A stretch of DNA of 64,000 nt from Pelagicoccus sp. SDUM812005. GTDB taxonomy: Bacteria > Verrucomicrobiota > Verrucomicrobiia > Opitutales > Opitutaceae. Below are positions 1 through 64,000 of the stretch, piece after piece. Made by a program: the position numbers and the translations under genes. The first letter of the stretch is position 1; every line of letters begins with the position of its first letter. Where the stretch lies: the NCBI RefSeq assembly GCF_031127875.1, contig NZ_JARXIA010000001.1, positions 372,001 through 436,000 of the forward strand. The letters are read 5' to 3'. The notes beneath the pieces were generated by a model that saw nothing but the letters and a program-made list of their open reading frames with translations, had not been told where the DNA came from and did no database searches.

Positions 1-975
1 CTCTTCCGCTTTGTGGGCGAGCATGGGGCCGCGAACGATGTCGCCGATTGCGAAGACGCCTGCGGCGCTCGTTTTGAAGTGGTCGTCGATCTCGATGAAG
101 CCGCGTTTGTCGGGCGTGATGCCGACGGTGTCGAGGCCGAGGTTTTCGGTGTAGGGCTTGCGGCCGACCGCCACCAGGACCTTGTCGGCGGGGACGGTCA
201 CTTCCTTGCCCTTCTTTTCGGCGACAACGATGAGCTTGCCGTCGATTTCCTTGGTTCCGGTTACCTTCGTATCGGTATGGATGGTGAGGCCTTGCTTCTT
301 GAAGCTGCGCTCGAGGAGTTTGGATACGTCCGTATCGTAGCCGGCGGCGACGTTGGGGAGGAATTCGAGAACGGTGACCTTGCTGCCGTAGCGGGCCCAG
401 ACGGAGCCGAGCTCGAGTCCGATGGCGCCGGCTCCGATGACGACGAGGTTTTCCGGGACGGAGTCGAAGGCGATGGCCTGGTCGCTGGAAACGATGGTTT
501 CCCCGTCCTGCTTGAGGAAGGGAAGGTCTACGACGGCGGAGCCGGTGGCGAGAATGATGTTCTTCGCGGAAAGGGCTTCCTTGTCGTCGACGGCGATTTT
601 GCCTTCGCCGAGGAGCTTGCCGTGTCCTTCGAAGCGGGTGATGCCGCGCTTCTTGACCAGCATGTCGACGCCGCCGGTGAGTTGCTTCACGACCTTGTCC
701 TTCTTTTCCATGACGGTCTTCAGGTTTAGGGAAACCTTGCCGTCGATTTCGATGCCGGCCGCCTTGGCGTTGTGGGCGGCGAACTCGAATTGCTCGCTGG
801 TGTGGAGCAGGGCCTTGGAAGGAATGCAGCCGACGTTGAGGCAGGTGCCGCCGAGGGCTTTGCGCTTTTCAACGAGGGCAGTCTTGAGCCCGAGCTGGGC
901 GCAACGGATGGCGGCTACGTAGCCACCTGGGCCACCGCCGATTACGGCTACATCGAATTGGGACGAATCTGACAT
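1..975 (-). CDS. lpdA: Dihydrolipoyl dehydrogenase (E3), partial
   Basis: E3 flavoprotein that reoxidises the lipoyl arm of 2-oxo acid dehydrogenase complexes with FAD and NAD+. The window holds the first 325 residues. They show the FAD-binding GGGPGGY at residues 13-19, the redox pair Cys45/Cys50 in [13 protein letters not shown], and an NAD-binding [11 protein letters not shown] near residue 180. The C-terminal dimerisation domain with the catalytic His-Glu pair (about 140 residues) lies beyond the left edge. It is 62 bases downstream of sucB on the same strand, so it is probably the third gene of the sucA-sucB-lpdA operon. Assignment to this family is firm; specificity for the 2-oxoglutarate complex comes from context. 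Confidence 0.95.
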
Positions 976-1037
976 GTTGTCTTTGGGAACTGCGAATGAT
1001 CGCGAAGGTTCGCTGGTCTAGAAGGTGCTGATTGAAG

Positions 1038-2258
1038 TTAAACTTCGAGAAGGAGGCGGGCTGGATCTTCGAGGGCTTGCTTGACCTTGACGAGGAAGGT
1101 TACCGCTTCCTTGCCGTCGACGATGCGGTGATCGTAGGAGACGGCGAGGTACATCATAGGACGGATTTCAACTTGGCCGTTGATGGCGACCGGGCGTTCC
1201 TGGATCGTATGCATTCCGAGGATACCGCTCTGAGGGGCGTTAAGGATCGGCGTGGACAGCATGGAGCCGAAGATGCCGCCGTTGGTAATGGTGAATACGC
1301 CGCCTTGCAGATCATCGATGCCGATCTTGCCTTCGCGGGCTTTGTTGGCGTAGCCGATGATGGCTTGCTCGATTCCGGCGAGGCTGAGCTGGTCGCAGTC
1401 GCGAACGACGGGAACCATCAGTCCTTTCGGAGTGGATACGGCGATGCCGATGTCGTAGAAGTGGTTTTGTACGATCTCGTTGCCGTCGATTTGGGCGTTG
1501 ATGCCTGGGACTTCCTTAAGGGCGTTGACGACGGCTTTGACGAAGAGGGACATGAAGCCGAGCTTCACGCCGTTTTTCTTAACGAAGGCGTCCTGGTACT
1601 TTTTGCGCAGTCCCATTACGGCGCTCATGTCCACTTCGTTGAAGGTGGTGAGCATGGCGGCTTCCTGCTGGGCTGCCACGAGTCGCTCGGCGATCTTGGC
1701 GCGGAGCGGAGTCATGCGCTTGCGCGAGGTGCGCTCGCCGGTGGGAGCAGGCTTCGCGGCCGGGGCCTTGGCGGCGGCGGCTGGCTTGCTCTCTTCCGCT
1801 GGCATGCGGGAAGCGGGCGTTGCCTTGAGCATGTCGCCCTTGGTGACGCGTCCATCCTTGCCGGTGCCCGTCACGGTGGCGGGATCGATCTTTTCTTCCT
1901 CGGCGATGCGGCGAACGGCGGGCGAGATGGCGTCTGACTTCTGCTCGGGCGCCGGCTTTTCGGCGGCCGGTTCTTCGGAAGTTTCCTTCGTATCCGACTT
2001 TTCTGACTTTTCCGGCGCGGCAGCGGATTCGTCGATGGTTGCGATGACGGCTCCGATGTCGACTTCGTCGCCTTCGGCTGCAGCGAGGCTGATGACACCT
2101 GCGACTTCGGCGAGACCTTCGGAGGTGATCTTGTCGGTTTCTAGTTCGTAAAGGACCTGGTCCTTTTCGACGTAGTCTCCGTCTTTAACGTTCCACGCGG
2201 CGATGATGCCGGACGTGATGGATTCGCCGAGGGCGGGCACTTTTACTTCAGTTGCCAT
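1038..2258 (-). CDS. sucB: Dihydrolipoyllysine succinyltransferase, E2 of 2-oxoglutarate dehydrogenase
   Basis: E2 core of the 2-oxoglutarate dehydrogenase complex; it transfers the succinyl group from lipoyl-lysine to CoA in the TCA cycle. The 406 residues are in the normal order and length: one lipoyl domain with the modified Lys43 in ETDKITSE, an Ala/Pro/Glu/Lys-rich linker, a peripheral E3-binding domain (about residues 108-145, [10 protein letters not shown]), a second Ala/Pro linker, and the acyltransferase domain ending in YDHRIVDG with catalytic His377 and Asp381. It lies 27 bases after sucA. No Shine-Dalgarno is visible before the ATG, so translation may depend on coupling to sucA. 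Confidence 0.97.
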
Positions 2259-2285
2259 GCTGTATCAGAATTGTCGTTACAAAAA

Positions 2286-5024
2286 TTAAAGGGTGAAAGC
2301 GTCTTCGAGAAGCTGGGCGAGTTCCTTCTTGTGGAGGGCCATGACGCCGACGGCGGGGCTGGCGGACTCGCCGCGTCCTGCATAGGCGGGCTTCTTCTTG
2401 AAGGTTTCTTCGAGCTTGGGCGCGATGTAGGTGTAGGCTCCCATGTTTTGGGATTCTTCCTGGCACCAGACGAGGTTCGTGACCTTGCTGTACTTCGCGG
2501 CGATCTCTGCGAGCTTTTCGGTGTGCAGTGGATACAGCTGTTCGACGCGAATGATGGCGGAGTGTTTGTCCTTGATCTCAGCCTGCTTCTTGCGGAGGTC
2601 GTAGTAGACCTTGCCGGAGCAGAGGATGAGTCGCTTGGTCTTGGAAGCGGTTGCTTGATCGTCGTCGAGGATTTCCTGGAAGGAGCCGGACTCGAAATTG
2701 CTCCATGGCGAGGCGGCATCCTTGAGTCGCAGCATGGACTTGGGGGCCATGATGACGAGTGGCTTGCGGAACTCGCGCATCATTTGGCGGCGCAGCACGT
2801 GGAAGTACTGGGCGGAGTTGGTCATGTTGCAGACCTGGATGTTGTCTTCCGCGCAGGACTGGAGGAAGCGCTCGAGGCGGGCCGAGGAGTGCTCGGGGCC
2901 TTGGCCTTCGTAGCCGTGGGGGAGGAGCATCACGAGTCCTGAGACGCGTCCCCACTTGGATTCGGAAGAGGTTATGAACTGGTCGATGATGACTTGGGCG
3001 CCGTTGGCGAAGTCGCCGAACTGGGCTTCCCAGATGCAGAGCATGCGTGGGTAGTCGAGCGAGTAGCCGAAGTCGAAGCCGAGCACGGCAGCTTCCGAGA
3101 GGAGCGAGTTGTAGACGCAGAAGCGAGCTTGGTCCTTGTCGATGTTGAGCAGGGGGATGTAGCGCTCGTCGGTCTTGACGTCGTGGATAACGGCGTGGCG
3201 GTGGCTGAAGGTGCCGCGTTCGGAGTCCTGGCCGGAGAGGCGCACGGGGGTGCCTTGGTTCAGGAGGGTGCCGAAGGCGAGGGCTTCGCCGTAGGCCCAG
3301 TCGATGGGCTCGTTGTTTTCGAAAGCGGTCTTTCGGTTGTCGAGGAAGCGCTTGATCTTGCGGTTCGGCTTGATGTGGTTGGGCAGGCGGGTGAGGCCTT
3401 GCACGACCGTACTCAGAATCTCCTTGCTGACGCCGGTCTCGACGGGGTCGAAGTTGAACTTGGGCTGGAAGATGGCGTTGGAGCCGGCGAGGGCTTTCTT
3501 GACCTCGATCTTGGATTCGGCCGCCTTCTTTACTCGATCGAGCGAGTTGGCGAGGGAGGTTTCGTATTCCTTCTGGATCTTGGCGACCTCGTCCTTGGTC
3601 AAGGTGCCTTCTTCGATGAGGCGCTTGGTGAGGATTTCGCTGACGGGCGGATGCTTGGAGATCTTGTCGTAGAGATCCGGGTTGGTGAACATCGGCTCGT
3701 CCGCCTCGTTGTGGCCGTGCTTGCGGTAGCAGTACATGTCGATGACGACGTCTGCGCCGAACTTTTGGCGGTACTCGATAGCGAGCAGGGTGACGTAGAC
3801 GACGGCGAGCGGATCGTCGCCGTTTACGTGGAAGATGGGGGCTTCGATCATCTTGGCCACGTCCGTGCAGTAGCGCGTGGAGCGGGCTTCCTGCGGCGTG
3901 GTGGTGAAGCCGATCTGGTTGTTGACGATGATGTGCAGGGTGCCGCCGGTGCGGTAGCCAGGAAGCTGCGAGGAATTGAGGACTTCGGTGACGAGGCCTT
4001 GTCCTGCGAAGGCGGCGTCGCCGTGCACGAGGACGGGGAGGACCTTGTCGCGCTTGGTGTCGTTGAGGATGCGCTGGCGGGCTCGGGCCTTGCCTTCCAC
4101 GACGGGGTCGACGGCTTCGAGGTGGGAGGGGTTGGAGGCGAGTCGGATTTCGACGTAGTGGCCTTCCTTGGTTTCGATGACTTTCTCGTAGCCGAGGTGG
4201 TATTTTACGTCGCCGTCGCCGCCGACGGTATTTGGAATGTACTCTTCGCCGAATTCCTCGAATACGAACTCGTAGGATTTCTTGAGGGTGTTGGCGAGGA
4301 CGTTGAGGCGGCCGCGGTGGGCCATGCCCATGACGACTTCCTTGATGCCGAGGCGTCCGCAGTGTTCGAGGACGTTGTCGAGACAGGGGATGAGGGTTTC
4401 GCCGCCTTCGAGCGAGAAGCGCTTTTGGCCGGTGTAGCGGGTGTGCAGGAAGCTTTCGAAGGCTTCGGCGGCGAAGACCTTGCGCAGGATGCGGGTCTTG
4501 ACGGCGTCGGAGAATTCGATGCGGCCGAGGGCGGGCTCGATCTTGGTCTGGATCCAGCGGCGGGCCTCGGTGTTCTGCATGTGCACGTACTCGTAGCCGA
4601 TGCTGGAGCAGTAGGTCTTGCGGAGGGCGTCGATGAGGTCGCGCAGCTTCATGGGCTTTCCGTCGAGGAAGTGCCCGGAGTTGAAGGAGGCGTCGAGGTC
4701 GGCTTCGCTCAGTCCGAATTCCTCGAGCGCGAGGTGCGGATTTTGCGGGGTGGTCTCGTCGAGCGGATTGATCTTCGCTTGGGTGTGGCCGAGGCTGCGG
4801 TAGGCGTAGATGAGGCTCGAGACGTTCATCTGCTTGGCAGCGCTGCTGGTAACCTCGCCGGAGGAGCCTTTAGCGGTTTTTCTGGCGGGAGCGGTCGCGA
4901 GGGCGAGCTCGAAGCCTTCGAAGAAGGCCTGCCATTTCTCGTCTACCGAAGCGGGGTCTGCTTTCCACTTCTCGTAGTTGAGATCGATCAAGTCAGCGTT
5001 AGAACGCGTTGCGAATGTGACCAT
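2286..5024 (-). CDS. sucA: 2-oxoglutarate dehydrogenase E1 component
   Basis: Thiamine-diphosphate-dependent E1 subunit that decarboxylates 2-oxoglutarate and succinylates the lipoyl domain of SucB. At 912 residues it has the usual SucA length. The N-terminal segment ([16 protein letters not shown]) is the short E2-interacting extension typical of this family. [13 protein letters not shown] and [10 protein letters not shown] are the conserved active-site and ThDP/Mg regions, and the C-terminal half carries a transketolase-like pyrimidine domain. The start is the ATG preceded closely by AGGA. It is the first gene of a minus-strand operon with sucB and lpdA; about 264 bases separate it from the divergent gene on its left flank. 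Confidence 0.97.
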
Positions 5025-5288
5025 TCCTGTATGTCCCTAAGGGTGTGATGGTGTTGGGAGATTGTTAAAAAGTAAGCACCACCGTTAAGCACGCAGGAGT
5101 AGGGAGTAAAGCAAAACGGGTTAAATAATGGGAGCTATTAGTTAACAATGGCTTGGTCCATGAGCGAATTCTGATTTTTGGGATAGTTTGATGAATGAAA
5201 CGGCTCGCGACGGGGCTGGACGGGAGTAACGTTTGGGTGAACATCGGGCTTGCGGCGGGCTGGCGGGGCGTTTGATTGGGAGATCGAG

Positions 5289-5534
5289 ATGATTGAAACG
5301 CACATCAAGGATTCGTTGCTGAGGCTGAAGGATGCGATCGCGGGAGCGGACGCGGCCCAGATCAAGCAAAGCATGGGGGAGATCGACGGGGCCTTGGCGG
5401 AGCATCGTCGCGAGATCGACCCGCAACTGCGGCACTTTCTCAAGAATCGCAGCTATATGAAGGCCTTGGCCTTGTTGCAGCACGAGACGGACATCCCGAA
5501 GGGGCGTTGCGCAGGGCGAAAGGATTTTTCCTAG
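5289..5534 (+). CDS. Small helical protein of unknown function, upstream of YciH
   Basis: Predicted 81-residue soluble protein that I do not recognise. It looks almost entirely alpha-helical and charged (for example DSLLRLKDAIAGADAAQIKQ), followed by a basic, Pro/Gly/Cys-containing tail. The ATG at 5289 was preferred over an upstream TTG at 5250 because GGGAG lies six bases before it and the upstream segment is Gly/Arg-rich noise. Its TAG stop is separated by one base from the ATG of the SUI1-family gene, so the two are probably co-translated and may work together in translation. That link is inference from spacing only. Confidence 0.75.
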   Translation: MIETHIKDSLLRLKDAIAGADAAQIKQSMGEIDGALAEHRREIDPQLRHFLKNRSYMKALALLQHETDIPKGRCAGRKDFS

Positions 5535-5535
5535 G

Positions 5536-5928
5536 ATGGGCAAGGGCAAGAAGCGGATCTCGACGGAAGGCGGGAAGGATCTAGGCGCGAATCCGTTCGG
5601 TGCCTTGGATTTGGGCGGCTTGCCGAGCGGTCCTGCGGCGCCTCCGGCGCAGCCGAAACCGTCTCGCAAGGCGGAGAGGAAGGACCGAGGCCGTTTGGAC
5701 GTGAAGCGGGAAAAGTCGGGCCGCGGCGGAAAAACGGTAACGGTGGTTTCCGGTTGGAAGGGAATCGCGGCCGAGGAAAAGACTGTATTGGCGAAAACCA
5801 TACAGAAGCGTTGCGGCGTCGGTGGAGCCGTAAAGAACGGCAATATCGAGATCCAGGGCGACAAACGCGAAGAAACCCGGGCAGTCCTGGAGGACGCTGG
5901 GTTTCGCGTGGTATTTGCGGGAGGTTGA
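5536..5928 (+). CDS. yciH: SUI1/eIF1-like translation factor (YciH family)
   Basis: Bacterial homologue of eukaryotic eIF1/SUI1, thought to act on start-codon selection or initiation fidelity at the ribosomal P site. The 130 residues have a Gly/Pro/Lys-rich disordered N-terminal part (1-60) and the compact SUI1 fold in the C-terminal half. That half includes KTVTVVSGWKGI, LAKTIQKRCGVGGAVKNG and the terminal DAGFRVVFAGG, matching the conserved pattern of a basic loop, a GxGG(T/A)xK-like core and a C-terminal strand. It begins one base after the preceding small gene. Convergent metF ends six bases downstream. Confidence 0.88.
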   Translation: MGKGKKRISTEGGKDLGANPFGALDLGGLPSGPAAPPAQPKPSRKAERKDRGRLDVKREKSGRGGKTVTVVSGWKGIAAEEKTVLAKTIQKRCGVGGAVKNGNIEIQGDKREETRAVLEDAGFRVVFAGG

Positions 5929-5934
5929 AGTTCG

Positions 5935-6828
5935 CTAGGCTCCGCTTTGGGTAGCGGCGCGGAAGGCTGACATGAGCTCGGTGGCTACGTCGGAGCGGTT
6001 GAGGGCGTAGAGGTGTACGCCGGGCAGGCCTGCTTCGATGAGGTCTTGAATTTGCTCGGTGGCCCAGCGAATGCCGATTTGGCGGACAAGGTCGGCGTTG
6101 TCGCCGGCGTCGTTGAGGTGCTTTTCGAGCTCGGCGGGCAGGCTCGCTCCGCACATGCTGGTGATGCGCTTGATCTGCTTGACGGAGAGCACCGGCATGA
6201 TGCCCGGGATGACGGGGACGGCGATGTCGAGCTTGTCGGCTTCGTCGAGGAAGCGGTAGAGGTCGCCGTTGTCGAAGAAGAGTTGGGTGGTGATAAAGGA
6301 GGCTCCGGCGTCGACCTTGGTCTTGAGGTGTCGCAGGTCGGTGGCGAGGTCCGGGGCTTCGGGGTGCTTTTCCGGGTAGCCGGCTACACCGATGGAGATG
6401 TCGGGGTGGAGTTCCTTGATGAAGGCCACGAGATCGGTGGCGTAGGCGAAGCCGTCCTTGGCGACCACGAAGGAATCGCTGTCCTTGGGCGGGTCGCCGC
6501 GCAGGGCCATGATGTTGCGGTAGCCGGACTGGTAGAGGCCGTCGATGGTTTCGGCGAGTTCGTCGCGGCTGGCTCCCACGCAGGTGAGGTGGGGCATAAT
6601 GTTGTACTCGTGGTCTTGGCGCAGGAGGTCGCAGGCTTTGGCCGAGCGGTCGCGGGTGCTGCCGCCCGCTCCGTAGGTCACGGATACGAAGTCCGGCTGA
6701 TAGATGGCGAGGTCGTCGGCGGAGTCCATGAGCGCCTCGAGGGCTTCGTCCGTCTTGGGCGGGAAAAACTCGACCGAAAGGAGGGGCTTTTCGGCGGAAA
6801 AGAGTTGGCTGATGGGTGTCTGGCTCAT
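5935..6828 (-). CDS. metF: 5,10-methylenetetrahydrofolate reductase
   Basis: FAD-dependent enzyme that reduces 5,10-methylene-THF to 5-methyl-THF for methionine synthesis. The 297-residue length fits the bacterial MetF family. Seen motifs are SVEFFPPKTDEALE at the N terminus (the Glu that protonates flavin and substrate), VSVTYGAGGSTR, PHLTCVGASRDE, NIMALRGDPP, and the GASFITTQLFFD strand that contacts FAD and folate. The leader carries an 8+8 base inverted repeat 25 bases before the start codon, a plausible operator. It stands alone; rlmN upstream on the same strand ends about 125 bases before it. Confidence 0.96.
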   Translation of the reverse strand: MSQTPISQLFSAEKPLLSVEFFPPKTDEALEALMDSADDLAIYQPDFVSVTYGAGGSTRDRSAKACDLLRQDHEYNIMPHLTCVGASRDELAETIDGLYQSGYRNIMALRGDPPKDSDSFVVAKDGFAYATDLVAFIKELHPDISIGVAGYPEKHPEAPDLATDLRHLKTKVDAGASFITTQLFFDNGDLYRFLDEADKLDIAVPVIPGIMPVLSVKQIKRITSMCGASLPAELEKHLNDAGDNADLVRQIGIRWATEQIQDLIEAGLPGVHLYALNRSDVATELMSAFRAATQSGA

Positions 6829-6852
6829 GCGTTTCTGGAAAAGGGCTTTAAG

Positions 6853-6880
6853 ATATCAACGTATCAGGATTTGTTGATAT
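6853..6880. promoter_or_regulatory. Inverted repeat in the metF leader, candidate operator
   Basis: ATATCAAC at 6853-6860 is repeated as its exact reverse complement GTTGATAT at 6873-6880, with a 12-base spacer, in an AT-rich island just before the metF ATG at 6828. The size and spacing suit a dimeric helix-turn-helix regulator, for example an ArsR-type regulator of methionine-cycle genes. An RNA hairpin near the start codon is also possible. No regulator gene lies next to it. Confidence 0.4.
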
Positions 6881-6953
6881 GTATGCTTTGTTGCGTGAAT
6901 CAAGCTGAAATTTGAGGGGGTGGCGCGAAGGGGTTCTCAACCTACCGCCCTTG

Positions 6954-8060
6954 TTACACGGCGAGGTCGGCTTCGTTCTTGAGCTTGAGCTGTCCGCAGG
7001 CGGCGGCGATGTCGTGTCCCTTTTCGCGGCGGATGGTGACGGAGACGCCGCGGTTGCGTAGTCTATTATAGAAGACGTCTTGTCGGGTGATGGAGGGGCG
7101 TTTCCACTCGAGGCCGTCGACGGTGTTGTAGGGGATGAGGTTGACGTGGGCTTTGAGGTCGAGGGCGATCTTGATGAGGGCGTCGGCTTGCTCGAGGGTG
7201 TCGTTGATTTCCTCGATGAGGATGAACTCGAGGGTGATCATGCGGCCTTTGGTCTGGGCGTACTTCTGGATAGCGGGGAGGAGCTGCTCGAGGGGGTACT
7301 TGCGGTTGACCGGCATGATTTGGTCGCGGACTTCGTTGGTGGCTCCGTGCAGGGAGATGGCCAGGCGGAATTGCTCGCGCTCGTCGGCCAGCTCGAGGAT
7401 GCGGGGGACGACGCCGGAGGTGGAGATGGTGATGCGGCGGGCGCCGAAGTTGAGTCCCCAGTCGGCGTTGAGGATGCGCAGGGCGGGCAGGAGGTTCTTG
7501 TAGTTGGCCATGGGTTCGCCCATGCCCATGACGACGATGTTGTCGAAGGAGGCGATCTCTTCGGAGGCTCGCTCGGTGGTGGCGTCTTCCATGTGGCAGA
7601 CGTGGATAAGCTGGGAGACGATTTCTCCGACGGAGAGATCGCGTTTCCAGCCGGCCAGTCCGGACGCGCAGAACTTGCAGCCGTAGGCGCAGCCGACTTG
7701 GGTGGAGATGCAGATGGTTTTGCGGGAGTTTTCTTGTCCGACGCCGATTTGGGGGGCGCGGATGACCACGGTTTCGACCATGGAGTTGTCGCCCATTTGC
7801 AGGAGGAGCTTTTCGGTTTCGTCGGCGGATTCCTTGGCGAGCACGCGTTTGGAGGGGGCGATTTCGAAGGTCGCGGCCAGCTTTTCGCGCAGCGGCTTGG
7901 GCAGGTTGGTCATGGCGTCCCAGCTTCTGGCCCGTTTCTTGTAGAGCCATTCGAGGACTTGCTTGGCGCGGAATTTGGGTTCGCCGAGTTCTTGGAATCG
8001 GTCTTGCAGGCTGTCGAGCGACTCGCCGTAGATGGGTGGCTTTTCCGGAACGTACTTCAT
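6954..8060 (-). CDS. rlmN: Dual-specificity 23S rRNA/tRNA adenine C2-methyltransferase RlmN
   Basis: Radical-SAM enzyme that methylates C2 of A2503 in 23S rRNA and of A37 in some tRNAs, at the peptidyl-transferase centre and the anticodon loop. The 368 residues carry the [4Fe-4S] motif CAYGCKFC (Cys124, Cys128, Cys131), the GMGEPMANY SAM-binding segment, and the resolving, methyl-accepting cysteine of the C-terminal AAACGQL (Cys355). The N-terminal PKFRAKQVLEWLYKKR region is the RlmN accessory domain. Length and motif order match the family. It is a single gene, divergent from the LptF/G permease at 8209. Confidence 0.97.
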   Translation of the reverse strand: MKYVPEKPPIYGESLDSLQDRFQELGEPKFRAKQVLEWLYKKRARSWDAMTNLPKPLREKLAATFEIAPSKRVLAKESADETEKLLLQMGDNSMVETVVIRAPQIGVGQENSRKTICISTQVGCAYGCKFCASGLAGWKRDLSVGEIVSQLIHVCHMEDATTERASEEIASFDNIVVMGMGEPMANYKNLLPALRILNADWGLNFGARRITISTSGVVPRILELADEREQFRLAISLHGATNEVRDQIMPVNRKYPLEQLLPAIQKYAQTKGRMITLEFILIEEINDTLEQADALIKIALDLKAHVNLIPYNTVDGLEWKRPSITRQDVFYNRLRNRGVSVTIRREKGHDIAAACGQLKLKNEADLAV

Positions 8061-8208
8061 TTGAAAGGGGCGATGGTGAAGCGTGAACGGGGAAAGGGGA
8101 AGTCTGGGTTGCGGCTTTTATTGGGGAGCGGCGTCGCGGGGATCGGGATTTGGCGGGCTTCTGGTTTTCGGCTTGCGGATGGGGAACGGGGAATAAGTGT
8201 AGGCGGCG

Positions 8209-9375
8209 GTGAGCTTGATCCATCGCTACATTTTTAAAAACGTCTTCGCCTCCTGCCTCGCGTCGGTGGCGATGTTCGCGTTTCTGATCCTGACCATGAG
8301 CATGGTGAAGGACATGCTCAACTTGTTGGCGGAGGGGCAGTTGACCTTGAGCGCCTTCTTTCGCCTGACCTGGTTGCTTTTGCCGTTTGTATTCGTTTAC
8401 GCGCTACCGATGGGCTTTATCACGGGGGCATTGCTGACGATGGGGCGTTTGTCGGCGGAGAACGAAATCACGTCGCTGCGGGCGGCGGGGGTGAGCGTGA
8501 TCCGGCTTTCGAGTTCGGTTTTCCTGTTGGCGATTTTAGGCACGACGGCGTCCTTGGTGGTCAATTTCTACTATGGGCCGCTGGCGAAGACGCAGTACCG
8601 GCAGGAGCTCAAGAATACGATCCAGACCAACCCCTTGGGCTTTATTGTGGAGAAGACCTTTGTAAGGGACTTTTCGGATACGGTGATCTACGTGGGCGAG
8701 AAGGAGAACGAGATGCTGTACGACGTTTGGATCTGGAAGCTCAATGAGAAGAGCCAGGTGACGCTTTTCGCTCGGGCGGAGAAGGGGAGGTTCGCCTTTT
8801 TGGAGGGTAGCGCCGAGCTGCAGCTCGATACGGAGCAGACGATCGTGGAGTACCGCGACAAGGAGGATCCGGAGAGTTTTCGCACGAAGAAGTTTTATCC
8901 GCTCTCGATGGACCGCGTGCCGTTCATGTTCCCGATGGCGGAGATCATCGGCGAGGAAACGCTGGCTCGCAAGTTGACTTGGATGACCTTCGACGAGCTG
9001 CAGGCGGAGGTCGCTCGCTACAAGGAAATCGCCGCGACTTCCACCGGCGAGGTGCGGGAAGAGGCCCTCAAGAATCTCCTGAAGGCGAAGATGATTTTCC
9101 ACAAGAATTTCGCTATGGGCTTCGCGGTGCTTTCCTTTGCGTGCATCGCGATTCCCCTGGGCCTGAAGACCTCGCGCAAGGAAACTTCGGCGAACCTAGG
9201 CTTAGGCGTTGGGATGGGCTTGCTCTACTACCTGGCTATGATCTCGATCGGCTGGCTAGACGGGAAGCCGGAATGGCGGCCGGAGCTGTTGTTCTGGATT
9301 CCGAACCTGGCCTACCAGGGAATTGGGGCGTGGCTCTTCATCCGGGCGGACCACGGTCGCAAGTCGAAGAAGTAG
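8209..9375 (+). CDS. LptF/LptG-family LPS export permease (YjgP/YjgQ)
   Basis: Inner-membrane permease of the LptB2FG-type transporter that extracts lipopolysaccharide for transport to the outer membrane. The 388 residues show the family layout: transmembrane helices in the first ~115 residues (including the MGFITGALLTMGRLSAENEITSLRAAGVS coupling region), a large beta-rich periplasmic domain (about 120-290), and three helices at the C terminus. GTG is taken as the start because it gives the conserved MSLIHRYIFKN opening. Sequence alone does not tell LptF from LptG, and no partner permease is adjacent. Confidence 0.88.
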   Translation: MSLIHRYIFKNVFASCLASVAMFAFLILTMSMVKDMLNLLAEGQLTLSAFFRLTWLLLPFVFVYALPMGFITGALLTMGRLSAENEITSLRAAGVSVIRLSSSVFLLAILGTTASLVVNFYYGPLAKTQYRQELKNTIQTNPLGFIVEKTFVRDFSDTVIYVGEKENEMLYDVWIWKLNEKSQVTLFARAEKGRFAFLEGSAELQLDTEQTIVEYRDKEDPESFRTKKFYPLSMDRVPFMFPMAEIIGEETLARKLTWMTFDELQAEVARYKEIAATSTGEVREEALKNLLKAKMIFHKNFAMGFAVLSFACIAIPLGLKTSRKETSANLGLGVGMGLLYYLAMISIGWLDGKPEWRPELLFWIPNLAYQGIGAWLFIRADHGRKSKK

Positions 9376-9424
9376 GGGCAGGCGGGTTGTTGTCCGGGAA
9401 GCGGATGCATGCCCGATCGGCGTT

Positions 9425-9880
9425 TTAGTGGGCGATCAGCAGGAGGATGATCCTGCCGTTGCCGGAGGAGGGACCGACCAGCACGGTGGGGCGGTCCTTG
9501 GAGGCGACTACGGTCGTGTTTACGAGGGTGTGGCCGCTGCGTTTCCACTGGGCGGAGATGCGGTACTTGCCGTCGCCGGCGGGGTCGACCTTGACGCTGA
9601 CGTCGTGCTCGCCGCTGAGGCCGATGATGTTGGAACCGGGTACGGAAACGCGGGCCCGGCTGGAGCCTTGGTTCTTGAAGGTGTCGAAGGGGAGGACTTT
9701 CTTGAGATTGGTCTCGTATTGGTGGAGGGAGGAGTCGACGCCGCCGCCTTCGTTGGAGCCGAGGATGAGGGTGGCGCGGATGTTGATGCTGTCGGCGGCA
9801 TGAGCGACGTTGGCAAGGCAGTTCGCCAAGATGGCGATTAGCGCGAAGGCGGCGAATTGGGGGGCGCGAAAGTTTTTCAT
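9425..9880 (-). CDS. Secreted protein of unknown function coupled to an ECF sigma factor
   Basis: A 151-residue protein with a clear Sec signal peptide (MKNFRAPQ, hydrophobic AAFALIAILANCLANV, likely cleavage after AHA near residue 28). The mature part looks beta-rich with regular alternation (RATLILGSNEGGG, KYRISAQWKRSG, NTTVVASKDRPTVLVG). I do not recognise a named domain. The ATG at 9880 was chosen over an upstream in-frame start because it opens directly into the signal peptide and overlaps the sigma-factor stop as ATGA, indicating translational coupling. It may be a target or a modulator of that sigma factor; nothing in the sequence shows anti-sigma features. Confidence 0.75.
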   Translation of the reverse strand: MKNFRAPQFAAFALIAILANCLANVAHAADSINIRATLILGSNEGGGVDSSLHQYETNLKKVLPFDTFKNQGSSRARVSVPGSNIIGLSGEHDVSVKVDPAGDGKYRISAQWKRSGHTLVNTTVVASKDRPTVLVGPSSGNGRIILLLIAH

Positions 9881-10452
9881 GAGACTAAATCTGCTAGGTG
9901 TTTCTGGATGGTTTTTCTCGCGTTGAAAAGGCGGGACATGACGGTGCCGGTCTTGCACTTGAGCTTTTGGGCCATCTCTTCGTAGGTGAGTCCTTCGATC
10001 TCGCGGAGTTGAAGGGCGGTGCGGAGTTTTTCGGGGAGTTTGGAAAGGGCTTCGTCGATGCGGGCTTTGAGTTCTTTGCCTTCAATGTTACGGACTTGTT
10101 CGGGAGAGGCAATGGGAGATGCATCGCTGTTGGCTGCGAATTCGAGGTAGTCGGGCTCGGAGGCGGTCTCGCGGTTGTTGTTGCGTTTGCGGATGAGGTC
10201 GAGCGCGGTGAAGGTGGTGATGCGGTAGAGCCAGGAGGTGAAGACGGAGTCGCCTTTGAAGGTGGAGAGCTTTTTCCAAACCTTGATCCAGGTGAGCTGG
10301 GCTACGTCTTTAGCGTCCTCCTCGGACTTGGTCATACGGAGCGCTTGCCCGTAGACCTTGTCGTAGTGGAGGGTGACGAGCTGGTTGAAGGCCTGCTTGT
10401 CGCCTCCGAGCGCTCGGGATACGAGCGCGTCTGTTGTTTCATCGGATGCCAC
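9877..10452 (-). CDS. ECF-type RNA polymerase sigma factor
   Basis: A 191-residue sigma-70-family protein with only regions 2 and 4. Region 2 (about residues 10-95) contains VYGQALRMTKSEEDAKDVAQ and the WLYRITTFTALDLIRKR DNA-melting segment. Region 4 (about 130-190) contains LPEKLRTALQLREIEGLTYEEMAQKL and the helix-turn-helix TVMSRLFNARKTIQ that reads the -35 element. An acidic 35-residue linker joins them. Its TGA overlaps the ATG of a small secreted protein. No anti-sigma gene is adjacent, which is unusual for ECF sigma factors; an orphan anti-sigma-like gene lies 34 kb away at 44654-45157. Confidence 0.93.
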   Translation of the reverse strand: MASDETTDALVSRALGGDKQAFNQLVTLHYDKVYGQALRMTKSEEDAKDVAQLTWIKVWKKLSTFKGDSVFTSWLYRITTFTALDLIRKRNNNRETASEPDYLEFAANSDASPIASPEQVRNIEGKELKARIDEALSKLPEKLRTALQLREIEGLTYEEMAQKLKCKTGTVMSRLFNARKTIQKHLADLVS

Positions 10453-10528
10453 CTGAGAGCGAATATTCGTGGGAGTCTTGGTGCGTTTGGCGTATTTGCG
10501 AGTTTAGACGGGGAATCCGCTCAAATAT

Positions 10529-11275
10529 TCAGCTGCAATGGAGCTCGATGGCGCGGAGGACTCCGGCGGTATGTTGGGCGATACGTTGCTCGAGAGGCGC
10601 GGAGCTGGCGGATTCCAAGGTATAATGGGCGTGCCTAGACTTTGAATACAGCAGGAAGGCTTCGGGCCAGTCGTCGCGGCCTTCGATGTCGAAATTTGCA
10701 GGACGGTCGATGAGGCCACCGTGGGCCGGACTGCCGTCAATAAGGGAGGAGCGCTCGAGGGGGCCGGCTTGCTCGACGGCTTCCAGGATCGCTCGGGCTT
10801 TGCTGGGATCGGAATCCGGAGAAATTGAATACATGTAGAAGCCGACGCTTTCCCAGTCTTCATGCAGGGCGAGGCTCAAATCGAACGGCGGCAGCGAGTC
10901 TATCAGATTTTTGACGGCTAGCGTTTCCTGGTTTTTCGGGTGACGGAAGTCGCGGTTGAGGTCCTGGCCGAGAGCGTTTTCGCGCGTTCGCAAGGCGAAT
11001 CCGGTCGGGTTGATGAAAGGAAGGAGGACGAGTTCGAGGCGCTGGGGAAGGAGGTCGTTTTCAAGCATGCGGGCGATGGCGAGGGGCCCGGCGGGCTCGT
11101 CGCCGTGCACTCCGGAGGAGAGGTAGAGCCGGAAGGGAGATTCGCCTGCTCCGCGAGCGTTTCGCTGGAAGGCGAGGAGGGGATATCCAGATATTTCTGC
11201 TAAGGTTTGCTGGGCGAAACCAGCTTGTGTTGCAAGTTGGGCGAGCGATTCGCAAAAGCGTTCGGGATCGATCAT
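10529..11275 (-). CDS. M14-like zinc carboxypeptidase / aspartoacylase-type deacylase
   Basis: Probable zinc-dependent amidohydrolase or peptidase of the M14/AstE-ASPA superfamily. In the 248-residue form starting at the ATG at 11275, the zinc-binding HxxE is His57-Gly-Asp-Glu60 (in SSGVHGDEPAGP), with NPTGF, the substrate-binding Asn107-Arg108 of LNRDF, the third zinc ligand His138 in ALHEDW, and a candidate general-base Glu221 in YTLES. These are the expected active-site elements in order. The substrate cannot be told: murein peptide, N-acyl amino acid and peptide C terminus are all possible. An upstream in-frame start at 11347 would add 24 unlikely residues. Confidence 0.78.
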   Translation of the reverse strand: MIDPERFCESLAQLATQAGFAQQTLAEISGYPLLAFQRNARGAGESPFRLYLSSGVHGDEPAGPLAIARMLENDLLPQRLELVLLPFINPTGFALRTRENALGQDLNRDFRHPKNQETLAVKNLIDSLPPFDLSLALHEDWESVGFYMYSISPDSDPSKARAILEAVEQAGPLERSSLIDGSPAHGGLIDRPANFDIEGRDDWPEAFLLYSKSRHAHYTLESASSAPLEQRIAQHTAGVLRAIELHCS

Positions 11276-11431
11276 CGGTTGGACGTAAAAAGGTATTGTT
11301 AAAGTTTTATTGAAGCTTTGACGAATTAGGCTTGGTTTATGCGGCAAATCGATCGGGTTTTAACCCTATCTTTTGCCTTATTTCTCTTGGCCTTGATTTA
11401 TTGAGGCTGCGATTTCTCAACTCTCTATACC

Positions 11432-12811
11432 ATGAAAATTTGTTGCTTAGGAGCTGGCTACGTTGGTGGCCCAACGATGGCTATGATCGCCTACAAGTGC
11501 CCGGATATCACGGTCACCGTAGCGGACATCAACGAAGCGCGCATTAACGCTTGGAATTCGGACGAGCTGCCCGTGTTCGAGCCTGGATTGGACGATGTCG
11601 TGAAAGCGGCTCGCGGGCGTAACCTCTTTTTCACTACGGACAAGATCGCGGCCATCAAGGAAGCGGACATCATTTTCGTAAGCGTGGGCACTCCCACGAA
11701 AACCTACGGCGCGGGAGCGGGCAAGGCGGCGGACTTGAAGTACATCGAGCTCTGTGCTCGCGACATCGCTGAATACTCGGAAGGCTCGAAGATCGTGGTC
11801 GAGAAATCGACTTTGCCGGTCCGTACCGCACAAGGTTTGAAGACGGTGCTGCAAGCCAACTCGCGTCCGGGATTGGAGTTCCAAGTTCTTTCGAATCCCG
11901 AGTTCCTCGCGGAAGGGACCGCGATCGAAGACCTCAGCAATCCGGACCGTGTCTTGATTGGCGGCGACGAAGATAGCGAAGCAGGTCTCAAGGCGATCCA
12001 GACCTTGGTCGAGGTTTACGCGAACTGGGTTGCTCGGGACCGCATTATCACCACCAACCTTTGGTCCTCCGAGTTGTCGAAGCTGGTTGCGAACGCCTTT
12101 CTGGCTCAGCGTATTTCCAGCATCAATTCGATATCCGCCCTGTGCGAGCGCACGGGGGCCAACGTGGACCAGGTTGCTTTCGCGATCGGCACGGATTCTC
12201 GAATCGGCCCGAAGTTTCTCAAGGCCTCCGTCGGCTTCGGCGGATCGTGCTTCCAGAAGGACATCCTGAACCTGGTCTACCTCTGCGAGCATTTCGGGCT
12301 TCCCGACGTAGCTGCCTATTGGGAGCAGGTGATCATCATGAACGATTGGCAGAAGAGCCGCTTCTCCCAGAAGATCGTTTCCACGCTTTTCAACACCGTG
12401 AACGGCAAGCGCATCGCCATGCTCGGCTTCGCTTTCAAGAAGGATACCAACGACACCCGCGAAACGGCGGCAATGTACGTGGGGCGCGACTTGCTCGACG
12501 AGCAGGCTGTGCTCGCCATCCATGACCCGAAGGTGTCGCCGGAGCAGATGTTCAAGGATTTGAAGGAGTCCAAGACGGATGCGGAAGGAAATCCGAACAA
12601 GCAGATCGTCATCTGCGAGAACCCCTACGAAGCGGCCAAGGGCGCCCATGGCCTCGCGATCATGACGGAGTGGGATTCCTTCAAGGAGCTGGATTTCAAG
12701 AAGATCTACGAAGGCATGTACAAGCCGGCGTTCGTCTTCGACGGCCGCAACATTCTCGATCACGAAAAGCTGCGCGAGATCGGCTTCGAGGTGTTCGCGA
12801 TCGGCCGTTAG
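11432..12811 (+). CDS. ugd: UDP-glucose 6-dehydrogenase
   Basis: Oxidises UDP-glucose to UDP-glucuronate with two NAD+, feeding capsule, exopolysaccharide or LPS precursors. The 459 residues carry the N-terminal NAD fold GAGYVGGPT (8-16) and [17 protein letters not shown]. The catalytic Cys273 lies in [10 protein letters not shown], and the C-terminal UDP-binding half has [14 protein letters not shown] and a long insert around [11 protein letters not shown]. That insert and the extended GTPTK loop resemble the animal/plant-type UGDH branch, which is also found in several bacteria. It is monocistronic and ends in a strong hairpin terminator at 12843. No glycosyltransferases are adjacent. Confidence 0.95.
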
Positions 12812-12842
12812 GCCTGAAATCGACTCCAATCTCTTTTCTTGG

Positions 12843-12876
12843 GCGGCCCGTATCTGTGATGCGGGCCGCTTTTTTT
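12843..12876 (+). terminator. Rho-independent terminator of ugd
   Basis: The 8-base arms GCGGCCCG (12843-12850) and CGGGCCGC (12862-12869) are separated by 11 bases and followed directly by seven T residues. It lies 32 bases after the ugd stop. Confidence 0.9.
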
Positions 12877-12986
12877 GTCGGAGATGGAGGACGCTACCTA
12901 GGTTAGGTTCTGGGGATGATCCCTCGGAAATCGTTAAAACACAGTTGTTTTGCGGGTGAAAACTCAGGTTTTGGGCTGTGCTTCCG

Positions 12987-13352
12987 ATGAGCAGAAGCGA
13001 GCCTCCTCCATATTATCGAACCAGATTGATCATGCTGCTCAGCCTTCTCTTCCTCATCATCCTCGCGGTCATTGCTTACCAGAGCAAAAAGATCGTCTTA
13101 CCTGCGGTCGTATTCGCGATCCTCAAGGCGGTTTCGTCCTGCTTCTACGTCCTCGCTGAATCTTCCGCTCTGGGCTACGACACGATCGCCTTGCTGGCGG
13201 GATCGCAGCTTTTGGCGAACGGGCTTCTCGGCGCTGGAATCGCTTACCTCGTAGTGAAGCGTTCCCAGGACTGGAAGTACTCTTTCGCGACCACGGTGCT
13301 CTCGGTTTTCACTTTCATGACGAGCGCTATCGATCCGATGATCGTAGCGTAG
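12987..13352 (+). CDS. Small integral membrane protein of unknown function
   Basis: A 121-residue protein with three or four predicted membrane helices: LIMLLSLLFLIILAVIAYQ (about residues 15-33), a second from VVFAILKAVSSCFYVLAE, a third in IALLAGSQLLANGLLGAGIAYLV, and a weak C-terminal one. The short Pro-rich N terminus precedes the first helix and basic residues flank the loops. I do not recognise a family. An ATG start is preferred to a GTG three codons upstream; neither has a clear Shine-Dalgarno. It is convergent with topB, with a hairpin terminator between the stop codons. Confidence 0.7.
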   Translation: MSRSEPPPYYRTRLIMLLSLLFLIILAVIAYQSKKIVLPAVVFAILKAVSSCFYVLAESSALGYDTIALLAGSQLLANGLLGAGIAYLVVKRSQDWKYSFATTVLSVFTFMTSAIDPMIVA

Positions 13353-13385
13353 AAAAAAGGCCGCCTTCGCTGGGAAGACGGCCTT
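13353..13385 (-). terminator. Terminator between the small membrane protein gene and topB
   Basis: Arms AAGGCCGCCTTC (13357-13368) and GAAGACGGCCTT (13374-13385) pair with a single mismatch around a 5-base loop. The run of six A residues at 13353-13358 provides the U-tract on the minus strand, so it mainly serves topB. The plus-strand side has only a weak T-run. Confidence 0.75.
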
Positions 13386-13398
13386 GATTCCTAAAATC

Positions 13399-15957
13399 TT
13401 ATTCCGAGTCGGAGGTTTCGACTTTTTTGGCAGCTTTCTTAGCTGCCTTTTTCGTGGCCTTCTTGGCTCCCTTTTTCGCGGCTCGGGGCGGGAACTCGAA
13501 CTTCGTTTGGCCGCTCTTCTGCAAGGTGAGGTAAGCGTCGAAGGGACGCTTGGTACGCTTGGACCAGAACTTGTCGAGCAGGTCGGTCTTTCCGTCGGTG
13601 AGCAGCTTCATCATCTGGTCGAGCGGAATTTCGCGGTCGAGGATTTTGCGGCTCACGCGGATCGGGGTCGTTTCCTTGTCGCCCTCCATGACGCGCACGA
13701 CGTAGGCGGCTGGCGTCTCGAAGACGTCGCCTCCGGTCCGCGGGCACTTGGCCACGGGAGTCATGCTAGAAAAGTCGACCGAGCCGTTTTCGCCTTCGCC
13801 GTTGCCGAAGTCGAACTTGACGCGGTGGGTTTCGGGGTCGAGGTAGAGGTTGGCGCTGTAGGGCTTGCCGGACTTGGAGCGGAAGTTGTCGATCGGGCCG
13901 ACCTTTCCTTTTTCCAGCAGCTCGCGGAGCTCTTCGACCTCCATCTTGCGGTTGCCGATGATCTTGTAGATGGCGAAGCGGGTATCCTTTTCGCCTTCTT
14001 CCGGTTTCACGTCGCCCTTGGTTTTGAAGGCGCGCATCGATTCGAAGAGGGGCTGGCCGTCGATGGGAGACTTGAGGTCGCTGGGCAGCAGGTCGTCGTC
14101 GTTCTCCTGGAAGTTCTTGATGCTGTCTACGATCTTTTCGGTCATGCCGATGATCTCTTTCACGAAGACATCGCGATCGAGTTCGCCGTCCTCGATCTTG
14201 TGCAGCTTGTATTCCCACTCGCCGGTCAGTTCCGGTTTGGTGAGGACTTCGGCATTGATGCAGGTGAGGAAATCGAGAAGGGTTTCCGCCTTGGGAGTGG
14301 GGCAGAGGGCGCGGTGGTCGCGCTCGATGTAGCGCTCGGCGATGAGGCGCTCGATGATCTGAGCTCGGGTCGCTGGCGTGCCGAGTCCGCCTTCCTTCAT
14401 GGCGTCCGCGAGCTCGTCGTCCTCGACCAGCTTGCCGGCCCCTTCCATGGCGGAAAGCAGGGTCGCTTCCGTGTATCTGGGAGGTGGCTTGGTTTCTTCG
14501 GCGAGGGTTTCGAAGCTCTCGACTTGGGCTTTGGCGGGGTCGCCGTCTTGCTCTGAGAGGGCGGGAAGGGTGTCGTCGACGCCGGCGACAGTTACACTCT
14601 TGCCGTAGACTTCGAGCCAACCGGGGGAGACGAGGACCTTGCCTTCCGTCTTGAAGTTGTGCCCTTGGACTTCGCTGACGCGGGTGGTGATGGCGAATTC
14701 CGCGCTAGGGTAGAAAATGGATACGAAGCGACGGCTGATCATGTCGAAGATCTTGGCTTCGTCGTCGTTGAGCTTCTTGTGGGAGTCGGCAGTTGGGATG
14801 ATCGCAAAGTGATCGGAAACCTGCTTGTTGTTGAAGACTCGCTTGTCGTTGGGGTTTACCCAATTTTTGGATACAGGTCGCGTCGCTATTTCGCCGAGGG
14901 AGGACTCGAGGTTTTGCAGCGTGTTGCGAACGGTTTCGGGATAATCTTCCGGTAGCGCTCGGGAATCGGTACGCGGATAGGTGATCATCTTGTGCTTTTC
15001 GTAGAGCGACTGGGCGAGCTGCAGGGTGCGGCGGGCCGAAAAGCCGAAGCGGTTGTTCGCCTCGCGTTGGAGAGTGGTCAAGTCGTAGAGGCGTTGGGCG
15101 GCCTGGCGGGACTTCTTCTTTTCTTCGGATACGAGGGCTAGCGGATTGCCTTCCAGGGCAGCAGCGATCTGCTTGGCTTCCGCTTCGTCCCAAATGCGGT
15201 CGATGCGGTTGTGTTCGTCGTCGCCCTTCTTGAAGTTCGGCTTCTGGTAGACGCCTTGGTAGGTGCCGTTGGTGATGCCGAAGTCGGCGACGATGCGCCA
15301 GTAGTCGCGGGGTTGGAAGGACTCGATGAGACGTTCGCGCTCGACCACGATGGCGAGAGTCGGGGTCTGCACGCGGCCTACGCCGGCTACGTTTCCGGCG
15401 CGGGAGCCGTAGAGTCGCTTGGTGACGCCTCGGGTACAGTTGATGCCGATGAGCCAATCCGCTTCGGAGCGGGACTGGGCGGCGTCGGCTAGGTTTTTCA
15501 TCTCCTCGCCGTCGCGCAGTTCTTGGAAGGCCTTGCGGATGGCGGCGGGCGTCATGGACAGCATCCAGAGTCGCTTAACGGGGAGCTTGGACTTGGTCAG
15601 CTTATAGACGTAGGAAAAGATCAGTTCACCTTCGCGGCCCGCGTCACAGGCGTTGATGACCTGGTCGATGTCCTTGCGCTTCATCAGCTTCTTGATGGAC
15701 TTGAACTTCGCCTCGGTCTTCTCGATCGGCTTGAGCTTGAAGGTTTCGGGGATGATGGGGAGGTTTGCCAGTCTCCAGAAGGCGTCGCGCTTGTCGTAGT
15801 CCTCCGGCATGCAGAGCTCGACGATGTGGCCGACGGCGGAGGTGATCACGTATTCGTCGCTTTCGAAGTACTCGTCGTGCTTGGCGAATTTTCCGCCGAC
15901 TGCTTTGCAAAGGTCGCGAGCTACGCTCGGCTTTTCCGCGATGACAAGAGACTTCAT
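13399..15957 (-). CDS. topB: DNA topoisomerase III (type IA) with lysine-rich C-terminal tail
   Basis: Type IA topoisomerase that passes single strands to decatenate or relax DNA. The Toprim domain starts the protein (LVIAEKPSVARDL; acidic triad region NACDAGREGE), and the active-site Tyr327 lies in TYPRTDSRAL. After the core come two copies of the C-terminal topoisomerase repeat (around CPRTGGDVFE and FWSKRTKRPFDAYL). The final 28 residues (about 825-852) are histone-like, with repeated AAKK units, ending in an acidic VETSDSE. At 852 residues it is longer than E. coli TopB (about 650). Naming as TopB rather than TopA rests on the N-terminal sequence style and the absence of zinc-finger Cys clusters. 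Confidence 0.9.
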   Translation of the reverse strand: MKSLVIAEKPSVARDLCKAVGGKFAKHDEYFESDEYVITSAVGHIVELCMPEDYDKRDAFWRLANLPIIPETFKLKPIEKTEAKFKSIKKLMKRKDIDQVINACDAGREGELIFSYVYKLTKSKLPVKRLWMLSMTPAAIRKAFQELRDGEEMKNLADAAQSRSEADWLIGINCTRGVTKRLYGSRAGNVAGVGRVQTPTLAIVVERERLIESFQPRDYWRIVADFGITNGTYQGVYQKPNFKKGDDEHNRIDRIWDEAEAKQIAAALEGNPLALVSEEKKKSRQAAQRLYDLTTLQREANNRFGFSARRTLQLAQSLYEKHKMITYPRTDSRALPEDYPETVRNTLQNLESSLGEIATRPVSKNWVNPNDKRVFNNKQVSDHFAIIPTADSHKKLNDDEAKIFDMISRRFVSIFYPSAEFAITTRVSEVQGHNFKTEGKVLVSPGWLEVYGKSVTVAGVDDTLPALSEQDGDPAKAQVESFETLAEETKPPPRYTEATLLSAMEGAGKLVEDDELADAMKEGGLGTPATRAQIIERLIAERYIERDHRALCPTPKAETLLDFLTCINAEVLTKPELTGEWEYKLHKIEDGELDRDVFVKEIIGMTEKIVDSIKNFQENDDDLLPSDLKSPIDGQPLFESMRAFKTKGDVKPEEGEKDTRFAIYKIIGNRKMEVEELRELLEKGKVGPIDNFRSKSGKPYSANLYLDPETHRVKFDFGNGEGENGSVDFSSMTPVAKCPRTGGDVFETPAAYVVRVMEGDKETTPIRVSRKILDREIPLDQMMKLLTDGKTDLLDKFWSKRTKRPFDAYLTLQKSGQTKFEFPPRAAKKGAKKATKKAAKKAAKKVETSDSE

Positions 15958-16255
15958 TATATATAATGTACTGGCTAAAAAGTTGGTTGCCTGAGGTGGC
16001 TAGGAGAATTGTCTGCGCGCGATTCTGGGTCCCGCCGGCTCCGTTTGAGCGGTGGTGGGGAGCAAAGGTCGCTATTTTTCGGTCGATGAGGACAAATTCG
16101 GAGGCTTGCAAGTACAATTTTGGAAGGCGCTCGCCAGTCCGGCTTCAAATGGCGGGTCTTCGCGATTGGTCTTGGCGAGGGGGGAAGGGGTGTCTAAGCA
16201 TGGGCGTTTTATGACTTTGGGGCGTCCTCAGATTAACGGAAATCGAACCTAGCGA
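15958..16255. other. Intergenic region between divergent topB and lpxK
   Basis: About 300 bases containing the divergent 5' ends of topB and lpxK. The first ~20 bases next to topB are AT-rich (a TATATAATG stretch). I see no convincing gene, tRNA or hairpin here; promoters are expected but none is clear enough to place. Confidence 0.5.
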
Positions 16256-17467
16256 ATGAGTAGCAGCAATACGAAGCGAATGCTCAATCGGCTGGAGGAG
16301 TTCGCGGTCGAGGTGGTCAACGATCGCCGTCGCGGCAAACGAGCGGTCGCGTTTAAGATCTTGTTGAGGCTCCTTTCGTTTGTATTCGGCGGATTGGTAC
16401 ACCTGCGCTTTTTCCTCTACCGCAATCGTATCCTCAAGGACCAGCCCTTGGGCTGCCTGGTGGTCGTAGTGGGAAACCTCACCGTAGGGGGAACGGGCAA
16501 AACGCCGGTAGTGGAGAAGTTCGCTCGGTCGCTGCACAATCGCGGTCGCAAGGTGGCGATCCTCAGTCGCGGATACAAGAGCAAGGCGGTGAAGAAGGAA
16601 TCGCTAAAGGAAAAGCTTTGGCGAACCTACGTGACCGGGGCGGAACCGCCGGCTCCCAAGATCGTAAGCGACGGCAAGCGGGTGCTGCTGGATTCCGAGT
16701 TGGCGGGCGACGAACCGTACATGTTGGCCAAGAATTTGCCGGGCGTGGTCGTGCTGGTGGACAAGGACCGGGTCAAGAGCGGTTCCTATGCGATCAAGAA
16801 GTTTGGCTGCGATACCTTGATTTTGGACGATGGCATGCAGTACCTCCCTTTGAAGGGGAGGCTCAATCTGCTGCTGGTGGACAAGAGCAACCCGTTTGGA
16901 AACCGCAAGTTGTTGCCGCGAGGGATCTTGCGCGAGCCGGTGCGGCACCTGAAGCGCGCCTCCTACGTCTTTTTGACGAAGTCGGATGGACGGCCCGATC
17001 CAGAGCTGGAGGCCTTGATCCAGAAGCACAATCCCGGGGTGGACATCATCGAGTGCGCCCACCGTCCGCAGTACTTGCAGGAGGTGAATGGAACGCAGCG
17101 GCTGGAGCTGTCGGACTTGAAGAACCGTCGCATCGGGGCGTTCAGTGGAATCGCGGTTCCGCAGAGCTTCGAAGGGTTCTTGCGCAACCTAGGAGCGAAC
17201 CTTCTCTACACGCGGCGTTTCATGGATCACCATCGCTTCGACGCCAACGAGCTATTGGAGATAGTGGACGAAGCGAAGGCGGCGGGACTCGAATATATCG
17301 TGACGACGGAGAAGGACGCGGTCCGCATCCCGGATACGATTTCCTTCTCGATCCCGCTCTACTACTTGAGGCTGGAAATCGACATCATGCGAGGCGCAGA
17401 CGACTTCGACGAAGCGGTGTCTCGGGTTTGTTTTACCGAAAAGGTGGAGCGTAAACTAACTGTCTAG
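16256..17467 (+). CDS. lpxK: Tetraacyldisaccharide 4'-kinase (lipid A)
   Basis: Inner-membrane-associated kinase that phosphorylates the 4' position of the lipid A disaccharide. The 403 residues show an N-terminal membrane-anchoring helix (about 31-60), the P-loop [11 protein letters not shown] (73-83), ILSRGYKSK, the GDEPYMLA signature, [13 protein letters not shown] with the catalytic Asp pair, and [10 protein letters not shown]. The C-terminal part has FMDHHRF and TTEKDAVRI, all LpxK hallmarks. It is a little longer than E. coli LpxK (328) because of an insertion after the SRGYKSK segment (about 105-125). It starts the plus-strand run that continues with the M29 aminopeptidase. Confidence 0.95.
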
Positions 17468-17527
17468 CTGGCCCGCTTTCCACCTAAAGCGTTGCAACCC
17501 GGCGGGAAATGCATTCGTAGAGTAGGC

Positions 17528-18643
17528 ATGATCGATCCACGCCTTTCGCAATTGGCCAAAAACCTGACGCGCTATTCAACCAACCTGAAGGAAGGGGAGC
17601 GGGTGCTCATCGACGCGTTCGACGTGCCGGACGAGATCATCGTCGAGCTCATCCGTTCGGCTCGCGAGATAGGAGCCATCCCGTATGTGAATCTCAACCA
17701 CGCCCGCGTGAACCGCGAGCTCTCCATGGAGACGACGGAGGAATCGCTGCGTATCCAAAGCGCCATCGAGTTGCAGCGCATGAAGAACATGGACGCTTAC
17801 ATCGCGCTCCGTGGGTCGAACAATATTTTCGAGGCTTCCGACGTGCCCAGCGAGCAAGCTCAGCTCGTTTCCCAGGTTATGAAGCCGGTGCTCGATTGGC
17901 GGGTTAACAAAACGAAGTGGTGCGTCTTGCGCTGGCCGACTTCCGCGATGGCCCAGCAGGCGATGATGAGCTCGGAAGCGTTCGAGGATTTCTTCTTCAA
18001 GGTCTGCAACCTCGACTACTCGCGCATGAAGAAAGGCAGCGACGCTCTGGCTGCCTTGATGCAGAAGACGGACCGCGTTCACCTTAAAGGTCCCGGCACT
18101 GATTTGAAGTTCTCCATCAAGGGCATCGGAGCGGTGGCTTGTGTGGGAACGCACAACATCCCGGATGGCGAGGTGTTCTCCTGTCCGGTGATCGATAGCG
18201 TGGAGGGAGTGCTCCAGTACAATGCTCCGACGGTTTACCAAGGCGTATCCTTCGATGACATACGACTTGAGTTCAAGAAAGGACGCATCGTCGAGGCGAC
18301 CGCCAACAACACGAAGCGTCTCAACGAGATCCTCGATTCCGACAAGGGCGCTCGCTACATCGGCGAGTTCGCGATCGGATTCAACCCCTACATCAAGGAG
18401 CCGATGCGCGACATCCTCTTCGACGAGAAGATCGCAGGTTCCTTCCACTTCACGCCCGGTCAGGCTTACGAAGATGCGAACAACGGGAACAAGTCGCAGG
18501 TGCATTGGGATATGGTTTGTATCCAAAGACCGGATTACGGGGGCGGCGAAATCTGGTTCGACGACGTTTTGATTCGCCAGGATGGCTTGTTCGTGACGGA
18601 CGAGCTGCTGTCGCTCAATCCGAACAACTTGGTTTCCAAGTAG
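17528..18643 (+). CDS. M29-family aminopeptidase (thermophilic-metalloprotease type)
   Basis: Metal-dependent aminopeptidase of family M29 (AmpS/AmpT/PepS), which removes N-terminal residues in the cytoplasm. The ATG at 17528 gives [17 protein letters not shown] and 371 residues, close to the family norm. Features are [27 protein letters not shown] with the metal-ligand Glu, [11 protein letters not shown], and the C-terminal [20 protein letters not shown] followed by VHWDMV, which holds the His/Asp metal ligands. One base separates its stop from the adenosine-deaminase-like gene, so they form an operon. Confidence 0.92.
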
Positions 18644-18644
18644 T

Positions 18645-19637
18645 ATGAGCGAAAGCCTGCCCGATCTGGAACAGTTTATTCGACGTATCCCGAAAACGGA
18701 GACGCACTTGCATGTGGAAGGGGCTCTGCCGTACGAGCTCCTGCACGAACTCGACGGGGAACGCTTTCCTCCTATTCCCGAGTTTCGCAAGCCCGGCTAC
18801 CGGTATCCGAGCTTCGTGGATTTCGAGAACCTGCTGATCGATCACGCCGTGGTTTGGTTCAACTCGGCGGAAAGGTACCACCTCGCTTGCAAGCGCATGT
18901 TCGAAAAGATGGTGTCCCTGAATATCAAATACGTGGAGACCAGCTTTCACCTGCATATGATCGAGTTCATTGGGGTGGATGGGCCGGAGATCATCTCCGC
19001 TATCAAGTCGGCTGCTCCCGCCGGCCTGGAGGTCAGGGTGATCGGCGGCATGGTGCGCAATGGGTATACGGATGTGATGCGGCCGATTTTGGATAAGCTG
19101 CACGAATGGGACGAACTCGACGGGATCGACTTGCATGGGCAGGAGTGGCTGGCCTTGGAGGATTGGGCGCCGCCCATATGGAAGCGATGCCGCGACGCCG
19201 GTAAGATCATCAAATGCCATGCAGGCGAGTTTGGCGGTCCGGACAAGGTCTACGAAGCGCTCGACCGGCTCGGCTCGCGTCGCATCCAACACGGAGTGCG
19301 TTCCGTGGAGGATAAGTCGCTCGTCAAGCGTTTGGCTGACGAAGGCGCGGTCCTCGACGTTTGTCCTTTGAGCAACGAGAAGCTAGGGGTTTTCCGTTCC
19401 TTGGAAGAGCACTCGCTGCGGGAACTGGTGGATGCGGGAATCACTTGTACGATCAGCACCGACGATCCGCTCTGCTTTGCCAACGACATCCTCGACGAAT
19501 ATCGAGCCTTGGCCCAGCGTTTGGGATTCAGCAAGAAGGAGCTAGGTCAATTTGCAAAGAACGGGTTTGAGCATTCTCAACTCGACGCGTCCTTGAAACG
19601 CGAATACGCCGCCCAAATTGATGCGGCCTTAATCTAA
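18645..19637 (+). CDS. Adenosine/adenine deaminase-family protein
   Basis: Zinc amidohydrolase of the adenosine deaminase family (330 residues). The metal ligands His21 and His23 are in ETHLHVEGAL. Further on are KCHAGEFGG (the ADA 'HAGE' motif with catalytic Glu), IQHGVRS with the catalytic His, VCPLSNEKLGVF, and STDDPLCF with the second Asp ligand. Overall order and length fit ADA and adenine deaminase; the exact base or nucleoside cannot be decided by eye. It is tightly packed between the M29 aminopeptidase (1-base gap) and rluD (1-base overlap, TAATG), pointing to one transcript. Confidence 0.88.
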   Translation: MSESLPDLEQFIRRIPKTETHLHVEGALPYELLHELDGERFPPIPEFRKPGYRYPSFVDFENLLIDHAVVWFNSAERYHLACKRMFEKMVSLNIKYVETSFHLHMIEFIGVDGPEIISAIKSAAPAGLEVRVIGGMVRNGYTDVMRPILDKLHEWDELDGIDLHGQEWLALEDWAPPIWKRCRDAGKIIKCHAGEFGGPDKVYEALDRLGSRRIQHGVRSVEDKSLVKRLADEGAVLDVCPLSNEKLGVFRSLEEHSLRELVDAGITCTISTDDPLCFANDILDEYRALAQRLGFSKKELGQFAKNGFEHSQLDASLKREYAAQIDAALI

Positions 19638-20563
19638 TGAGCGAAACTATCAGCTGGGAAGTTCCCGAGGGCGTCTACAAGGCGCGTGTCGATAAGATGT
19701 TGTCGGAAGCTTTTCCGGACCATAGCCGCTCGGATTTTCAAAGAGCCTTCGAGGCGGGCTTGGTTCTCGTCGATGGCAAGCCGATCGAGAAGAAGACGAA
19801 ATTGTCTGAAGGCGATGTGGTCGAGTTTTCCATGCCTCGGGTCGAGAAGCTCGACATGAGTCCGATCGACATGGATCTGGATATCGTCTTCGAGGACGAG
19901 CACATGGTGGTGGTCAACAAGCCGGCAGGGCTGGTGGTGCATCCTGGAGCGGGACCGGCTGAGCCGACCCTTGCCCACGGTTTGCTGCACCACTGCGCCG
20001 GACAGCTCAGCGGTATCGGAGGCGTCGAGCGCCCGGGAATCGTGCACCGGCTGGACCGGGAAACCTCGGGGTTGATCATGGCGGCGAAGACCGACGTGGC
20101 GCACCGCGCCTTGAGCGAACTGTTTCAGTCGCGCTCCTTGATCAAGGAGTATCTGGCCCTCGCTTGCGGCGTGCCGGAGCTGATGGGCGGCACGGTGGAG
20201 CGTCCCATCGAGCGCAATCCTAACCAGCGTCACAAGATGCGGGTCGGTTTCGAGGGGCGCGGACGCGCTCGCGAGGCGAAGACGGATTGGACCTTGGTGA
20301 AGGCTTTCGAGGACAAGGGCTATTGCCTGCTGCGGTGCCGGATCCACACCGGCCGCACGCATCAGATTCGCGTCCATTTGAAGAGCATCCGCCATATCAT
20401 TTTAGGAGACACCGTTTACGGCTATAAACCTTTGCCCAAGCTGAAGCAGCAGCCGGAGCGGGTGATGCTGCACAGCTGTTACCTGAAATTTGTGCATCCC
20501 TTGACCCAGGCTGAAATGGAGCTGGAGGCCAAGCTGCCGGCGGATTTCCAGTCGTTTCTGTAG
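19637..20563 (+). CDS. rluD: RluD/RluA-family 23S rRNA pseudouridine synthase
   Basis: Isomerises uridines to pseudouridine in large-subunit rRNA. The 308 residues have an N-terminal S4 RNA-binding domain (about 15-80: [20 protein letters not shown] and VLVDGKPI) and the catalytic domain with [10 protein letters not shown], where Asp140 is the nucleophile, followed by [25 protein letters not shown] and GDTVYGYK. The S4 domain and the motifs fit the RluD branch. Its ATG overlaps the TAA of the preceding deaminase gene. A second RluA-type protein without S4 is encoded at 28494-29282. Confidence 0.92.
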
Positions 20564-20624
20564 GGGCGAGTCAATTTCGCTTCATGCTTGCAGGCGTCGC
20601 CTCGGATCCCAGAATCCCGGCCCT

Positions 20625-21461
20625 ATGTCTCAAGCAGAATGGCAAGCCGTCAACGAGTACCACGATATCCTCTACCATAAGTGGAACGGTATCGCGAAGA
20701 TCACGATCAACCGGCCGGAGAAGCGTAACGCCTTTCGTCCGCAGACGGTAAGCGAGATGTTTCACGCGTTTTGCGACGCTCGCGAGGACCAGTCGATCGG
20801 CGTGATCCTGCTCACGGGAGCGGGGCCGCACACCGACGGTAAGTACGCCTTCTGCTCGGGCGGAGACCAGAGTGTGCGCGGGCATGCGGGCTATGTGGGA
20901 GATGACGGCGTGCCGCGTCTCAACGTGCTCGACCTGCAAAAGATGATCCGTTCCATCCCGAAGGTTGTGATCTCCTTGGTCGCTGGTTACGCGATCGGCG
21001 GCGGACACGTTTTGCACGTGATCTGCGACATGACGATCGCAGCCGACAACGCGATTTTTGGACAGACCGGGCCGCGAGTCGGCAGTTTCGACGGTGGCTT
21101 CGGGGCGAGCTTCCTTGCTCGCATGGTCGGCCAGAAAAAGGCCCGCGAGATTTGGTATACGTGTCGCCAATACAATGCCCAGGAGGCTTTGGACATGGGC
21201 TTGGTCAACGCGGTCGTTCCGGTCGAGCAACTCGAGGAGGAAGGGGTGAAGTGGGCGCAGGAAGTCTTGCAGCACAGCCCGACGGCTATCCGTTGCCTGA
21301 AGTCCGCCTTCAATGCGGACCTCGACGGCCAAGCCGGCATCCAGGAGCTGGCGGGGAACGCGACCTACCTTTATTATATGACCGAAGAAGGGACGGAAGG
21401 AAAACGCTCCTTCCTGGAGAAGCGTAAGCCAGACTTCTCGAAGTATCCTTGGATGCCGTAA
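20625..21461 (+). CDS. menB: 1,4-dihydroxy-2-naphthoyl-CoA synthase
   Basis: Crotonase-fold enzyme that closes the naphthoquinone ring from O-succinylbenzoyl-CoA in menaquinone synthesis. The 278 residues match MenB in length and markers: [15 protein letters not shown], the FCSGGDQ oxyanion segment, [31 protein letters not shown] (the MenB-specific bicarbonate-binding region), and the C-terminal DFSKYPWMP that packs across the neighbouring subunit. No other men gene is in the window. It lies 61 bases after rluD, with the DAP-decarboxylase-like gene starting 59 bases downstream. Confidence 0.96.
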
Positions 21462-21520
21462 GGGCATTGGATCGAATGGCGGCTTGGCAGAAGTCGCCGC
21501 AGCTTTTGAATTTTGATAAG

Positions 21521-22780
21521 ATGAGCGCAGAGAATTTCATAGACCGCGAGCTCGCGGAACAAATCCACAGCAAGGTCGGTACGCCGTGTTACGTGTACAG
21601 CGAAGCAGCGTTGCGCGATAGCGCGGCCAAGGTGTTGGCCTTTCCGAACGCCTACGGCTTGACGGCCCGCTACGCCATGAAGGCGAGCCCGAACTCCAAC
21701 ATCCTGCGCCTGTTCGCGTCGATGGGATTGCATTTCGATGCGAGCTCTGGATACGAGGTGCGTCGGGCCATTGCCGCTGGCATCGAGCCGCAGCGGATCT
21801 CCTTGAGTACCCAGGAGCTGCCCGAGGATTTCGATAGCCTGGTAGAGTCTGGGATATCGGTGAATGTTTGCTCGCTCAGCCAGCTCAAGCGCTTTGGCGC
21901 GGCTCTTCCGGGTGGAAAAGTCGGTTTGCGCTTCAATCCAGGTCTCGGCTCCGGCGGTACGCAACGTACCAACGTGGGTGGTCCTGCGTCGTCTTTTGGC
22001 ATCTGGCACGAGCAGCTGGAGGAAGTGAAGGCTTTGGTCGAACGGTACGAGCTGGATGTATTCAGAATCCACTCGCACATCGGCAGCGGCAGCGATCCTG
22101 AGGTTTGGATTCGGGTCGTAAGCATGAACTTGGACCTAGTGGACCAGTTTCCTTCGGTAACCAACCTCAACTTAGGCGGCGGCTACAAGGTCGGCCGCGT
22201 CGAGGGAGAGAAGACCACGGACCTGCAGGTCATCGGGCAGAAGATGAAGGTCGAGTTTGAGGAGTTTGCAGCTCGCACGGGTCGAAAGATCCACCTCGAA
22301 GTAGAGCCTGGCACGTACTTGGTCGCGAATAGCACTGCGATCCTTTCGCGCGTTCAGGACGAGACGTCGACGGGAGAATCTGGATACAAGTTCCTAAAGC
22401 TGGACACAGGCATGACCGACAACACTCGACCCTCCATGTACGGGGCCCAGCATCCGATGTGGGTGTTGCCGGCGGACGACTCCGAGCGGGGCGAGGAGGA
22501 TTACATCGTGGTCGGCCATTGCTGCGAGTCGGGGGATATCTTGACTCCGGCTCCGGGTGATCCGGAGGCCTTGAGCCCGCGCCGTTTGACGGAAGCCAAG
22601 CTCGGCGACTATTTCGTAGTGGGAGGAGCGGGCGCGTACTGCTCTTCGATGGCGTCGAAGAATTACAACAGCTTTCCCGAGTCCGCCGAGGTGCTGGTGC
22701 GTGAGGGCGGTCGCGTCGCGGTTATTCGCGAGCGTCAACCTTTGGAGCAGGTCTGGGCCAACGAGGTCGCCGTATTGTAG
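21521..22780 (+). CDS. lysA: Diaminopimelate decarboxylase-like PLP enzyme
   Basis: Fold-III PLP decarboxylase, probably converting meso-diaminopimelate to lysine. With the ATG at 21521 it has 419 residues. The PLP-binding Lys54 is in [26 protein letters not shown] and EVEPGTYLV form the cofactor and phosphate sites, and [12 protein letters not shown] plus [13 protein letters not shown] supply the substrate-binding Cys-Glu and Tyr. An unusual stretch ([20 protein letters not shown]) replaces the more common LysA segment. The overall match is good, but a relative such as carboxynorspermidine decarboxylase cannot be fully excluded, so the symbol is tentative. Confidence 0.8.
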
Positions 22781-22810
22781 AGCGACGGCAATTGCCCCGC
22801 TTCCCGTTTT

Positions 22811-25357
22811 ATGGATTTGCCGATTCTGGAGATCGAATCCGAGTTTTGTAGGAAACTTTCGGATACGAATCGCTTGGTGCTAGAAGCGCCGACGGGGTCG
22901 GGCAAGTCCACGCAAACCCCGCAGTTCTTGTTGCGGGGCGGCTTTCTGGAGGGTGGCGAGGCGATCGTGCTGCAGCCGCGTCGCATCGCGGCGCGCATGC
23001 TGGCGAAGCGGGTCGCTTGGGAACTGAACGAACCCTTAGGGCGAACGATCGGTTACCAGGTGAGGCACGACCGCGTGGCCTCCCGCGATACGAAAGTACA
23101 CTTCATTACGGAGGGGATCCTACTGCGTCGCATGATCGCGGATCCGGACTTGAAGGGCGTTTCCTGCATCGTCTTCGACGAGTTCCATGAGCGCAGCATG
23201 CATGCGGACTTGACGCTGGCTCGGGCCTTGATGCTGCAGCGCAGCAAGCGTCCGGACTTGAAGCTGATCATCATGTCGGCGACTCTGGACGCCTCCGAAC
23301 TGGAGGCGTATCTGGGACCCTGCGAGGTTCTCAAGAGCGAAGGCCGAACTTTTCCAGTAGCGATCGACTACTTGGAGAACCGATTGGCGAACAGCGATTT
23401 GCCTATCTGGGAGTTGGCGGCGAAGGCGACGGTGGAGGCTCTGGCTCAGCAGCGCGAGGGACATGCTCTGGTCTTTATGCCGGGCGCCTTCGAGATCGGA
23501 AAGACGATCGCGGCACTGGGAAGTCGTTTGTCAGCTCGCGAGTTCGAGTTGCTCCCGCTGCATAGCGAACTGAGCGCTCAGGACCAGGATAAAGCTCTGG
23601 AGGGTGGCGACCGTCGGAAGGTGATCGTGGCCACGAACGTGGCGGAGACGTCTTTGACCATCGATAACGTGAGGTTGGTGGTGGACAGCGGCCAGGCTCG
23701 GGTGGCGCGCTACGATCCGGTGCGTGGCATCAACACGCTTTGGATCGAGAAGATCAGCGACGCTTCGGCGAAGCAGCGCGCGGGGCGCGCGGGGCGTACG
23801 GCTGCGGGGCGGGCGATCAGGCTTTGGAGCGAGCGAGACCACGCGGGGCGGGCTCGTTTCGAGGAACCCGAGGTGCGTCGCGTAGACCTTTCGGAGATGC
23901 TTTTGTCGCTCTTGGCGACCGGTATCGAGAATGTGGATGCGTTCGAATGGTTCGAGCGTCCGAACGAGGAGCGGTTGCGGGATGCGGTTCAGCTCTTGCA
24001 TGGATTGGAGGCTATCGATGCGGAGGGTCGCTTGACGCGACGCGGCAGGAAAATGAGCGGCTTTCCGTTGCACCCGCGTTACGCGTCGATGCTTTTGGCG
24101 GCCCAGGATTTTGGCTGCGTCGATGAGATCGCTCTCGCGGCGGCCTTGGCTCAGTCGCGCAGCATTTTGCTGAGAAAGGTGGACAAGTCGGTGGAAGCTC
24201 GCCGCGAGGCCCTTTGGGGCGATGCGAGCAGAAGCGATATCATCGCTCAGATGGCGGCTTGGGAAGCTGCGTTGCAGGAGCGGTTCGACATGCGCTTCTG
24301 CCAGGAGATCGGCGTGCACGCCCAGAGTTCGAGGCAGGTGCTCAAGATCGCGAATCAGCTTTCTCAATACGCGGAAGCGAGTGGCTTGATGGAGCAGTCG
24401 GCGGCGAGTCCCGGCAATTTGTCTAAGGACGAGGCGGTGCGGAAGTGCCTGTTGTTCGGTTTTCCCGATCGCGTTTGCCGTCGCTTGGATCGAGGTACCC
24501 TGCGTTGCACGATGGTGGGAAATCGCCGAGGGGATCTGGCTCGGGAGAGCAGGGTGGGCGATGCGGAGCTCTTCGTGGCTTGCGAGGTCAACGAAATCGG
24601 TCGCCAAGGCGGACAGGTGAATACGGTCTTTAACCTTTGTTCCGCGATTGAGGTTTCTTGGTTGGAGGAACTGTTTCCCGATCTGTTTTGCGATGTCGTC
24701 GAGACGGCCTTCGATGAAAGGCAGAAGCGGGTCGTGGAGCGGCGAGTGGTTCGCTTTCAGGATTTGGAGATCGCTGCCAAGGAAAGCTTCGAGCCGGATC
24801 CGGACAAAGCCGCGGAAGCATTCGCTCGCTTGATTCGCGACGGCAAGGCGAAGTTGGCGAAGTGGGACGACGAGGTTGAGCATTTCATCCGCAAGGTGAA
24901 TTTTATTGCGTCCACGTTTTCTGAATACGGATTCGATCCCATTGAGGAGGATGCTCGCGAACTGATTTTGGAGCAGTGCTGCCAGGGAGTGAAAAGCGTC
25001 AAGGATTTGAAGCGAAAGGAAGTGCTGCCGGTTTTGCGGGAATGGGTAGGTCCGGAAACGCTGGCCATGGTGGAGAGGGAGTTGGAGGAGAAGATCAAGC
25101 TGTCCAACGGGAAGCCCGCTCGCCTGCGGGTCGATGCGGAGGGGCAGTTGACCTTGTCGGCCAAGATCCAGTGCTTGTATGACATTCCGGATACGCCGCT
25201 GTTTTGCCAAGGGCGGGCGAAGCCGCGAGTGGAGCTGCTTGCTCCGAATATGCGGCCCATCCAGATGACTAACGATCTGGCGGCGTTTTGGACGGGTTCC
25301 TACGAGGGGATCAAGAAGGAGCTCAAAGGGCGTTATCCTAAGCACGAGTGGCGCTAG
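22811..25357 (+). CDS. hrpB: ATP-dependent RNA helicase HrpB (DEAH-type)
   Basis: Superfamily-2 DExH helicase of the HrpB type, 848 residues, near the family norm. Walker A is APTGSGKST (Lys32), motif Ia is LQPRRIAARM, the DExH box is DEFH (123-126) and motif III is SATLD. The second RecA domain has NVAETSLTIDNV and QRAGRAGRTA (motif VI). After the winged-helix and ratchet segments comes the long HrpB-specific C-terminal region (about 480-848). It has been linked to ribosome or RNA metabolism in other bacteria, with little phenotype. It follows the lysA-like gene by 30 bases. Confidence 0.94.
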   Translation: MDLPILEIESEFCRKLSDTNRLVLEAPTGSGKSTQTPQFLLRGGFLEGGEAIVLQPRRIAARMLAKRVAWELNEPLGRTIGYQVRHDRVASRDTKVHFITEGILLRRMIADPDLKGVSCIVFDEFHERSMHADLTLARALMLQRSKRPDLKLIIMSATLDASELEAYLGPCEVLKSEGRTFPVAIDYLENRLANSDLPIWELAAKATVEALAQQREGHALVFMPGAFEIGKTIAALGSRLSAREFELLPLHSELSAQDQDKALEGGDRRKVIVATNVAETSLTIDNVRLVVDSGQARVARYDPVRGINTLWIEKISDASAKQRAGRAGRTAAGRAIRLWSERDHAGRARFEEPEVRRVDLSEMLLSLLATGIENVDAFEWFERPNEERLRDAVQLLHGLEAIDAEGRLTRRGRKMSGFPLHPRYASMLLAAQDFGCVDEIALAAALAQSRSILLRKVDKSVEARREALWGDASRSDIIAQMAAWEAALQERFDMRFCQEIGVHAQSSRQVLKIANQLSQYAEASGLMEQSAASPGNLSKDEAVRKCLLFGFPDRVCRRLDRGTLRCTMVGNRRGDLARESRVGDAELFVACEVNEIGRQGGQVNTVFNLCSAIEVSWLEELFPDLFCDVVETAFDERQKRVVERRVVRFQDLEIAAKESFEPDPDKAAEAFARLIRDGKAKLAKWDDEVEHFIRKVNFIASTFSEYGFDPIEEDARELILEQCCQGVKSVKDLKRKEVLPVLREWVGPETLAMVERELEEKIKLSNGKPARLRVDAEGQLTLSAKIQCLYDIPDTPLFCQGRAKPRVELLAPNMRPIQMTNDLAAFWTGSYEGIKKELKGRYPKHEWR

Positions 25358-25435
25358 GCGGTAGGGTGCGGAGCTCATGGCGTTTTGAGCGGTTTGCTCG
25401 ATGGTTTTTCTTGATCGGGTTTGCTAGAATAAAGC

Positions 25436-25669
25436 ATGTCAATCCGTCCCGTAACCACTAGCTCCTCCACAATCTTCGAAAAGGCTCGAGAGGGAATGGG
25501 CCGCAGCGTGCGCAAGCACAACAAGGCCGCGGAGGAGGTTGCTCGTGGAGACTTCGGGCCGAACCCGATTGTGGAGATGGCCAATGCGGAGGCTATGTAC
25601 GGCGCCAACGCTCGCGTGATCCAGGCCCATCATGAGATGTTGGGCACGCTTTTGGATTCGCGTGGGTGA
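25436..25669 (+). CDS. Stand-alone flagellar-rod C-terminal-like mini-protein
   Basis: A 77-residue protein whose second half (NPIVEMANAEAMYGANARVI, then a segment ending MLGTLLDSRG) resembles the conserved C-terminal helix of flagellar rod and hook proteins (Flg_bbr_C; typically VxEMxxLIxAQRAYxANxxVI, then a MLxTLL ending). The N-terminal 40 residues are a short amphipathic segment with no rod-domain insert. ATG start; no obvious Shine-Dalgarno. It lies 78 bases after hrpB, and no other flagellar genes are in the window. Being an ORF is well supported by the conserved-looking tail; function is unknown. Confidence 0.7.
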   Translation: MSIRPVTTSSSTIFEKAREGMGRSVRKHNKAAEEVARGDFGPNPIVEMANAEAMYGANARVIQAHHEMLGTLLDSRG

Positions 25670-25804
25670 GCTCGCTCCGCTTGTTAAAACGAGGTTAATG
25701 ATGCGCTAGGGAGTATCCCCGGCGCTTCGAATCTCTCGCTCCGGTAAACAAAGCACGAATTTTGCCGAGTTAGAAGGTGACCGATTCCACCTTTTCACTA
25801 GCTC

Positions 25805-26797
25805 ATGAATTTGTTGCTGCTTGCCAGTCTACCGGGGGGCCACCCTAGCGACGCCATCACTGATGTGTTGGGGATTGTTGCTGTCTGCGCCTTTTTCGGG
25901 ATCGCCTGCTACATCGCGATGCAGGTGTTCAAGGACGGTTCGGCTAAGAGCGTGCCGGCTTCGAGTTCGCTGAACGACTATTATAGCGAGGAGGCGGAGC
26001 AGAAGAAAAAGAAGGAGGAGCCGAAGAAGGAGGTCAACGAGCTCGAGGAGCTGGAGAAGCATTGCGAAAAGTTTTATCACGAGGTGATCGACGGAGCCCA
26101 GAGCAGGTTGGAGGAGTTTTCCCAGGTCGCCTCGGATACCTTTAACCAGGTGGCGGATGGCTATGCTTCGAATTCCTTCGGGCACGAAGGGGAGACGCAT
26201 GCGGTTCGCAGCAAGAAGTTTTTGACGGTCTGCGAGCGTCAGTGGGGCGCTTTGCGGAGCGATATCGGCTACGTTTCGTACATGGATATCCAGGAGCATC
26301 TCCGCCATATCTTGACGAACCATCGAATGCTGGTGGGGCAGAAGCATGCTAACGCCGAGACGGTGGACTTGAGTCCGGAGTTGTTGAGGTCCCAAGAGTT
26401 GGTGGCTTTGATGCGGGTGGTTCCCAAGGACAAGGTTCGCGCCTTGCAGGAGCAGTTGCTCAAGGCGGTGGACGGGTTTCGAAACTTTTACCAGGAAGAG
26501 TGCAAGGTCTGGATCAACGAGCAAATCGTAAAGCTGCAGTCGGAGATGCGTCCGCGCAAGAATCGGCGCGTCCAAATAACGGATACGGAGTATTACAAGA
26601 AGTTCAAGCAGCTGAGGGTGCGGCTGGAAGTGGCGGCTCGCTTATCGGATGCGATCACGGAGAACATTCAGCAGGTGAGCGAAAACAGCTTGGCGTTGAG
26701 CCAGTTGATTCATGTCGGTACGGTGCTGCGAATTCTGGCGTGCCTTCCGGAGTGGTTCCAGGAGCTGGATCTCGTGGCCCATAGCGAGGTTGCCTAG
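25805..26797 (+). CDS. Membrane-anchored coiled-coil protein of unknown function
   Basis: A 330-residue protein with one N-terminal membrane helix (about residues 17-42, DVLGIVAVCAFFGIACYIAM). Then come a charged Lys/Glu linker (AEQKKKKEEPKKEVNELEEL) and a long, mostly helical domain with heptad-like stretches (EEFSQVASDTFNQV, and the last 90 residues). No enzyme motif is recognisable. By topology the bulk is probably cytoplasmic. Its TAG stop shares the bases CTAG with the stop of the convergent MFS gene. It may be a scaffold or envelope-associated factor; I cannot name a family. Confidence 0.75.
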   Translation: MNLLLLASLPGGHPSDAITDVLGIVAVCAFFGIACYIAMQVFKDGSAKSVPASSSLNDYYSEEAEQKKKKEEPKKEVNELEELEKHCEKFYHEVIDGAQSRLEEFSQVASDTFNQVADGYASNSFGHEGETHAVRSKKFLTVCERQWGALRSDIGYVSYMDIQEHLRHILTNHRMLVGQKHANAETVDLSPELLRSQELVALMRVVPKDKVRALQEQLLKAVDGFRNFYQEECKVWINEQIVKLQSEMRPRKNRRVQITDTEYYKKFKQLRVRLEVAARLSDAITENIQQVSENSLALSQLIHVGTVLRILACLPEWFQELDLVAHSEVA

Positions 26798-28158
26798 CGG
26801 GTGGCTTCGTTTGTCCCCGGTCCGAACCTGAGTCGGATTGTGGCCAGGATGAGTACGGCGAGGGCGAGGGCGACGAAGTAGGTCGGACCCCAGGTGAATG
26901 CGGTTTGGAAAAGGGCTCCGCTTTTTTCGGTTTCGGGAAGGGCTGCGATATCGGGATTGTCCCGCAGACTCGCGATAGTAGTGGCGTAAATGTATCCGAT
27001 CGCTCCATACGCAAGGTTGAAGGAGAGGCCTTTGAAGCTGAGCACGGTTGCCCGATGGCGGGAGTCGGTGATTTGGTTTAGGTAATGGCTGACGAAGAAT
27101 CCGTTGAGGAAGATGCCGCTGTACACGAGGGCCATGGGCAAGGCGCCCCAGAAGGGGATGAAGCGCGACATGAGCCAGAGTCCGGTGCCGATGGAAAGGC
27201 AGAGGACGAGGTAGTTGAAGGTCTTGCTTCTGTTTTCCGCCATGGCTTTGCCAAGCTTGGGCATCACGGTTCCGAGCAATGCCAGGGCGGCGCCGATGAA
27301 GCCGAAGCTGAATTCAGGCAGGTCGATTTGGCGGTAGTATTCGCTATTTAGGGTGAGGACCATGCGGACGATGTGGTCGAAGAGCATGCCGGCGCAGATA
27401 ACGACGAGGGCGAGGGGCGTTTTCAGGATCCAGGAGCCGGCTTGCAGGGTGTTGGCGAAGGATTTCCTGACGGTTGCCCAGGAGTTGCCGAGCGGTTCCG
27501 TTCCGCTGGTTTCCCGCATGCCGATGGTGGTCAGGACTGCGAGCAGGCCGAGGGCCAGGGTGCCGAAGAGGGGGAGTCGCATGGCGGTCGACTTGGCGAG
27601 TTGCCAGTCGAGTCCGAGGAGTTCGATGCCGGCGTTGAGCTTGTCGACGTCGTAGAGGATGGCGCCGAGGCTCATGGCTACGATGAAGGCCATGGATTGG
27701 AGGCGCATTTGGCGTTCGAGAACCTTGCCCCATTGGCTTTCCAGTCCGTGTTCCTTGAGCGAGTCGTAGGCGAGGGCTTCGTCGGCGCCGCTGGCAGCGG
27801 CTTCGGCGGCCCCGCTGAGGATGCGGTTGGCGAGAAAGAGGTAGAAGACGACTTGCGTATTGCCGATGGGAGCGAAGGCTATCAGCAGCATTTCGGCGAC
27901 CATGATGACGGCGGAGAGGACGACGAGGTTGCGACGCCCGATGGTGTCGGCGAGAGCCCCGGAGGGAACCTCGAGCAAGACGATAGTGAGGGCCCAGACT
28001 GCGTTGAGGATGGCGAACTGTTCCAGCGTCAGTCCGAAATCGAGAAAGAGGATGGTGAAGACCGGGTAGTAGAAGCGGGCGTTGAAGAGGATGCGAAAAG
28101 CGATGAAGCGTTTCACGTTGCCCAAGGAAAGGGGATCTAGGTTCGGTTGGTCGGACAC
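26794..28158 (-). CDS. Major facilitator superfamily transporter
   Basis: Secondary transporter of 454 residues with about 12 predicted membrane helices. The MFS signature between helices 2 and 3 is seen as LEVPSGALADTIGRRNLVVL, with LSGAAEAAASGADEALAYDSL following in the fourth helix region and a long central cytoplasmic loop. The N terminus is NLDPLSLGNVKRFIAFR. The substrate cannot be read from the sequence. It is convergent with, and overlaps by 4 bases, the coiled-coil gene upstream on the plus strand. A terminator upstream of its start isolates it from the 41-residue peptide gene. Confidence 0.85.
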   Translation of the reverse strand: MSDQPNLDPLSLGNVKRFIAFRILFNARFYYPVFTILFLDFGLTLEQFAILNAVWALTIVLLEVPSGALADTIGRRNLVVLSAVIMVAEMLLIAFAPIGNTQVVFYLFLANRILSGAAEAAASGADEALAYDSLKEHGLESQWGKVLERQMRLQSMAFIVAMSLGAILYDVDKLNAGIELLGLDWQLAKSTAMRLPLFGTLALGLLAVLTTIGMRETSGTEPLGNSWATVRKSFANTLQAGSWILKTPLALVVICAGMLFDHIVRMVLTLNSEYYRQIDLPEFSFGFIGAALALLGTVMPKLGKAMAENRSKTFNYLVLCLSIGTGLWLMSRFIPFWGALPMALVYSGIFLNGFFVSHYLNQITDSRHRATVLSFKGLSFNLAYGAIGYIYATTIASLRDNPDIAALPETEKSGALFQTAFTWGPTYFVALALAVLILATIRLRFGPGTNEATR

Positions 28159-28228
28159 GGCGGGAGGAGGAGTGGACGGTGCAAGGCTACCCTACGTTGG
28201 GGAATCGGCCTTGATTGTTTGGGAACGC

Positions 28229-28265
28229 AAAAAAGACCGCTCTCGGGATAAGAGCGGCCTTTTTG
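28229..28265 (-). terminator. Hairpin terminator downstream of the 41-residue peptide gene
   Basis: Arms CCGCTCT (28237-28243) and AGAGCGG (28251-28257) surround a 7-base loop, with A-run 28229-28234 and T-run 28260-28264, so it can work in both directions. On the minus strand it follows the small peptide gene by about 40 bases. Confidence 0.8.
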
Positions 28266-28297
28266 AAAATCAAGGTTTGGGACAGCTGAGCTATTCT

Positions 28298-28423
28298 TTA
28301 TGCGACCAACGAGCGGGCGATCGTCCACAATGAGTCTACCACGTATATCCAGATGAAGATCGCGGAGATCATGAGGGAAATGATGCCAAACATGTTGAAT
28401 CTCATGTTTGGATTAGAACCCAT
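28298..28423 (-). CDS. 41-residue single-pass membrane peptide
   Basis: A small ORF with ATG at 28423 and TAA ending at 28298, encoding 41 residues that start MGSNPNMRFNMFG. They form one strongly hydrophobic helix (GIISLMISAIFIWIYVV) followed by a short amphipathic end (DSLWTIARSLVA). A strong intrinsic terminator follows about 40 bases later on the same strand, and the adjacent genes leave a 210-base gap it fills neatly. There is no clear Shine-Dalgarno, which is common in this window. The function is unknown; it could be a small subunit of a membrane complex or a stress peptide. Confidence 0.6.
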   Translation of the reverse strand: MGSNPNMRFNMFGIISLMISAIFIWIYVVDSLWTIARSLVA

Positions 28424-28493
28424 CTGGCTTGTTAAATAAAGTGTAAATTCACAATCGCTTTACAGATGGGGGAATGGAGTAGAGGGCGGTCGC

Positions 28494-29282
28494 CTAAACG
28501 CTTTGGAGGATCTCCTCTAGGGCCTCGGGGGAAAGGCCGAGGTTCTCCTGGCAGAAGTCGACGAGATCCTGCGTGAGCGGGGCTATGTAGGTTTCGGAAC
28601 CGGTCTCGATGTCGAAGACCATGCGGTAGGCGTGCAGGGCGTGGCGGTTGATGGGCAGGACCTGGGCCATCTTCTCGGTCCATCCGTCCTCGATGAAATC
28701 GAGGAAGAGTCCTTCGTCGGGTCCGTAGAGCTTGTCGCCGGCGATGGCGTGGCCGATGTGCAGGGCGTGGGCGCGGATCTGGTGCTTGCGGCCGGTGATG
28801 GGGTCGACCTTTGCGAGCGTGTAGCGGCCGTTGCTGTGGAGCGGGGTGTACTTGGTTTGGGCCTCCTGGCGTTTGCCGTCGCGGCGAACGCAGTTCTTGG
28901 CTCGCACGATGCTTTGCGTGTCCGGGCCGAGCGGGGCGTCGACGAGGGTTTCCTCGGCTAGTTCGCCTTCGAGGATAGCGATGTAGGTCTTCTCCACCTT
29001 CCGCTGCTCGAGGGCCATCTGGAGGTGTCGCGCCTTGAGGCGATGCTTGGCGAATAGCACGATGCCGCTGGTTTCGCGGTCGAGCCGGGAAACCAGGTGG
29101 GAGCGCTCGGACTGGAGGTATTCGCGACAAGCGCCGGCCAGTGAGGACCAGGGGCCGTTTTTGGAAGGATGGCAGACGAGCAAGGCCGGTTTGTTGACCA
29201 GGACGACGTGGTCGTCGTTTTGCAGGATCCAATCCTCGAGTTCTTCAGGCGTTACGAGCCATCCCCATTCAGTTGCGGGCAT
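28494..29282 (-). CDS. RluA-family pseudouridine synthase without S4 domain
   Basis: A 262-residue RNA pseudouridine synthase. The catalytic Asp68 lies in [13 protein letters not shown], and KTYIAILEG, ITGRKHQIRAHA and GDKLYGPD are the other RluA-family motifs. No N-terminal S4 domain is present; the protein begins directly with the catalytic fold (VVLVNKPALLVCHPS), as in RluA/TruC-type enzymes. The RNA target cannot be assigned. It starts 7 bases after the stop of the SDR gene at 29290, so the two are probably one transcript. Confidence 0.88.
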   Translation of the reverse strand: MPATEWGWLVTPEELEDWILQNDDHVVLVNKPALLVCHPSKNGPWSSLAGACREYLQSERSHLVSRLDRETSGIVLFAKHRLKARHLQMALEQRKVEKTYIAILEGELAEETLVDAPLGPDTQSIVRAKNCVRRDGKRQEAQTKYTPLHSNGRYTLAKVDPITGRKHQIRAHALHIGHAIAGDKLYGPDEGLFLDFIEDGWTEKMAQVLPINRHALHAYRMVFDIETGSETYIAPLTQDLVDFCQENLGLSPEALEEILQSV

Positions 29283-29289
29283 ATCTATA

Positions 29290-30087
29290 TCAGTTGTTTG
29301 GATTGGGGCGGAAGCGCCGAATCACCCTGCCGGCCACGCGGGTTCGCAGCGCGAGCGGAAGCAGGTAGGAAAAGAGGGAAGCGGCTTTGTTGAGCGCTCC
29401 GGTGACGGTGAAGCGCTGGCGCCGGTAGAGGGCGTCGAGGGCCATGCGGGAGACTTCTTCCGGCTGGTGGGAATAGCCGGCCGGAACGACGCGCTTGGAG
29501 AAGCCGGCTCGCTGGAAGAACTCGGTTTTGGTGGGGCCCGGACAGACGGCGATGGCGTGGACGGAGCTGCCTTTAAGCTCCTCGCCGAGGGCGAGGGTCC
29601 AGTTCAGGACGAAGGCCTTGCTGGCTCCGTAGGTCGCGAGGTACGGGGTAGGCTGGAAGGCGGAGGTAGATGCGATGTTCATGACGGCGCCGCCGCGTTC
29701 CTTTAGGAGCGGGAGTAGCCGGAGGGTCAGTTCGACCAGGGCGCACACGTTCACTTCGAGAAGTTCCAGGTGTTCGGCGGGAGGGTGCTGGACGACGTCG
29801 CCGTAGATGCCGAAACCGGCGTTGTTGACGAGGAGGATTGGCCCTTTTTGCGGGGACTCACTTATGCGGCGTACCAGCTCGTCTAATACAGTGCTTCGCG
29901 CGGCTCGATCGGCGAGGTCGCACTCAAGGTGGACCCGCTTCGGGTCGTTGGAAAAAGATGCCGGAATTCGCCGAGAAAGATTGAAAAGCGAGGCGTCCGG
30001 TTCTAGCTTCGAAACTGACTCGATGATTGAATTTCCAATCCCAGAAGAACCTCCCGTTATTATGGCTAGGTCGTATTTAGAGCCCAT
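29290..30087 (-). CDS. Short-chain dehydrogenase/reductase
   Basis: Classical SDR of 265 residues. The NAD(P)-binding TGGSSGIG is at 11-18, NNAGFG near 88-93, the catalytic Ser about residue 140 in MNIASTSAF, and Tyr153/Lys157 in YGASKAF. The C-terminal region (about 185-265, including a hydrophobic LFSYLLPLALRTRVAGRVI segment) resembles SDRs acting on lipids or peptidoglycan-type substrates such as the DltE/YqjQ group. The substrate is unknown. It is followed closely by an RluA-type gene and is divergent from the hibernation-factor gene. Confidence 0.88.
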   Translation of the reverse strand: MGSKYDLAIITGGSSGIGNSIIESVSKLEPDASLFNLSRRIPASFSNDPKRVHLECDLADRAARSTVLDELVRRISESPQKGPILLVNNAGFGIYGDVVQHPPAEHLELLEVNVCALVELTLRLLPLLKERGGAVMNIASTSAFQPTPYLATYGASKAFVLNWTLALGEELKGSSVHAIAVCPGPTKTEFFQRAGFSKRVVPAGYSHQPEEVSRMALDALYRRQRFTVTGALNKAASLFSYLLPLALRTRVAGRVIRRFRPNPNN

Positions 30088-30146
30088 ACGTATTGCTCTG
30101 AATTGCTGGGACTTTCCGTCGAAAAACTAATAACCAAAGGAGTATC

Positions 30147-30518
30147 ATGTACACTGAGAACAACCACGACCTAATTATCACCGGTATCCACATGGATCTG
30201 ACTGAGTCAATCAAGCAGAGCGTCACGGATAAGGTGGAGCGACTCTTCAGGCATGAGGAGCGCATCATTCGGGTCAAGGTTGAACTAGAATGCGTCTACG
30301 GTAAGGGCGGCAGCGAGCACGAGTTTATCGCGAAAGGGCATATTGAGATCAATGGCCCGTCGATGAACGTTTCCGTGGCCGATCCTGATTGCTACAAGGC
30401 AGTTGACCTGCTTGTCGACAAGCTCGACCGAATGTTGCGTCGCCGTTCTCGTCTGCAGCGAGTGAAGCGCAAGGACACGCACGAAGTGGATATCCCGGCT
30501 AGCTTGCCGAAAGTCTAA
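30147..30518 (+). CDS. hpf: Ribosome hibernation-promoting factor (HPF/YfiA family)
   Basis: Binds the 30S decoding centre in stationary phase and suppresses translation. The 123 residues are the short form: a single beta-alpha-beta-beta-beta-alpha domain with LIITGIHMDLTESIKQSVTDK, the central RVKVELECVYGKGG strands, NVSVADPDCYKAVDLLVDKLDRML, and a basic RRRSRLQRVKRK end. The long-form dimerisation domain is absent. An AGGAG Shine-Dalgarno at 30136-30140 sits well before the ATG, one of the strongest in the window, which suggests high expression. A strong terminator follows at 30553. Confidence 0.93.
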   Translation: MYTENNHDLIITGIHMDLTESIKQSVTDKVERLFRHEERIIRVKVELECVYGKGGSEHEFIAKGHIEINGPSMNVSVADPDCYKAVDLLVDKLDRMLRRRSRLQRVKRKDTHEVDIPASLPKV

Positions 30519-30552
30519 GCTTCTCACGCAAACAACACGAATTTTAAGGAGG

Positions 30553-30586
30553 CCGCCCGGTGAAAATCGGGCGGTTTATTTTTTTT
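30553..30586 (+). terminator. Rho-independent terminator of hpf
   Basis: Arms CCGCCCG (30553-30559) and CGGGCGG (30568-30574) around an 8-base loop are followed by TTTATTTTTTTT. It lies 34 bases after the stop of the hibernation-factor gene. Confidence 0.9.
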
Positions 30587-30664
30587 GAAAAAAGTCCTTG
30601 TCAGGACGCGTTAAAGCTACTTTCTTCTCGACCCTAATCGCTACTACGGCGGTTAACCACTGAA

Positions 30665-30741
30665 GCGGGGTTAGCTCAATTGGATAGAGCACCTGACTAC
30701 GAATCAGGAGGTTAGGGGTTCGACTCCCTTACTCCGTGCCA
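30665..30741 (+). tRNA. tRNA-Arg (anticodon ACG)
   Basis: A 77-base cloverleaf. The acceptor stem GCGGGGT pairs with ACTCCGT (two G-U pairs), the D-stem is GCTC/GAGC, the anticodon stem is CCTGA/TCAGG with loop CTACGAA, and the T arm contains GGTTCGACT. The discriminator is G and CCA is encoded. Anticodon ACG reads CGN arginine codons (A34 normally becomes inosine). It is a single gene, followed by its own terminator. Confidence 0.95.
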
Positions 30742-30749
30742 CTTCAGAC

Positions 30750-30780
30750 GGCGGCTTACCGAAAGGTAAGTCGCCGTTGT
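30750..30780 (+). terminator. Terminator hairpin after tRNA-Arg
   Basis: An 11-base stem (30750-30760 with 30765-30775, one G-U pair) is capped by a GAAA tetraloop and followed by GTTGTTGT. The T-tract is interrupted, so efficiency is uncertain, but position and stability fit tRNA processing or termination. Confidence 0.7.
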
Positions 30781-30890
30781 TGTATCCAGATAGTGGGTTC
30801 GCCTTTGCCGCCTCGGGAAGAGGAAGGAGGCGTTGGTTTGAGGGCGCTAGCGTTCGCCGCTGGTGGCCGCGAGCGCTGGTCGATGGGGAG

Positions 30891-31331
30891 CTAGTAGTCT
30901 AGCTCCTTGCGGAGCTTGAGCCAGAAGTTCACGAGGTAGTTGATGCGTGCGGGACAATTGCCGAGGGGGCGTTCCAGGTCCCAGAGCGGGATCCAGGCGC
31001 AGTGTTCGATCCCTTCGTCCCGCTGGGGCGAAAAGCTGGCGTCGGAGCCGCTGTAGCGCAGGAGGAACCAGCGGGTTTCCTTGAGCGACTTGGTCTTGGC
31101 GAACTTCGAGAGGTGCACGGTCTGTATCAGCTCCGTCAATACTCGTAGCTTTTCCGCCTTTAGCCCCGTTTCCTCGCAGGTTTCCTGCAGGGCGGTTTTG
31201 GCGGCGGATCGCCCGCGGTCGATGAGTCCCTTGGGCAGGTCCCATTTTCCGTCTTTGAAGATGAAGAGGATGCGGTCGTTCTTGTCGATGGTGAGGCTTC
31301 CTGCCGCCTCGACGGTGGGGAGTTTATGCAT
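30891..31331 (-). CDS. Nudix hydrolase-family protein with degenerate Nudix box
   Basis: A 146-residue Nudix fold protein. The box reads GLIDRGRSAAKTALQETCEETGL: the metal-binding Glu cluster (ETCEE) is kept, but the upstream Glu of the consensus is Arg and the Arg before Glu is Gln. The fold around it (WDLPKG, ETRWFLLRY, EGIEHCAWIPLWDLE) is typical of enzymes acting on diadenosine or diphosphoinositol polyphosphates. Its ATG overlaps the PPK2 stop by 8 bases, so the two are translationally linked and may share a polyphosphate or nucleotide-polyphosphate theme. Whether it is fully active is uncertain. Confidence 0.82.
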   Translation of the reverse strand: MHKLPTVEAAGSLTIDKNDRILFIFKDGKWDLPKGLIDRGRSAAKTALQETCEETGLKAEKLRVLTELIQTVHLSKFAKTKSLKETRWFLLRYSGSDASFSPQRDEGIEHCAWIPLWDLERPLGNCPARINYLVNFWLKLRKELDY

Positions 31332-32181
31332 CGTAGAGAGCTTGCAGGGTTTCGAGCAGCTTGAACTGGCGGTAGTTCAGGTTGTTGAATTGGACGCCTT
31401 CGATGGTCTTGCTGTAGCGGGTGCGAGTTTTCTTTTTGGCGAGGGGCCTGAACTTCTTCCACTCGTCGTGCTGGATGGTGGTGAGCACGTAGAGCATAGC
31501 CTTGAGGCGGGCCTCGAGTTTGTTGTTGGAGCCGATCACCACCCAGGGGCTCTTGACGGAGGAGGTTTGCTGAAACATCTGCTCTTTGTATTTGGTGAGC
31601 ACGTCCCAGTATTCGCGGACCTTTTCGTCGTTCTTGGAGTATTTCCAGTACTTAAGCGGGTTCACGATGCGTTCCTGGAAGCGCACGGACTGGGTCTCCT
31701 TGTTGACGGACAGGTAGAGCTTGATGAGGATAAGGCCGTCGTCGATGTGCTTTTCCTCCCAGTCGAGCACCTTGCTCATGAAGTACTTGTACTGGCTCTT
31801 GGTGCAATAACCCATGGTGGGCTCGATCATGGCTCGGTTGTACCAGGAGCGATCGAAGAAGACGATCTCTCCGGGCTTCGGAAAGTGTTTCTCGTAGCGG
31901 CGAAACCAATACTTGGACTCGTTCTTGGTGGGGATGCCGAGTTCGACGACGCGAAGGTCCTTAGGCATCATGTACTCGATAAATCGCTTGATCGAGGAGC
32001 CCTTGCCGGCTGCGTCCCTTCCTTCAAAGACGATGGCCACGCGCTTTTTGTTCTTCACGACCCAGTGCTGCATCTTGAGGAGCTCGATTTGGAGAGCTTC
32101 CTTTTCTTGCTTGTAGGTCGGGTAGTCTATGTTTCGGTAGAAATTGAAGAACTTGCTCTTAACGAAGTCGTATTTGGGCAT
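31324..32181 (-). CDS. ppk2: Polyphosphate kinase 2 (PPK2)
   Basis: Transfers phosphate between polyphosphate and nucleoside di- or monophosphates. It has 285 residues with one PPK2 domain: Walker A GRDAAGKGS (Lys60), the lid segment IPTKNESKYWFRRYEKHFP, and Walker B FFDRSWYNRA (Asp110, Arg111), followed by EERIVNP-like FQERIVNPLKYWK. The subclass (ADP- or GDP-forming) cannot be read reliably; single-domain length fits class I. The next gene on the strand is a Nudix-family protein that overlaps its stop codon by 8 bases. Confidence 0.93.
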   Translation of the reverse strand: MPKYDFVKSKFFNFYRNIDYPTYKQEKEALQIELLKMQHWVVKNKKRVAIVFEGRDAAGKGSSIKRFIEYMMPKDLRVVELGIPTKNESKYWFRRYEKHFPKPGEIVFFDRSWYNRAMIEPTMGYCTKSQYKYFMSKVLDWEEKHIDDGLILIKLYLSVNKETQSVRFQERIVNPLKYWKYSKNDEKVREYWDVLTKYKEQMFQQTSSVKSPWVVIGSNNKLEARLKAMLYVLTTIQHDEWKKFRPLAKKKTRTRYSKTIEGVQFNNLNYRQFKLLETLQALYDA

Positions 32182-32284
32182 TGTCGATGGTCGGTGTTGG
32201 AGCGTCGAATCTGTGCCTCGGGTGTATGGGCATGCAAACCTGAACGGTTGAGCCCGGGGTTTTGTAACATAAATGTGTCAAGTT

Positions 32285-33139
32285 TTAGCTTTCCCAGCGG
32301 GCGTAGAGGCCGCAAGGGAGGGTGTTGAGCGTGTTGGAGATCGGCAGGCCGACCTCGCCGGAGCTAACGTTTCCGGAGAATCCCGACATGGATTCGCGTA
32401 GCAAGTTTCCAACTACAGTGGGAGAAACGCCTGTGGTGTATGCGTTTACGAGGAAGAATAGTCCCTTGTCGTCGAAGATTTTGGAGCATTTTTGCAGGAG
32501 GCCGTAGAGGTCGCGCTCGAACTGCCAGACCTCGCCTTTGCTGCCGCGTCCGTAGGACGGCGGGTCCATGATGATGCCTTGGTATTTGGTGCCGCGGCGG
32601 ATTTCGCGCTCCACGAACTTGACGCAATCGTCGACGATGTAGCGGATAGGGGCTTCGCTGAGGTTGCTGAGGGCGGCGTTTTCCCGGCACCAAGCGACCA
32701 TTCCCTTGGCGGCGTCCACGTGGCAGACTTCGGCTCCGGCTGCAGCTGCGGCCACGGTGGCTCCGCCGGTGTAGCCAAAGAGGTTGAGCACTTTGACGGG
32801 GCGCTTGGACTCCTTGATCTTCTTGCTGAACCAGTCCCAGTTGACGGCTTGCTCGGGGAAGAGTCCGGTGTGCTTGAAATTGGTGGGGCGAATCTTGAAG
32901 CGTCGGTCCTTGTACTTGATGATCCAGCTCTCGGGCAGGCTCTTGCGGTAGTCCCAGTTGCCTCCGCCCTTGGCGCTGCGATGGTAGAGGGCGTCGTACT
33001 TGCCCCAGTCGGGGGTGGCTCGGGGCCAGATGACTTGGGGGTCCGGGCGTACGAGAACGATGTCGCCCCAACGTTCCTTCTTCATGCCGTCGCCGCATTC
33101 GAGGATTTCGTAATCCTCCCACTTGTTGGCCAGAATCAT
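32285..33139 (-). CDS. SAM-dependent rRNA methyltransferase (RlmI/RlmK-like C-terminal type)
   Basis: A class I methyltransferase of 284 residues. The SAM motif is VLNLFGYTGGATVAAA, followed by acidic VCHVDAAKGMV, and the catalytic region is GIIMDPPSYGRG. Order and spacing fit the RlmI/RlmK cytosine methyltransferase branch, but the PUA domain of RlmI is missing; the protein starts with a short acidic segment (ILANKWEDYEILECGDG). The target RNA is inferred by family only. It lies 7 bases after rpe on the same strand. Confidence 0.85.
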   Translation of the reverse strand: MILANKWEDYEILECGDGMKKERWGDIVLVRPDPQVIWPRATPDWGKYDALYHRSAKGGGNWDYRKSLPESWIIKYKDRRFKIRPTNFKHTGLFPEQAVNWDWFSKKIKESKRPVKVLNLFGYTGGATVAAAAAGAEVCHVDAAKGMVAWCRENAALSNLSEAPIRYIVDDCVKFVEREIRRGTKYQGIIMDPPSYGRGSKGEVWQFERDLYGLLQKCSKIFDDKGLFFLVNAYTTGVSPTVVGNLLRESMSGFSGNVSSGEVGLPISNTLNTLPCGLYARWES

Positions 33140-33146
33140 GGTCGTG

Positions 33147-33803
33147 CTAGGCGAGGGTTTCGATGTCTTGGCGGAACTTCTCTCGGTCTGCGGACTTGAA
33201 GAAGGCGGTACCGGCTACGAACGTATCCACGCCAGCCTTACGGCAAAGCGGAGCGTTCTCGGCGTTGACGCCGCCGTCGACTTCGATGCGGAAGTCGAGT
33301 CCGCGGGTTTGGCGCCAGGCGGCGACTTGGGCGGTTTTTTCGAGTACGCTCGCTTGAAAGGACTGTCCGCCGAAACCGGGTTGTACGGTCATGGCCAGCA
33401 CGATGTCGATTTCGTCGAGGTAGGGTTCGACGGCGGATGCGGGAGTGCCGGGGTTGAAGACGACGCCGCATTTTGCTCCGAGGGAGCGGATCTTCGCTAG
33501 GCAGGCGGAGACGTCGTAGTCGGGCTCGACGTGGATGGTGACTTGGTCGGCGCCCGCTTTTATGAAGTGCTCGACGAAGTCCTGGGGATTGTCGAGCATG
33601 AGGTGGACGTCGAGAAACAGATCGGTCTTGGGGCGCAGGTCGGCTACGGTTTGCGGTCCGAAAGTGAGGTTGGGCACAAAGTGTCCGTCCATGATGTCGA
33701 CGTGCAGCCAAGTGCAACCGGCGCTTTCGACGCCCTTGATGTCTTCCGCGAGCCGCGTGTGGTCGGCTGCTAGCATAGATGGTGCTAGAATTGGTGTACC
33801 CAT
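33147..33803 (-). CDS. rpe: Ribulose-phosphate 3-epimerase
   Basis: TIM-barrel enzyme of the pentose-phosphate pathway that interconverts ribulose-5-P and xylulose-5-P. The 218-residue length is normal. Visible features are APSMLAADHTRLAED, the metal-binding HVDIMDGHFVPNLTFGP, DVHLML, VQPGFGGQSF and IEVDGGV, with the metal-ligand His and Asp residues in place. It sits in a minus-strand run with lptE-like upstream and the methyltransferase gene just downstream. Confidence 0.96.
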   Translation of the reverse strand: MGTPILAPSMLAADHTRLAEDIKGVESAGCTWLHVDIMDGHFVPNLTFGPQTVADLRPKTDLFLDVHLMLDNPQDFVEHFIKAGADQVTIHVEPDYDVSACLAKIRSLGAKCGVVFNPGTPASAVEPYLDEIDIVLAMTVQPGFGGQSFQASVLEKTAQVAAWRQTRGLDFRIEVDGGVNAENAPLCRKAGVDTFVAGTAFFKSADREKFRQDIETLA

Positions 33804-33884
33804 TGAGCTGAACTTAGTCGTCGTTTGACGCGTTGCTCAAGTCTAGACGCGGGGAATTTGCGTCCTGCGGGCGGAGCTCCCTGC

Positions 33885-34391
33885 TTACCAGAGGTCGACG
33901 AGGGATTCGGAAATGCGAGCGGCGATCTGGCGGCTGATTTCCGGGACAGCTTGGTGTTCGGCGTCGATGAGTCCGCTGTCGGTGTAGATGTCCTGGGTAA
34001 GGGTGAGGGGGCGCGACTTGAAGAAGTATTGCCCGCTTCCGTCCCCTTTCTTGAGGCTGAGCTCGAGGTCGACGGAGAGTTCGAACTTTCTTCCGCGGCC
34101 TACGTCGGAGGCGCTGACGGCGGCGATGTCGCGGCGGATTTCGAGCACGGAAACCTCGAGGATCGCGTCGGCGCTGTCGCTTGTGGAAAGCTTGAGTTCG
34201 CTGCTGGATTGCAACGCTTGCCTGAGTGCGGCGTTGAGCGGGCCTTCGAGCTGCGGGAGGGTGGAGTGGTTGCTAGGCGGGGCGACCGAAACGCTTCGGT
34301 AAGGGAGTTCCACGGAGGTTCCCATCTGGTAGGAAGCGCAGGCTCCCAGGAAGAGGGACGCGATGGCTCCGATGAGTGATACGGTACGCAT
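33885..34391 (-). CDS. lptE: LptE-like LPS-assembly lipoprotein
   Basis: Probable outer-membrane lipoprotein that plugs the LptD barrel and receives LPS. The 168 residues begin with a lipoprotein signal peptide whose lipobox LGAC puts the lipidated Cys at 18. The mature part has the LptE-type alternation: YRSVSVAPPSNHSTLPQLEGPLN, ALRQALQSSSELKLSTSDSADAILEVSVLEIRRD, and a C-terminal amphipathic helix. Weak conservation makes this an assignment by architecture. It follows the BamD-like gene by 27 bases on the same strand, consistent with an envelope-assembly pair. Confidence 0.72.
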   Translation of the reverse strand: MRTVSLIGAIASLFLGACASYQMGTSVELPYRSVSVAPPSNHSTLPQLEGPLNAALRQALQSSSELKLSTSDSADAILEVSVLEIRRDIAAVSASDVGRGRKFELSVDLELSLKKGDGSGQYFFKSRPLTLTQDIYTDSGLIDAEHQAVPEISRQIAARISESLVDLW

Positions 34392-34418
34392 TTTCGCTGG
34401 GGTGCCGGGAAGCCTTTG

Positions 34419-35531
34419 CTAGAAGATGCCGAGGATGCGGCGTTTGGCGCGCTTGCGGGCTTGCTCCTGGATTTCTTCGTTCGTAGGGGCGTCCTCTTCG
34501 ACGGTCTCCTCGTTTTTGGCGACGATGGCGTCGATCTTCTCGAGGCGAGTTTTCGCGGTTTGGGCGGTTTTCGAAAGGGGGGCGATGGTGATGGCCTCGT
34601 TGTAGAGGATCTTGGCGGCGTCGTACTTGGCGCGCTTGTAGTAGTAGAAGTCGCCCATCTTCAGCTTGGAGAGGGAGAGGATGTTCTTGGCTCCGGCCAG
34701 GCCTTCTTCCGCTTGGTCGACGTTCTGGTTTTCCGGATATTGGATGAGGAAATCTTCGAAGAAGGTGATGGCGTCTTCGGTGGCGCGCTGGTCGTACTCG
34801 GGGCCCTTGATCAAGCCGTAGTGGGTTTGGGCGAGCTTGAGGTAGGCGTCGGAGGTGAGGAAGCTGTTCGGGTAGTTGGTGACGAGGCGATCCAGGGCGT
34901 AGATGGTCATGGCGTCGCTGTTCTTGTCGGACCAAGCCTTGGCGACGTTCATGAGGGAGAGCGGCGCGTAGTCGCTATAGGGAGCGATGGCTACGATGCG
35001 CTCGAAGTACTGGATGGCGCGGTCGGTGTTCTTGAAGCCCGGGATGACCCAAAAGATCTTGTCTCGGTAGGTTTCGAGGCGAGCGACGGCGATCTTGTAC
35101 ATTTCGCCGAGGGTTTCGTTGAAGCTGCCGTAGTTCGGGTAGACCCAGGCGATGGTGTTGAAGGCTTCGAAGGCTTTGTCGATGTTGTTGCGCTCGAGCT
35201 GGATGAGGGCGGTGCGGTAGTAGGCTTCAGGGGCGTACTGGTTCTTTGGGTATTTCTTGGATACTCGCTTGTAGAGCTTTACGGCTCTGGAGAACTTACG
35301 TTTTTCCTCGGCGGCGCGAGCGTTGTTCATCCAGTTAAGGATTTTTTGCTGCTCTTCTGGGAGGAGGCCGGAGAGGTCGACTTCTTCGGAGACGTACCCG
35401 GTTTCGGCGGACCAGGAGATCTTCGATTCCGCCCAGAGGTTGCTCGCGAAGGTGAGGGCGAAAAGGAAGAGGGAGGTGAGGATGCCAGCTCTGCGAATCG
35501 AGGCTTGGCGTGGGAATGTGGTGTTCATCAA
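34419..35531 (-). CDS. bamD: BamD-like TPR protein of outer-membrane assembly
   Basis: A 370-residue tetratricopeptide protein of the BamD/YfiO type, which assists beta-barrel insertion with BamA. Helical repeats carry the BamD signature pattern of tyrosine- and alanine-rich TPRs: RKFSRAVKLYKRVSKKYPKNQYAPEAYY, and the later NYPNSFLTSDAYLKLAQTHYGL. The N terminus has a signal peptide ending LWA with no cysteine lipobox, so it is probably periplasmic rather than lipidated, unlike E. coli BamD. It is longer (370 vs about 245) with an acidic C-terminal extension. It precedes the lptE-like gene. Confidence 0.82.
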   Translation of the reverse strand: MMNTTFPRQASIRRAGILTSLFLFALTFASNLWAESKISWSAETGYVSEEVDLSGLLPEEQQKILNWMNNARAAEEKRKFSRAVKLYKRVSKKYPKNQYAPEAYYRTALIQLERNNIDKAFEAFNTIAWVYPNYGSFNETLGEMYKIAVARLETYRDKIFWVIPGFKNTDRAIQYFERIVAIAPYSDYAPLSLMNVAKAWSDKNSDAMTIYALDRLVTNYPNSFLTSDAYLKLAQTHYGLIKGPEYDQRATEDAITFFEDFLIQYPENQNVDQAEEGLAGAKNILSLSKLKMGDFYYYKRAKYDAAKILYNEAITIAPLSKTAQTAKTRLEKIDAIVAKNEETVEEDAPTNEEIQEQARKRAKRRILGIF

Positions 35532-35580
35532 TGAAATGTCAGTTGCTTTGGGATCTTGTGGTGTTCTAGGGAGGGATTGC

Positions 35581-36579
35581 TCACCAGCGGACCAGAGCGG
35601 ATCCCCAAGTGAGGCCGGCTCCGAAGGCTACGAGCAGTATGGTGTCGCCGCTTTTGATTCTCCCGGCTCGGGCGGCTTCGTCCAAGGCGATGGGTATGGA
35701 GGCGGCGGATGTGTTTCCGTATTTGTCTAGATTTAAGAAGAAGCGTTCAATTGGAATGTGAAGTCGTGACGAAAGGGACTCTATGATGCGCATATTCGCT
35801 TGATGCGGAATCACGCATGCGAGTTGGTCCGATTCTACGCCATTTTGTTCAAGGATTTCCGCAGCGGCTTGTCCCATTACGCGAACGGCCTGCTTGAAAA
35901 CCTCTTTTCCGCGCATCTTCAGGAAGTGTTGTCGGCCTTCGATCGACTGGGGGGAAGGCGGGATGGCGCAGCCTCCGCCGGGCTGGTGCAGCATGTCGGC
36001 CTTGCTGCCGTCTGCTCCCAGCTTGAAGTCGATGATGCCAGCGGTGTCGCCTTCCTCGGCGTGGCTGAGGATGGCGGCCCCGGCTCCGTCGCCAAAGAGC
36101 ACGCAGGTGGTGCGATCTTCCCAGTCGAGGATGCTGGAGAGCTTTTCGGATCCGATCACGAGGGCGTTGCGGTAGCGTCCAGTTTGCAGGAGTCCGGAGG
36201 CGATTTCCATCACGTAGAGGAATCCGGAGCACGCGGCTTCAACGTCGAAGCAAACCGCGCTCTTGATGCCCAGCTTTTCCTGCACGAGGCAGGCGGTGGA
36301 GGGAAAAGGCATGTCGGGAGTCATGGTCCCGACCACGATGACGTCGATCTCGTCGGGAGTGAGTCCAGCGTCTTCGATGGCTCGCTTCCCGGCTTCCGCT
36401 CCCATGCTGGACGAGGTCTCGTCTGCGGCGGCGATGCGGCGTTCCTTGATGCCGGTACGGGTAAAGATCCACTCGTCCGAAGTGTCTACGATCTGAGACA
36501 GGTCGTTGTTGGTAAGCGCTTTTTGCGGTGTGTAGGAACCGGTCCCTTTTATTTTTACGGATCTAGGCGCAGAACTCAT
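35581..36579 (-). CDS. fabH: 3-oxoacyl-ACP synthase III
   Basis: Starts fatty-acid synthesis by condensing acetyl-CoA with malonyl-ACP. The 332 residues hold the catalytic triad in context: Cys117 in EAACSGFLYVM, His259 in CVIPHQANMR and Asn289 in YGNTSAAS. The N-terminal GSYTPQKALTNNDLS and GIKERRIA are normal FabH motifs. It lies downstream of plsX (59-base gap), forming the classical rpmF-plsX-fabH order shared with many bacteria. Confidence 0.97.
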   Translation of the reverse strand: MSSAPRSVKIKGTGSYTPQKALTNNDLSQIVDTSDEWIFTRTGIKERRIAAADETSSSMGAEAGKRAIEDAGLTPDEIDVIVVGTMTPDMPFPSTACLVQEKLGIKSAVCFDVEAACSGFLYVMEIASGLLQTGRYRNALVIGSEKLSSILDWEDRTTCVLFGDGAGAAILSHAEEGDTAGIIDFKLGADGSKADMLHQPGGGCAIPPSPQSIEGRQHFLKMRGKEVFKQAVRVMGQAAAEILEQNGVESDQLACVIPHQANMRIIESLSSRLHIPIERFFLNLDKYGNTSAASIPIALDEAARAGRIKSGDTILLVAFGAGLTWGSALVRW

Positions 36580-36637
36580 GCGTTTGTCTCAATGGGGAAG
36601 CCTCACTGTTCATGCAACCTGCAAATTGCAGGGCGAA

Positions 36638-37684
36638 TCAGTCGGCGTTGTAGATGATGTTGTTCGCCTTCTCGATGTCTTCGAGAATGTGGCGATTGAG
36701 GTCGTTGCTGACGATCTCGTTGGCGATGCGGATGGCGTTCATGACGGCTTCCCTGTTGCTTGAGCCGTGAGCCTTGAGGACGTTGCCCTTGAGGCCGAGC
36801 AAGGGGGCCCCGCCGTAGCGCTCTGGGTTGAGTTGCGTCTTGATGGCGTCGAACGCTCCCTTGGAGAGGAGGTAGCCGACCTTGCGCATCGTGTTGGCTT
36901 GGATTTCCTCGGTGACGAATCCCTTCAGGAGCATGAAGAGGGACTCGCAGGCTTTGAGGAGGATGTTGCCGGTGAATCCGTCGCAGACCACGACGTCCAC
37001 GCCTTCTTCGAAGGTTTGGAAGCCCTCGATGAGGCCTTCGTAGTGGATTTGTCCGTCGATCTTCTTGAGGAGAGTGTGGGCTTGGTTAACCAGGTCGGTG
37101 CCTTTGCCTTCCTCGGTGCCGATCGTCATCAAGCCGACTTTCGGCTTCTCGATTCCGAGCACCAGGCGGCAGTAGTCGCTGCCGAGGACGGCGTTGTGTA
37201 CGAGGTGTTCGGCTTTGGCGGTCGGGTTCGCTCCGGCGTCGATGAGCACGAAGTGGCCTCGCTTGCGCGGCATGACGGTGGCGAGGGCGGGGCGGTCGAC
37301 TCCATCGAGGGTACGGAGCTTGATGGTGCCGGCTGCCATGAGGCTTCCGGTGTTTCCGCAGCTGAGCACGCAACTGGCGTCGCCGTTTTTGACGAGCTCG
37401 ATGGCTCGCAGCATGGAGGCGTCCTTTTTGTTCTTGAGGGCAACCAGGGGCTTGTCGTCCATGGTGATGACCTCGGACGCATGGAAGACCGAGATGTCCG
37501 GATGCGAAGAAAGCCCTTCTTTTTCAAGTAAGGGCTTCAGGACGGCTTCGTCGCCGACGAGAATGATGGGCCTGAGGTTGGCTACCTTCTCGACCGCCAG
37601 TTTAGTGGCGGCGACCATTTCAGCTGGGCCTTTGTCGGAGCCCATTGCGTCGATCGCGATGCAAGAGCTCTTCTGTTCGAGCAT
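36638..37684 (-). CDS. plsX: Phosphate acyltransferase PlsX
   Basis: Makes acyl-phosphate from acyl-ACP for the first step of phospholipid synthesis. It has 348 residues. Recognisable stretches are AIDAMGSDKGPAEMVAA, SCVLSCGNTGSLMAAGTIKL, RGHFVLIDAGAN, GLMTIGTEEGKGTDL, NYEGLIEG-like IHYEGLIEG and VVVCDGFTGNILLKACE, all in PlsX order. It is located between rpmF and fabH on the minus strand. Confidence 0.97.
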   Translation of the reverse strand: MLEQKSSCIAIDAMGSDKGPAEMVAATKLAVEKVANLRPIILVGDEAVLKPLLEKEGLSSHPDISVFHASEVITMDDKPLVALKNKKDASMLRAIELVKNGDASCVLSCGNTGSLMAAGTIKLRTLDGVDRPALATVMPRKRGHFVLIDAGANPTAKAEHLVHNAVLGSDYCRLVLGIEKPKVGLMTIGTEEGKGTDLVNQAHTLLKKIDGQIHYEGLIEGFQTFEEGVDVVVCDGFTGNILLKACESLFMLLKGFVTEEIQANTMRKVGYLLSKGAFDAIKTQLNPERYGGAPLLGLKGNVLKAHGSSNREAVMNAIRIANEIVSNDLNRHILEDIEKANNIIYNAD

Positions 37685-37733
37685 AGGAAGCTAGCTGAGC
37701 CTGTGTCGGGTGGGTAGCCTTGCGGGGCGACTC

Positions 37734-37913
37734 CTAGATGGAGGCGTCCAACACTTGGCGACCGCGGTACATTCCGTTGTTCGGATTTACGCGGTGTGGG
37801 CGAAATGCGGAACCATCGATCGGGTCCTTCGCGAGCTCGGGAGCCTCGAAACGGTTAGCGCCTCTGCGGAGGCGGCTGCGGCGCTTGGATTGCTTGCGTT
37901 TTGGATTAGCCAT
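37734..37913 (-). CDS. rpmF: 50S ribosomal protein L32
   Basis: A 59-residue basic ribosomal protein of the 50S subunit, overlooked easily because of its length. Translation starts MANPKRKQSKRRSRLRRG and continues with ELAKDP, FRPHRVNPNNGMYRGRQVL, ending with a TAG at 37734. The N-terminal MANPKRKQSKRR motif is diagnostic of L32. No cysteine pair is present, so it is the non-zinc (C-minus) form. It is the first gene of the rpmF-plsX-fabH cluster, 49 bases ahead of plsX. Confidence 0.96.
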   Translation of the reverse strand: MANPKRKQSKRRSRLRRGANRFEAPELAKDPIDGSAFRPHRVNPNNGMYRGRQVLDASI

Positions 37914-38127
37914 TTTACGTAAATTCGTTCGTCGGTTGTTCTTCTACTTAAAAGAAAAGCTGCGCTTGATAACTCTTGGCCTATCACCCGTCAAGTTATT
38001 GTTTCAAAATAAGCTGAGCGGTTCGCAACCTTCCTGTGGAGCGAGCTAAACTGCTCTAAGGGATGCGGTTTTGGCGAGCGTGTTTTGCATTGTTTTACAG
38101 AAAGGAGCTGCCTACATCTTGCCTCCT

Positions 38128-39174
38128 ATGGAAATGAACGAGCTTACCTCACTCGTAGAACAGGGTAGCAACCTTACCCTCGAGCAGGCTTCGGCAGCGG
38201 CCGATCAGCTCGCCTCGGCCGAGGTCGACCGCGGCGAGAAGGCGAAATTCCTCACGGCCTTAGCGGCGAAGGGGGAGGTGGCTGACGAAGTGGCAGGCAT
38301 CGCCAAGCGCTTTCGCGAGTTGGCCCGGGATCCAGGCTTGCAGCGATGGCAGGACACGGCGATCGACGTTTGCGGTACGGGAGGGGACAAGATCGGAAGC
38401 TTCAATATTAGTACGACTGTGGTTTTCGGACTGGCTGCTGCAGGAGTGCCGGTGCTGAAGCACGGCAACAAGTCGATCACTTCCAAATGCGGCAGCGCCA
38501 ACCTGCTGGAAGCCTTGGGAGTGAACCTGATGGCGGACGACGCGACGCTGGCCAAGTCGATGGAGCAGCTCGGCTTTTGCTTCATGTTCGCGCCGGCTTT
38601 TCATCCGGCCTTCAAGGAAATCATGCCGGTTCGCCAGGAGCTCGCGGCCCAGGGGCAGCGAACTGTATTCAATATTTTGGGACCGCTCATCAATCCCGCC
38701 AAGCCTGCGCATCAATTGCTCGGCGTCTATTCGCCGACGGTTGTGGACATGCTGGCCGGTACCTTAGGGGCGCTTGGATTGCGCTCCGGTTTGGTTGCCC
38801 ATACGGTCCTGGCGGATGGGCGCGGGATGGACGAACTCAGCGTGGTCGGCGAGAATCGGGTGCGCGGATTCGGGACGCTTGCTGCTGTTGGCGAGACTTG
38901 GACGGCGGAACGGTTTTCCCTGAAACCCGCGGATGTCTCAGATCTGCTGGGCGGCGAGCTCGAGGACAACCTGCGGATTCTCGACGAGTTGCTGGATGGC
39001 AAGTCGCCCCAGGGGCTCGAAGATACGATCTGCTTTAATATAGCTGCAGCGCTGATGATCGTGGGCAAATGCGCGTCAATCGAAGAGGGCATCGAAATTG
39101 CTCGCGATGTGCTGCTGGGCGGAGCCCTGAAGGCCAAGCTGGCCGATACGAAAGACTTTTACGCGTCATTATGA
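38128..39174 (+). CDS. trpD: Anthranilate phosphoribosyltransferase
   Basis: Second step of tryptophan synthesis: joins anthranilate and PRPP. With the ATG at 38128 the protein has 348 residues. The PRPP-binding CGTGGDKIGSFNISTT and the anthranilate region KHGNKSITSKCGSAN with LLEALGVNL are present, as is FMFAPAFHPAFKEIMPVR. A longer upstream reading frame (from 38071) adds 19 unlikely residues. Its TGA overlaps the glmM ATG as ATGA, so the two are translationally coupled. No other trp gene is in the window. Confidence 0.95.
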   Translation: MEMNELTSLVEQGSNLTLEQASAAADQLASAEVDRGEKAKFLTALAAKGEVADEVAGIAKRFRELARDPGLQRWQDTAIDVCGTGGDKIGSFNISTTVVFGLAAAGVPVLKHGNKSITSKCGSANLLEALGVNLMADDATLAKSMEQLGFCFMFAPAFHPAFKEIMPVRQELAAQGQRTVFNILGPLINPAKPAHQLLGVYSPTVVDMLAGTLGALGLRSGLVAHTVLADGRGMDELSVVGENRVRGFGTLAAVGETWTAERFSLKPADVSDLLGGELEDNLRILDELLDGKSPQGLEDTICFNIAAALMIVGKCASIEEGIEIARDVLLGGALKAKLADTKDFYASL

Positions 39175-40526
39175 GTTTAAAGTACTTTGGAACAGATGGA
39201 ATTCGCGGGCAGTACGGCAGCGCGGTTCTCAACGATGAAATCGCTTTCCGCGCCGGAAAGGCCGCGGTGCGGGTCGCTCGGGAGAAGCTCTCGGCGCCGG
39301 AGCCTCAAATCGTCGCAGGACGCGATACGCGCGCTTCGGGGCTCGCCTTGCTGAAGGCTTTCGCTGCCGGCGTGGCTGCAGAAGGGGGCAAGCTGATCGA
39401 CCTTGGAATCGCGCCGACGCCCTGCGTGGCCTTCGCGGCTCGCTCAAGCGAGGCGATCCTTGCCTGTTCGATCACGGCATCGCACAACCCGGCTTGCGAC
39501 AACGGGATCAAGTTTTTCGAAGGAAGCGGCGTAAAGCCCTCCGAGGCTTTGGAGCAGGCCTTGGATGACGCGGTCGGCGAAGCTTCGCCGGACGGATACG
39601 ATGCGGAAACCGAGGCTCCCACGCTCGATGGAAGCGATCTGCGCTCCCAGTACCAAAAGGCTGTCATTGCAGCCTTTCCAAGTGCTTTGCTGGCTGGCAA
39701 GCGAGTGGCTATGGACTGCGCGAACGGGGCGATGTCGGAAATTGCGCCCGCTGTTTTCCGGGAGCTGGGAGCGGTCCTGACGGTCGTTGGAGACCAGCCC
39801 GACGGCACGAATATCAACGATGGTGTGGGCAGCGAATGTCCCGAGTCGTTGGGGGCCTTGTATTCAACAGGTGAATATGACTACGGTTTCGCTTTCGACG
39901 GCGATGGAGACCGGCTTGTTATGTTCGACGAATCCGGCAAGAAGATCGCCGGCGAAGCCTTGCTCGCAGCCTTGGCGATCGATGCTAAGGAGCGTGGAGA
40001 GTTGCCGGGCGATACGCTGGTGACCACGGTGCAGAGCAATCTTGGACTGGATGCCGCTTTGAAGGAAAAGGGAATCAAGACCGAGCGCACGGATGTGGGA
40101 GACAAGCATATTGCTCGTCTGATGCTGCGCTCAGGCTTCTTGCTGGGAGGCGAAGAGTCGGGACATCTGGTGGTCGGCAAGTTCGCCGTAACTGGCGACG
40201 GACTCGTGGCAGCTGTGTCTATGGCGGAGGTCGTTGCTCGAGCCGCCACGAAGGTTTCTTCCTTGGTAGACGTGTATTCCGCTTTCCCGCAGGTGTCCAA
40301 GGCATTCAAGGTTGCCGCGAAAACGCCTTTCGCCGAATGTGGAAAGATCTCCGCTTGTATCAATAAGCTGGAGACGGATCTCGGAGATGACGGTCGCTTG
40401 CTGGTTCGCTATTCGGGAACGGAGCCAAAGATCCGTTTGTTGGTGGAAGCGAGGACGAACGAAGCGGTCGATTCCGCGTTCGAGGAATTGCGCTCCGCGG
40501 TTGAGGCGGATCTGCAGTTGGTTTAA
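39171..40526 (+). CDS. glmM: Phosphoglucosamine mutase
   Basis: Converts glucosamine-6-P to glucosamine-1-P for UDP-GlcNAc, peptidoglycan and LPS synthesis. It has 451 residues. The catalytic phosphoserine is Ser104 in SITASHNPACDNGIK, metal-binding DGDGDRLVMFD follows, and the sugar loop GGEESGHLV and the phosphate loop RYSGTEPKIRLLVEA complete it. The ATG overlaps the trpD stop (ATGA). Coupling to a tryptophan-synthesis gene has no obvious metabolic reason. A TPR-protein gene follows 13 bases later. Confidence 0.96.
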   Translation: MSLKYFGTDGIRGQYGSAVLNDEIAFRAGKAAVRVAREKLSAPEPQIVAGRDTRASGLALLKAFAAGVAAEGGKLIDLGIAPTPCVAFAARSSEAILACSITASHNPACDNGIKFFEGSGVKPSEALEQALDDAVGEASPDGYDAETEAPTLDGSDLRSQYQKAVIAAFPSALLAGKRVAMDCANGAMSEIAPAVFRELGAVLTVVGDQPDGTNINDGVGSECPESLGALYSTGEYDYGFAFDGDGDRLVMFDESGKKIAGEALLAALAIDAKERGELPGDTLVTTVQSNLGLDAALKEKGIKTERTDVGDKHIARLMLRSGFLLGGEESGHLVVGKFAVTGDGLVAAVSMAEVVARAATKVSSLVDVYSAFPQVSKAFKVAAKTPFAECGKISACINKLETDLGDDGRLLVRYSGTEPKIRLLVEARTNEAVDSAFEELRSAVEADLQLV

Positions 40527-40539
40527 GATCAGTTCTCTG

Positions 40540-41937
40540 ATGCCTGAAGTTTCCCTCAAGGAGTTGGATGCGAGAGTCCGCAAGCAGTTCGGCAATGCCC
40601 GAACTGCGGTGGAGCGCGGAAACTTCGAGTACTGCGTGGAAATTTGCTCGTCCTTGCTCATCGAAAATCCGGGCTGCTTGGAGATTCGGGAATTGCTACG
40701 GCAGGCGCAGCAAAGCGTATTCACGAAACGGGGACGCGGTTGGTTTCAGAGGCTGCGGGCGAAGGTGGAGGCGAGCTTAATCGTCATGTACGGGAAGCCG
40801 TACCTGAAGAAGGATGCGTCGCTTGCGATGTCCTACGGCGAGCGGGCCTTGACCCGTGATCCGTTGCACGAGGGGGCGCTATCTCTGGTCGCGGCCGGGG
40901 CGGAGGCCTTGGATTTTCACGAGACGGCGGTCTTTTGCCTGAAGAAGATTTGCGATAGCGAGACCAAGGATTTGGCGCTTATGCAGCGCTACTGCGAAGC
41001 TTTGATTCGAGTCGGCGAGACGAATCAAGCGGTGGCGATCGCGGAGCAACTGAAGCGGCTCAAGCCGGATAGTTCCTTGATTCAGGAGCTGGTCAAGTCG
41101 GCTTCGGTGGCTCATTCGATCAACAAGGGAAAGTGGGCGGAGGAAGAGCAGGATTTCCGCTCCAAGTTGAAGGACGAGGAGCTGGCGGAAAACTTGGAGC
41201 TGCAGAACCGCTTGGTGCAGGACGCGCAGGGCGCTCGGATGCGAGCTCGCGAGTTGGTCGACGACATTCATAAGGATCCGCAAAACCTGGATCTGTACAA
41301 GCAGTTGGTGAAGGCCTACCTGTATGCCGACGACTATCGGGAGGCCTTGGTTTGGCTGGATAAGGCGGCCCTGCTTCCGCAGGCGGAATCGGATATCGCT
41401 CTCAAGCAGCTCCGCAGCGAGATCATGATCAAGGCGACGGAGCTGGAGATCAATAAGCTGCATAGCGAGTCCAGTCCGGCGTCGGAGGAGCGTATCCAGG
41501 AACTGGAGGCAAAGCTCGACGTTTTGAAGCTCGAGGAGTCGCGGAAGATGGTGGAACAATTTCCCAATGACTATGCTCAGCGCCTGAATTTTGGAGAGCT
41601 CTTGCTGGCCGCGGGCAAGGTGGACGAAGCGATCAAGGAGTTTCAGGTCGCTCAGCGGGGGACGAGCTTGAAGCAACGATCCTGCGTGATGTTGGGGCGA
41701 AGCTTTTCGAAGAAGCGTTTGTACGATCTGGCGCTCGAGCAGTTCGACAAGGCGATTGCAGAAGCGCAAGGGATGGACGATTTCAAAAAGGACGTCCTGT
41801 ATTCTTCGGCCCAGTGTTGCGAGTCGCTTGGCAAGCAGGAGGAAGCGATCCGCCGTTACAAGCTGATCTACGCGAACGACATTTCTTTTCGCGACGTGGC
41901 CAGCAAGATCGACGGGTTTTACTCGGATCCGGCTTAG
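40540..41937 (+). CDS. TPR/coiled-coil repeat protein of unknown function
   Basis: A 465-residue soluble, highly helical protein. TPR-like pairs are visible at about residues 15-55 (ARTAVERGNFEYCVEICSSLL), around 245-275 (AYLYADDYREALVWLDKA) and near 340-455 (GELLLAAGKVDEAIKEFQVA, and the C-terminal GKQEEAIRRYKLIYAND). A charged coiled-coil stretch lies near 300-340. It has no signal peptide, so it is cytoplasmic. It follows glmM closely and ends in a TTAG shared with the stop of the convergent S41-like gene. The role is unknown; TPRs suggest a protein-interaction scaffold. Confidence 0.82.
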   Translation: MPEVSLKELDARVRKQFGNARTAVERGNFEYCVEICSSLLIENPGCLEIRELLRQAQQSVFTKRGRGWFQRLRAKVEASLIVMYGKPYLKKDASLAMSYGERALTRDPLHEGALSLVAAGAEALDFHETAVFCLKKICDSETKDLALMQRYCEALIRVGETNQAVAIAEQLKRLKPDSSLIQELVKSASVAHSINKGKWAEEEQDFRSKLKDEELAENLELQNRLVQDAQGARMRARELVDDIHKDPQNLDLYKQLVKAYLYADDYREALVWLDKAALLPQAESDIALKQLRSEIMIKATELEINKLHSESSPASEERIQELEAKLDVLKLEESRKMVEQFPNDYAQRLNFGELLLAAGKVDEAIKEFQVAQRGTSLKQRSCVMLGRSFSKKRLYDLALEQFDKAIAEAQGMDDFKKDVLYSSAQCCESLGKQEEAIRRYKLIYANDISFRDVASKIDGFYSDPA

Positions 41938-43118
41938 CTGCGATCGATCGTCTCGAGGGCGATCTCGAGGATCTTCGCGTCGTCGATCGTCTCTTCCAAG
42001 CTGAGCTCTATGTCTGGCTGGAGGCCGAGCCCTTCGAGTCGCTTGCCTTTTGGAGTGAGCATTTCGGCGATGGGAAGGTAGAGCCTGAATCCGTAGGGGA
42101 GCGGATAGCTTTTGGCGAGTTGGAGGGCGCCGCTGGTGCGTTGTCCAATTACGGTTCCAAGTTCGTTCTCGGAGACGAAGGCGGGGACGATGTCGGCGGC
42201 GCTGGCGGAGAGGGAGTCCACGAGCACGACGATCTTGCCCGAGTAGGCTTTCGAAAAGGGGAGCGGGCGGACGGTGTGTCGCTTCTTGCCTCGGTTCTCG
42301 CTCTTGTTGTTGGCGAGGTGGGCGAAGGGGACTTGCGGGGTGGACAGTTTGGAGGCGAGGTGGCGGGAGTAGAAGGAGAGGCCGCCTCGGTTGTTTCGCA
42401 GGTCGATTATTATTGCTTGGGCATCTTTGGCCTGGCGGAAGAATTTGTTGATGCGGGCGGCTTTGTAGAATCTCGGGAGGAAACTTTGGATGCGGATGAG
42501 GGCGACGTCTTCGCGGATCCAGCTTAGGGAGCTCGGTTCGGAGAGGGAGAAGTTCGCGTATTCGATTTCGCAGGACAATTCCTGGCCATTGCGTTGCCAA
42601 ACGATGAGTCGCCGTTGGCCGAGCTGGCCGGCGAGTTGCTTGATGTCTGTGAGGGGCTCGTGGTCGATCGAGCTAAGGATGTCGCCTTTTTGCAGTCCGC
42701 AGCGTTCCGCGGGGCTACCGGCGAGGACGTAGCTGATGAGGCCGCCTCCTTCGTCGAGCGGGTGGATGGTTATGCCCATGCCGGAGCGCTTGCCAGCTCT
42801 GCGGTTCTTTACGGTGCTGGGGGCGAAGATCCCGAGGTGGGAAAGTTCGAAGGTCTCCAAGGCTTCGCCGAGGACGGTGGCGAGTTCTTCCTTGGTTTGG
42901 GTTTGGGCGATATCGTCGGCTTTCGCGGCGGCGAGTTGTTCCCATCGGGAGAAGTCGGTTTCGAAGGCGTAGGCTTTGGCGGCGAGCTTCTTGCCGATAG
43001 CGGCAACGAGCCGCTCCTTTTGCTGGGGCGAGAGTTCCGCTTGCCCGTACGCGCAGGGGAAAAGGCCCGCGAGGGCGAATGCCAGGCAGGCGAGAAGGGT
43101 CCAGCCGGTATTCCTCAT
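41934..43118 (-). CDS. S41/C-terminal-processing peptidase-like PDZ protein, catalytic Lys absent
   Basis: An exported 394-residue protein with a signal peptide (cleavage near AYG), a PDZ domain (about residues 113-185, GMGITIHPLDEGGGLI and GLQKGDILSSIDHEPL) and an S41-type core (DLRNNRGGLSFY). The Ser306 of SASAAD aligns with the CtpA/Tsp nucleophile. The Lys that normally sits 25 residues on (in the TFGKG motif) is replaced: here it reads TSGALQL with Ala331. A different base, perhaps Lys336, or loss of activity is possible. Its ATG overlaps the orn stop by 4 bases (ATGA). Confidence 0.82.
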   Translation of the reverse strand: MRNTGWTLLACLAFALAGLFPCAYGQAELSPQQKERLVAAIGKKLAAKAYAFETDFSRWEQLAAAKADDIAQTQTKEELATVLGEALETFELSHLGIFAPSTVKNRRAGKRSGMGITIHPLDEGGGLISYVLAGSPAERCGLQKGDILSSIDHEPLTDIKQLAGQLGQRRLIVWQRNGQELSCEIEYANFSLSEPSSLSWIREDVALIRIQSFLPRFYKAARINKFFRQAKDAQAIIIDLRNNRGGLSFYSRHLASKLSTPQVPFAHLANNKSENRGKKRHTVRPLPFSKAYSGKIVVLVDSLSASAADIVPAFVSENELGTVIGQRTSGALQLAKSYPLPYGFRLYLPIAEMLTPKGKRLEGLGLQPDIELSLEETIDDAKILEIALETIDRS

Positions 43119-43690
43119 TCGCTGGGCTCTGGCGGTTTGGGAGTGTTGTCGATCGGCGGCAGGTTGGAAGCGTCGATCGCGGACATGTAGTGCTTGAGCT
43201 CGGCGATGGACTCGCGGATGTCGTCGATGGCTCGGTGGGTGTTCTCCTTCTTGAACTCGCGTCCCAGCATTTCGCGGAAGACGATCTTGAAGCTGGAAAC
43301 GTCCAGCATGCGGTAGTGCAGCCGATTCGAGAGGGTCGGCAGGTAGGCGTCGATGAACTTACGGTCCTGGCAGATGGAGTTGCCGGCGATGACGCAGGGA
43401 TTCTTTTTCTTGAAGTACTTGAGAGCGATTTCGGAAAGCTTTTCGTCGAGCTCCTGCTCCGTAATTCCATCTTGGATACGGTCGATCAAGCCGCTGGCGG
43501 CGTGGTGGTGCTTGCACCAGTCGTTCATGTTGTCGAGGACCTCTTGCGGCTGCCGCACCGGGCTTTCCCATTCGAAGACCGGTTCGAGCTGTTTGTTGGT
43601 GATGATTACGGCGGCTTCGACGATACGGTCTGTGGCCGGATCGAGTCCGGTCATTTCCAGGTCGATCCAGAAATAGCGGCGTTTGGACAT
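43115..43690 (-). CDS. orn: Oligoribonuclease
   Basis: DEDDh 3'-5' exonuclease that degrades 2-5 nucleotide RNA fragments and is often essential. The 191-residue length matches Orn. The DxE motif is in FWIDLEMTGLDP, EAAVIITNKQ follows, the YHMLDVSSFK region (read as YRMLDVSSFK) is typical, and HRAIDDIRESI gives the terminal His-Asp pair. Its TGA overlaps the ATG of the S41-like gene, so the two are translationally coupled. kdsA is divergent. Confidence 0.96.
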   Translation of the reverse strand: MSKRRYFWIDLEMTGLDPATDRIVEAAVIITNKQLEPVFEWESPVRQPQEVLDNMNDWCKHHHAASGLIDRIQDGITEQELDEKLSEIALKYFKKKNPCVIAGNSICQDRKFIDAYLPTLSNRLHYRMLDVSSFKIVFREMLGREFKKENTHRAIDDIRESIAELKHYMSAIDASNLPPIDNTPKPPEPSE

Positions 43691-43692
43691 AG

Positions 43693-44622
<930 letters not shown>

Positions 44623-44630
44623 TTTTGCCC

Positions 44631-44665
44631 GGGCTAGGCTCCGCTTTGCGGGCTTAGCCCTTTTT
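44631..44665 (+). terminator. Terminator between kdsA and the anti-sigma-like gene
   Basis: Arms GGGCTAGG (44631-44638) and CTTAGCCC (44653-44660, one G-U pair) with a T-run at 44661-44665. It lies 8 bases after the kdsA stop. The minus-strand anti-sigma-like gene ends inside the second arm, so the hairpin serves convergent genes. Confidence 0.78.
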
Positions 44666-45157
44666 CGACTCTGCGACTACGGGGTCCGAGTCGACCCAAA
44701 CGACGGTCCATCCCGTCTCTTCGTCGGGGTAGATGTAGGTGCTGGCGCCCGGCAGGTCGGTGGCCACGAACTCGACGATATTCGGTTCGTAATGGGCGTG
44801 GGCGTCCGGATTCAGCCCGATCCACGCGACGGTACCGACGATGGCGATTGCGGCAGCGGCAGCCATGGTGCGGATAAAGCCCGAGAAGGAAAGCAGCTTG
44901 CTTTTCTTGGGTGTCGCGTGGGTGCCTTCGATCGCTTCCTGTATCGATAAAATGGATGCGGAGTGGTCGCTCCGCGACGGGGACTCGCTTTGGATCTCCC
45001 TTAGCAGGTCGAGGTTCTCCATCCAGTCTTGGGCGTCTGGGTTGTGCTTAAGGTAGCGGTCCAGGAGCTCGGCATCGGATGCGCTCAACTCGCCATCGAG
45101 CAACTGGCTCATGAGGAGCCGTGCTTGGTCTTGGTTGATGTCCGCTGCGTTTTTCAT
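44654..45157 (-). CDS. Anti-sigma factor-like single-pass membrane protein
   Basis: A 167-residue protein with the look of a RsgI/ChrR-type anti-sigma factor. The N-terminal cytosolic segment (ARLLMSQLLDGELSASDAELLDRYLKHNP) is the typical short helical sigma-binding module with LLDGELS. A Lys-rich linker (THATPKKSKLLSFSGF), one membrane helix (IRTMAAAAAIAIVGTVAWIGL, about residues 95-115), and a 50-residue periplasmic part follow. It has no zinc-binding HxxxCxxC motif, and no sigma gene sits next to it. Partnership with the ECF factor at 9877 is possible but unproven. Confidence 0.68.
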   Translation of the reverse strand: MKNAADINQDQARLLMSQLLDGELSASDAELLDRYLKHNPDAQDWMENLDLLREIQSESPSRSDHSASILSIQEAIEGTHATPKKSKLLSFSGFIRTMAAAAAIAIVGTVAWIGLNPDAHAHYEPNIVEFVATDLPGASTYIYPDEETGWTVVWVDSDPVVAESKKG

Positions 45158-45226
45158 GGGATGGAGATTTGTTTATGTGGCAATAAGGGGAAAAAGGGAA
45201 GGATCGAATTTTGACTTGGATTCAAA

Positions 45227-45251
45227 GGTGGCCTCGGGACCCGAGGCCACC
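45227..45251 (-). terminator. Perfect palindrome downstream of the His-rich protein gene
   Basis: GGTGGCCTCGGG (45227-45238) is the exact reverse complement of 45240-45251, with one base between. It lies 19 bases after the minus-strand stop at 45271. There is only a short T-rich stretch beyond it on the minus strand, so it may be a terminator or another type of hairpin. Confidence 0.6.
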
Positions 45252-45270
45252 CGCAGTTGTGTGTGGTGTG

Positions 45271-45783
45271 TTAGAATCTTCTTACGACTTGGCCTTTGCG
45301 GGAGTCGCGGTCGTCGTGCCGGTCGTAGCGGCTGCGGTGGCGGTCGTCGTCGCGATGGCGATCGTAGTGACGGTCGTCGTGTCCGCGATGGCTACGGTAG
45401 CTGTGTCCCGAGCGCCCGTGTCCGCGATGGGCGTCTACCCAAACTTTCTTCTTGTGGTAGGTATAGTGTCCGGAGACCCAGACCTTGCGTACATGGCCAT
45501 GGCGGTCGCAGCGGCGTTCGTAGTAGCCGGGGACCCAAGTTTTGACGGAGACCCATTCCCAGTACCCATGACGGTCGTGGTGGCGATGGTGTCCGCCGTG
45601 GCGGTAGCCGACGCTCACGTGGGTATGGGTGTCGTCGTCCGCGATGGCGGCGCCAATTATGATTCCGCCGATCAAGCCCCCGATGAGGGCTTTTTCCTTG
45701 TCGCCCGCTCGGGCGGTGTTGGGAAAAGCGAAGGCTGCGGCTACGGCTAAGAGGGTAAGGGTGCTGATGGCTTTCGATTTCAT
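45271..45783 (-). CDS. Secreted histidine-rich, YXW-type low-complexity protein
   Basis: A 170-residue exported protein with signal peptide (KAISTLTLLAVAAAFAF, cleavage near ARA), a small glycine-rich hydrophobic segment (KALIGGLIGGIIIGAAI), a central YEWV/PGYYE-type repeat (HGYWEWVSVKTWVPGYYERR, VRKVWVSGHYTYHKKKVWVD), and a C-terminal tail of His, Arg, Asp and Ser repeats (DDRHYDRHRDDDRH). The middle resembles the YXWGXW repeats of periplasmic proteins. His clusters could bind metal ions, or the tail may be structural. It is monocistronic, with a palindrome after it. Confidence 0.72.
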   Translation of the reverse strand: MKSKAISTLTLLAVAAAFAFPNTARAGDKEKALIGGLIGGIIIGAAIADDDTHTHVSVGYRHGGHHRHHDRHGYWEWVSVKTWVPGYYERRCDRHGHVRKVWVSGHYTYHKKKVWVDAHRGHGRSGHSYRSHRGHDDRHYDRHRDDDRHRSRYDRHDDRDSRKGQVVRRF

Positions 45784-45971
45784 TTTCGTTGTTGGGTTAA
45801 ATTCGCGTGTTCGGTGGGTGGGACGTAGTCGCGAAGAGCTTTATTCACTGGATCCGGGGAAATTTTCATGGGAGGCCGGTTCGAGCGTCTCCCTGCGGTC
45901 CGCATGACTTTTGGCACATGACAGTCGCCTGCCTGCTGCGCTAGATTCCTTAGCCAATGGTAAGGAGTGAG

Positions 45972-47249
45972 ATGGGAGAGCGGGACCGGAGCGAGGTCGG
46001 GGCCGGGATCGAGGCGAAGTTGGCCGAACGGAACAACAACTTCATTTTCGCGCTTTTTGGCGGTTGCCTGATGCTGCTCTCGCTGGTGTTGCCCTTCGCC
46101 TATGCCCGCAAGGAGGTAAGCTTGGGTCTGTCCGCGCTGCAGGTGCTTCTTTGGGCGGTGTTTTGCGCCGCTTGGATGCGGCAGGGGTATTTGATAGAAA
46201 AGGCAGGCGCGGGCTTTTCGAGCGATGACTTGGGCTTGAAGGCCGAGTCGCCTTCGCGCCTGCAGGAAGTGTTGCTCTATCTCCTGGTATTCGGACCGAG
46301 TTGCCTCGCCTACATTTATGTGGCCCAGCTGAATACCGCGTATTTCGGATTCAACTACATTTTGATGTTCGTGGTGGCCGGGTTCGCTCCCTTGATCTTT
46401 CCGCTTTGGCTGGCGGCTCTCTACTTGCTTTTCCAGTGTTTCGCTTGGCTGTTGATCGGTCGCTTGATGTGGGGTGGCTGGATGAACTTGGCGGATGTGG
46501 TGACCATGGTTTCCGGCTATTTCTTCTCGGCGATGATGTTCTACATCTTTCGGCGAGAGCGCGCTTCTCGCAGCCGCGCCTTCGCGCTTTCGGTGGAGCT
46601 GGACAAGGCGAACGAGAAGCTGCGTGCGTACAGCAAGCAGGTGGAAGAGCTGGCGGCGACGCAGGAGAGAAACCGAATTGCTCGCGAGATCCACGACACG
46701 ATTGGCCATTCGCTTACGGTGGTGAACATGCAGCTGGAGACGGCGAAGGCATTGCTCGAGAAGGACCGCGAAAAGGCGGCCAGCTTTTTGGAAAAGGCTC
46801 AGGAGGTTACCAAGAAGGGGCTTGCGGAGGTGCGATCCTCGGTTGCGTCCTTGCGTTCTTCGCCGCTGGATGGAGTGCCGCTCAAGCGGGCGCTCGAGAG
46901 CTTGGCGAAAAGCTCCCTAGGGCTGGAGGTGAAGTTGAACTTTGCGGTGGTGGAGGGAGGGGAAACGGTGCCAGCGGCGGCCGAGGCGGCATTGTACCGC
47001 TCGGTCCAGGAGGCATTGACCAACGTGAGGAAGCACGCGGCGGCGACGGAGGTGTCGGTGCGGCTCGACTTCTCGGAGCGCAACCGGGTCGGGTTGGAAG
47101 TGGGTGACAATGGCAAGGGGTGCTCGGCGGCGTCGGGCGGTTTTGGCATCATGGGAATTCGGGAGCGTATCCAACTTTTGGATGGAGACGTTTCGTTTTA
47201 TACCTCGCCAGGCGAAGGCTTTCGTTTAAGCATCTCGATACCCCGATGA
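45972..47249 (+). CDS. NarL-type sensor histidine kinase
   Basis: A 425-residue membrane histidine kinase. Six hydrophobic segments occupy the first ~190 residues (from FIFALFGGCLMLLSLVL to SGYFFSAMMFYIF), followed by a coiled-coil linker (VELDKANEKLRAYSKQVEEL). HisKA_3 phospho-acceptor His241 is in REIHDTIGHSL, and the ATPase domain has RSVQEALTNVRKHAAA, GDNGKGC and GGFGIMGIRERIQLLDG. The second ATG (45972) is preferred because AGGAG sits five bases before it. Its TGA overlaps the response regulator ATG (ATGA). No extracytoplasmic ligand domain of size is present, so it may sense membrane state. Confidence 0.92.
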   Translation: MGERDRSEVGAGIEAKLAERNNNFIFALFGGCLMLLSLVLPFAYARKEVSLGLSALQVLLWAVFCAAWMRQGYLIEKAGAGFSSDDLGLKAESPSRLQEVLLYLLVFGPSCLAYIYVAQLNTAYFGFNYILMFVVAGFAPLIFPLWLAALYLLFQCFAWLLIGRLMWGGWMNLADVVTMVSGYFFSAMMFYIFRRERASRSRAFALSVELDKANEKLRAYSKQVEELAATQERNRIAREIHDTIGHSLTVVNMQLETAKALLEKDREKAASFLEKAQEVTKKGLAEVRSSVASLRSSPLDGVPLKRALESLAKSSLGLEVKLNFAVVEGGETVPAAAEAALYRSVQEALTNVRKHAAATEVSVRLDFSERNRVGLEVGDNGKGCSAASGGFGIMGIRERIQLLDGDVSFYTSPGEGFRLSISIPR

Positions 47250-47911
47250 GTGAGCGTATCCGTATTGTGCTAGTGGACGACCAAGCCCTTTTTCTGGAGG
47301 GCTTGCGGACGCTGTTGTCCTTGGAGCCATCCTTGGAAATCGTGGGCGAATGCCTGAACGGGCAGGAGGCGCTGGAGGCGTGTCGGCGCTTGAAGCCGTC
47401 GATCGTGCTGATGGACCTGAACATGCCGGTGTTGGATGGCGTAGCGGCGACAAAGGCGATCAAGGCGGAGATGCCGGAGGTCAATGTGCTGACCTTGACG
47501 ACCTTCGACGACGACGAGCGCGTGTTCGAGGCCTTGAAGGCTGGATCGTCCGGCTACCTGCTGAAGGATACTCCGTCCAGGCAATTGGTGGAGGCGATTC
47601 GGGCGGTCAGTGCGGGGGAGTCCTTTTTGCAGCCTTCGATCGCGTCCAAGGTGCTGGCGGAATTTTCGCGCATGTCCTCGCCAGCCAAGGCAGCGGAGCG
47701 GAAGCCGGTCAAGTTGTTGGAGCCGCTTTCGGCGCGGGAGGAGGAAGTGCTGGTTTGGCTGTCGCGCGGTTGCAGCAACAAGGAAATTGCCGGGCGTCTT
47801 TCCCTAGCGGAGGGCACGGTGAAGAATCACGTGTCGAACGTGCTGGGAAAGCTGGGCGTCCTGGACCGGACTCAGGCGGCCCTCATGGCGCGGGACTTGG
47901 GCCTGGTGTGA
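47246..47911 (+). CDS. NarL/LuxR-family response regulator
   Basis: A 221-residue regulator: receiver domain with Asp57 as phospho-acceptor in IVLMDLNMPVLDG, LTTFDDDE and KDTPSRQ (conserved Lys), then a Ser/Pro-containing linker and a LuxR-type helix-turn-helix (about 155-215: LSAREEEVLVWLSRGCSNKEIAGRLSLAEGTVKNHVSNVL). It is coupled to the kinase by ATGA overlap. A bidirectional terminator separates it from the convergent TonB-dependent receptor gene, so the receptor is not in the same transcript but could be a target. Confidence 0.94.
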   Translation: MSERIRIVLVDDQALFLEGLRTLLSLEPSLEIVGECLNGQEALEACRRLKPSIVLMDLNMPVLDGVAATKAIKAEMPEVNVLTLTTFDDDERVFEALKAGSSGYLLKDTPSRQLVEAIRAVSAGESFLQPSIASKVLAEFSRMSSPAKAAERKPVKLLEPLSAREEEVLVWLSRGCSNKEIAGRLSLAEGTVKNHVSNVLGKLGVLDRTQAALMARDLGLV

Positions 47912-47950
47912 GGGGCCCGTTTTGCGGAGGCCGGTGAGATTTCTCCACGG

Positions 47951-47980
47951 AAAAGGCCCCTTCTGACGAAGGGGCCTTCC
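47951..47980. terminator. Bidirectional terminator between response regulator and TonB receptor
   Basis: Arms AAGGCCCCTTC (47953-47963) and GAAGGGGCCTT (47968-47978) form a perfect 11-base stem with a TGAC loop, flanked by AAAA on the left. It lies between the stop codons at 47911 and 48005 of the two convergent genes. Confidence 0.85.
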
Positions 47981-48004
47981 TGGTTAACTGTTCTGAGCTA
48001 CCGC

Positions 48005-51000
48005 TTAGAACGAGAATGTATTGGTGATCTTCCAGACGGTTCCTTCCGGGATGCGAACCGTTGCTGGGCTGCCGTCGGGCTGGACCGTGATCGGAATGAG
48101 GTCGTCGCTGGCGAAGAGGTTCCTTACGTTCAGCTGGATGTTCCAATCGATGCGATCGTTTAGCGGACGGCTGTAGCCGACCCACATGTCGATGTTGTCC
48201 TCGGCAGGTCCGACGAAGGGGTTGTCTAGGTCGAAGGCGCGTGGATCGTCGATGGTGGCACCGGGCAGGATGGGGTAGCCGACGACCTGACCGTCCTGCC
48301 AGCGGTAGGCGCCGCCTACATTGAGTCCGGAGAAGGTGCCGTCGGAGAAGGAGTAGTTCGTGATGAGGTTGAAGCGCCACGGGCGGAGCTCCGGCACGTT
48401 GGCGCCTTCTTGCATGCGGTAGAGCCAGTAGCCTGACATGTACTCGCGGGTGAACTTGCCCAGTAGCGATTCGTTCGGGCTGTAGCTGCCGTTCCAGAAG
48501 CGAACGTCGCCCACGACTCCGACTTGCTCGCCGTCGAGAGTGACGGGCGAGTTGTAGACTGCCCAGCGGGCTTCGGTCCATTCGACGAGGGAGCCTGCCA
48601 TATTGGTGCGTTCCGCGGTGGTCTTGGATGCGTTGGCGGAGATGTTCCAGTTTTTGACTGGCTGGGCGGCGAGTTCGAACTCGATGCCTTCCGAGCGAGT
48701 GTCGCCCGAGACGGTGAAGCCGTTTGGAATGGTGCCCCAGATGAAGTTTCCTTGGTCTGCGGAGGCGATGTCGATGCCCCAGAGATCGTACCAGGAGTCG
48801 GGGAGGCGCGTATCCATGTAGGCTTGGGTGATCGCGTCGCCGACGGCTTGGGCGTAGGCGATTTGCTCGTCGCTCCAACCGTCTTCGGGCGTGCTGTCGG
48901 CAGCGATGCCGAGTGGATCGTAGCCTTCACGGAAGTCGGCCCAGCCGCCTACGTTCGCCCGGAGCAGGTTGCCGCGTCCGAAGCCGTATGCCCAGGCCTC
49001 GGCGCCCCAGATCATGTAGGCTCCGCCGAAGCTGTCCAAGCTCGCGTCCGAGACCTTGGTTTCGTACCAGGTGGTGCGCAGGGAGAGCTTGTCTTCAAAC
49101 ATGGATACGCGGAAACCGTAGTCCTTGGTGGTGCCTTTCGGCGAGGCGATGGAGTTGCCGTAGACATCGATGCGGCCGGCGGATGGCTGGAAGTTTTCCG
49201 ACTCGTTGTAGAAGAGGGAAACGTTGGCTCCGCCTGGGAGACGGTCGCGCCAAGCTTGGGGCGTGTGCACGACGAGACTGTAGCTGCGGCTGTAGTCGGA
49301 GTCTACGTTGTTCGGCTCCCTGGGGAGGGCGTAGTCGGCGCTTTCCAGATCGATCGTATCGCTTCCGTCACTACGCTTGGGCAGTTCGCCGCCGCCTTTG
49401 GAGAAGGCGGATTGTTCGTCGTGGCGCACGCCAATGCTGGGAACGACCAGCCCGTCGAACATGTAGCCTTGCCAGTTCATGGCCCAAGACTCGGTCTTGG
49501 TTTTCTGAAGGGAGGCGTTGGTGGTGAGCAGGTCGCGGTCGCCCTCGGCGTCGCTGATGAGGTTGAGCGCGTAGTCGGCTCCGTTCCAACCGACGTAGTT
49601 GGCTGGGTTCATGGCTTGGGTGGACTCGTCGCCGTATTGGTCGATCCAGACGTCGTCTGGCGAGGCGGATGAGTTCCAAGTGGTATTGAACACGGGGAGG
49701 TTGCCGTCGCGGGGGATTTGGGTCGCGTAGAGGCGGCCGATGTTGGCTCCGGAGAGGCGGGAGCGGTTGGAGATGTCGTCCGAGAGGTAGGTCAGCACGT
49801 TAACGGTGCGGTTTCTCAGGGCGGTGTCGTCGTTGAAGGTGACGCCGTAGGAGAGCGGCGCGGCGTAGCGGAACCAGCTTCGGTCTTCCCATTCGTGGGT
49901 TTCGTTGCTGAGGAGGCCGGTGAAGACGTGGCGGCCTACGATTTCGCCGAGTTTGTTGTCGCCGAAGATGTCGCGTCCTTCCAGTTCCGCGAAGGCGGTG
50001 AGGCGTTCGGCGTCCCGCTTGGAGACGTAGCTATTGTTGGAGAACTGGTCGGATATCATAGCGGCTCGCCCGTAGTTCGGGTTGACGGATCCGTCGACGA
50101 GGTGGTTGTTCAGGTCGATGGTGATCGCTTGTCCGAAGTCGGAGGTGAGGTTGGTCTGGCCGCGCTCCAGGTTTTCGCGATAGACGGCCGCTTCCAGGCC
50201 GAGCTTGTTGTCGAGGAAGGTTTGGGAGAGGTTCGCGTTGAGCACGTCGAAGTCCGACCACTCTTCCTTGTTCGGTCCGTCGATCAGCTTGTTGCGGAAG
50301 TCGAAGATGGAGGTGTCGAGCAGGCGCTCGTCCTTGTAGAAGTCGTAGTTTTCGCTGGTTTGCAGCGTTCCTTCCAAGTCTTTGCGAGCGATGACGCCGG
50401 ACATGATGGTCCAGGGAAGCGACACGGTGGAAGTGACGTTCTTGGAGATGTCGGTGGTGATCAGCCGATGCTCGGAGCTGGTCGGGTCGTCGAAGACGGC
50501 TACGATGCCGCCGTAGTTACGTCCGAAGGCTCCGATCGCCTGGTTAAAGTAGTTCGAGTTGCTGCCGCGCACACCGGCTCCGAGATCGCCCGCGGCGCGC
50601 AGGGCCTCGATAGTGGGACCGTCGCTTTCGCCGAGGGTTAAGGGATTGATGCCTCCGGCTTGGCGAATGGCAGCTAGCTCGCTATTGGTCCACCAGGGCG
50701 TGATGAGGTCGCCTGGAGGTAGGATGCGGGGACGGTTGGCTTCGATGCTGCCGTTCTCGAACTTTACGTTCAGCTGGGTGCTGGCGCTGTCGGTCTTGAG
50801 GAATTGCGGCTCGTAGCGCAGGGCGGTGAAGAGTCGCTTGTCTTCGTTGAAGGCCGGGCGTTGCTGGTACTTCGTATTGTCGTTTAGGACGGCGACGCGG
50901 AAGGAGAGCTCGTCCTCGATGAGGGTTATGTTCTTGTCGGCGGAGAAGCGCAGGCTTCCGTAGCTGCCGAAGCCGAGGGATACTTTTCCGTCGTCTCCGA

Positions 51001-51574
51001 AGTGGGCTCCGTTGACCGAGGCGTTGATGATGCCGGCAGGGGCGCCGATGCCGAAGAGAATGGCGTTGGGGCCGCGTTGGAGGTCGACGCGACCGACGTT
51101 GTAGGAATCCCAGGGAACTCCGGTGAGGAAGAAGTCGCGCGTATTGTCGGCCTGGCTGAGGCCGCGGACGCGGGTGCTTTCGTGCGGAGCCATGCGTTGG
51201 TTCGTGTCGTCAAGGGCGTTGCCGTTGCCGAGACCCGCGAAGTTGCCTCCGACGCCGGATACTTCAGTGTTGGTGGTGTACTGGAGCAGGGTTTCGTTGT
51301 TGGTGGCTCCGGTATCCTTGAGGAAGTCTTCGGTTATGACGCTGATGGCGGAACCGACGTCCTTGAGGTCGGTGCGAATACGGCTGCCAGCTAGGGTCGA
51401 AGTGGCCCTATAGCCGCTCGAGTCCTCGGAGGTAACCTCGAAGGGGGAGAGCTCGAAGACTTCCTCCTCTTCGTCGTTTTGGGAGAAGCCGCTCGTGGCC
51501 GCTAGGGAGAGGGCGCTGGTCAGGAGGAAGAGCCCGCTGAGCCTTCTCCTTGGGTAGTGTGTAGGTTTTGTCAT
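48005..51574 (-). CDS. TonB-dependent receptor (large, Opitutae type)
   Basis: Outer-membrane transporter of 1,189 residues. An N-terminal signal peptide (LFLLTSALSLAATSGF, cleavage near FSQ) is followed by an acidic NDEEEE stretch, the TonB-box-like ELSPFEVTS segment, and the plug domain (LAGSRIRTDLKDVGSAISVI, then GVPWDSYNVGRVDLQRGPNAILFG). The rest is the beta-barrel ending in an aromatic ITNTFSF. The length and the N-terminal style fit the very large TonB-dependent receptors common in Opitutae, often for polysaccharide fragments, but the substrate is unknown. The long 5' region (51575-51962) is empty. A two-component pair is convergent with it. Confidence 0.92.
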   Translation of the reverse strand: MTKPTHYPRRRLSGLFLLTSALSLAATSGFSQNDEEEEVFELSPFEVTSEDSSGYRATSTLAGSRIRTDLKDVGSAISVITEDFLKDTGATNNETLLQYTTNTEVSGVGGNFAGLGNGNALDDTNQRMAPHESTRVRGLSQADNTRDFFLTGVPWDSYNVGRVDLQRGPNAILFGIGAPAGIINASVNGAHFGDDGKVSLGFGSYGSLRFSADKNITLIEDELSFRVAVLNDNTKYQQRPAFNEDKRLFTALRYEPQFLKTDSASTQLNVKFENGSIEANRPRILPPGDLITPWWTNSELAAIRQAGGINPLTLGESDGPTIEALRAAGDLGAGVRGSNSNYFNQAIGAFGRNYGGIVAVFDDPTSSEHRLITTDISKNVTSTVSLPWTIMSGVIARKDLEGTLQTSENYDFYKDERLLDTSIFDFRNKLIDGPNKEEWSDFDVLNANLSQTFLDNKLGLEAAVYRENLERGQTNLTSDFGQAITIDLNNHLVDGSVNPNYGRAAMISDQFSNNSYVSKRDAERLTAFAELEGRDIFGDNKLGEIVGRHVFTGLLSNETHEWEDRSWFRYAAPLSYGVTFNDDTALRNRTVNVLTYLSDDISNRSRLSGANIGRLYATQIPRDGNLPVFNTTWNSSASPDDVWIDQYGDESTQAMNPANYVGWNGADYALNLISDAEGDRDLLTTNASLQKTKTESWAMNWQGYMFDGLVVPSIGVRHDEQSAFSKGGGELPKRSDGSDTIDLESADYALPREPNNVDSDYSRSYSLVVHTPQAWRDRLPGGANVSLFYNESENFQPSAGRIDVYGNSIASPKGTTKDYGFRVSMFEDKLSLRTTWYETKVSDASLDSFGGAYMIWGAEAWAYGFGRGNLLRANVGGWADFREGYDPLGIAADSTPEDGWSDEQIAYAQAVGDAITQAYMDTRLPDSWYDLWGIDIASADQGNFIWGTIPNGFTVSGDTRSEGIEFELAAQPVKNWNISANASKTTAERTNMAGSLVEWTEARWAVYNSPVTLDGEQVGVVGDVRFWNGSYSPNESLLGKFTREYMSGYWLYRMQEGANVPELRPWRFNLITNYSFSDGTFSGLNVGGAYRWQDGQVVGYPILPGATIDDPRAFDLDNPFVGPAEDNIDMWVGYSRPLNDRIDWNIQLNVRNLFASDDLIPITVQPDGSPATVRIPEGTVWKITNTFSF

Positions 51575-51962
51575 GTTCGAATCGCTTGGTTTGATCGGGG
51601 TTGTTTTTTGTTTCCGGGTTTGAACTGGATTTTGCTAGGCGCCGCATTGTGAATCGGCCGCCGAACTCCAGGCGGGAAAGGGTTGAGACGGCAAAGAATC
51701 TAAAAGATAGAACGTTAAATCAAATAACTCGGGTAAGTTGGGTAGTGGATTTGGGGGAAGGCATAGCTCGACTGTCGGGAAGCTATCTAGAGGGGTCGTT
51801 GGAAGTGTCGATGGGAGGGGCAAACCTCATGATGCATCGTTAAATCTAGGAGCCGAGGAAAGCCCCTCCTGTCAATTCAAATTGCGAGTCCCACTTGGTT
51901 GAAAGGGACGCGGCTGTGGGTCGACGCCGCAGTGGCGTTCGGAAGTTGAGGGGGCGGCGCGG
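51575..51962. other. Intergenic region upstream of the TonB receptor
   Basis: About 390 bases between the receptor start and the end of the TPR gene. The part from about 51690 to 51740 is AT-rich and could hold the receptor promoter. No conserved ORF, tRNA or clear riboswitch-like structure is visible; the short frames here have no recognisable features. Confidence 0.5.
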
Positions 51963-53369
51963 CTAGGGGTTTTGGCGAAAACTTTGTCGAAAGGATTGCT
52001 CTAGAATTTCCAGGTCCTCGAGGGAGCGGTTCGGATGATCCTGCAGTTCGCGAATCCGCTTCCGCGCTTCGGTTCGCCGCTTTTGTGAGATTGCGATTTT
52101 AGCCAGCATAACGAGGGGATCCGGGTGGGAAGGTTCCGCTTTGAGGGCGGCGGTGGCTTCTTGGTTTGCCATTGCGAGGTAGCCTTGCATGAGGGCAATC
52201 ATCGACAGTTGTATATAGGAGCGCGCTTCGTTGGGTTGGAGCCTTTTGGCGTGCTGGAATTCCGTCTTCGCTTTTTCGTAGAGCCCGATCATGGCGTAGC
52301 GTTTTCCGTTTCCGAAGTGGACGTATCCAGAATCAGGGCACGAGATTAGAGCTTGGTCGATGGCTCGGGAGAGCTCGCTGTAGTTTTGCTCTTCCATAAG
52401 AAGATGGATGAGAGCGGCCCAGGATTCGGAATCGCGCGGCGCGAGCGAAGTCGCCTGTTGGTAGTAGGCTTTGGCAGCGGCGAGCTTGCCTTCGCTTTGG
52501 TAGAGCGTTCCCAGTTGTTTCAGGTAGGCGCTAGAGTTGGGGGCGAGTTCGATCGCTCTTTCCAGCAGTCTTTGGGCGGAGGTGGGATCGTTCGATGTCG
52601 CCGCAGCGACGCTCAGTTGGTAAGGATCGTAGCAATGGGAGTCGATTTCCTCGAGGTAGGGATCCGGTATCGGAATCTGTTTTCCGAAGGAGCGCGTCCT
52701 GGCAATTTCCGCGAGTTCGCTTTGCTGCAAGTGTTCGAGAACCGTGGTGAGCAAGGCCCATCCGGCGCGGAATCCTGGATCTATGGATACGGATTTCTCG
52801 AACTTGGAGAGGGCATCTTGCCAGTTTTCTTCGTGGATGTCGCAACGGGCTAGGCCGAGTAGCGCATGCGTGCTTGGGGGGGCGGTGGCGGCTGCTTTCT
52901 GGAACGTTTCTTTGGCTAGGTCGTAGCGGTTCAGTTTCAGCTGCAACTCTCCCAGCTTGAGCAGTGGCGCGAGGGGGGCGCTGGCTTTGCTGGCGGCGAG
53001 GGCTTGCAGCTCGTGGGCTTCACGCAACTGGCCGAAGCCAGCGAGCAAGCTTGCGAGGAGATGGGGCCAGGCGGGCTGGTCGGGATCTCGTTCCATTAGT
53101 CGACGGTAGGCCTGCATGGCTTTGGACGGTTCGCCATTGGCATGGTAGAGCTTAGCGAGCCTCTCCAAGGCTTGCCGGTCTCCCGCTTCGGATTGCGAAA
53201 GGGCTTTCTCGACCTCGGTCTGGTAGATTGCGGAAGGGTCGCGGGGTTCGGTCTGGAGCGCGGCATTGCTGTCCTCGTGGGGCGCCTTGCCGCAGGCTGC
53301 CAAGGCGAAGCCAAGGAGGAGCTTGGCAAGAAGGGAAACGATTGGTCGGAAATTGCTCATGGGAATCAT
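51963..53369 (-). CDS. TPR lipoprotein of unknown function
   Basis: A 468-residue protein with a lipoprotein signal peptide (MSNFRPIVSLLAKLLLGFALAAC; lipobox LAAC, Cys near 26). The mature part is nearly all tetratricopeptide repeats: SQSEAGDRQALERLAKLYHANGEPSKAMQAYRRL, then SAYLKQLGTLYQSEGKLAAAKAYYQQA and the later FGNGKRYAMIGLYEKAKTEFQ. It is probably anchored to the outer or inner membrane facing the periplasm. Its start ATG overlaps the FG-GAP stop (ATGA), indicating translational coupling; FG-GAP and TPR partners are often combined in Verrucomicrobia and Planctomycetes. Confidence 0.85.
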   Translation of the reverse strand: MIPMSNFRPIVSLLAKLLLGFALAACGKAPHEDSNAALQTEPRDPSAIYQTEVEKALSQSEAGDRQALERLAKLYHANGEPSKAMQAYRRLMERDPDQPAWPHLLASLLAGFGQLREAHELQALAASKASAPLAPLLKLGELQLKLNRYDLAKETFQKAAATAPPSTHALLGLARCDIHEENWQDALSKFEKSVSIDPGFRAGWALLTTVLEHLQQSELAEIARTRSFGKQIPIPDPYLEEIDSHCYDPYQLSVAAATSNDPTSAQRLLERAIELAPNSSAYLKQLGTLYQSEGKLAAAKAYYQQATSLAPRDSESWAALIHLLMEEQNYSELSRAIDQALISCPDSGYVHFGNGKRYAMIGLYEKAKTEFQHAKRLQPNEARSYIQLSMIALMQGYLAMANQEATAALKAEPSHPDPLVMLAKIAISQKRRTEARKRIRELQDHPNRSLEDLEILEQSFRQSFRQNP

Positions 53370-54421
53370 CGTTTGCTCCAGATGCGAACGCGACTCATCG
53401 TGCCCCAGGGTGGATAGGCGTGGAATCCCCCGGTCACGATTTCCGGGAAGGCGTCGCCCTCGAAGTTCGCAACGCTTGCGCTTACCAGGTGAGTCGGAAT
53501 CGAGGCGAGCGGGATTTCTTCGAACTCTTCGTCTCCATTATTCAAATACGCGACCAGTGAGTACGCTTCAGCTTTGCTCCATTCGTTGAAGCCGCTGACT
53601 GCGATTATGTCCACGTCTCCATCGAGGTCCAGGTCGATCCCGACAGGGCTGTAGGCTCCAGGCAAGTCGGCAACGCGGTGGTAGGTGAACTGGGCTTGTC
53701 CGTCGTTCTCCAACCACTGTACGCCGTGCCAAGGGCGAGCTCCGGGCTCGGCGTAGTCGAAACCGTCCCCGTTGGTATAGAGAATGTCGTAGTCGCCATC
53801 CTGGTCGAGGTCGCAAAGGCTGATCCCGCTGCTGCCGAAGTCTTCGTTGGTCGAGCCGAAGACGATCCGATCCGAGAAGTTTCCTTCGCCATCGTTTTCG
53901 AAGAGGTGGATCTCCTCGTATTGCTGCGAGACGATCGCGACGATGTCTAAGGAGCCGTTGCCGTTTAGGTCCTCGACGGCGACGTTGACGGTTCCTGGCA
54001 GACGAGAGAGGGTGTGGCTTTGGAAGGTCCAGCCGCCTTGGTTTTCCAGCCATGCGATTTCGCCTTGCTGGTATCCAAATTTCGCTACGGCTATGTCGAG
54101 TCGCCCGTCTCCGTTGAAATCGCCCGCCCTAAGGTCAGTTACGCGGTAAGTGTCGCTGACGATTTCATGTGAAACGTAGCGTTCTGCTCCGGTATTTTCC
54201 AGCACGTTGACGGAACCGATCAGGTCGTTGTTGGGGAAGACTTGGCCCATGCAGGCAAGAAGTATATCGAGGTCGCCGTCTTGATCGATGTCTACGGTTT
54301 CGGAGTGCACCGGAGCGGGAAGCTGGTCGGCGAGGATGCGTTCTTCGTATCGAGAGCTCGTCGATTGGCGTATCCAACTTAGGGAGTTGGATTGCGCGTC
54401 GCAGACCAGCACGTCCATCAA
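53366..54421 (-). CDS. FG-GAP/VCBS repeat protein, main part
   Basis: At least seven FG-GAP/VCBS-type repeats, each ending in a calcium-binding-like D-x-D-G-D-x-D loop (DIDQDGDLDILLA, DFNGDGRLDIAVA, DLNGNGSLDIVAI, DLDQDGDYDILYT, DLDLDGDVDIIAV and so on). These form beta-propellers on the outside of cells or in the periplasm. As an isolated frame it would start at a TTG or ATG in mid-repeat and have no signal peptide. The same frame continues upstream, past one TAG at 54533-54535, to a full lipoprotein signal peptide (see the fragment at 54533-54646). Its TGA overlaps the ATG of the TPR lipoprotein. Confidence 0.8.
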   Translation of the reverse strand: MMDVLVCDAQSNSLSWIRQSTSSRYEERILADQLPAPVHSETVDIDQDGDLDILLACMGQVFPNNDLIGSVNVLENTGAERYVSHEIVSDTYRVTDLRAGDFNGDGRLDIAVAKFGYQQGEIAWLENQGGWTFQSHTLSRLPGTVNVAVEDLNGNGSLDIVAIVSQQYEEIHLFENDGEGNFSDRIVFGSTNEDFGSSGISLCDLDQDGDYDILYTNGDGFDYAEPGARPWHGVQWLENDGQAQFTYHRVADLPGAYSPVGIDLDLDGDVDIIAVSGFNEWSKAEAYSLVAYLNNGDEEFEEIPLASIPTHLVSASVANFEGDAFPEIVTGGFHAYPPWGTMSRVRIWSKR

Positions 54422-54532
54422 GCCGTCGGCATCGAGGTCGACGGCTTTGACGTGGGTAATCCAAGGGCGAGCGCTGGCGGGTGTTCCGATCTCGGCGCTC
54501 GAATAGGCGAGGGAGGGCGGCGCGTTATTGAT

Positions 54533-54646
54533 CTATTCCGTTTCGCTGCCGCTGGGCTCGCGACCGCAGGCGGCTAGGAAGATAAGGAGCGGCAGCGCGA
54601 GCAGGCTGCGGCTTGCGCGGATTCTCGTGGGGCGGGGCTGAGGCAT
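54533..54646 (-). pseudogene. Lipoprotein signal-peptide fragment ending at an in-frame TAG, 5' part of the FG-GAP gene
   Basis: ATG at 54646 opens a 37-residue peptide with a typical lipoprotein signal: basic start (RPTRIRASR), hydrophobic LLALPLLIFL, and lipobox LAAC with Cys27, ending at TAG (54533-54535). The frame is exactly that of the FG-GAP repeats: codons 39-75 after the TAG are open and include a FG-GAP-like motif (HVKAVDLDADG). The pair therefore reads as one lipoprotein gene broken by a single amber codon, or read through at it. A base substitution, a sequencing error or true recoding are all possible. Confidence 0.78.
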
Positions 54647-54725
54647 GCCGCAAATAGTTTATCGTTCAATCATGCATGTCAATGGGATCGGTGGCGCTTT
54701 GGGAGGGGTGGAATCAATGCCGGGG

Positions 54726-55838
54726 TCAGAGGAGGCCGAGTTCGCTTAGCTTTTGGTCGAGGGCGGTGCCGCGGAGGTTTTTGGCGATAATGCGGCCGTC
54801 GGGATCGAGCAGGAAGCTTGCGGGAAGGGCGGAGACTCCGTACTTGGCGGCGAGGGGGGAGGTCCAGCCCTGCAGGTCAGAAACGTGAATCCAATCTGCT
54901 TGGTCGCGAGCGACGGCGCGGCTCCAGGCTTTTTCGTTGGTGTCTAGATTGACGGCGAAAATCGTAAAGCGGTCGCTGTCGGCCTGCTGGACGAGTTGGG
55001 CGTAATGCTTGTTTTCCAAGCGGCAAGGGGGGCACCAGCTCGCCCAGAAATCCACGAGCACGTAGCGGCCGCGATGTTGGCTGAGGCTTGCGTTTTCGCC
55101 GTCGAGGTTCGCGGCTGCCAGTTCGGGCGCGAGGCTGCCGAGGGCGACGTTGCGGGCGATTTGAATCCGGTTTTTCAGGCTGCGGGTCGCTTCGATGTCT
55201 CCGTGCCGCTGGGCAAAGGAGTCGACGAGCTTGGCGAGTTCGGGGAGCCGATAGTCGCCGTCGAGCCGCAGGGAACTTCCGTAGAGAGCCATGGTGGGGC
55301 CGGCGTTTTGGATGACGAAGTCGTTTAGTTCTTTCAGGTGTTCCTGGTAGGCGTCTACCTCGGCTTGGGTGAGCTTTTCGATTTCTTGCTCCGTCGCGTT
55401 GCGGCTTTTGGCGTTGCGAATGTCATTACGCGTTGGATACACGAGCCGGGCGAGCGATTCCTTACGAAAGCTTTCGTAGGCTTGCAGGATTTCGGTGCCC
55501 GGGGACCCCTTGGCTTGCAGGTTTCCTTGTTCGAGGGCGAGCTCAACGGTTTCGCCGTCAGCCACGGCGAGCGTGAGCTTTGGAGCGGTTTCGACGGTTA
55601 GCACGAAAATGCCTGCTTCTTCGGTGGATTGCAGGGAAAAGGATCCGTCGGCTTCGGTTTGGGCGGAAAGGACCTGTCGCGTTGCGCGTTGGTCGACGTC
55701 GTGACGGGCGAGGGTAACGGTGGCGGAAGGGGGCAGAGCGGACGGGGCGGCGACGATTTGGAAGTCGGCCCGGGCGGAGCTGGCTAAGGCTGCGAAAGCG
55801 ATCAGGGCCGCTAGAATTGAATTTCGATTAATCCTCAC
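54726..55838 (-). CDS. Periplasmic thioredoxin-like protein (TlpA/ResA type)
   Basis: Thiol-disulfide oxidoreductase. A GTG start at 55838 gives a signal peptide (NSILAALIAFAALASSARA) and 370 residues; an upstream TTG adds only six. Residues 25-230 form an N-terminal domain like those of Bacteroidetes-type TlpA proteins (beta-sandwich plus helical DUF). The thioredoxin domain (235-370) has GRYVLVDFWASWCPPC with Cys269/Cys272 and the cis-Pro of SALPASFLLD. It probably reduces or isomerises periplasmic or lipoprotein thiols. It lies 80 bases upstream of the FG-GAP/TPR genes on the same strand, perhaps in one transcript. Confidence 0.88.
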   Translation of the reverse strand: MRINRNSILAALIAFAALASSARADFQIVAAPSALPPSATVTLARHDVDQRATRQVLSAQTEADGSFSLQSTEEAGIFVLTVETAPKLTLAVADGETVELALEQGNLQAKGSPGTEILQAYESFRKESLARLVYPTRNDIRNAKSRNATEQEIEKLTQAEVDAYQEHLKELNDFVIQNAGPTMALYGSSLRLDGDYRLPELAKLVDSFAQRHGDIEATRSLKNRIQIARNVALGSLAPELAAANLDGENASLSQHRGRYVLVDFWASWCPPCRLENKHYAQLVQQADSDRFTIFAVNLDTNEKAWSRAVARDQADWIHVSDLQGWTSPLAAKYGVSALPASFLLDPDGRIIAKNLRGTALDQKLSELGLL

Positions 55839-55951
55839 GCAGAGGGGACGGGCCAAGGAGGTCGCCGCTTGCGCGGGAAGTCAAGTGACGGCGTTTTCGC
55901 AGGGGCTCCAGAGCTGGGGGGAGCGGGGTCTCTTTGCGGATGAGTTTGGGC

Positions 55952-57112
55952 TTATCGCGGCTTGCTGTGTTGGATGCGATATTGGCCGGGGGTGCAGCCA
56001 ATCCGTTTCTTGAATACGAAGCCGAGGTATTCTTGGTGGCGGAATCCGCAGCGTTCGGCGAGGTCCGGCAGGGGAAGGCTGGTGGTGGCGAGCATTTCCT
56101 TGGCCCGGTTGACGCGTACGGTGAGGATGGACTCGAGCACGGTTTGCTTGAGGGAGCTGCGGAAGCGTCGCTGTAGTACGCTTCTCGATACGCCGGAGGC
56201 TCGGGCAATGTCGTCGACGCTAATGGGATCGCAGGCGTTGGCGCGAATAAAGCGCAGGGCTTTGACGAGGGCCGGATCTTCCAAGGCGGTGGCGTCGCTG
56301 GACGGACGCACGTGAAGGATGCGGGGGGAGACTTCGGTGCTCTGGCGAATTTCCGGGTTTCGTTCCAGGATGCAATCGAGGACGCGGGCGGCTTCGTAGC
56401 CGATCAGCTCATGGTTTGGCTCGACGCTGCTGAGCTGCGGTTGGCAAATTTCGCAGAAGGGGAGGTCGTTGTCGACGCCGACGAGGCTGACCTGGTCGGG
56501 CACGCTGAGGCCGGAGGCCTGGCAGGCGGCCAGCACGTCGGGGCCGAACTGGTCGCTCGCGATCATGACGCCGACCGGCTTGGGCAGGGCGGCGATCCAG
56601 GATTGGATGCGGTCGATATAGTTGGCCCAAACTTTGGAGGCGCGTTCTTGGTGGGCCACTTCGAGGACCGAGAGCTCCGTTCCGAGGGAGTCGCGGCAAA
56701 AGGCGGCCAGCTCCTGGCGGCGGGCGAGCGACCAAAGCTCGTCGCTCAGGCCGAAGAAGGCGATGTTGCGGAAACCCCGTTCCTTGAAGTGGTTTCCGAC
56801 GAGGGCGGAGATGGCGGCTTCGTCGCATTTGACGACGGGGTAACGGGTTCCGGGAACGTTTCCCAGCACGTCGACCACGGGGACCTGGCAGGCCTTGACG
56901 GTCTCGTGCAGGTCCGGGTTGGCGATGCGGGCGATGATGCCGTCACCTTGCCAGTTCTCCAAGGAGCCGGGAGCCATGGCCCCTAGCGGTCCGGTGTGGT
57001 AGTGCAGGGACCAGTCGTTGCGTTCGCGGGCGAAGCGGGAGATGCCACGAACGATTTGCCTGCCGGAGTTGAGGGAGGTTTCGACGAGGATGGCGATGTT
57101 CTTCTTGGGCAT
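55952..57112 (-). CDS. XylR-like transcriptional regulator (periplasmic-binding-like sensor plus AraC HTH)
   Basis: A 386-residue one-component regulator. The N-terminal domain (about 1-275) is a LacI/ribose-binding-like sugar-sensor fold (KNIAILVETSLNSGRQIVRGISRF, IASDQFGPDVLAACQ, VSLVGVDNDLPFC). The C-terminal domain (about 285-385) has the AraC-type helix-turn-helix (ISVDDIARASGVSRSVLQRRF, then ERCGFRHQEYLGFVFKKRIG with the terminal PGQYR). This fusion is the XylR architecture, which senses sugars such as xylose. It is divergently transcribed from galK, so it probably controls galactose or a related sugar pathway. A palindrome lies in the shared 103-base region. Confidence 0.9.
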   Translation of the reverse strand: MPKKNIAILVETSLNSGRQIVRGISRFARERNDWSLHYHTGPLGAMAPGSLENWQGDGIIARIANPDLHETVKACQVPVVDVLGNVPGTRYPVVKCDEAAISALVGNHFKERGFRNIAFFGLSDELWSLARRQELAAFCRDSLGTELSVLEVAHQERASKVWANYIDRIQSWIAALPKPVGVMIASDQFGPDVLAACQASGLSVPDQVSLVGVDNDLPFCEICQPQLSSVEPNHELIGYEAARVLDCILERNPEIRQSTEVSPRILHVRPSSDATALEDPALVKALRFIRANACDPISVDDIARASGVSRSVLQRRFRSSLKQTVLESILTVRVNRAKEMLATTSLPLPDLAERCGFRHQEYLGFVFKKRIGCTPGQYRIQHSKPR

Positions 57113-57156
57113 GGCTTGCTTGACCGGATTTCTACAAAGTTTGACCTGCGCAATCG

Positions 57157-57185
57157 TTGTTCAAGCTAAAAATAGCTGCTATCAT
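57157..57185 (+). promoter_or_regulatory. Candidate galK promoter with palindromic operator
   Basis: TTGTTC (57157-57162) and TATCAT (57180-57185) are separated by 17 bases, like a sigma-70 promoter with a weak -35. The inverted repeat AGCTA-N4-TAGCT (57164-57177) lies exactly in the spacer, a suitable site for the divergent XylR-like regulator. The galK ATG is 31 bases further on. This is a by-eye match only. Confidence 0.4.
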
Positions 57186-57215
57186 GCCGTACCGTAACTG
57201 ATTGAATCTTTTAAT

Positions 57216-58403
57216 ATGAGCACTCAAACCCTCTCGCCTGAACATCACGCTAGCATCGAAGCAGTCGGAACCCTTTTTGCGGATTCCGGATTTGGAACGC
57301 CGGAGGTATTTGGCGTGGCGCCAGGGCGGGTGAACGTGATTGGCGAGCACATCGACTACAACGGCGGCTTGGTCCTGCCGGCAGCGATCGACCGTTGGGT
57401 GCATGTGGCGATCCGCCGGCGCGAGGACGATTTGGTGCGCTTGGTTTCCGCCCAGGCGCCGGGGAAGCTGGTGGAGTTTTCCGCGAGCGAGGAACTGGCT
57501 CCGGAAGGCAAGAGCTGGGGGAATTACGTGAAGGGCGTAGTCGCGGGCTTGAAGCGGGCTGGTTTCGCGGTTCCCGGCTTCGAGGCGGCTGTGATTTCAA
57601 CCGTTCCAGTGGGTGGCGGCCTGAGTAGCAGCGCGGCTTTGGAAGCGGTTTTCGGCAAGGTGATCTTGGAGCTGATCGGCGAAGAGATGGACGACCTTGC
57701 CCTGGCCAAGCTTTGCCAGAAGGCCGAGCATGATTTCGCAGGGGTTCCCTGCGGCTTGATGGACCAGGCGGCGGTGATCCTCTGCGAGGAAGGCAAGCTG
57801 CTGATGCTCGATTGTGTGGACGACAGCTTCCAGCACGCCCCCTTCGAGGATCCGGATTGGGGACTTTTGATCATCAATTCCTGCGTGAGCCATGAGCTTT
57901 CCGACGGAGGCTACGCGGTGCGCCGCGACGGTTGCCACGCGGCAGCTAAGATTTTGGGAGTCGGGACCTTGCGGGAAATCAATCCGGCGAAGTTGGAAGA
58001 GGCTCTGAAGCATCCCGAACTGACCGAAGACATGCAGCGCTACGTGCGTCATGCGGTCACCGAAATCGCCCGCACGCTCGAGACGGTGGAGGCACTGGGC
58101 GAGCGCGACTACGCGCGGGCCGGCGAATTGCTCAATGCCAGCCATGTCTCCTTGCGCGACGACTATCGCGTGAGCTGTCCGGAGCTCGATTTCATTGCGG
58201 AGCTCGCCCAATCCCAGGAAGGCGTGGCCGGCTGCCGTATGACGGGTGGCGGTTTCGGGGGATCGGCGATCGCCTTGGTACGTCGCGATTGCGTGGAGTC
58301 TCTGAGCCGCTTGATCGAGCAGCGCTACGAGGCGGAGTTCGGAATCGAGCCCAAGATCTTCGAAACGCGTCCGATGGGCGGGGCCCGGGCCTGGAAGGCC
58401 TAA
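57216..58403 (+). CDS. galK: Galactokinase
   Basis: GHMP-family kinase that phosphorylates galactose at C1 in the Leloir pathway. The 395-residue length is normal. The GALK signature GRVNVIGEHIDYNGG is at about residues 38-52, the ATP-binding PVGGGLSSSAAL near 130-142, the DQAAVIL segment with catalytic Asp region follows, and GCRMTGGGFGGSAIAL closes the fold. It is divergent from the XylR-like regulator; galE/galT/galM are not in the window. No Shine-Dalgarno is obvious; the leader is AT-rich. Confidence 0.93.
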   Translation: MSTQTLSPEHHASIEAVGTLFADSGFGTPEVFGVAPGRVNVIGEHIDYNGGLVLPAAIDRWVHVAIRRREDDLVRLVSAQAPGKLVEFSASEELAPEGKSWGNYVKGVVAGLKRAGFAVPGFEAAVISTVPVGGGLSSSAALEAVFGKVILELIGEEMDDLALAKLCQKAEHDFAGVPCGLMDQAAVILCEEGKLLMLDCVDDSFQHAPFEDPDWGLLIINSCVSHELSDGGYAVRRDGCHAAAKILGVGTLREINPAKLEEALKHPELTEDMQRYVRHAVTEIARTLETVEALGERDYARAGELLNASHVSLRDDYRVSCPELDFIAELAQSQEGVAGCRMTGGGFGGSAIALVRRDCVESLSRLIEQRYEAEFGIEPKIFETRPMGGARAWKA

Positions 58404-58598
58404 GGGACGAGGCCTGGAAAGACCCCAAGGCTTATTCCCTGCTTACACTAAACTCCATAGGTCGAAGCGCCGATAGCTAGGTTGACCTAATTCCCCTGCG
58501 CGAGCACCGGTACTTTCCGCTGGGGAACTGGGTCGATAAACCTCCTTTCCGTCGATTCGCTCCGATTCGGCGGATCTATCACCAAGAGACATCGCGCC

Positions 58599-60146
58599 GT
58601 GGCCACCCCAATCCCTGATACCCTCAATCCTTTAGCCCGCAAAACCTTGCGGCGGCTCAACGAAGCAATCGAGGGCGGGCAGACGGGGGCCATGCCGGAA
58701 ATCGTGCAGACGGTGCGCAAGCTCTCCGGGCAAATCGCGACGGTGTCGATCCAAGACCTTTCGGAGATCATCGAGCGCGATCCTAGCGTGACCGAAAAGG
58801 TCATCAGCGCCGCGAACACTTTCGGCTACAATCCTTCCGGCATCGAGATCGGCACCATCACGGAAGCGATTCACACGGTCGGCTTCGACCGGATCCGCAA
58901 TCTCACTTTGACGGTGATGCTCGCCCAAAACGCGGGCAAGGGGATGGACAGCGAGCAGCAGCGCGAGATGGCGTCGCTCTCGGTATGCAGCGGGCTGCTG
59001 GCCCAGAACCTGGTTTCAAGCTCGGAGCTTTTCAGCTGCGATCCTGATATCGCTTTCGTGAGCGGGTCCTTGCGAAATTACGGTAAGCTGCTGATGTCGA
59101 CCTTCTTCCTGGACGAGTACACGCAGGCCAGGGAGCTGGCCCGGCAAGGCGCCAACGACGAGGCCTACTACGACGCTTTCGGCATGACGCCCCTAGAGCT
59201 TGGGCATACGCTCCTGCTCAGCACGAACCTGCCGGATATCATCATGGAGTCCTTGGAAAGGGTCCCCAAGGAAAAGCTGACGCGCTCCGCCCAATCCGAT
59301 TCGGAGGAGGTTCTGATCGCGGCGGAGTTTTGCGTGCAGGTCTGCGAATTGGCGTTCAACGATTCGCTGGGGCCGGACGCTTTCAAGAAGGAATTGGCGG
59401 CGATCGTGCAGCGGTTTGGGGACAGTATTCCTATCGACTTGGACATGGTCACTGCGGGACTGGAGGAGGTCGATTCCAGCATGGCTCAGCTCAACGAGGT
59501 GATCGGCATCAAGAATTCGCCCGCGAACAATGCCCTGCGGGCGCGTCTCGACGGCAGGCCGCTAAGCAAGCCGGCTACCAAGAAGGAAACTCGAAAGAGT
59601 ATTGGTATCGGAAAACCGAATACGGAGCCCGAACGGGATCTGAGCGAGATTTTAGAGTCGATGCTGGAGAGCGAAGAGCCGCTCGACGACGAGCAAGTGA
59701 AGCTGCTTTACGACAGCTTAAACCTGGCGATCGCGGCCGAGCTCGGACTCGATTGCTGCATGACCTTCCTGGAAGACCAGGAGAACAGCAGGACGGTGCG
59801 TTTCTCCGCCCGCAATGGCACGGGCTTGCTCTACGATCGGATCAAAACCCGGCCGCTGGTTTCCTCCGACAACAAGGACATCTTTTCGATCTGCCTCGCC
59901 CGCGGGGAGGATATCCTGATCCAGGACGCGAATTCAGGAAAGATCGCCAAGGTAATTCCAGATTGGATACACGACCGGGGCGAAGTGAATTCGCTGATTT
60001 TGCTTCCGGCTTCCTTGGATAAGAAGCTGTTCGCCCTTTTCGTAGGCGTTAAGATGGACGGGACGCCGATCGAGATCGAGCCGGCTACCCATCAGCGCTT
60101 CCGCCAGCTGCGGACGCAATTGGCGAAGATGCAGTCGCGCCGTTAG
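58599..60146 (+). CDS. HDOD-domain signalling protein with C-terminal GAF-like domain
   Basis: A 515-residue cytoplasmic protein that begins with GTG. Residues about 25-235 form an HDOD domain, a HD-related fold without the catalytic HD pair (SIQDLSEIIERDPSVTEKVISAANT, TITEAIHTVGFDRIRNLTLTVML, SGSLRNYGKLLM). After a variable charged linker with Ser/Thr/Lys stretches, the C-terminal 150 residues look like a GAF-type sensor (CCMTFLEDQENSRTVRFSARNG, then IKTRPLVSSDNKDIFSICLARGEDILIQDA). HDOD proteins take part in c-di-GMP or stress signalling, but no target can be read here. It is a monocistronic gene. Confidence 0.85.
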   Translation: MATPIPDTLNPLARKTLRRLNEAIEGGQTGAMPEIVQTVRKLSGQIATVSIQDLSEIIERDPSVTEKVISAANTFGYNPSGIEIGTITEAIHTVGFDRIRNLTLTVMLAQNAGKGMDSEQQREMASLSVCSGLLAQNLVSSSELFSCDPDIAFVSGSLRNYGKLLMSTFFLDEYTQARELARQGANDEAYYDAFGMTPLELGHTLLLSTNLPDIIMESLERVPKEKLTRSAQSDSEEVLIAAEFCVQVCELAFNDSLGPDAFKKELAAIVQRFGDSIPIDLDMVTAGLEEVDSSMAQLNEVIGIKNSPANNALRARLDGRPLSKPATKKETRKSIGIGKPNTEPERDLSEILESMLESEEPLDDEQVKLLYDSLNLAIAAELGLDCCMTFLEDQENSRTVRFSARNGTGLLYDRIKTRPLVSSDNKDIFSICLARGEDILIQDANSGKIAKVIPDWIHDRGEVNSLILLPASLDKKLFALFVGVKMDGTPIEIEPATHQRFRQLRTQLAKMQSRR

Positions 60147-60158
60147 GGCGTAGGAATA

Positions 60159-60181
60159 GAGCTCCGTCGCATCGGGAGCTC
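60159..60181. other. Hairpin between convergent HDOD gene and bifunctional-nuclease gene
   Basis: GAGCTCC (60159-60165) and GGAGCTC (60175-60181) form a 7-base stem with a 9-base loop, between the convergent stops. There is no T-run, so it may be a weak or factor-dependent terminator. Confidence 0.35.
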
Positions 60182-60193
60182 GGGTAGGGGCGG

Positions 60194-60655
60194 CTACTTG
60201 TCGCTCGATTCCTCGTTTTGCTGCTTGAGCACGCGTTCGAGGATGGAGGACATGTCTTCGGTGGTACTGAAGACCTTTTCGGCCACGTAGATGGGCACGT
60301 TGTTCTGCAGGGAAAGTACGATGGAGTCGCTGGGGCGGGCGTCGAGTTCGATGATCTTGGTATCCACCTCGTTGCTCATCTCGATGAAGATTCGGGCGAA
60401 GAAGGTGCTTTCCTCTACGTCGTTGATGATGATGCGGGTGATCTTGGCCTCGAGGCCGATCAGCATGGAGGAGATGAGGTCGTGGGTGAGGGGGCGCTCC
60501 TTCTTGACTCCGTTGAGGGCCATGGAAATGGCGTTCCCGACGCTGTGGTCCACGTAGATGACGAATACCTTGTCCTCGTTGCCCAGGAACACGGCACAGC
60601 CGTTAACGGTGGGCATGACGCCTTTTACAGTGATTTGGATTACGCTGGTATTCAT
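60194..60655 (-). CDS. Bifunctional nuclease-family protein (DUF151)
   Basis: A 153-residue cytoplasmic protein of the BFN/DUF151 family. The ATG at 60655 gives MNTSVIQITVKGVMPTVNGC, preferred over the in-frame start at 60730, which adds 25 unconserved residues. Core features are FVIYVDHSVGNAISMAL, RPLTHDLISSMLIGL, TRIIINDVEESTFFARIFIEM and DARPSDSIVLSLQNNVPIYVAEKVF, the hallmark pattern of the family. Some members have nuclease activity toward DNA and RNA; activity here is not shown. It is preceded upstream by the TolC operon on the same strand. Confidence 0.88.
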   Translation of the reverse strand: MNTSVIQITVKGVMPTVNGCAVFLGNEDKVFVIYVDHSVGNAISMALNGVKKERPLTHDLISSMLIGLEAKITRIIINDVEESTFFARIFIEMSNEVDTKIIELDARPSDSIVLSLQNNVPIYVAEKVFSTTEDMSSILERVLKQQNEESSDK

Positions 60656-60818
60656 GTGGGGAATGGGCAGCAAGAGTCGTGGTGCCTGTGAGTATACTCT
60701 AAACAGGGATCGTCCCGTTTGGGCAAACATTTAGCGAAGCTTTCGTTTTTCGCAGCTGTCCGTTCGGGCGCGGGCTCGCCTCCCGCTTTGGGAGGGAGAA
60801 TGAGGGCTTTGCCGCCCT

Positions 60819-62183
60819 TTATTCGGCGCTGGGCCAGGCCTCGCGGGAGATGGCCTCGCTGCCGAGGGCGCGTCGGTACTGGGCCACGGCCACGAGGTGC
60901 TGGTAATTGGCCGCGAGAGCGTTGGTGCGGGCTTCGGTGAGGGCTACGCGGGCTTCCAGCACGTCGAGCTGGCTGATCGAGCCGGTCTCGAAGCGGGAGT
61001 CGGCCATGCGCACGGCTTCTTCGGCCTGCTCGACGACCTTGACGGCGGCTTTCGCAAGTTGGTCGGCCTCTTGCAGGGCGGAGATGGCTTGGCGTACTTG
61101 GACCTCGATGCCGAGGCGGTAGGACTGCTGCTGGATGCGAGCTTGCTCGAGCTGGGATTGGGCTTGCAGGCGCTGGCCTTTGGTTTTGCGTCCGTCCCAG
61201 ATGTTCCAACTGGCTTCCACTCCGACCGTCCAGCCGTCGGGGCCGTCGTCGAAGCTGGAGGAGAAGCTGGAGCGTTGCTTGCCGTAGGTGCCGACTAGGT
61301 CGAGCGAAGGCTTGAGTCCGGCGTTGGCGATCTCGAGCCCTGCTTCGCGGGCTTTGGCGATGGCTTCCAGCTGCTTGAGCTCGGAGCGGTTGGCGAGGGC
61401 TTGGTCGAGGGCGGCTTGCAGTTCGTAGTCGATGGGGCGGTAGACGAGCTCGTCGGTGAATTCGGGGATGCGTTCCAGGTTGTGGGCGTCGCGGCGGTAG
61501 TTTTGGTAGCCCATGCTTTGGCGGAGCTGCTCGATGGCGACGCGGTAGGCTCCGCGTCGGCGGATGAGGGCTGGCTGGGCGTTGGCGAGGGCGACTTCTG
61601 CCCGCAGGACTTCGAAGTCGGAGACGTCGCCCGCGTCGCGGCGGAGCTTGGCGTTGTTGAGGGTTTCTTCCAGCAGCTCGATATTCTGCTCTTCGACGCC
61701 GATTTGGTCTCGGGCCAGCAGGGCGGCGTAGTAGCGGGTTCGCACTTCCAGCAGGGCGTCGAGCACGGTGGTCTCGAGGGCGAGCAAGCTCGATTCGCGA
61801 AGGAGGTCCTGCACCTCGAGGGCGGCTCGGATGCCGCCGCCTTGGTAGAGGGCTTGGCGGGCGGAGAGGGTGATTCCCCAGGATTCCGTGCTCGCGGGAA
61901 AAAAGCTGTTCGCTTCGCTGAGCCCTTCGTCGAGCTGGTAGTAGGAGGCGTTGACCGCGAGGCTGGGCAGGGCTCGAGCCTTCACTTCGACGATGAGGCC
62001 TTCTTGTTCCTTGATCGCCTCGATAGATTGCTTGATGGCGAAGTTGTTCTCGAGAGCGAACTCGAGGGTGGTTTGCAGCGAGAGGGAGGCGGGAACCTCG
62101 GGCGTTTCCTGTGCTGGCAAGGGCGCTAGGGCGGCGACGAGGGCGGCTAGGCTAGCGGTGGCGCGTTTGATTTTTGGATACAC
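60819..62183 (-). CDS. TolC-family outer-membrane efflux protein
   Basis: A 454-residue outer-membrane channel of the TolC/OprM family. A signal peptide (ATASLAALVAALAPLPAQ) precedes a protein with two structural repeats: ALENNFAIKQSIEAIKEQEG and later ALANRSELKQLEAIAKAREAGL, with YYQLDEG-type and QARLYQGGG-like stretches, then SDFEVLRAEVALANAQPAL and SQLDVLEARVALTEARTNALAANYQHLVA. These helices form the periplasmic barrel and the channel. It lies 45 bases downstream of the RND gene on the same strand, so they form an efflux operon. No membrane-fusion-protein gene is in view. Confidence 0.92.
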   Translation of the reverse strand: MYPKIKRATASLAALVAALAPLPAQETPEVPASLSLQTTLEFALENNFAIKQSIEAIKEQEGLIVEVKARALPSLAVNASYYQLDEGLSEANSFFPASTESWGITLSARQALYQGGGIRAALEVQDLLRESSLLALETTVLDALLEVRTRYYAALLARDQIGVEEQNIELLEETLNNAKLRRDAGDVSDFEVLRAEVALANAQPALIRRRGAYRVAIEQLRQSMGYQNYRRDAHNLERIPEFTDELVYRPIDYELQAALDQALANRSELKQLEAIAKAREAGLEIANAGLKPSLDLVGTYGKQRSSFSSSFDDGPDGWTVGVEASWNIWDGRKTKGQRLQAQSQLEQARIQQQSYRLGIEVQVRQAISALQEADQLAKAAVKVVEQAEEAVRMADSRFETGSISQLDVLEARVALTEARTNALAANYQHLVAVAQYRRALGSEAISREAWPSAE

Positions 62184-62228
62184 GGCTTTGAAAGAGTGAA
62201 GGGTGAAAGTGTGAAAAGTGAATGGAAG

Positions 62229-64000
62229 CTAGGCTTCGGCTCCGGGTTCTGGAATGGGATCTTCTTTTCCGTGGTGTTCCTTGGCGATGAGCACGTAGAG
62301 AGACGGAACGAAGAAGAGGGTGAAGAGGGTGCCGATGGCCATGCCGCAGACGAGCACTAGGCCGATGGAGTTACGGGCGGCGGCGCCGGCTCCGCTGACG
62401 AAGATGAGCATCATGTGGCCGAAGACGGTGGCTGCGGTGGTCATGAGGATCGGACGCAGGCGCACGGCGGCGGCTTCGGAGGCGGCCTTGAGCTTGCTGC
62501 GTCCTTGGCGTTGCAGGGAGTTGGCGAATTCGACGATGAGGATCGAGTTTTTGGATACAAGGCCTAGGAGGGTGATGACGCCGACTTGGGAGTAGATATT
62601 CCAAGAGGTGGTCCAACCCCAGCTCCAATGCGGATCCCAAGGCCCGCCGGGGGCTCTGAGCGCGGTGAAGAGCAGGGCTCCGAACATGCCCAGTGGCACG
62701 GAGCCGAGCAGGATGATGAGCGGGTCGCGGAAGGAATTGAACTGGGCTGCCAGCACGAGGAAGATCAGGATCAGGGCCAGCCCGAGCGAGGGCAGGAAGT
62801 TGCTGCCCTCCTTGCGGAGTTGGCGGGACTCGCCCCCGTAGTCGACGTTGTAGTCGAGCGGCAGGGTTTGGCGGGCTTCGTTTTCCAGGAACTTAAGGAC
62901 CGAGTCCAAGGGGGCGGCGGGGATGCCGGTGATCTTGACGGCGTTGAGCTGGTTGAAGCGCTTGAGGTCGCGCGGCTCCACGCTGTCCACGATGGTGGCG
63001 AAGGTGGAGAGCGGGACGAGCTGGCCGTTGGCGCCGCGGATTTGGATGTCGTTGAGGTCGTCGGTGGTGAGGCGGCTGGCCCGCTCGACTTGGGAGATGA
63101 CCTTGTAGGAGCGTCCGTCCATGGGAAAGCGGTTGATGTAGTTGCCGCCGATGTTGGCCGCGACGTCGAAACCGACGGTTGCCATATCGAGCCCGAGGGC
63201 GGCGACCTTGTCGCGGTCGAAGACGATGCGGGACTGGGGCTCGTCGATCTTGACGTCCAGTTCCGGAGGGAAGGCGAAGAGTCCGCTGGCGGCGGCCTTG
63301 CCGGCGATCTCTTGGGCGAGAGCGGCGATTTGCTTGGTGTCGGCGGTGGAGGCGATGACCATTTCCACGGGAAAGTTTCCGGCGCCGGGCAGGGCTGCGG
63401 GAAGGATAGGGAAGATGGTAATGCCAGGGATGCCCATCAGCTTGGGCATGAGTTCGTAGCGGATCTGGAAGATATCGCGTTCGCGCTCGTCCCAAGGCTT
63501 GGCGATCATGCCGCCGAACCCGCCGGTGGGAAAGGTAATTTGGAAGGAGTAGTCGTATTCCGGGATGGATTCGAAGGCCTCTTGGGCTTGTTCGGTGAAA
63601 TGCGAGGTGTTTTCGAGGGAGGAGTTGGATGCGGTGCTCACTACTCCGAAAACGATCCCTTGGTCCTCGGTGGGGGCCAGCTGGGTGTTCATCGAGGAAA
63701 GGATGAAGAGGGGGAAGATCGCGAGGGTCACGAGCGTCCAGCCCGTGTAGATGGCGGGGCGGGTGCGCAGGGTGGCGTCGACTAACCGTTGGTACTTGTC
63801 GCGCAGTCCGTCGAAGAAGCGATTGATGAAGCCGGTCATTCCCTTGTCCTCGCCCTTGGCGTTAAGCACCTTGGAGGCTAGCATGGGCGACAGGGTCAGG
63901 GCCACGAAAGCGGATATGAGGATGGCGCCGGCGAGGGTGACGGTGAATTCGCGAAAGAGCGAACCGGTCAGCCCGCCCTGGAAGGCGATGGGCGCGTAGA
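62229..64000 (-). CDS. RND-family efflux transporter (AcrB/HAE1 type), partial
   Basis: Inner-membrane proton-driven multidrug exporter, C-terminal 590 residues; the N-terminal ~450 residues lie beyond the right edge. It starts in helix 4-6 (YAPIAFQGGLTGSLFREF, LAGAILISAFVALTLSPMLASK), then has the second periplasmic domain (including PRDLKRFNQLNAVKITG and VDYGGESRQLRKEGSNF), and the C-terminal helix bundle (LGSVPLGMFGALLF, GLVSKNSILIVEFANSLQR, then RLRPILMTTAATVFGHM). It ends with PIPEPGAEA. It is the first member of an operon with tolC just downstream. Confidence 0.94.
   Translation of the reverse strand, partial: YAPIAFQGGLTGSLFREFTVTLAGAILISAFVALTLSPMLASKVLNAKGEDKGMTGFINRFFDGLRDKYQRLVDATLRTRPAIYTGWTLVTLAIFPLFILSSMNTQLAPTEDQGIVFGVVSTASNSSLENTSHFTEQAQEAFESIPEYDYSFQITFPTGGFGGMIAKPWDERERDIFQIRYELMPKLMGIPGITIFPILPAALPGAGNFPVEMVIASTADTKQIAALAQEIAGKAAASGLFAFPPELDVKIDEPQSRIVFDRDKVAALGLDMATVGFDVAANIGGNYINRFPMDGRSYKVISQVERASRLTTDDLNDIQIRGANGQLVPLSTFATIVDSVEPRDLKRFNQLNAVKITGIPAAPLDSVLKFLENEARQTLPLDYNVDYGGESRQLRKEGSNFLPSLGLALILIFLVLAAQFNSFRDPLIILLGSVPLGMFGALLFTALRAPGGPWDPHWSWGWTTSWNIYSQVGVITLLGLVSKNSILIVEFANSLQRQGRSKLKAASEAAAVRLRPILMTTAATVFGHMMLIFVSGAGAAARNSIGLVLVCGMAIGTLFTLFFVPSLYVLIAKEHHGKEDPIPEPGAEA

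What the first reader, a model, noticed from the sequence alone, without database searches (positions are those of the whole stretch)
53366..54646. Lipoprotein signal peptide separated from an FG-GAP protein by one in-frame TAG
ATG at 54646 opens a 37-codon lipoprotein signal (LPLLIFLAAC, Cys27). A TAG at 54533-54535 ends it, yet codons 39-76 continue in the same frame with no other stop and include an FG-GAP motif (HVKAVDLDADG) just before the TTG at 54421. The FG-GAP body alone would lack any export signal, which makes no sense for a beta-propeller of this kind. So this is either a fresh nonsense mutation (pseudogene), a sequencing error, or read-through of the amber. TAG is used as an ordinary stop by neighbouring genes (rpmF, hrpB, the M29 aminopeptidase), so genome-wide reassignment is unlikely.
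Basis: partly seen in the sequence, partly recalled or inferred. Interest (0 to 1): 0.72.

Follow-up and report, generated by a model that had tools for sequence, protein, structure and literature searches.

The report
Lipoprotein gene broken by one stop
One copy of a common exported propeller-protein gene in a marine-type bacterium carries a single stop codon just after its export signal, which is most simply a recent, ordinary gene-breaking mutation (or an assembly error) rather than a new decoding trick.

Summary
On the minus strand ATG 54646 opens a 37-codon lipoprotein signal, TAG stands at 54533-54535, and the frame runs on for 388 codons to TGA 53366-53368. The body is an FG-GAP beta-propeller. 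Of 99 distinct family members compared, the window included, 95 have a start and a hydrophobic export segment in one frame with the body. The three other exceptions are a shifted frame, a lost 5' end and unread bases. The closest orthologue (69%, same genus, beside the same TonB-receptor and TPR genes in another order) is continuous. RF1 is present and none of 44 tRNAs found reads TAG. TAG is the commonest stop in 0.86 Mb sampled and shows no more coding sequence behind it than TAA. The body keeps 64 of 65 near-invariant positions, so the lesion, if real, is young. Best reading: recent nonsense mutation in one of five paralogues; main rival: sequencing or assembly error. Functional read-through is not excluded but has no positive support. 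Ordinary; low interest.

The parts
54536..54646 (-). 37-codon opening: lipoprotein signal peptide with lipobox LAAC (Cys27), start ATG 54646
   Evidence: lipobox recognised by eye; homologues carry comparable signals in one frame with the body
54533..54535 (-). in-frame TAG (codon 38), in the poorly conserved linker between lipobox and propeller
   Evidence: none of the other 98 distinct members compared has a signal parted from the body by an in-frame TAG
53366..54532 (-). 388-codon FG-GAP beta-propeller body plus stop TGA; no ATG/GTG/TTG before TTG 54421
   Evidence: FG-GAP_3 E 9.7e-45; pLDDT 91
51963..53369 (-). intact TPR lipoprotein gene, overlapping the FG-GAP stop by 4 bases (ATGA); frequent partner of the family
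   Evidence: a TPR homologue lies downstream in 59 of 78 testable loci
48005..51574 (-). TonB-dependent receptor beside it (77% identical to the one beside the G005 orthologue)

Best explanation
This is one of five FG-GAP propeller paralogues in a Pelagicoccus-like genome. It was a lipoprotein gene, exported and lipid-anchored at Cys27, and has been broken by a single recent nonsense mutation in the linker just after the signal. Translation from 54646 should now end after 37 codons. The propeller is then not made, or at most is made at low level from an internal start, without export signal and with a damaged first blade. Shown: the TAG, the continuous homologues, the intact body. Inferred: that the base is real, that the product is lost, that the overlapping TPR gene downstream is translated less, and that the other paralogues make the loss tolerable.
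For: A start and an export segment lie in one frame with the body in 95 of 99 distinct members, including the 69% identical orthologue of G005, which stands beside the same TPR and TonB-receptor genes. Four more near-full-length copies without inner stops are in the same genome. Other copies of the family are broken in other ways: G002:C71 has frame changes and inner stops; in L140 the signal lies in another frame than the body. The RNA around the TAG is not unusually structured (z -0.61). No TAG-reading tRNA found, RF1 present, coding-like sequence behind TAG no more often than behind TAA (40 of 250 against 24 of 164; TGA 8 of 127). The body keeps 64 of 65 positions conserved in 95% of the others, as expected of a young lesion: the chance of no further stop is 0.68 at 1% neutral divergence and 0.02 at 10% (transitions weighted fourfold).
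Against: The body shows no other lesion, so nothing independent of the TAG marks it as a pseudogene, and the partner TPR gene is open. At the looser 90% threshold the body departs at 5 of 98 positions (family median 3, rank 74 of 98), and it is slightly faster than its orthologue (mean 28.7 against 23.3 unique changes; chi2 over 3.84 with 13 of 96 non-independent outgroups): weak signs of relaxation at most. No second genome of the same species was available, so a single-base error cannot be excluded. TAG is followed by coding-like sequence more often than TGA (16% against 6%). The tRNA list is not complete: only 150 of 182 candidates were scored, and no tRNA-Ala with anticodon TGC was seen.
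Confidence: 0.72

Rival explanations
1. Sequencing or assembly error (or a minority-strain base in a mixed assembly): the real gene is continuous and intact.
For: Only one codon need be wrong; the rest of the gene is pristine, with 64 of 65 near-invariant positions kept and no other stop. The region occurs once in the genome; the assembly has 118 contigs and a contamination estimate of 1.39.
Against: The site lies well inside a 959 kb contig. Substitution errors in deep assemblies are rare (general knowledge, not tested). No reads were available.
Confidence: 0.17
2. Low-level read-through of the amber by near-cognate tRNAs leaves a functional, down-regulated lipoprotein, as Belinky et al. 2021 propose for many in-frame stops.
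For: Body intact and conserved; pN/pS against the orthologue 0.26, though synonymous sites are saturated and this mostly reflects time before the lesion. PMC7918605 (abstract and section 2.1 seen) reports in-frame stops in genes with dN/dS below 1.
Against: The TAG is not shared by any of the other 98 distinct members compared; no TAG-reading tRNA found; no excess of coding sequence behind TAG over TAA in 0.86 Mb; no unusual RNA structure. The same paper finds that in-frame stops tend to persist for a short time only.
Confidence: 0.07
3. Reinitiation or an internal start (ATC 54532, TTG 54421, ATG 54418) gives a cytoplasmic propeller with a new role.
For: TTG 54421 and ATG 54418 are in frame and the body is intact.
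Against: Starting at 54421 or 54418 removes the first conserved PW and DLDxDG segment; 95 of 99 distinct members have an export segment.
Confidence: 0.03
4. TAG is reassigned or suppressed throughout this organism.
For: None beyond the site itself.
Against: RF1 at 480 bits, cut-off 423; no CTA anticodon in the 44 tRNAs found; PylS family below cut-off; TAG ends 257 of 553 gene calls.
Confidence: 0.01

Closest known systems
Recent bacterial pseudogenes with a nonsense mutation
   Same: Single in-frame stop, otherwise intact body, continuous homologues, several paralogues in the genome
   Different: No second lesion yet; loss of product not shown
In-frame stop codons in bacterial genes (Belinky et al. 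2021, PMC7918605; abstract and section 2.1 seen)
   Same: In-frame TAG in a gene whose body is conserved
   Different: That study focuses on stops shared by orthologues of two or more species; here the TAG is private to one genome among those compared
CRTAC1 and integrin-alpha FG-GAP propellers (best Foldseek match PDB 9etn_A)
   Same: FG-GAP propeller fold, TM-score 0.70 normalised to the query; FG-GAP_3 and FG-GAP Pfam matches
   Different: 15% identity to CRTAC1; a bacterial exported family, often followed by a TPR gene; no NCBIfam model over its cut-off

Membership tests
FG-GAP beta-propeller family | FG-GAP repeats above Pfam cut-off, and propeller fold | tested here: met
   PF13517 151.4 bits, cut-off 26.9; model pLDDT 91; CRTAC1 and integrin matches
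Bacterial lipoprotein | type II signal with lipobox in frame with the mature protein | tested here: not met
   Signal present by eye, but the TAG parts it from the body. Of 95 continuous members, 53 have a lipobox-like motif and all 95 a hydrophobic segment
Pseudogene by nonsense mutation | stop absent from orthologues, gene otherwise homologous over its length | tested here: met
Pseudogene by nonsense mutation | no functional full-length product | not testable with these tools
   Needs protein data
Pseudogene by nonsense mutation | the base is real and not an error | not testable with these tools
   Needs reads or a second isolate
Programmed or conserved stop-codon read-through | stop conserved at the same place among relatives | tested here: not met
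   Not in any of the other 98 distinct members: 95 have continuous frames, 3 exceptions were read singly
Programmed or conserved stop-codon read-through | recoding structure or TAG-reading tRNA | tested here: not met
   Fold z -0.61; no CTA anticodon in the 44 tRNAs found, list not complete
TAG-reassigned code | RF1 lost or TAG avoided as terminator, TAG-reading tRNA | tested here: not met

The most novel reading that the evidence does not exclude
The amber is a tolerated attenuator: near-cognate read-through yields a small share of full-length exported lipoprotein, so that one paralogue is throttled at the decoding step while its TPR partner is made from its own start.
Probability: 0.06. Interest if true: 0.45.

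Novelty: new member of a known kind. Interest (0 to 1): 0.13.

Why it matters
It matters mainly for annotation. A gene caller would drop the signal peptide and call a 351-residue protein from TTG 54421 (the frame listed), missing that the gene is a broken lipoprotein gene. It is also a worked example of how homologues, tRNA content, RF1 and stop usage separate a private nonsense codon from recoding.

Tried and rejected
Genome-wide reassignment: rejected. Programmed read-through: I looked for a conserved TAG and an RNA structure and found neither. A recurring signal-TAG-body design: L140, L104 and L159 looked similar at first, and in L140 and L159 the nearest upstream in-frame stop is indeed a TAG. 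Read singly, L140 has its signal in another frame, L104 has lost the first 35 residues, and L159 lies behind unread bases with no signal seen in its frame; none is a signal parted from the body by a TAG in one frame. A second copy of the region in the same genome: none beyond a 38-base match. dN/dS: synonymous sites saturated (pS 0.765), so it dates nothing. A first count of extensions behind stops used frames by length alone, many of them plainly spurious antisense frames, and was replaced by the codon-scored count; that one still holds some spurious frames, and many of its coding-like extensions look like the next gene in the same frame. The hydrophobicity threshold (12-residue mean of 1.8 or more) was set after seeing the table. 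A first script read minus-strand loci in the wrong direction and was redone.

Limits of the lists: one search scored at most 7 candidates per genome and gave loci for the best places only; one search kept the best 80 of 194 relatives. The 99 are therefore the better-matching part of the family, not all of it; weak matches (L006-L008, L026-L037) were left out. Literature: one search on stop read-through and pseudogenes (listing; PMC7918605 abstract and section 2.1 seen), one on FG-GAP, Verrucomicrobia and lipoprotein (listing, one paper, not read).

Full report
Observation. The minus strand reads ATG 54646, 37 codons ending in a lipoprotein-type signal and a short linker, TAG 54533-54535, then 388 codons without a stop to TGA 53366-53368. 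The first start codon after the TAG is TTG 54421, followed at once by ATG 54418. The finding's coordinates and motif (HVKAVDLDADG) are exact. The interval between TAG and TTG is part of the conserved domain: it holds PW and DLDxDG, which are invariant or nearly so in a 27-row alignment. Its codon score is the highest of 281 comparable intervals in 0.86 Mb of this genome. A real gene is therefore interrupted.

What the body is. Pfam gives FG-GAP_3 (E 9.7e-45) and FG-GAP. A third match, to a TcdB_toxin_midN model exactly at its cut-off (24.8 bits), covers 44 residues of the first repeat region; I take it as cross-matching of FG-GAP repeats (inference). No NCBIfam model reaches its cut-off. AlphaFold with 27 rows gives an all-beta model, mean pLDDT 91. 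Foldseek puts murine CRTAC1 first (E 2.4e-13, TM 0.70 by query) and several integrin alpha chains among the first 50.

Where it lies. The own genome has 6.65 Mb in 118 contigs; the window is part of a 959 kb contig. Two contigs of same-genus genomes agree in length and about in match position with named records: G002:C71 (883,453 bases) with NZ_JARXHX010000001.1 of Pelagicoccus sp. SDUM812002, and G004:C104 (101,748 bases) with JANQRJ010000003.1 of a Pelagicoccus MAG. I infer a Pelagicoccus or near relative; the record itself is unnamed. In the direction of transcription the gene is followed by a TPR lipoprotein gene with a 4-base overlap and then by a TonB-dependent receptor. In G005 homologues of the three lie side by side with identities of 69.8, 49 and 77%, but the receptor comes first there, and no other gene of the 19 kb fetched has its counterpart in the window (a second receptor there matches the same window receptor at 39%). 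So the neighbourhood is shared only as a module. A TPR homologue lies within 1.7 kb downstream on the same strand in 59 of the 78 loci that hold 1.2 kb or more there, out of 80 fetched.

Relatives. The own genome holds five near-full-length copies, the other four without inner stops. In 252 genomes of the family, 69 have a match at E 1e-100 or better. From the loci given I compared 125 plus the window: 126 sequences, 99 distinct by their last 250 residues. Of these, 95 have a start codon and a hydrophobic segment in one frame with the body, 53 of them with a lipobox-like motif. The four exceptions are the window; L104, which has lost its 5' end; L140, whose signal lies in another frame; and L159, which follows unread bases. 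In L140 and L159 the nearest upstream in-frame stop happens to be TAG, but in neither does a signal precede it in the same frame. A further copy in G002 is broken by frame changes and stops. The family thus seems to lose copies now and then by different routes; assembly errors may account for some.

Age and state of the body. Of 65 positions conserved in at least 95% of the other members, the window keeps 64 (rank 38 of 98 by departures; L104 left out of this alignment). At 90% it departs at 5 of 98 (median 3, rank 74 of 98). Relative-rate counts against G005 are 28.7 and 23.3 on average, with chi2 over 3.84 for 13 of 96 outgroups, which are not independent. pN/pS against G005 is 0.26, but synonymous sites are saturated. 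Under neutral decay the chance of no further stop in the body is 0.68 at 1% divergence, 0.15 at 5% and 0.02 at 10%. So the TAG is young, or an error, or tolerated.

Decoding. RF1 is present over its cut-off (480 bits). The 44 tRNAs found by Rfam were given anticodons by ARAGORN, and none is CTA; the list is not complete, since 150 of 182 candidates were scored and no Ala-TGC was seen. PylS matches are below cut-off, as in 13 of 14 control genomes. In 0.864 Mb (40 stretches plus the window), 553 codon-scored gene calls end in TAG 257, TAA 169 and TGA 127 times. A coding-like extension follows in 40 of 250, 24 of 164 and 8 of 127 of those whose extension ends within the stretch (12 left out), so TAG behaves like TAA, while TGA has fewer. 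The RNA around the TAG is not unusually structured (z -0.61). I found no general or local device for reading the TAG.

Conclusion. A private, recent nonsense mutation in one of several paralogues is the best reading (0.72). An error of sequence is the main rival (0.17) and can be settled only with reads or a second isolate. Low-level read-through of the sort proposed by Belinky et al. (PMC7918605; abstract and section 2.1 seen) is possible (0.07); that paper itself finds that in-frame stops tend to persist only for a short time. The case is ordinary.

Noticed in passing
window 48005-54646 and L038 5382-11850: TonB receptor, FG-GAP propeller and TPR gene stand together in both genomes, in different order; a TPR homologue follows the propeller gene in 59 of 78 loci, and genomes of the genus carry one to several copies of the propeller. 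One literature listing gave a single paper, not read.
   Followed up: partly
L233 1493-2489 (G002:C71): Degraded copy of the same family with frame changes and inner stops in a congener.
   Followed up: partly
L140 2868-3001 (OX638348.1): A signal peptide with lipobox lies in a different frame from the propeller body: decay or an indel error of the assembly.
   Followed up: partly
L104 / L133, upstream of the match: Propeller body without its first 35 residues; upstream lies unrelated sequence with a terminator-like hairpin seen by eye: 5' loss or misjoin.
   Followed up: no
L136, L152, L154, L159, L162, L163, L165-L167, L170, L171, L173, L174, L183, L188: Relatives at about 48-55% identity occur in MAGs labelled Desulfobacteraceae, Deltaproteobacteria, Bacteroidia/Bacteroidales and Planctomycetota: wider spread, transfer or binning errors.
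   Followed up: no
own genome G000, tRNA set: No tRNA-Ala with anticodon TGC among the 44 tRNAs found, probably a gap of the draft or an unscored candidate.
   Followed up: no
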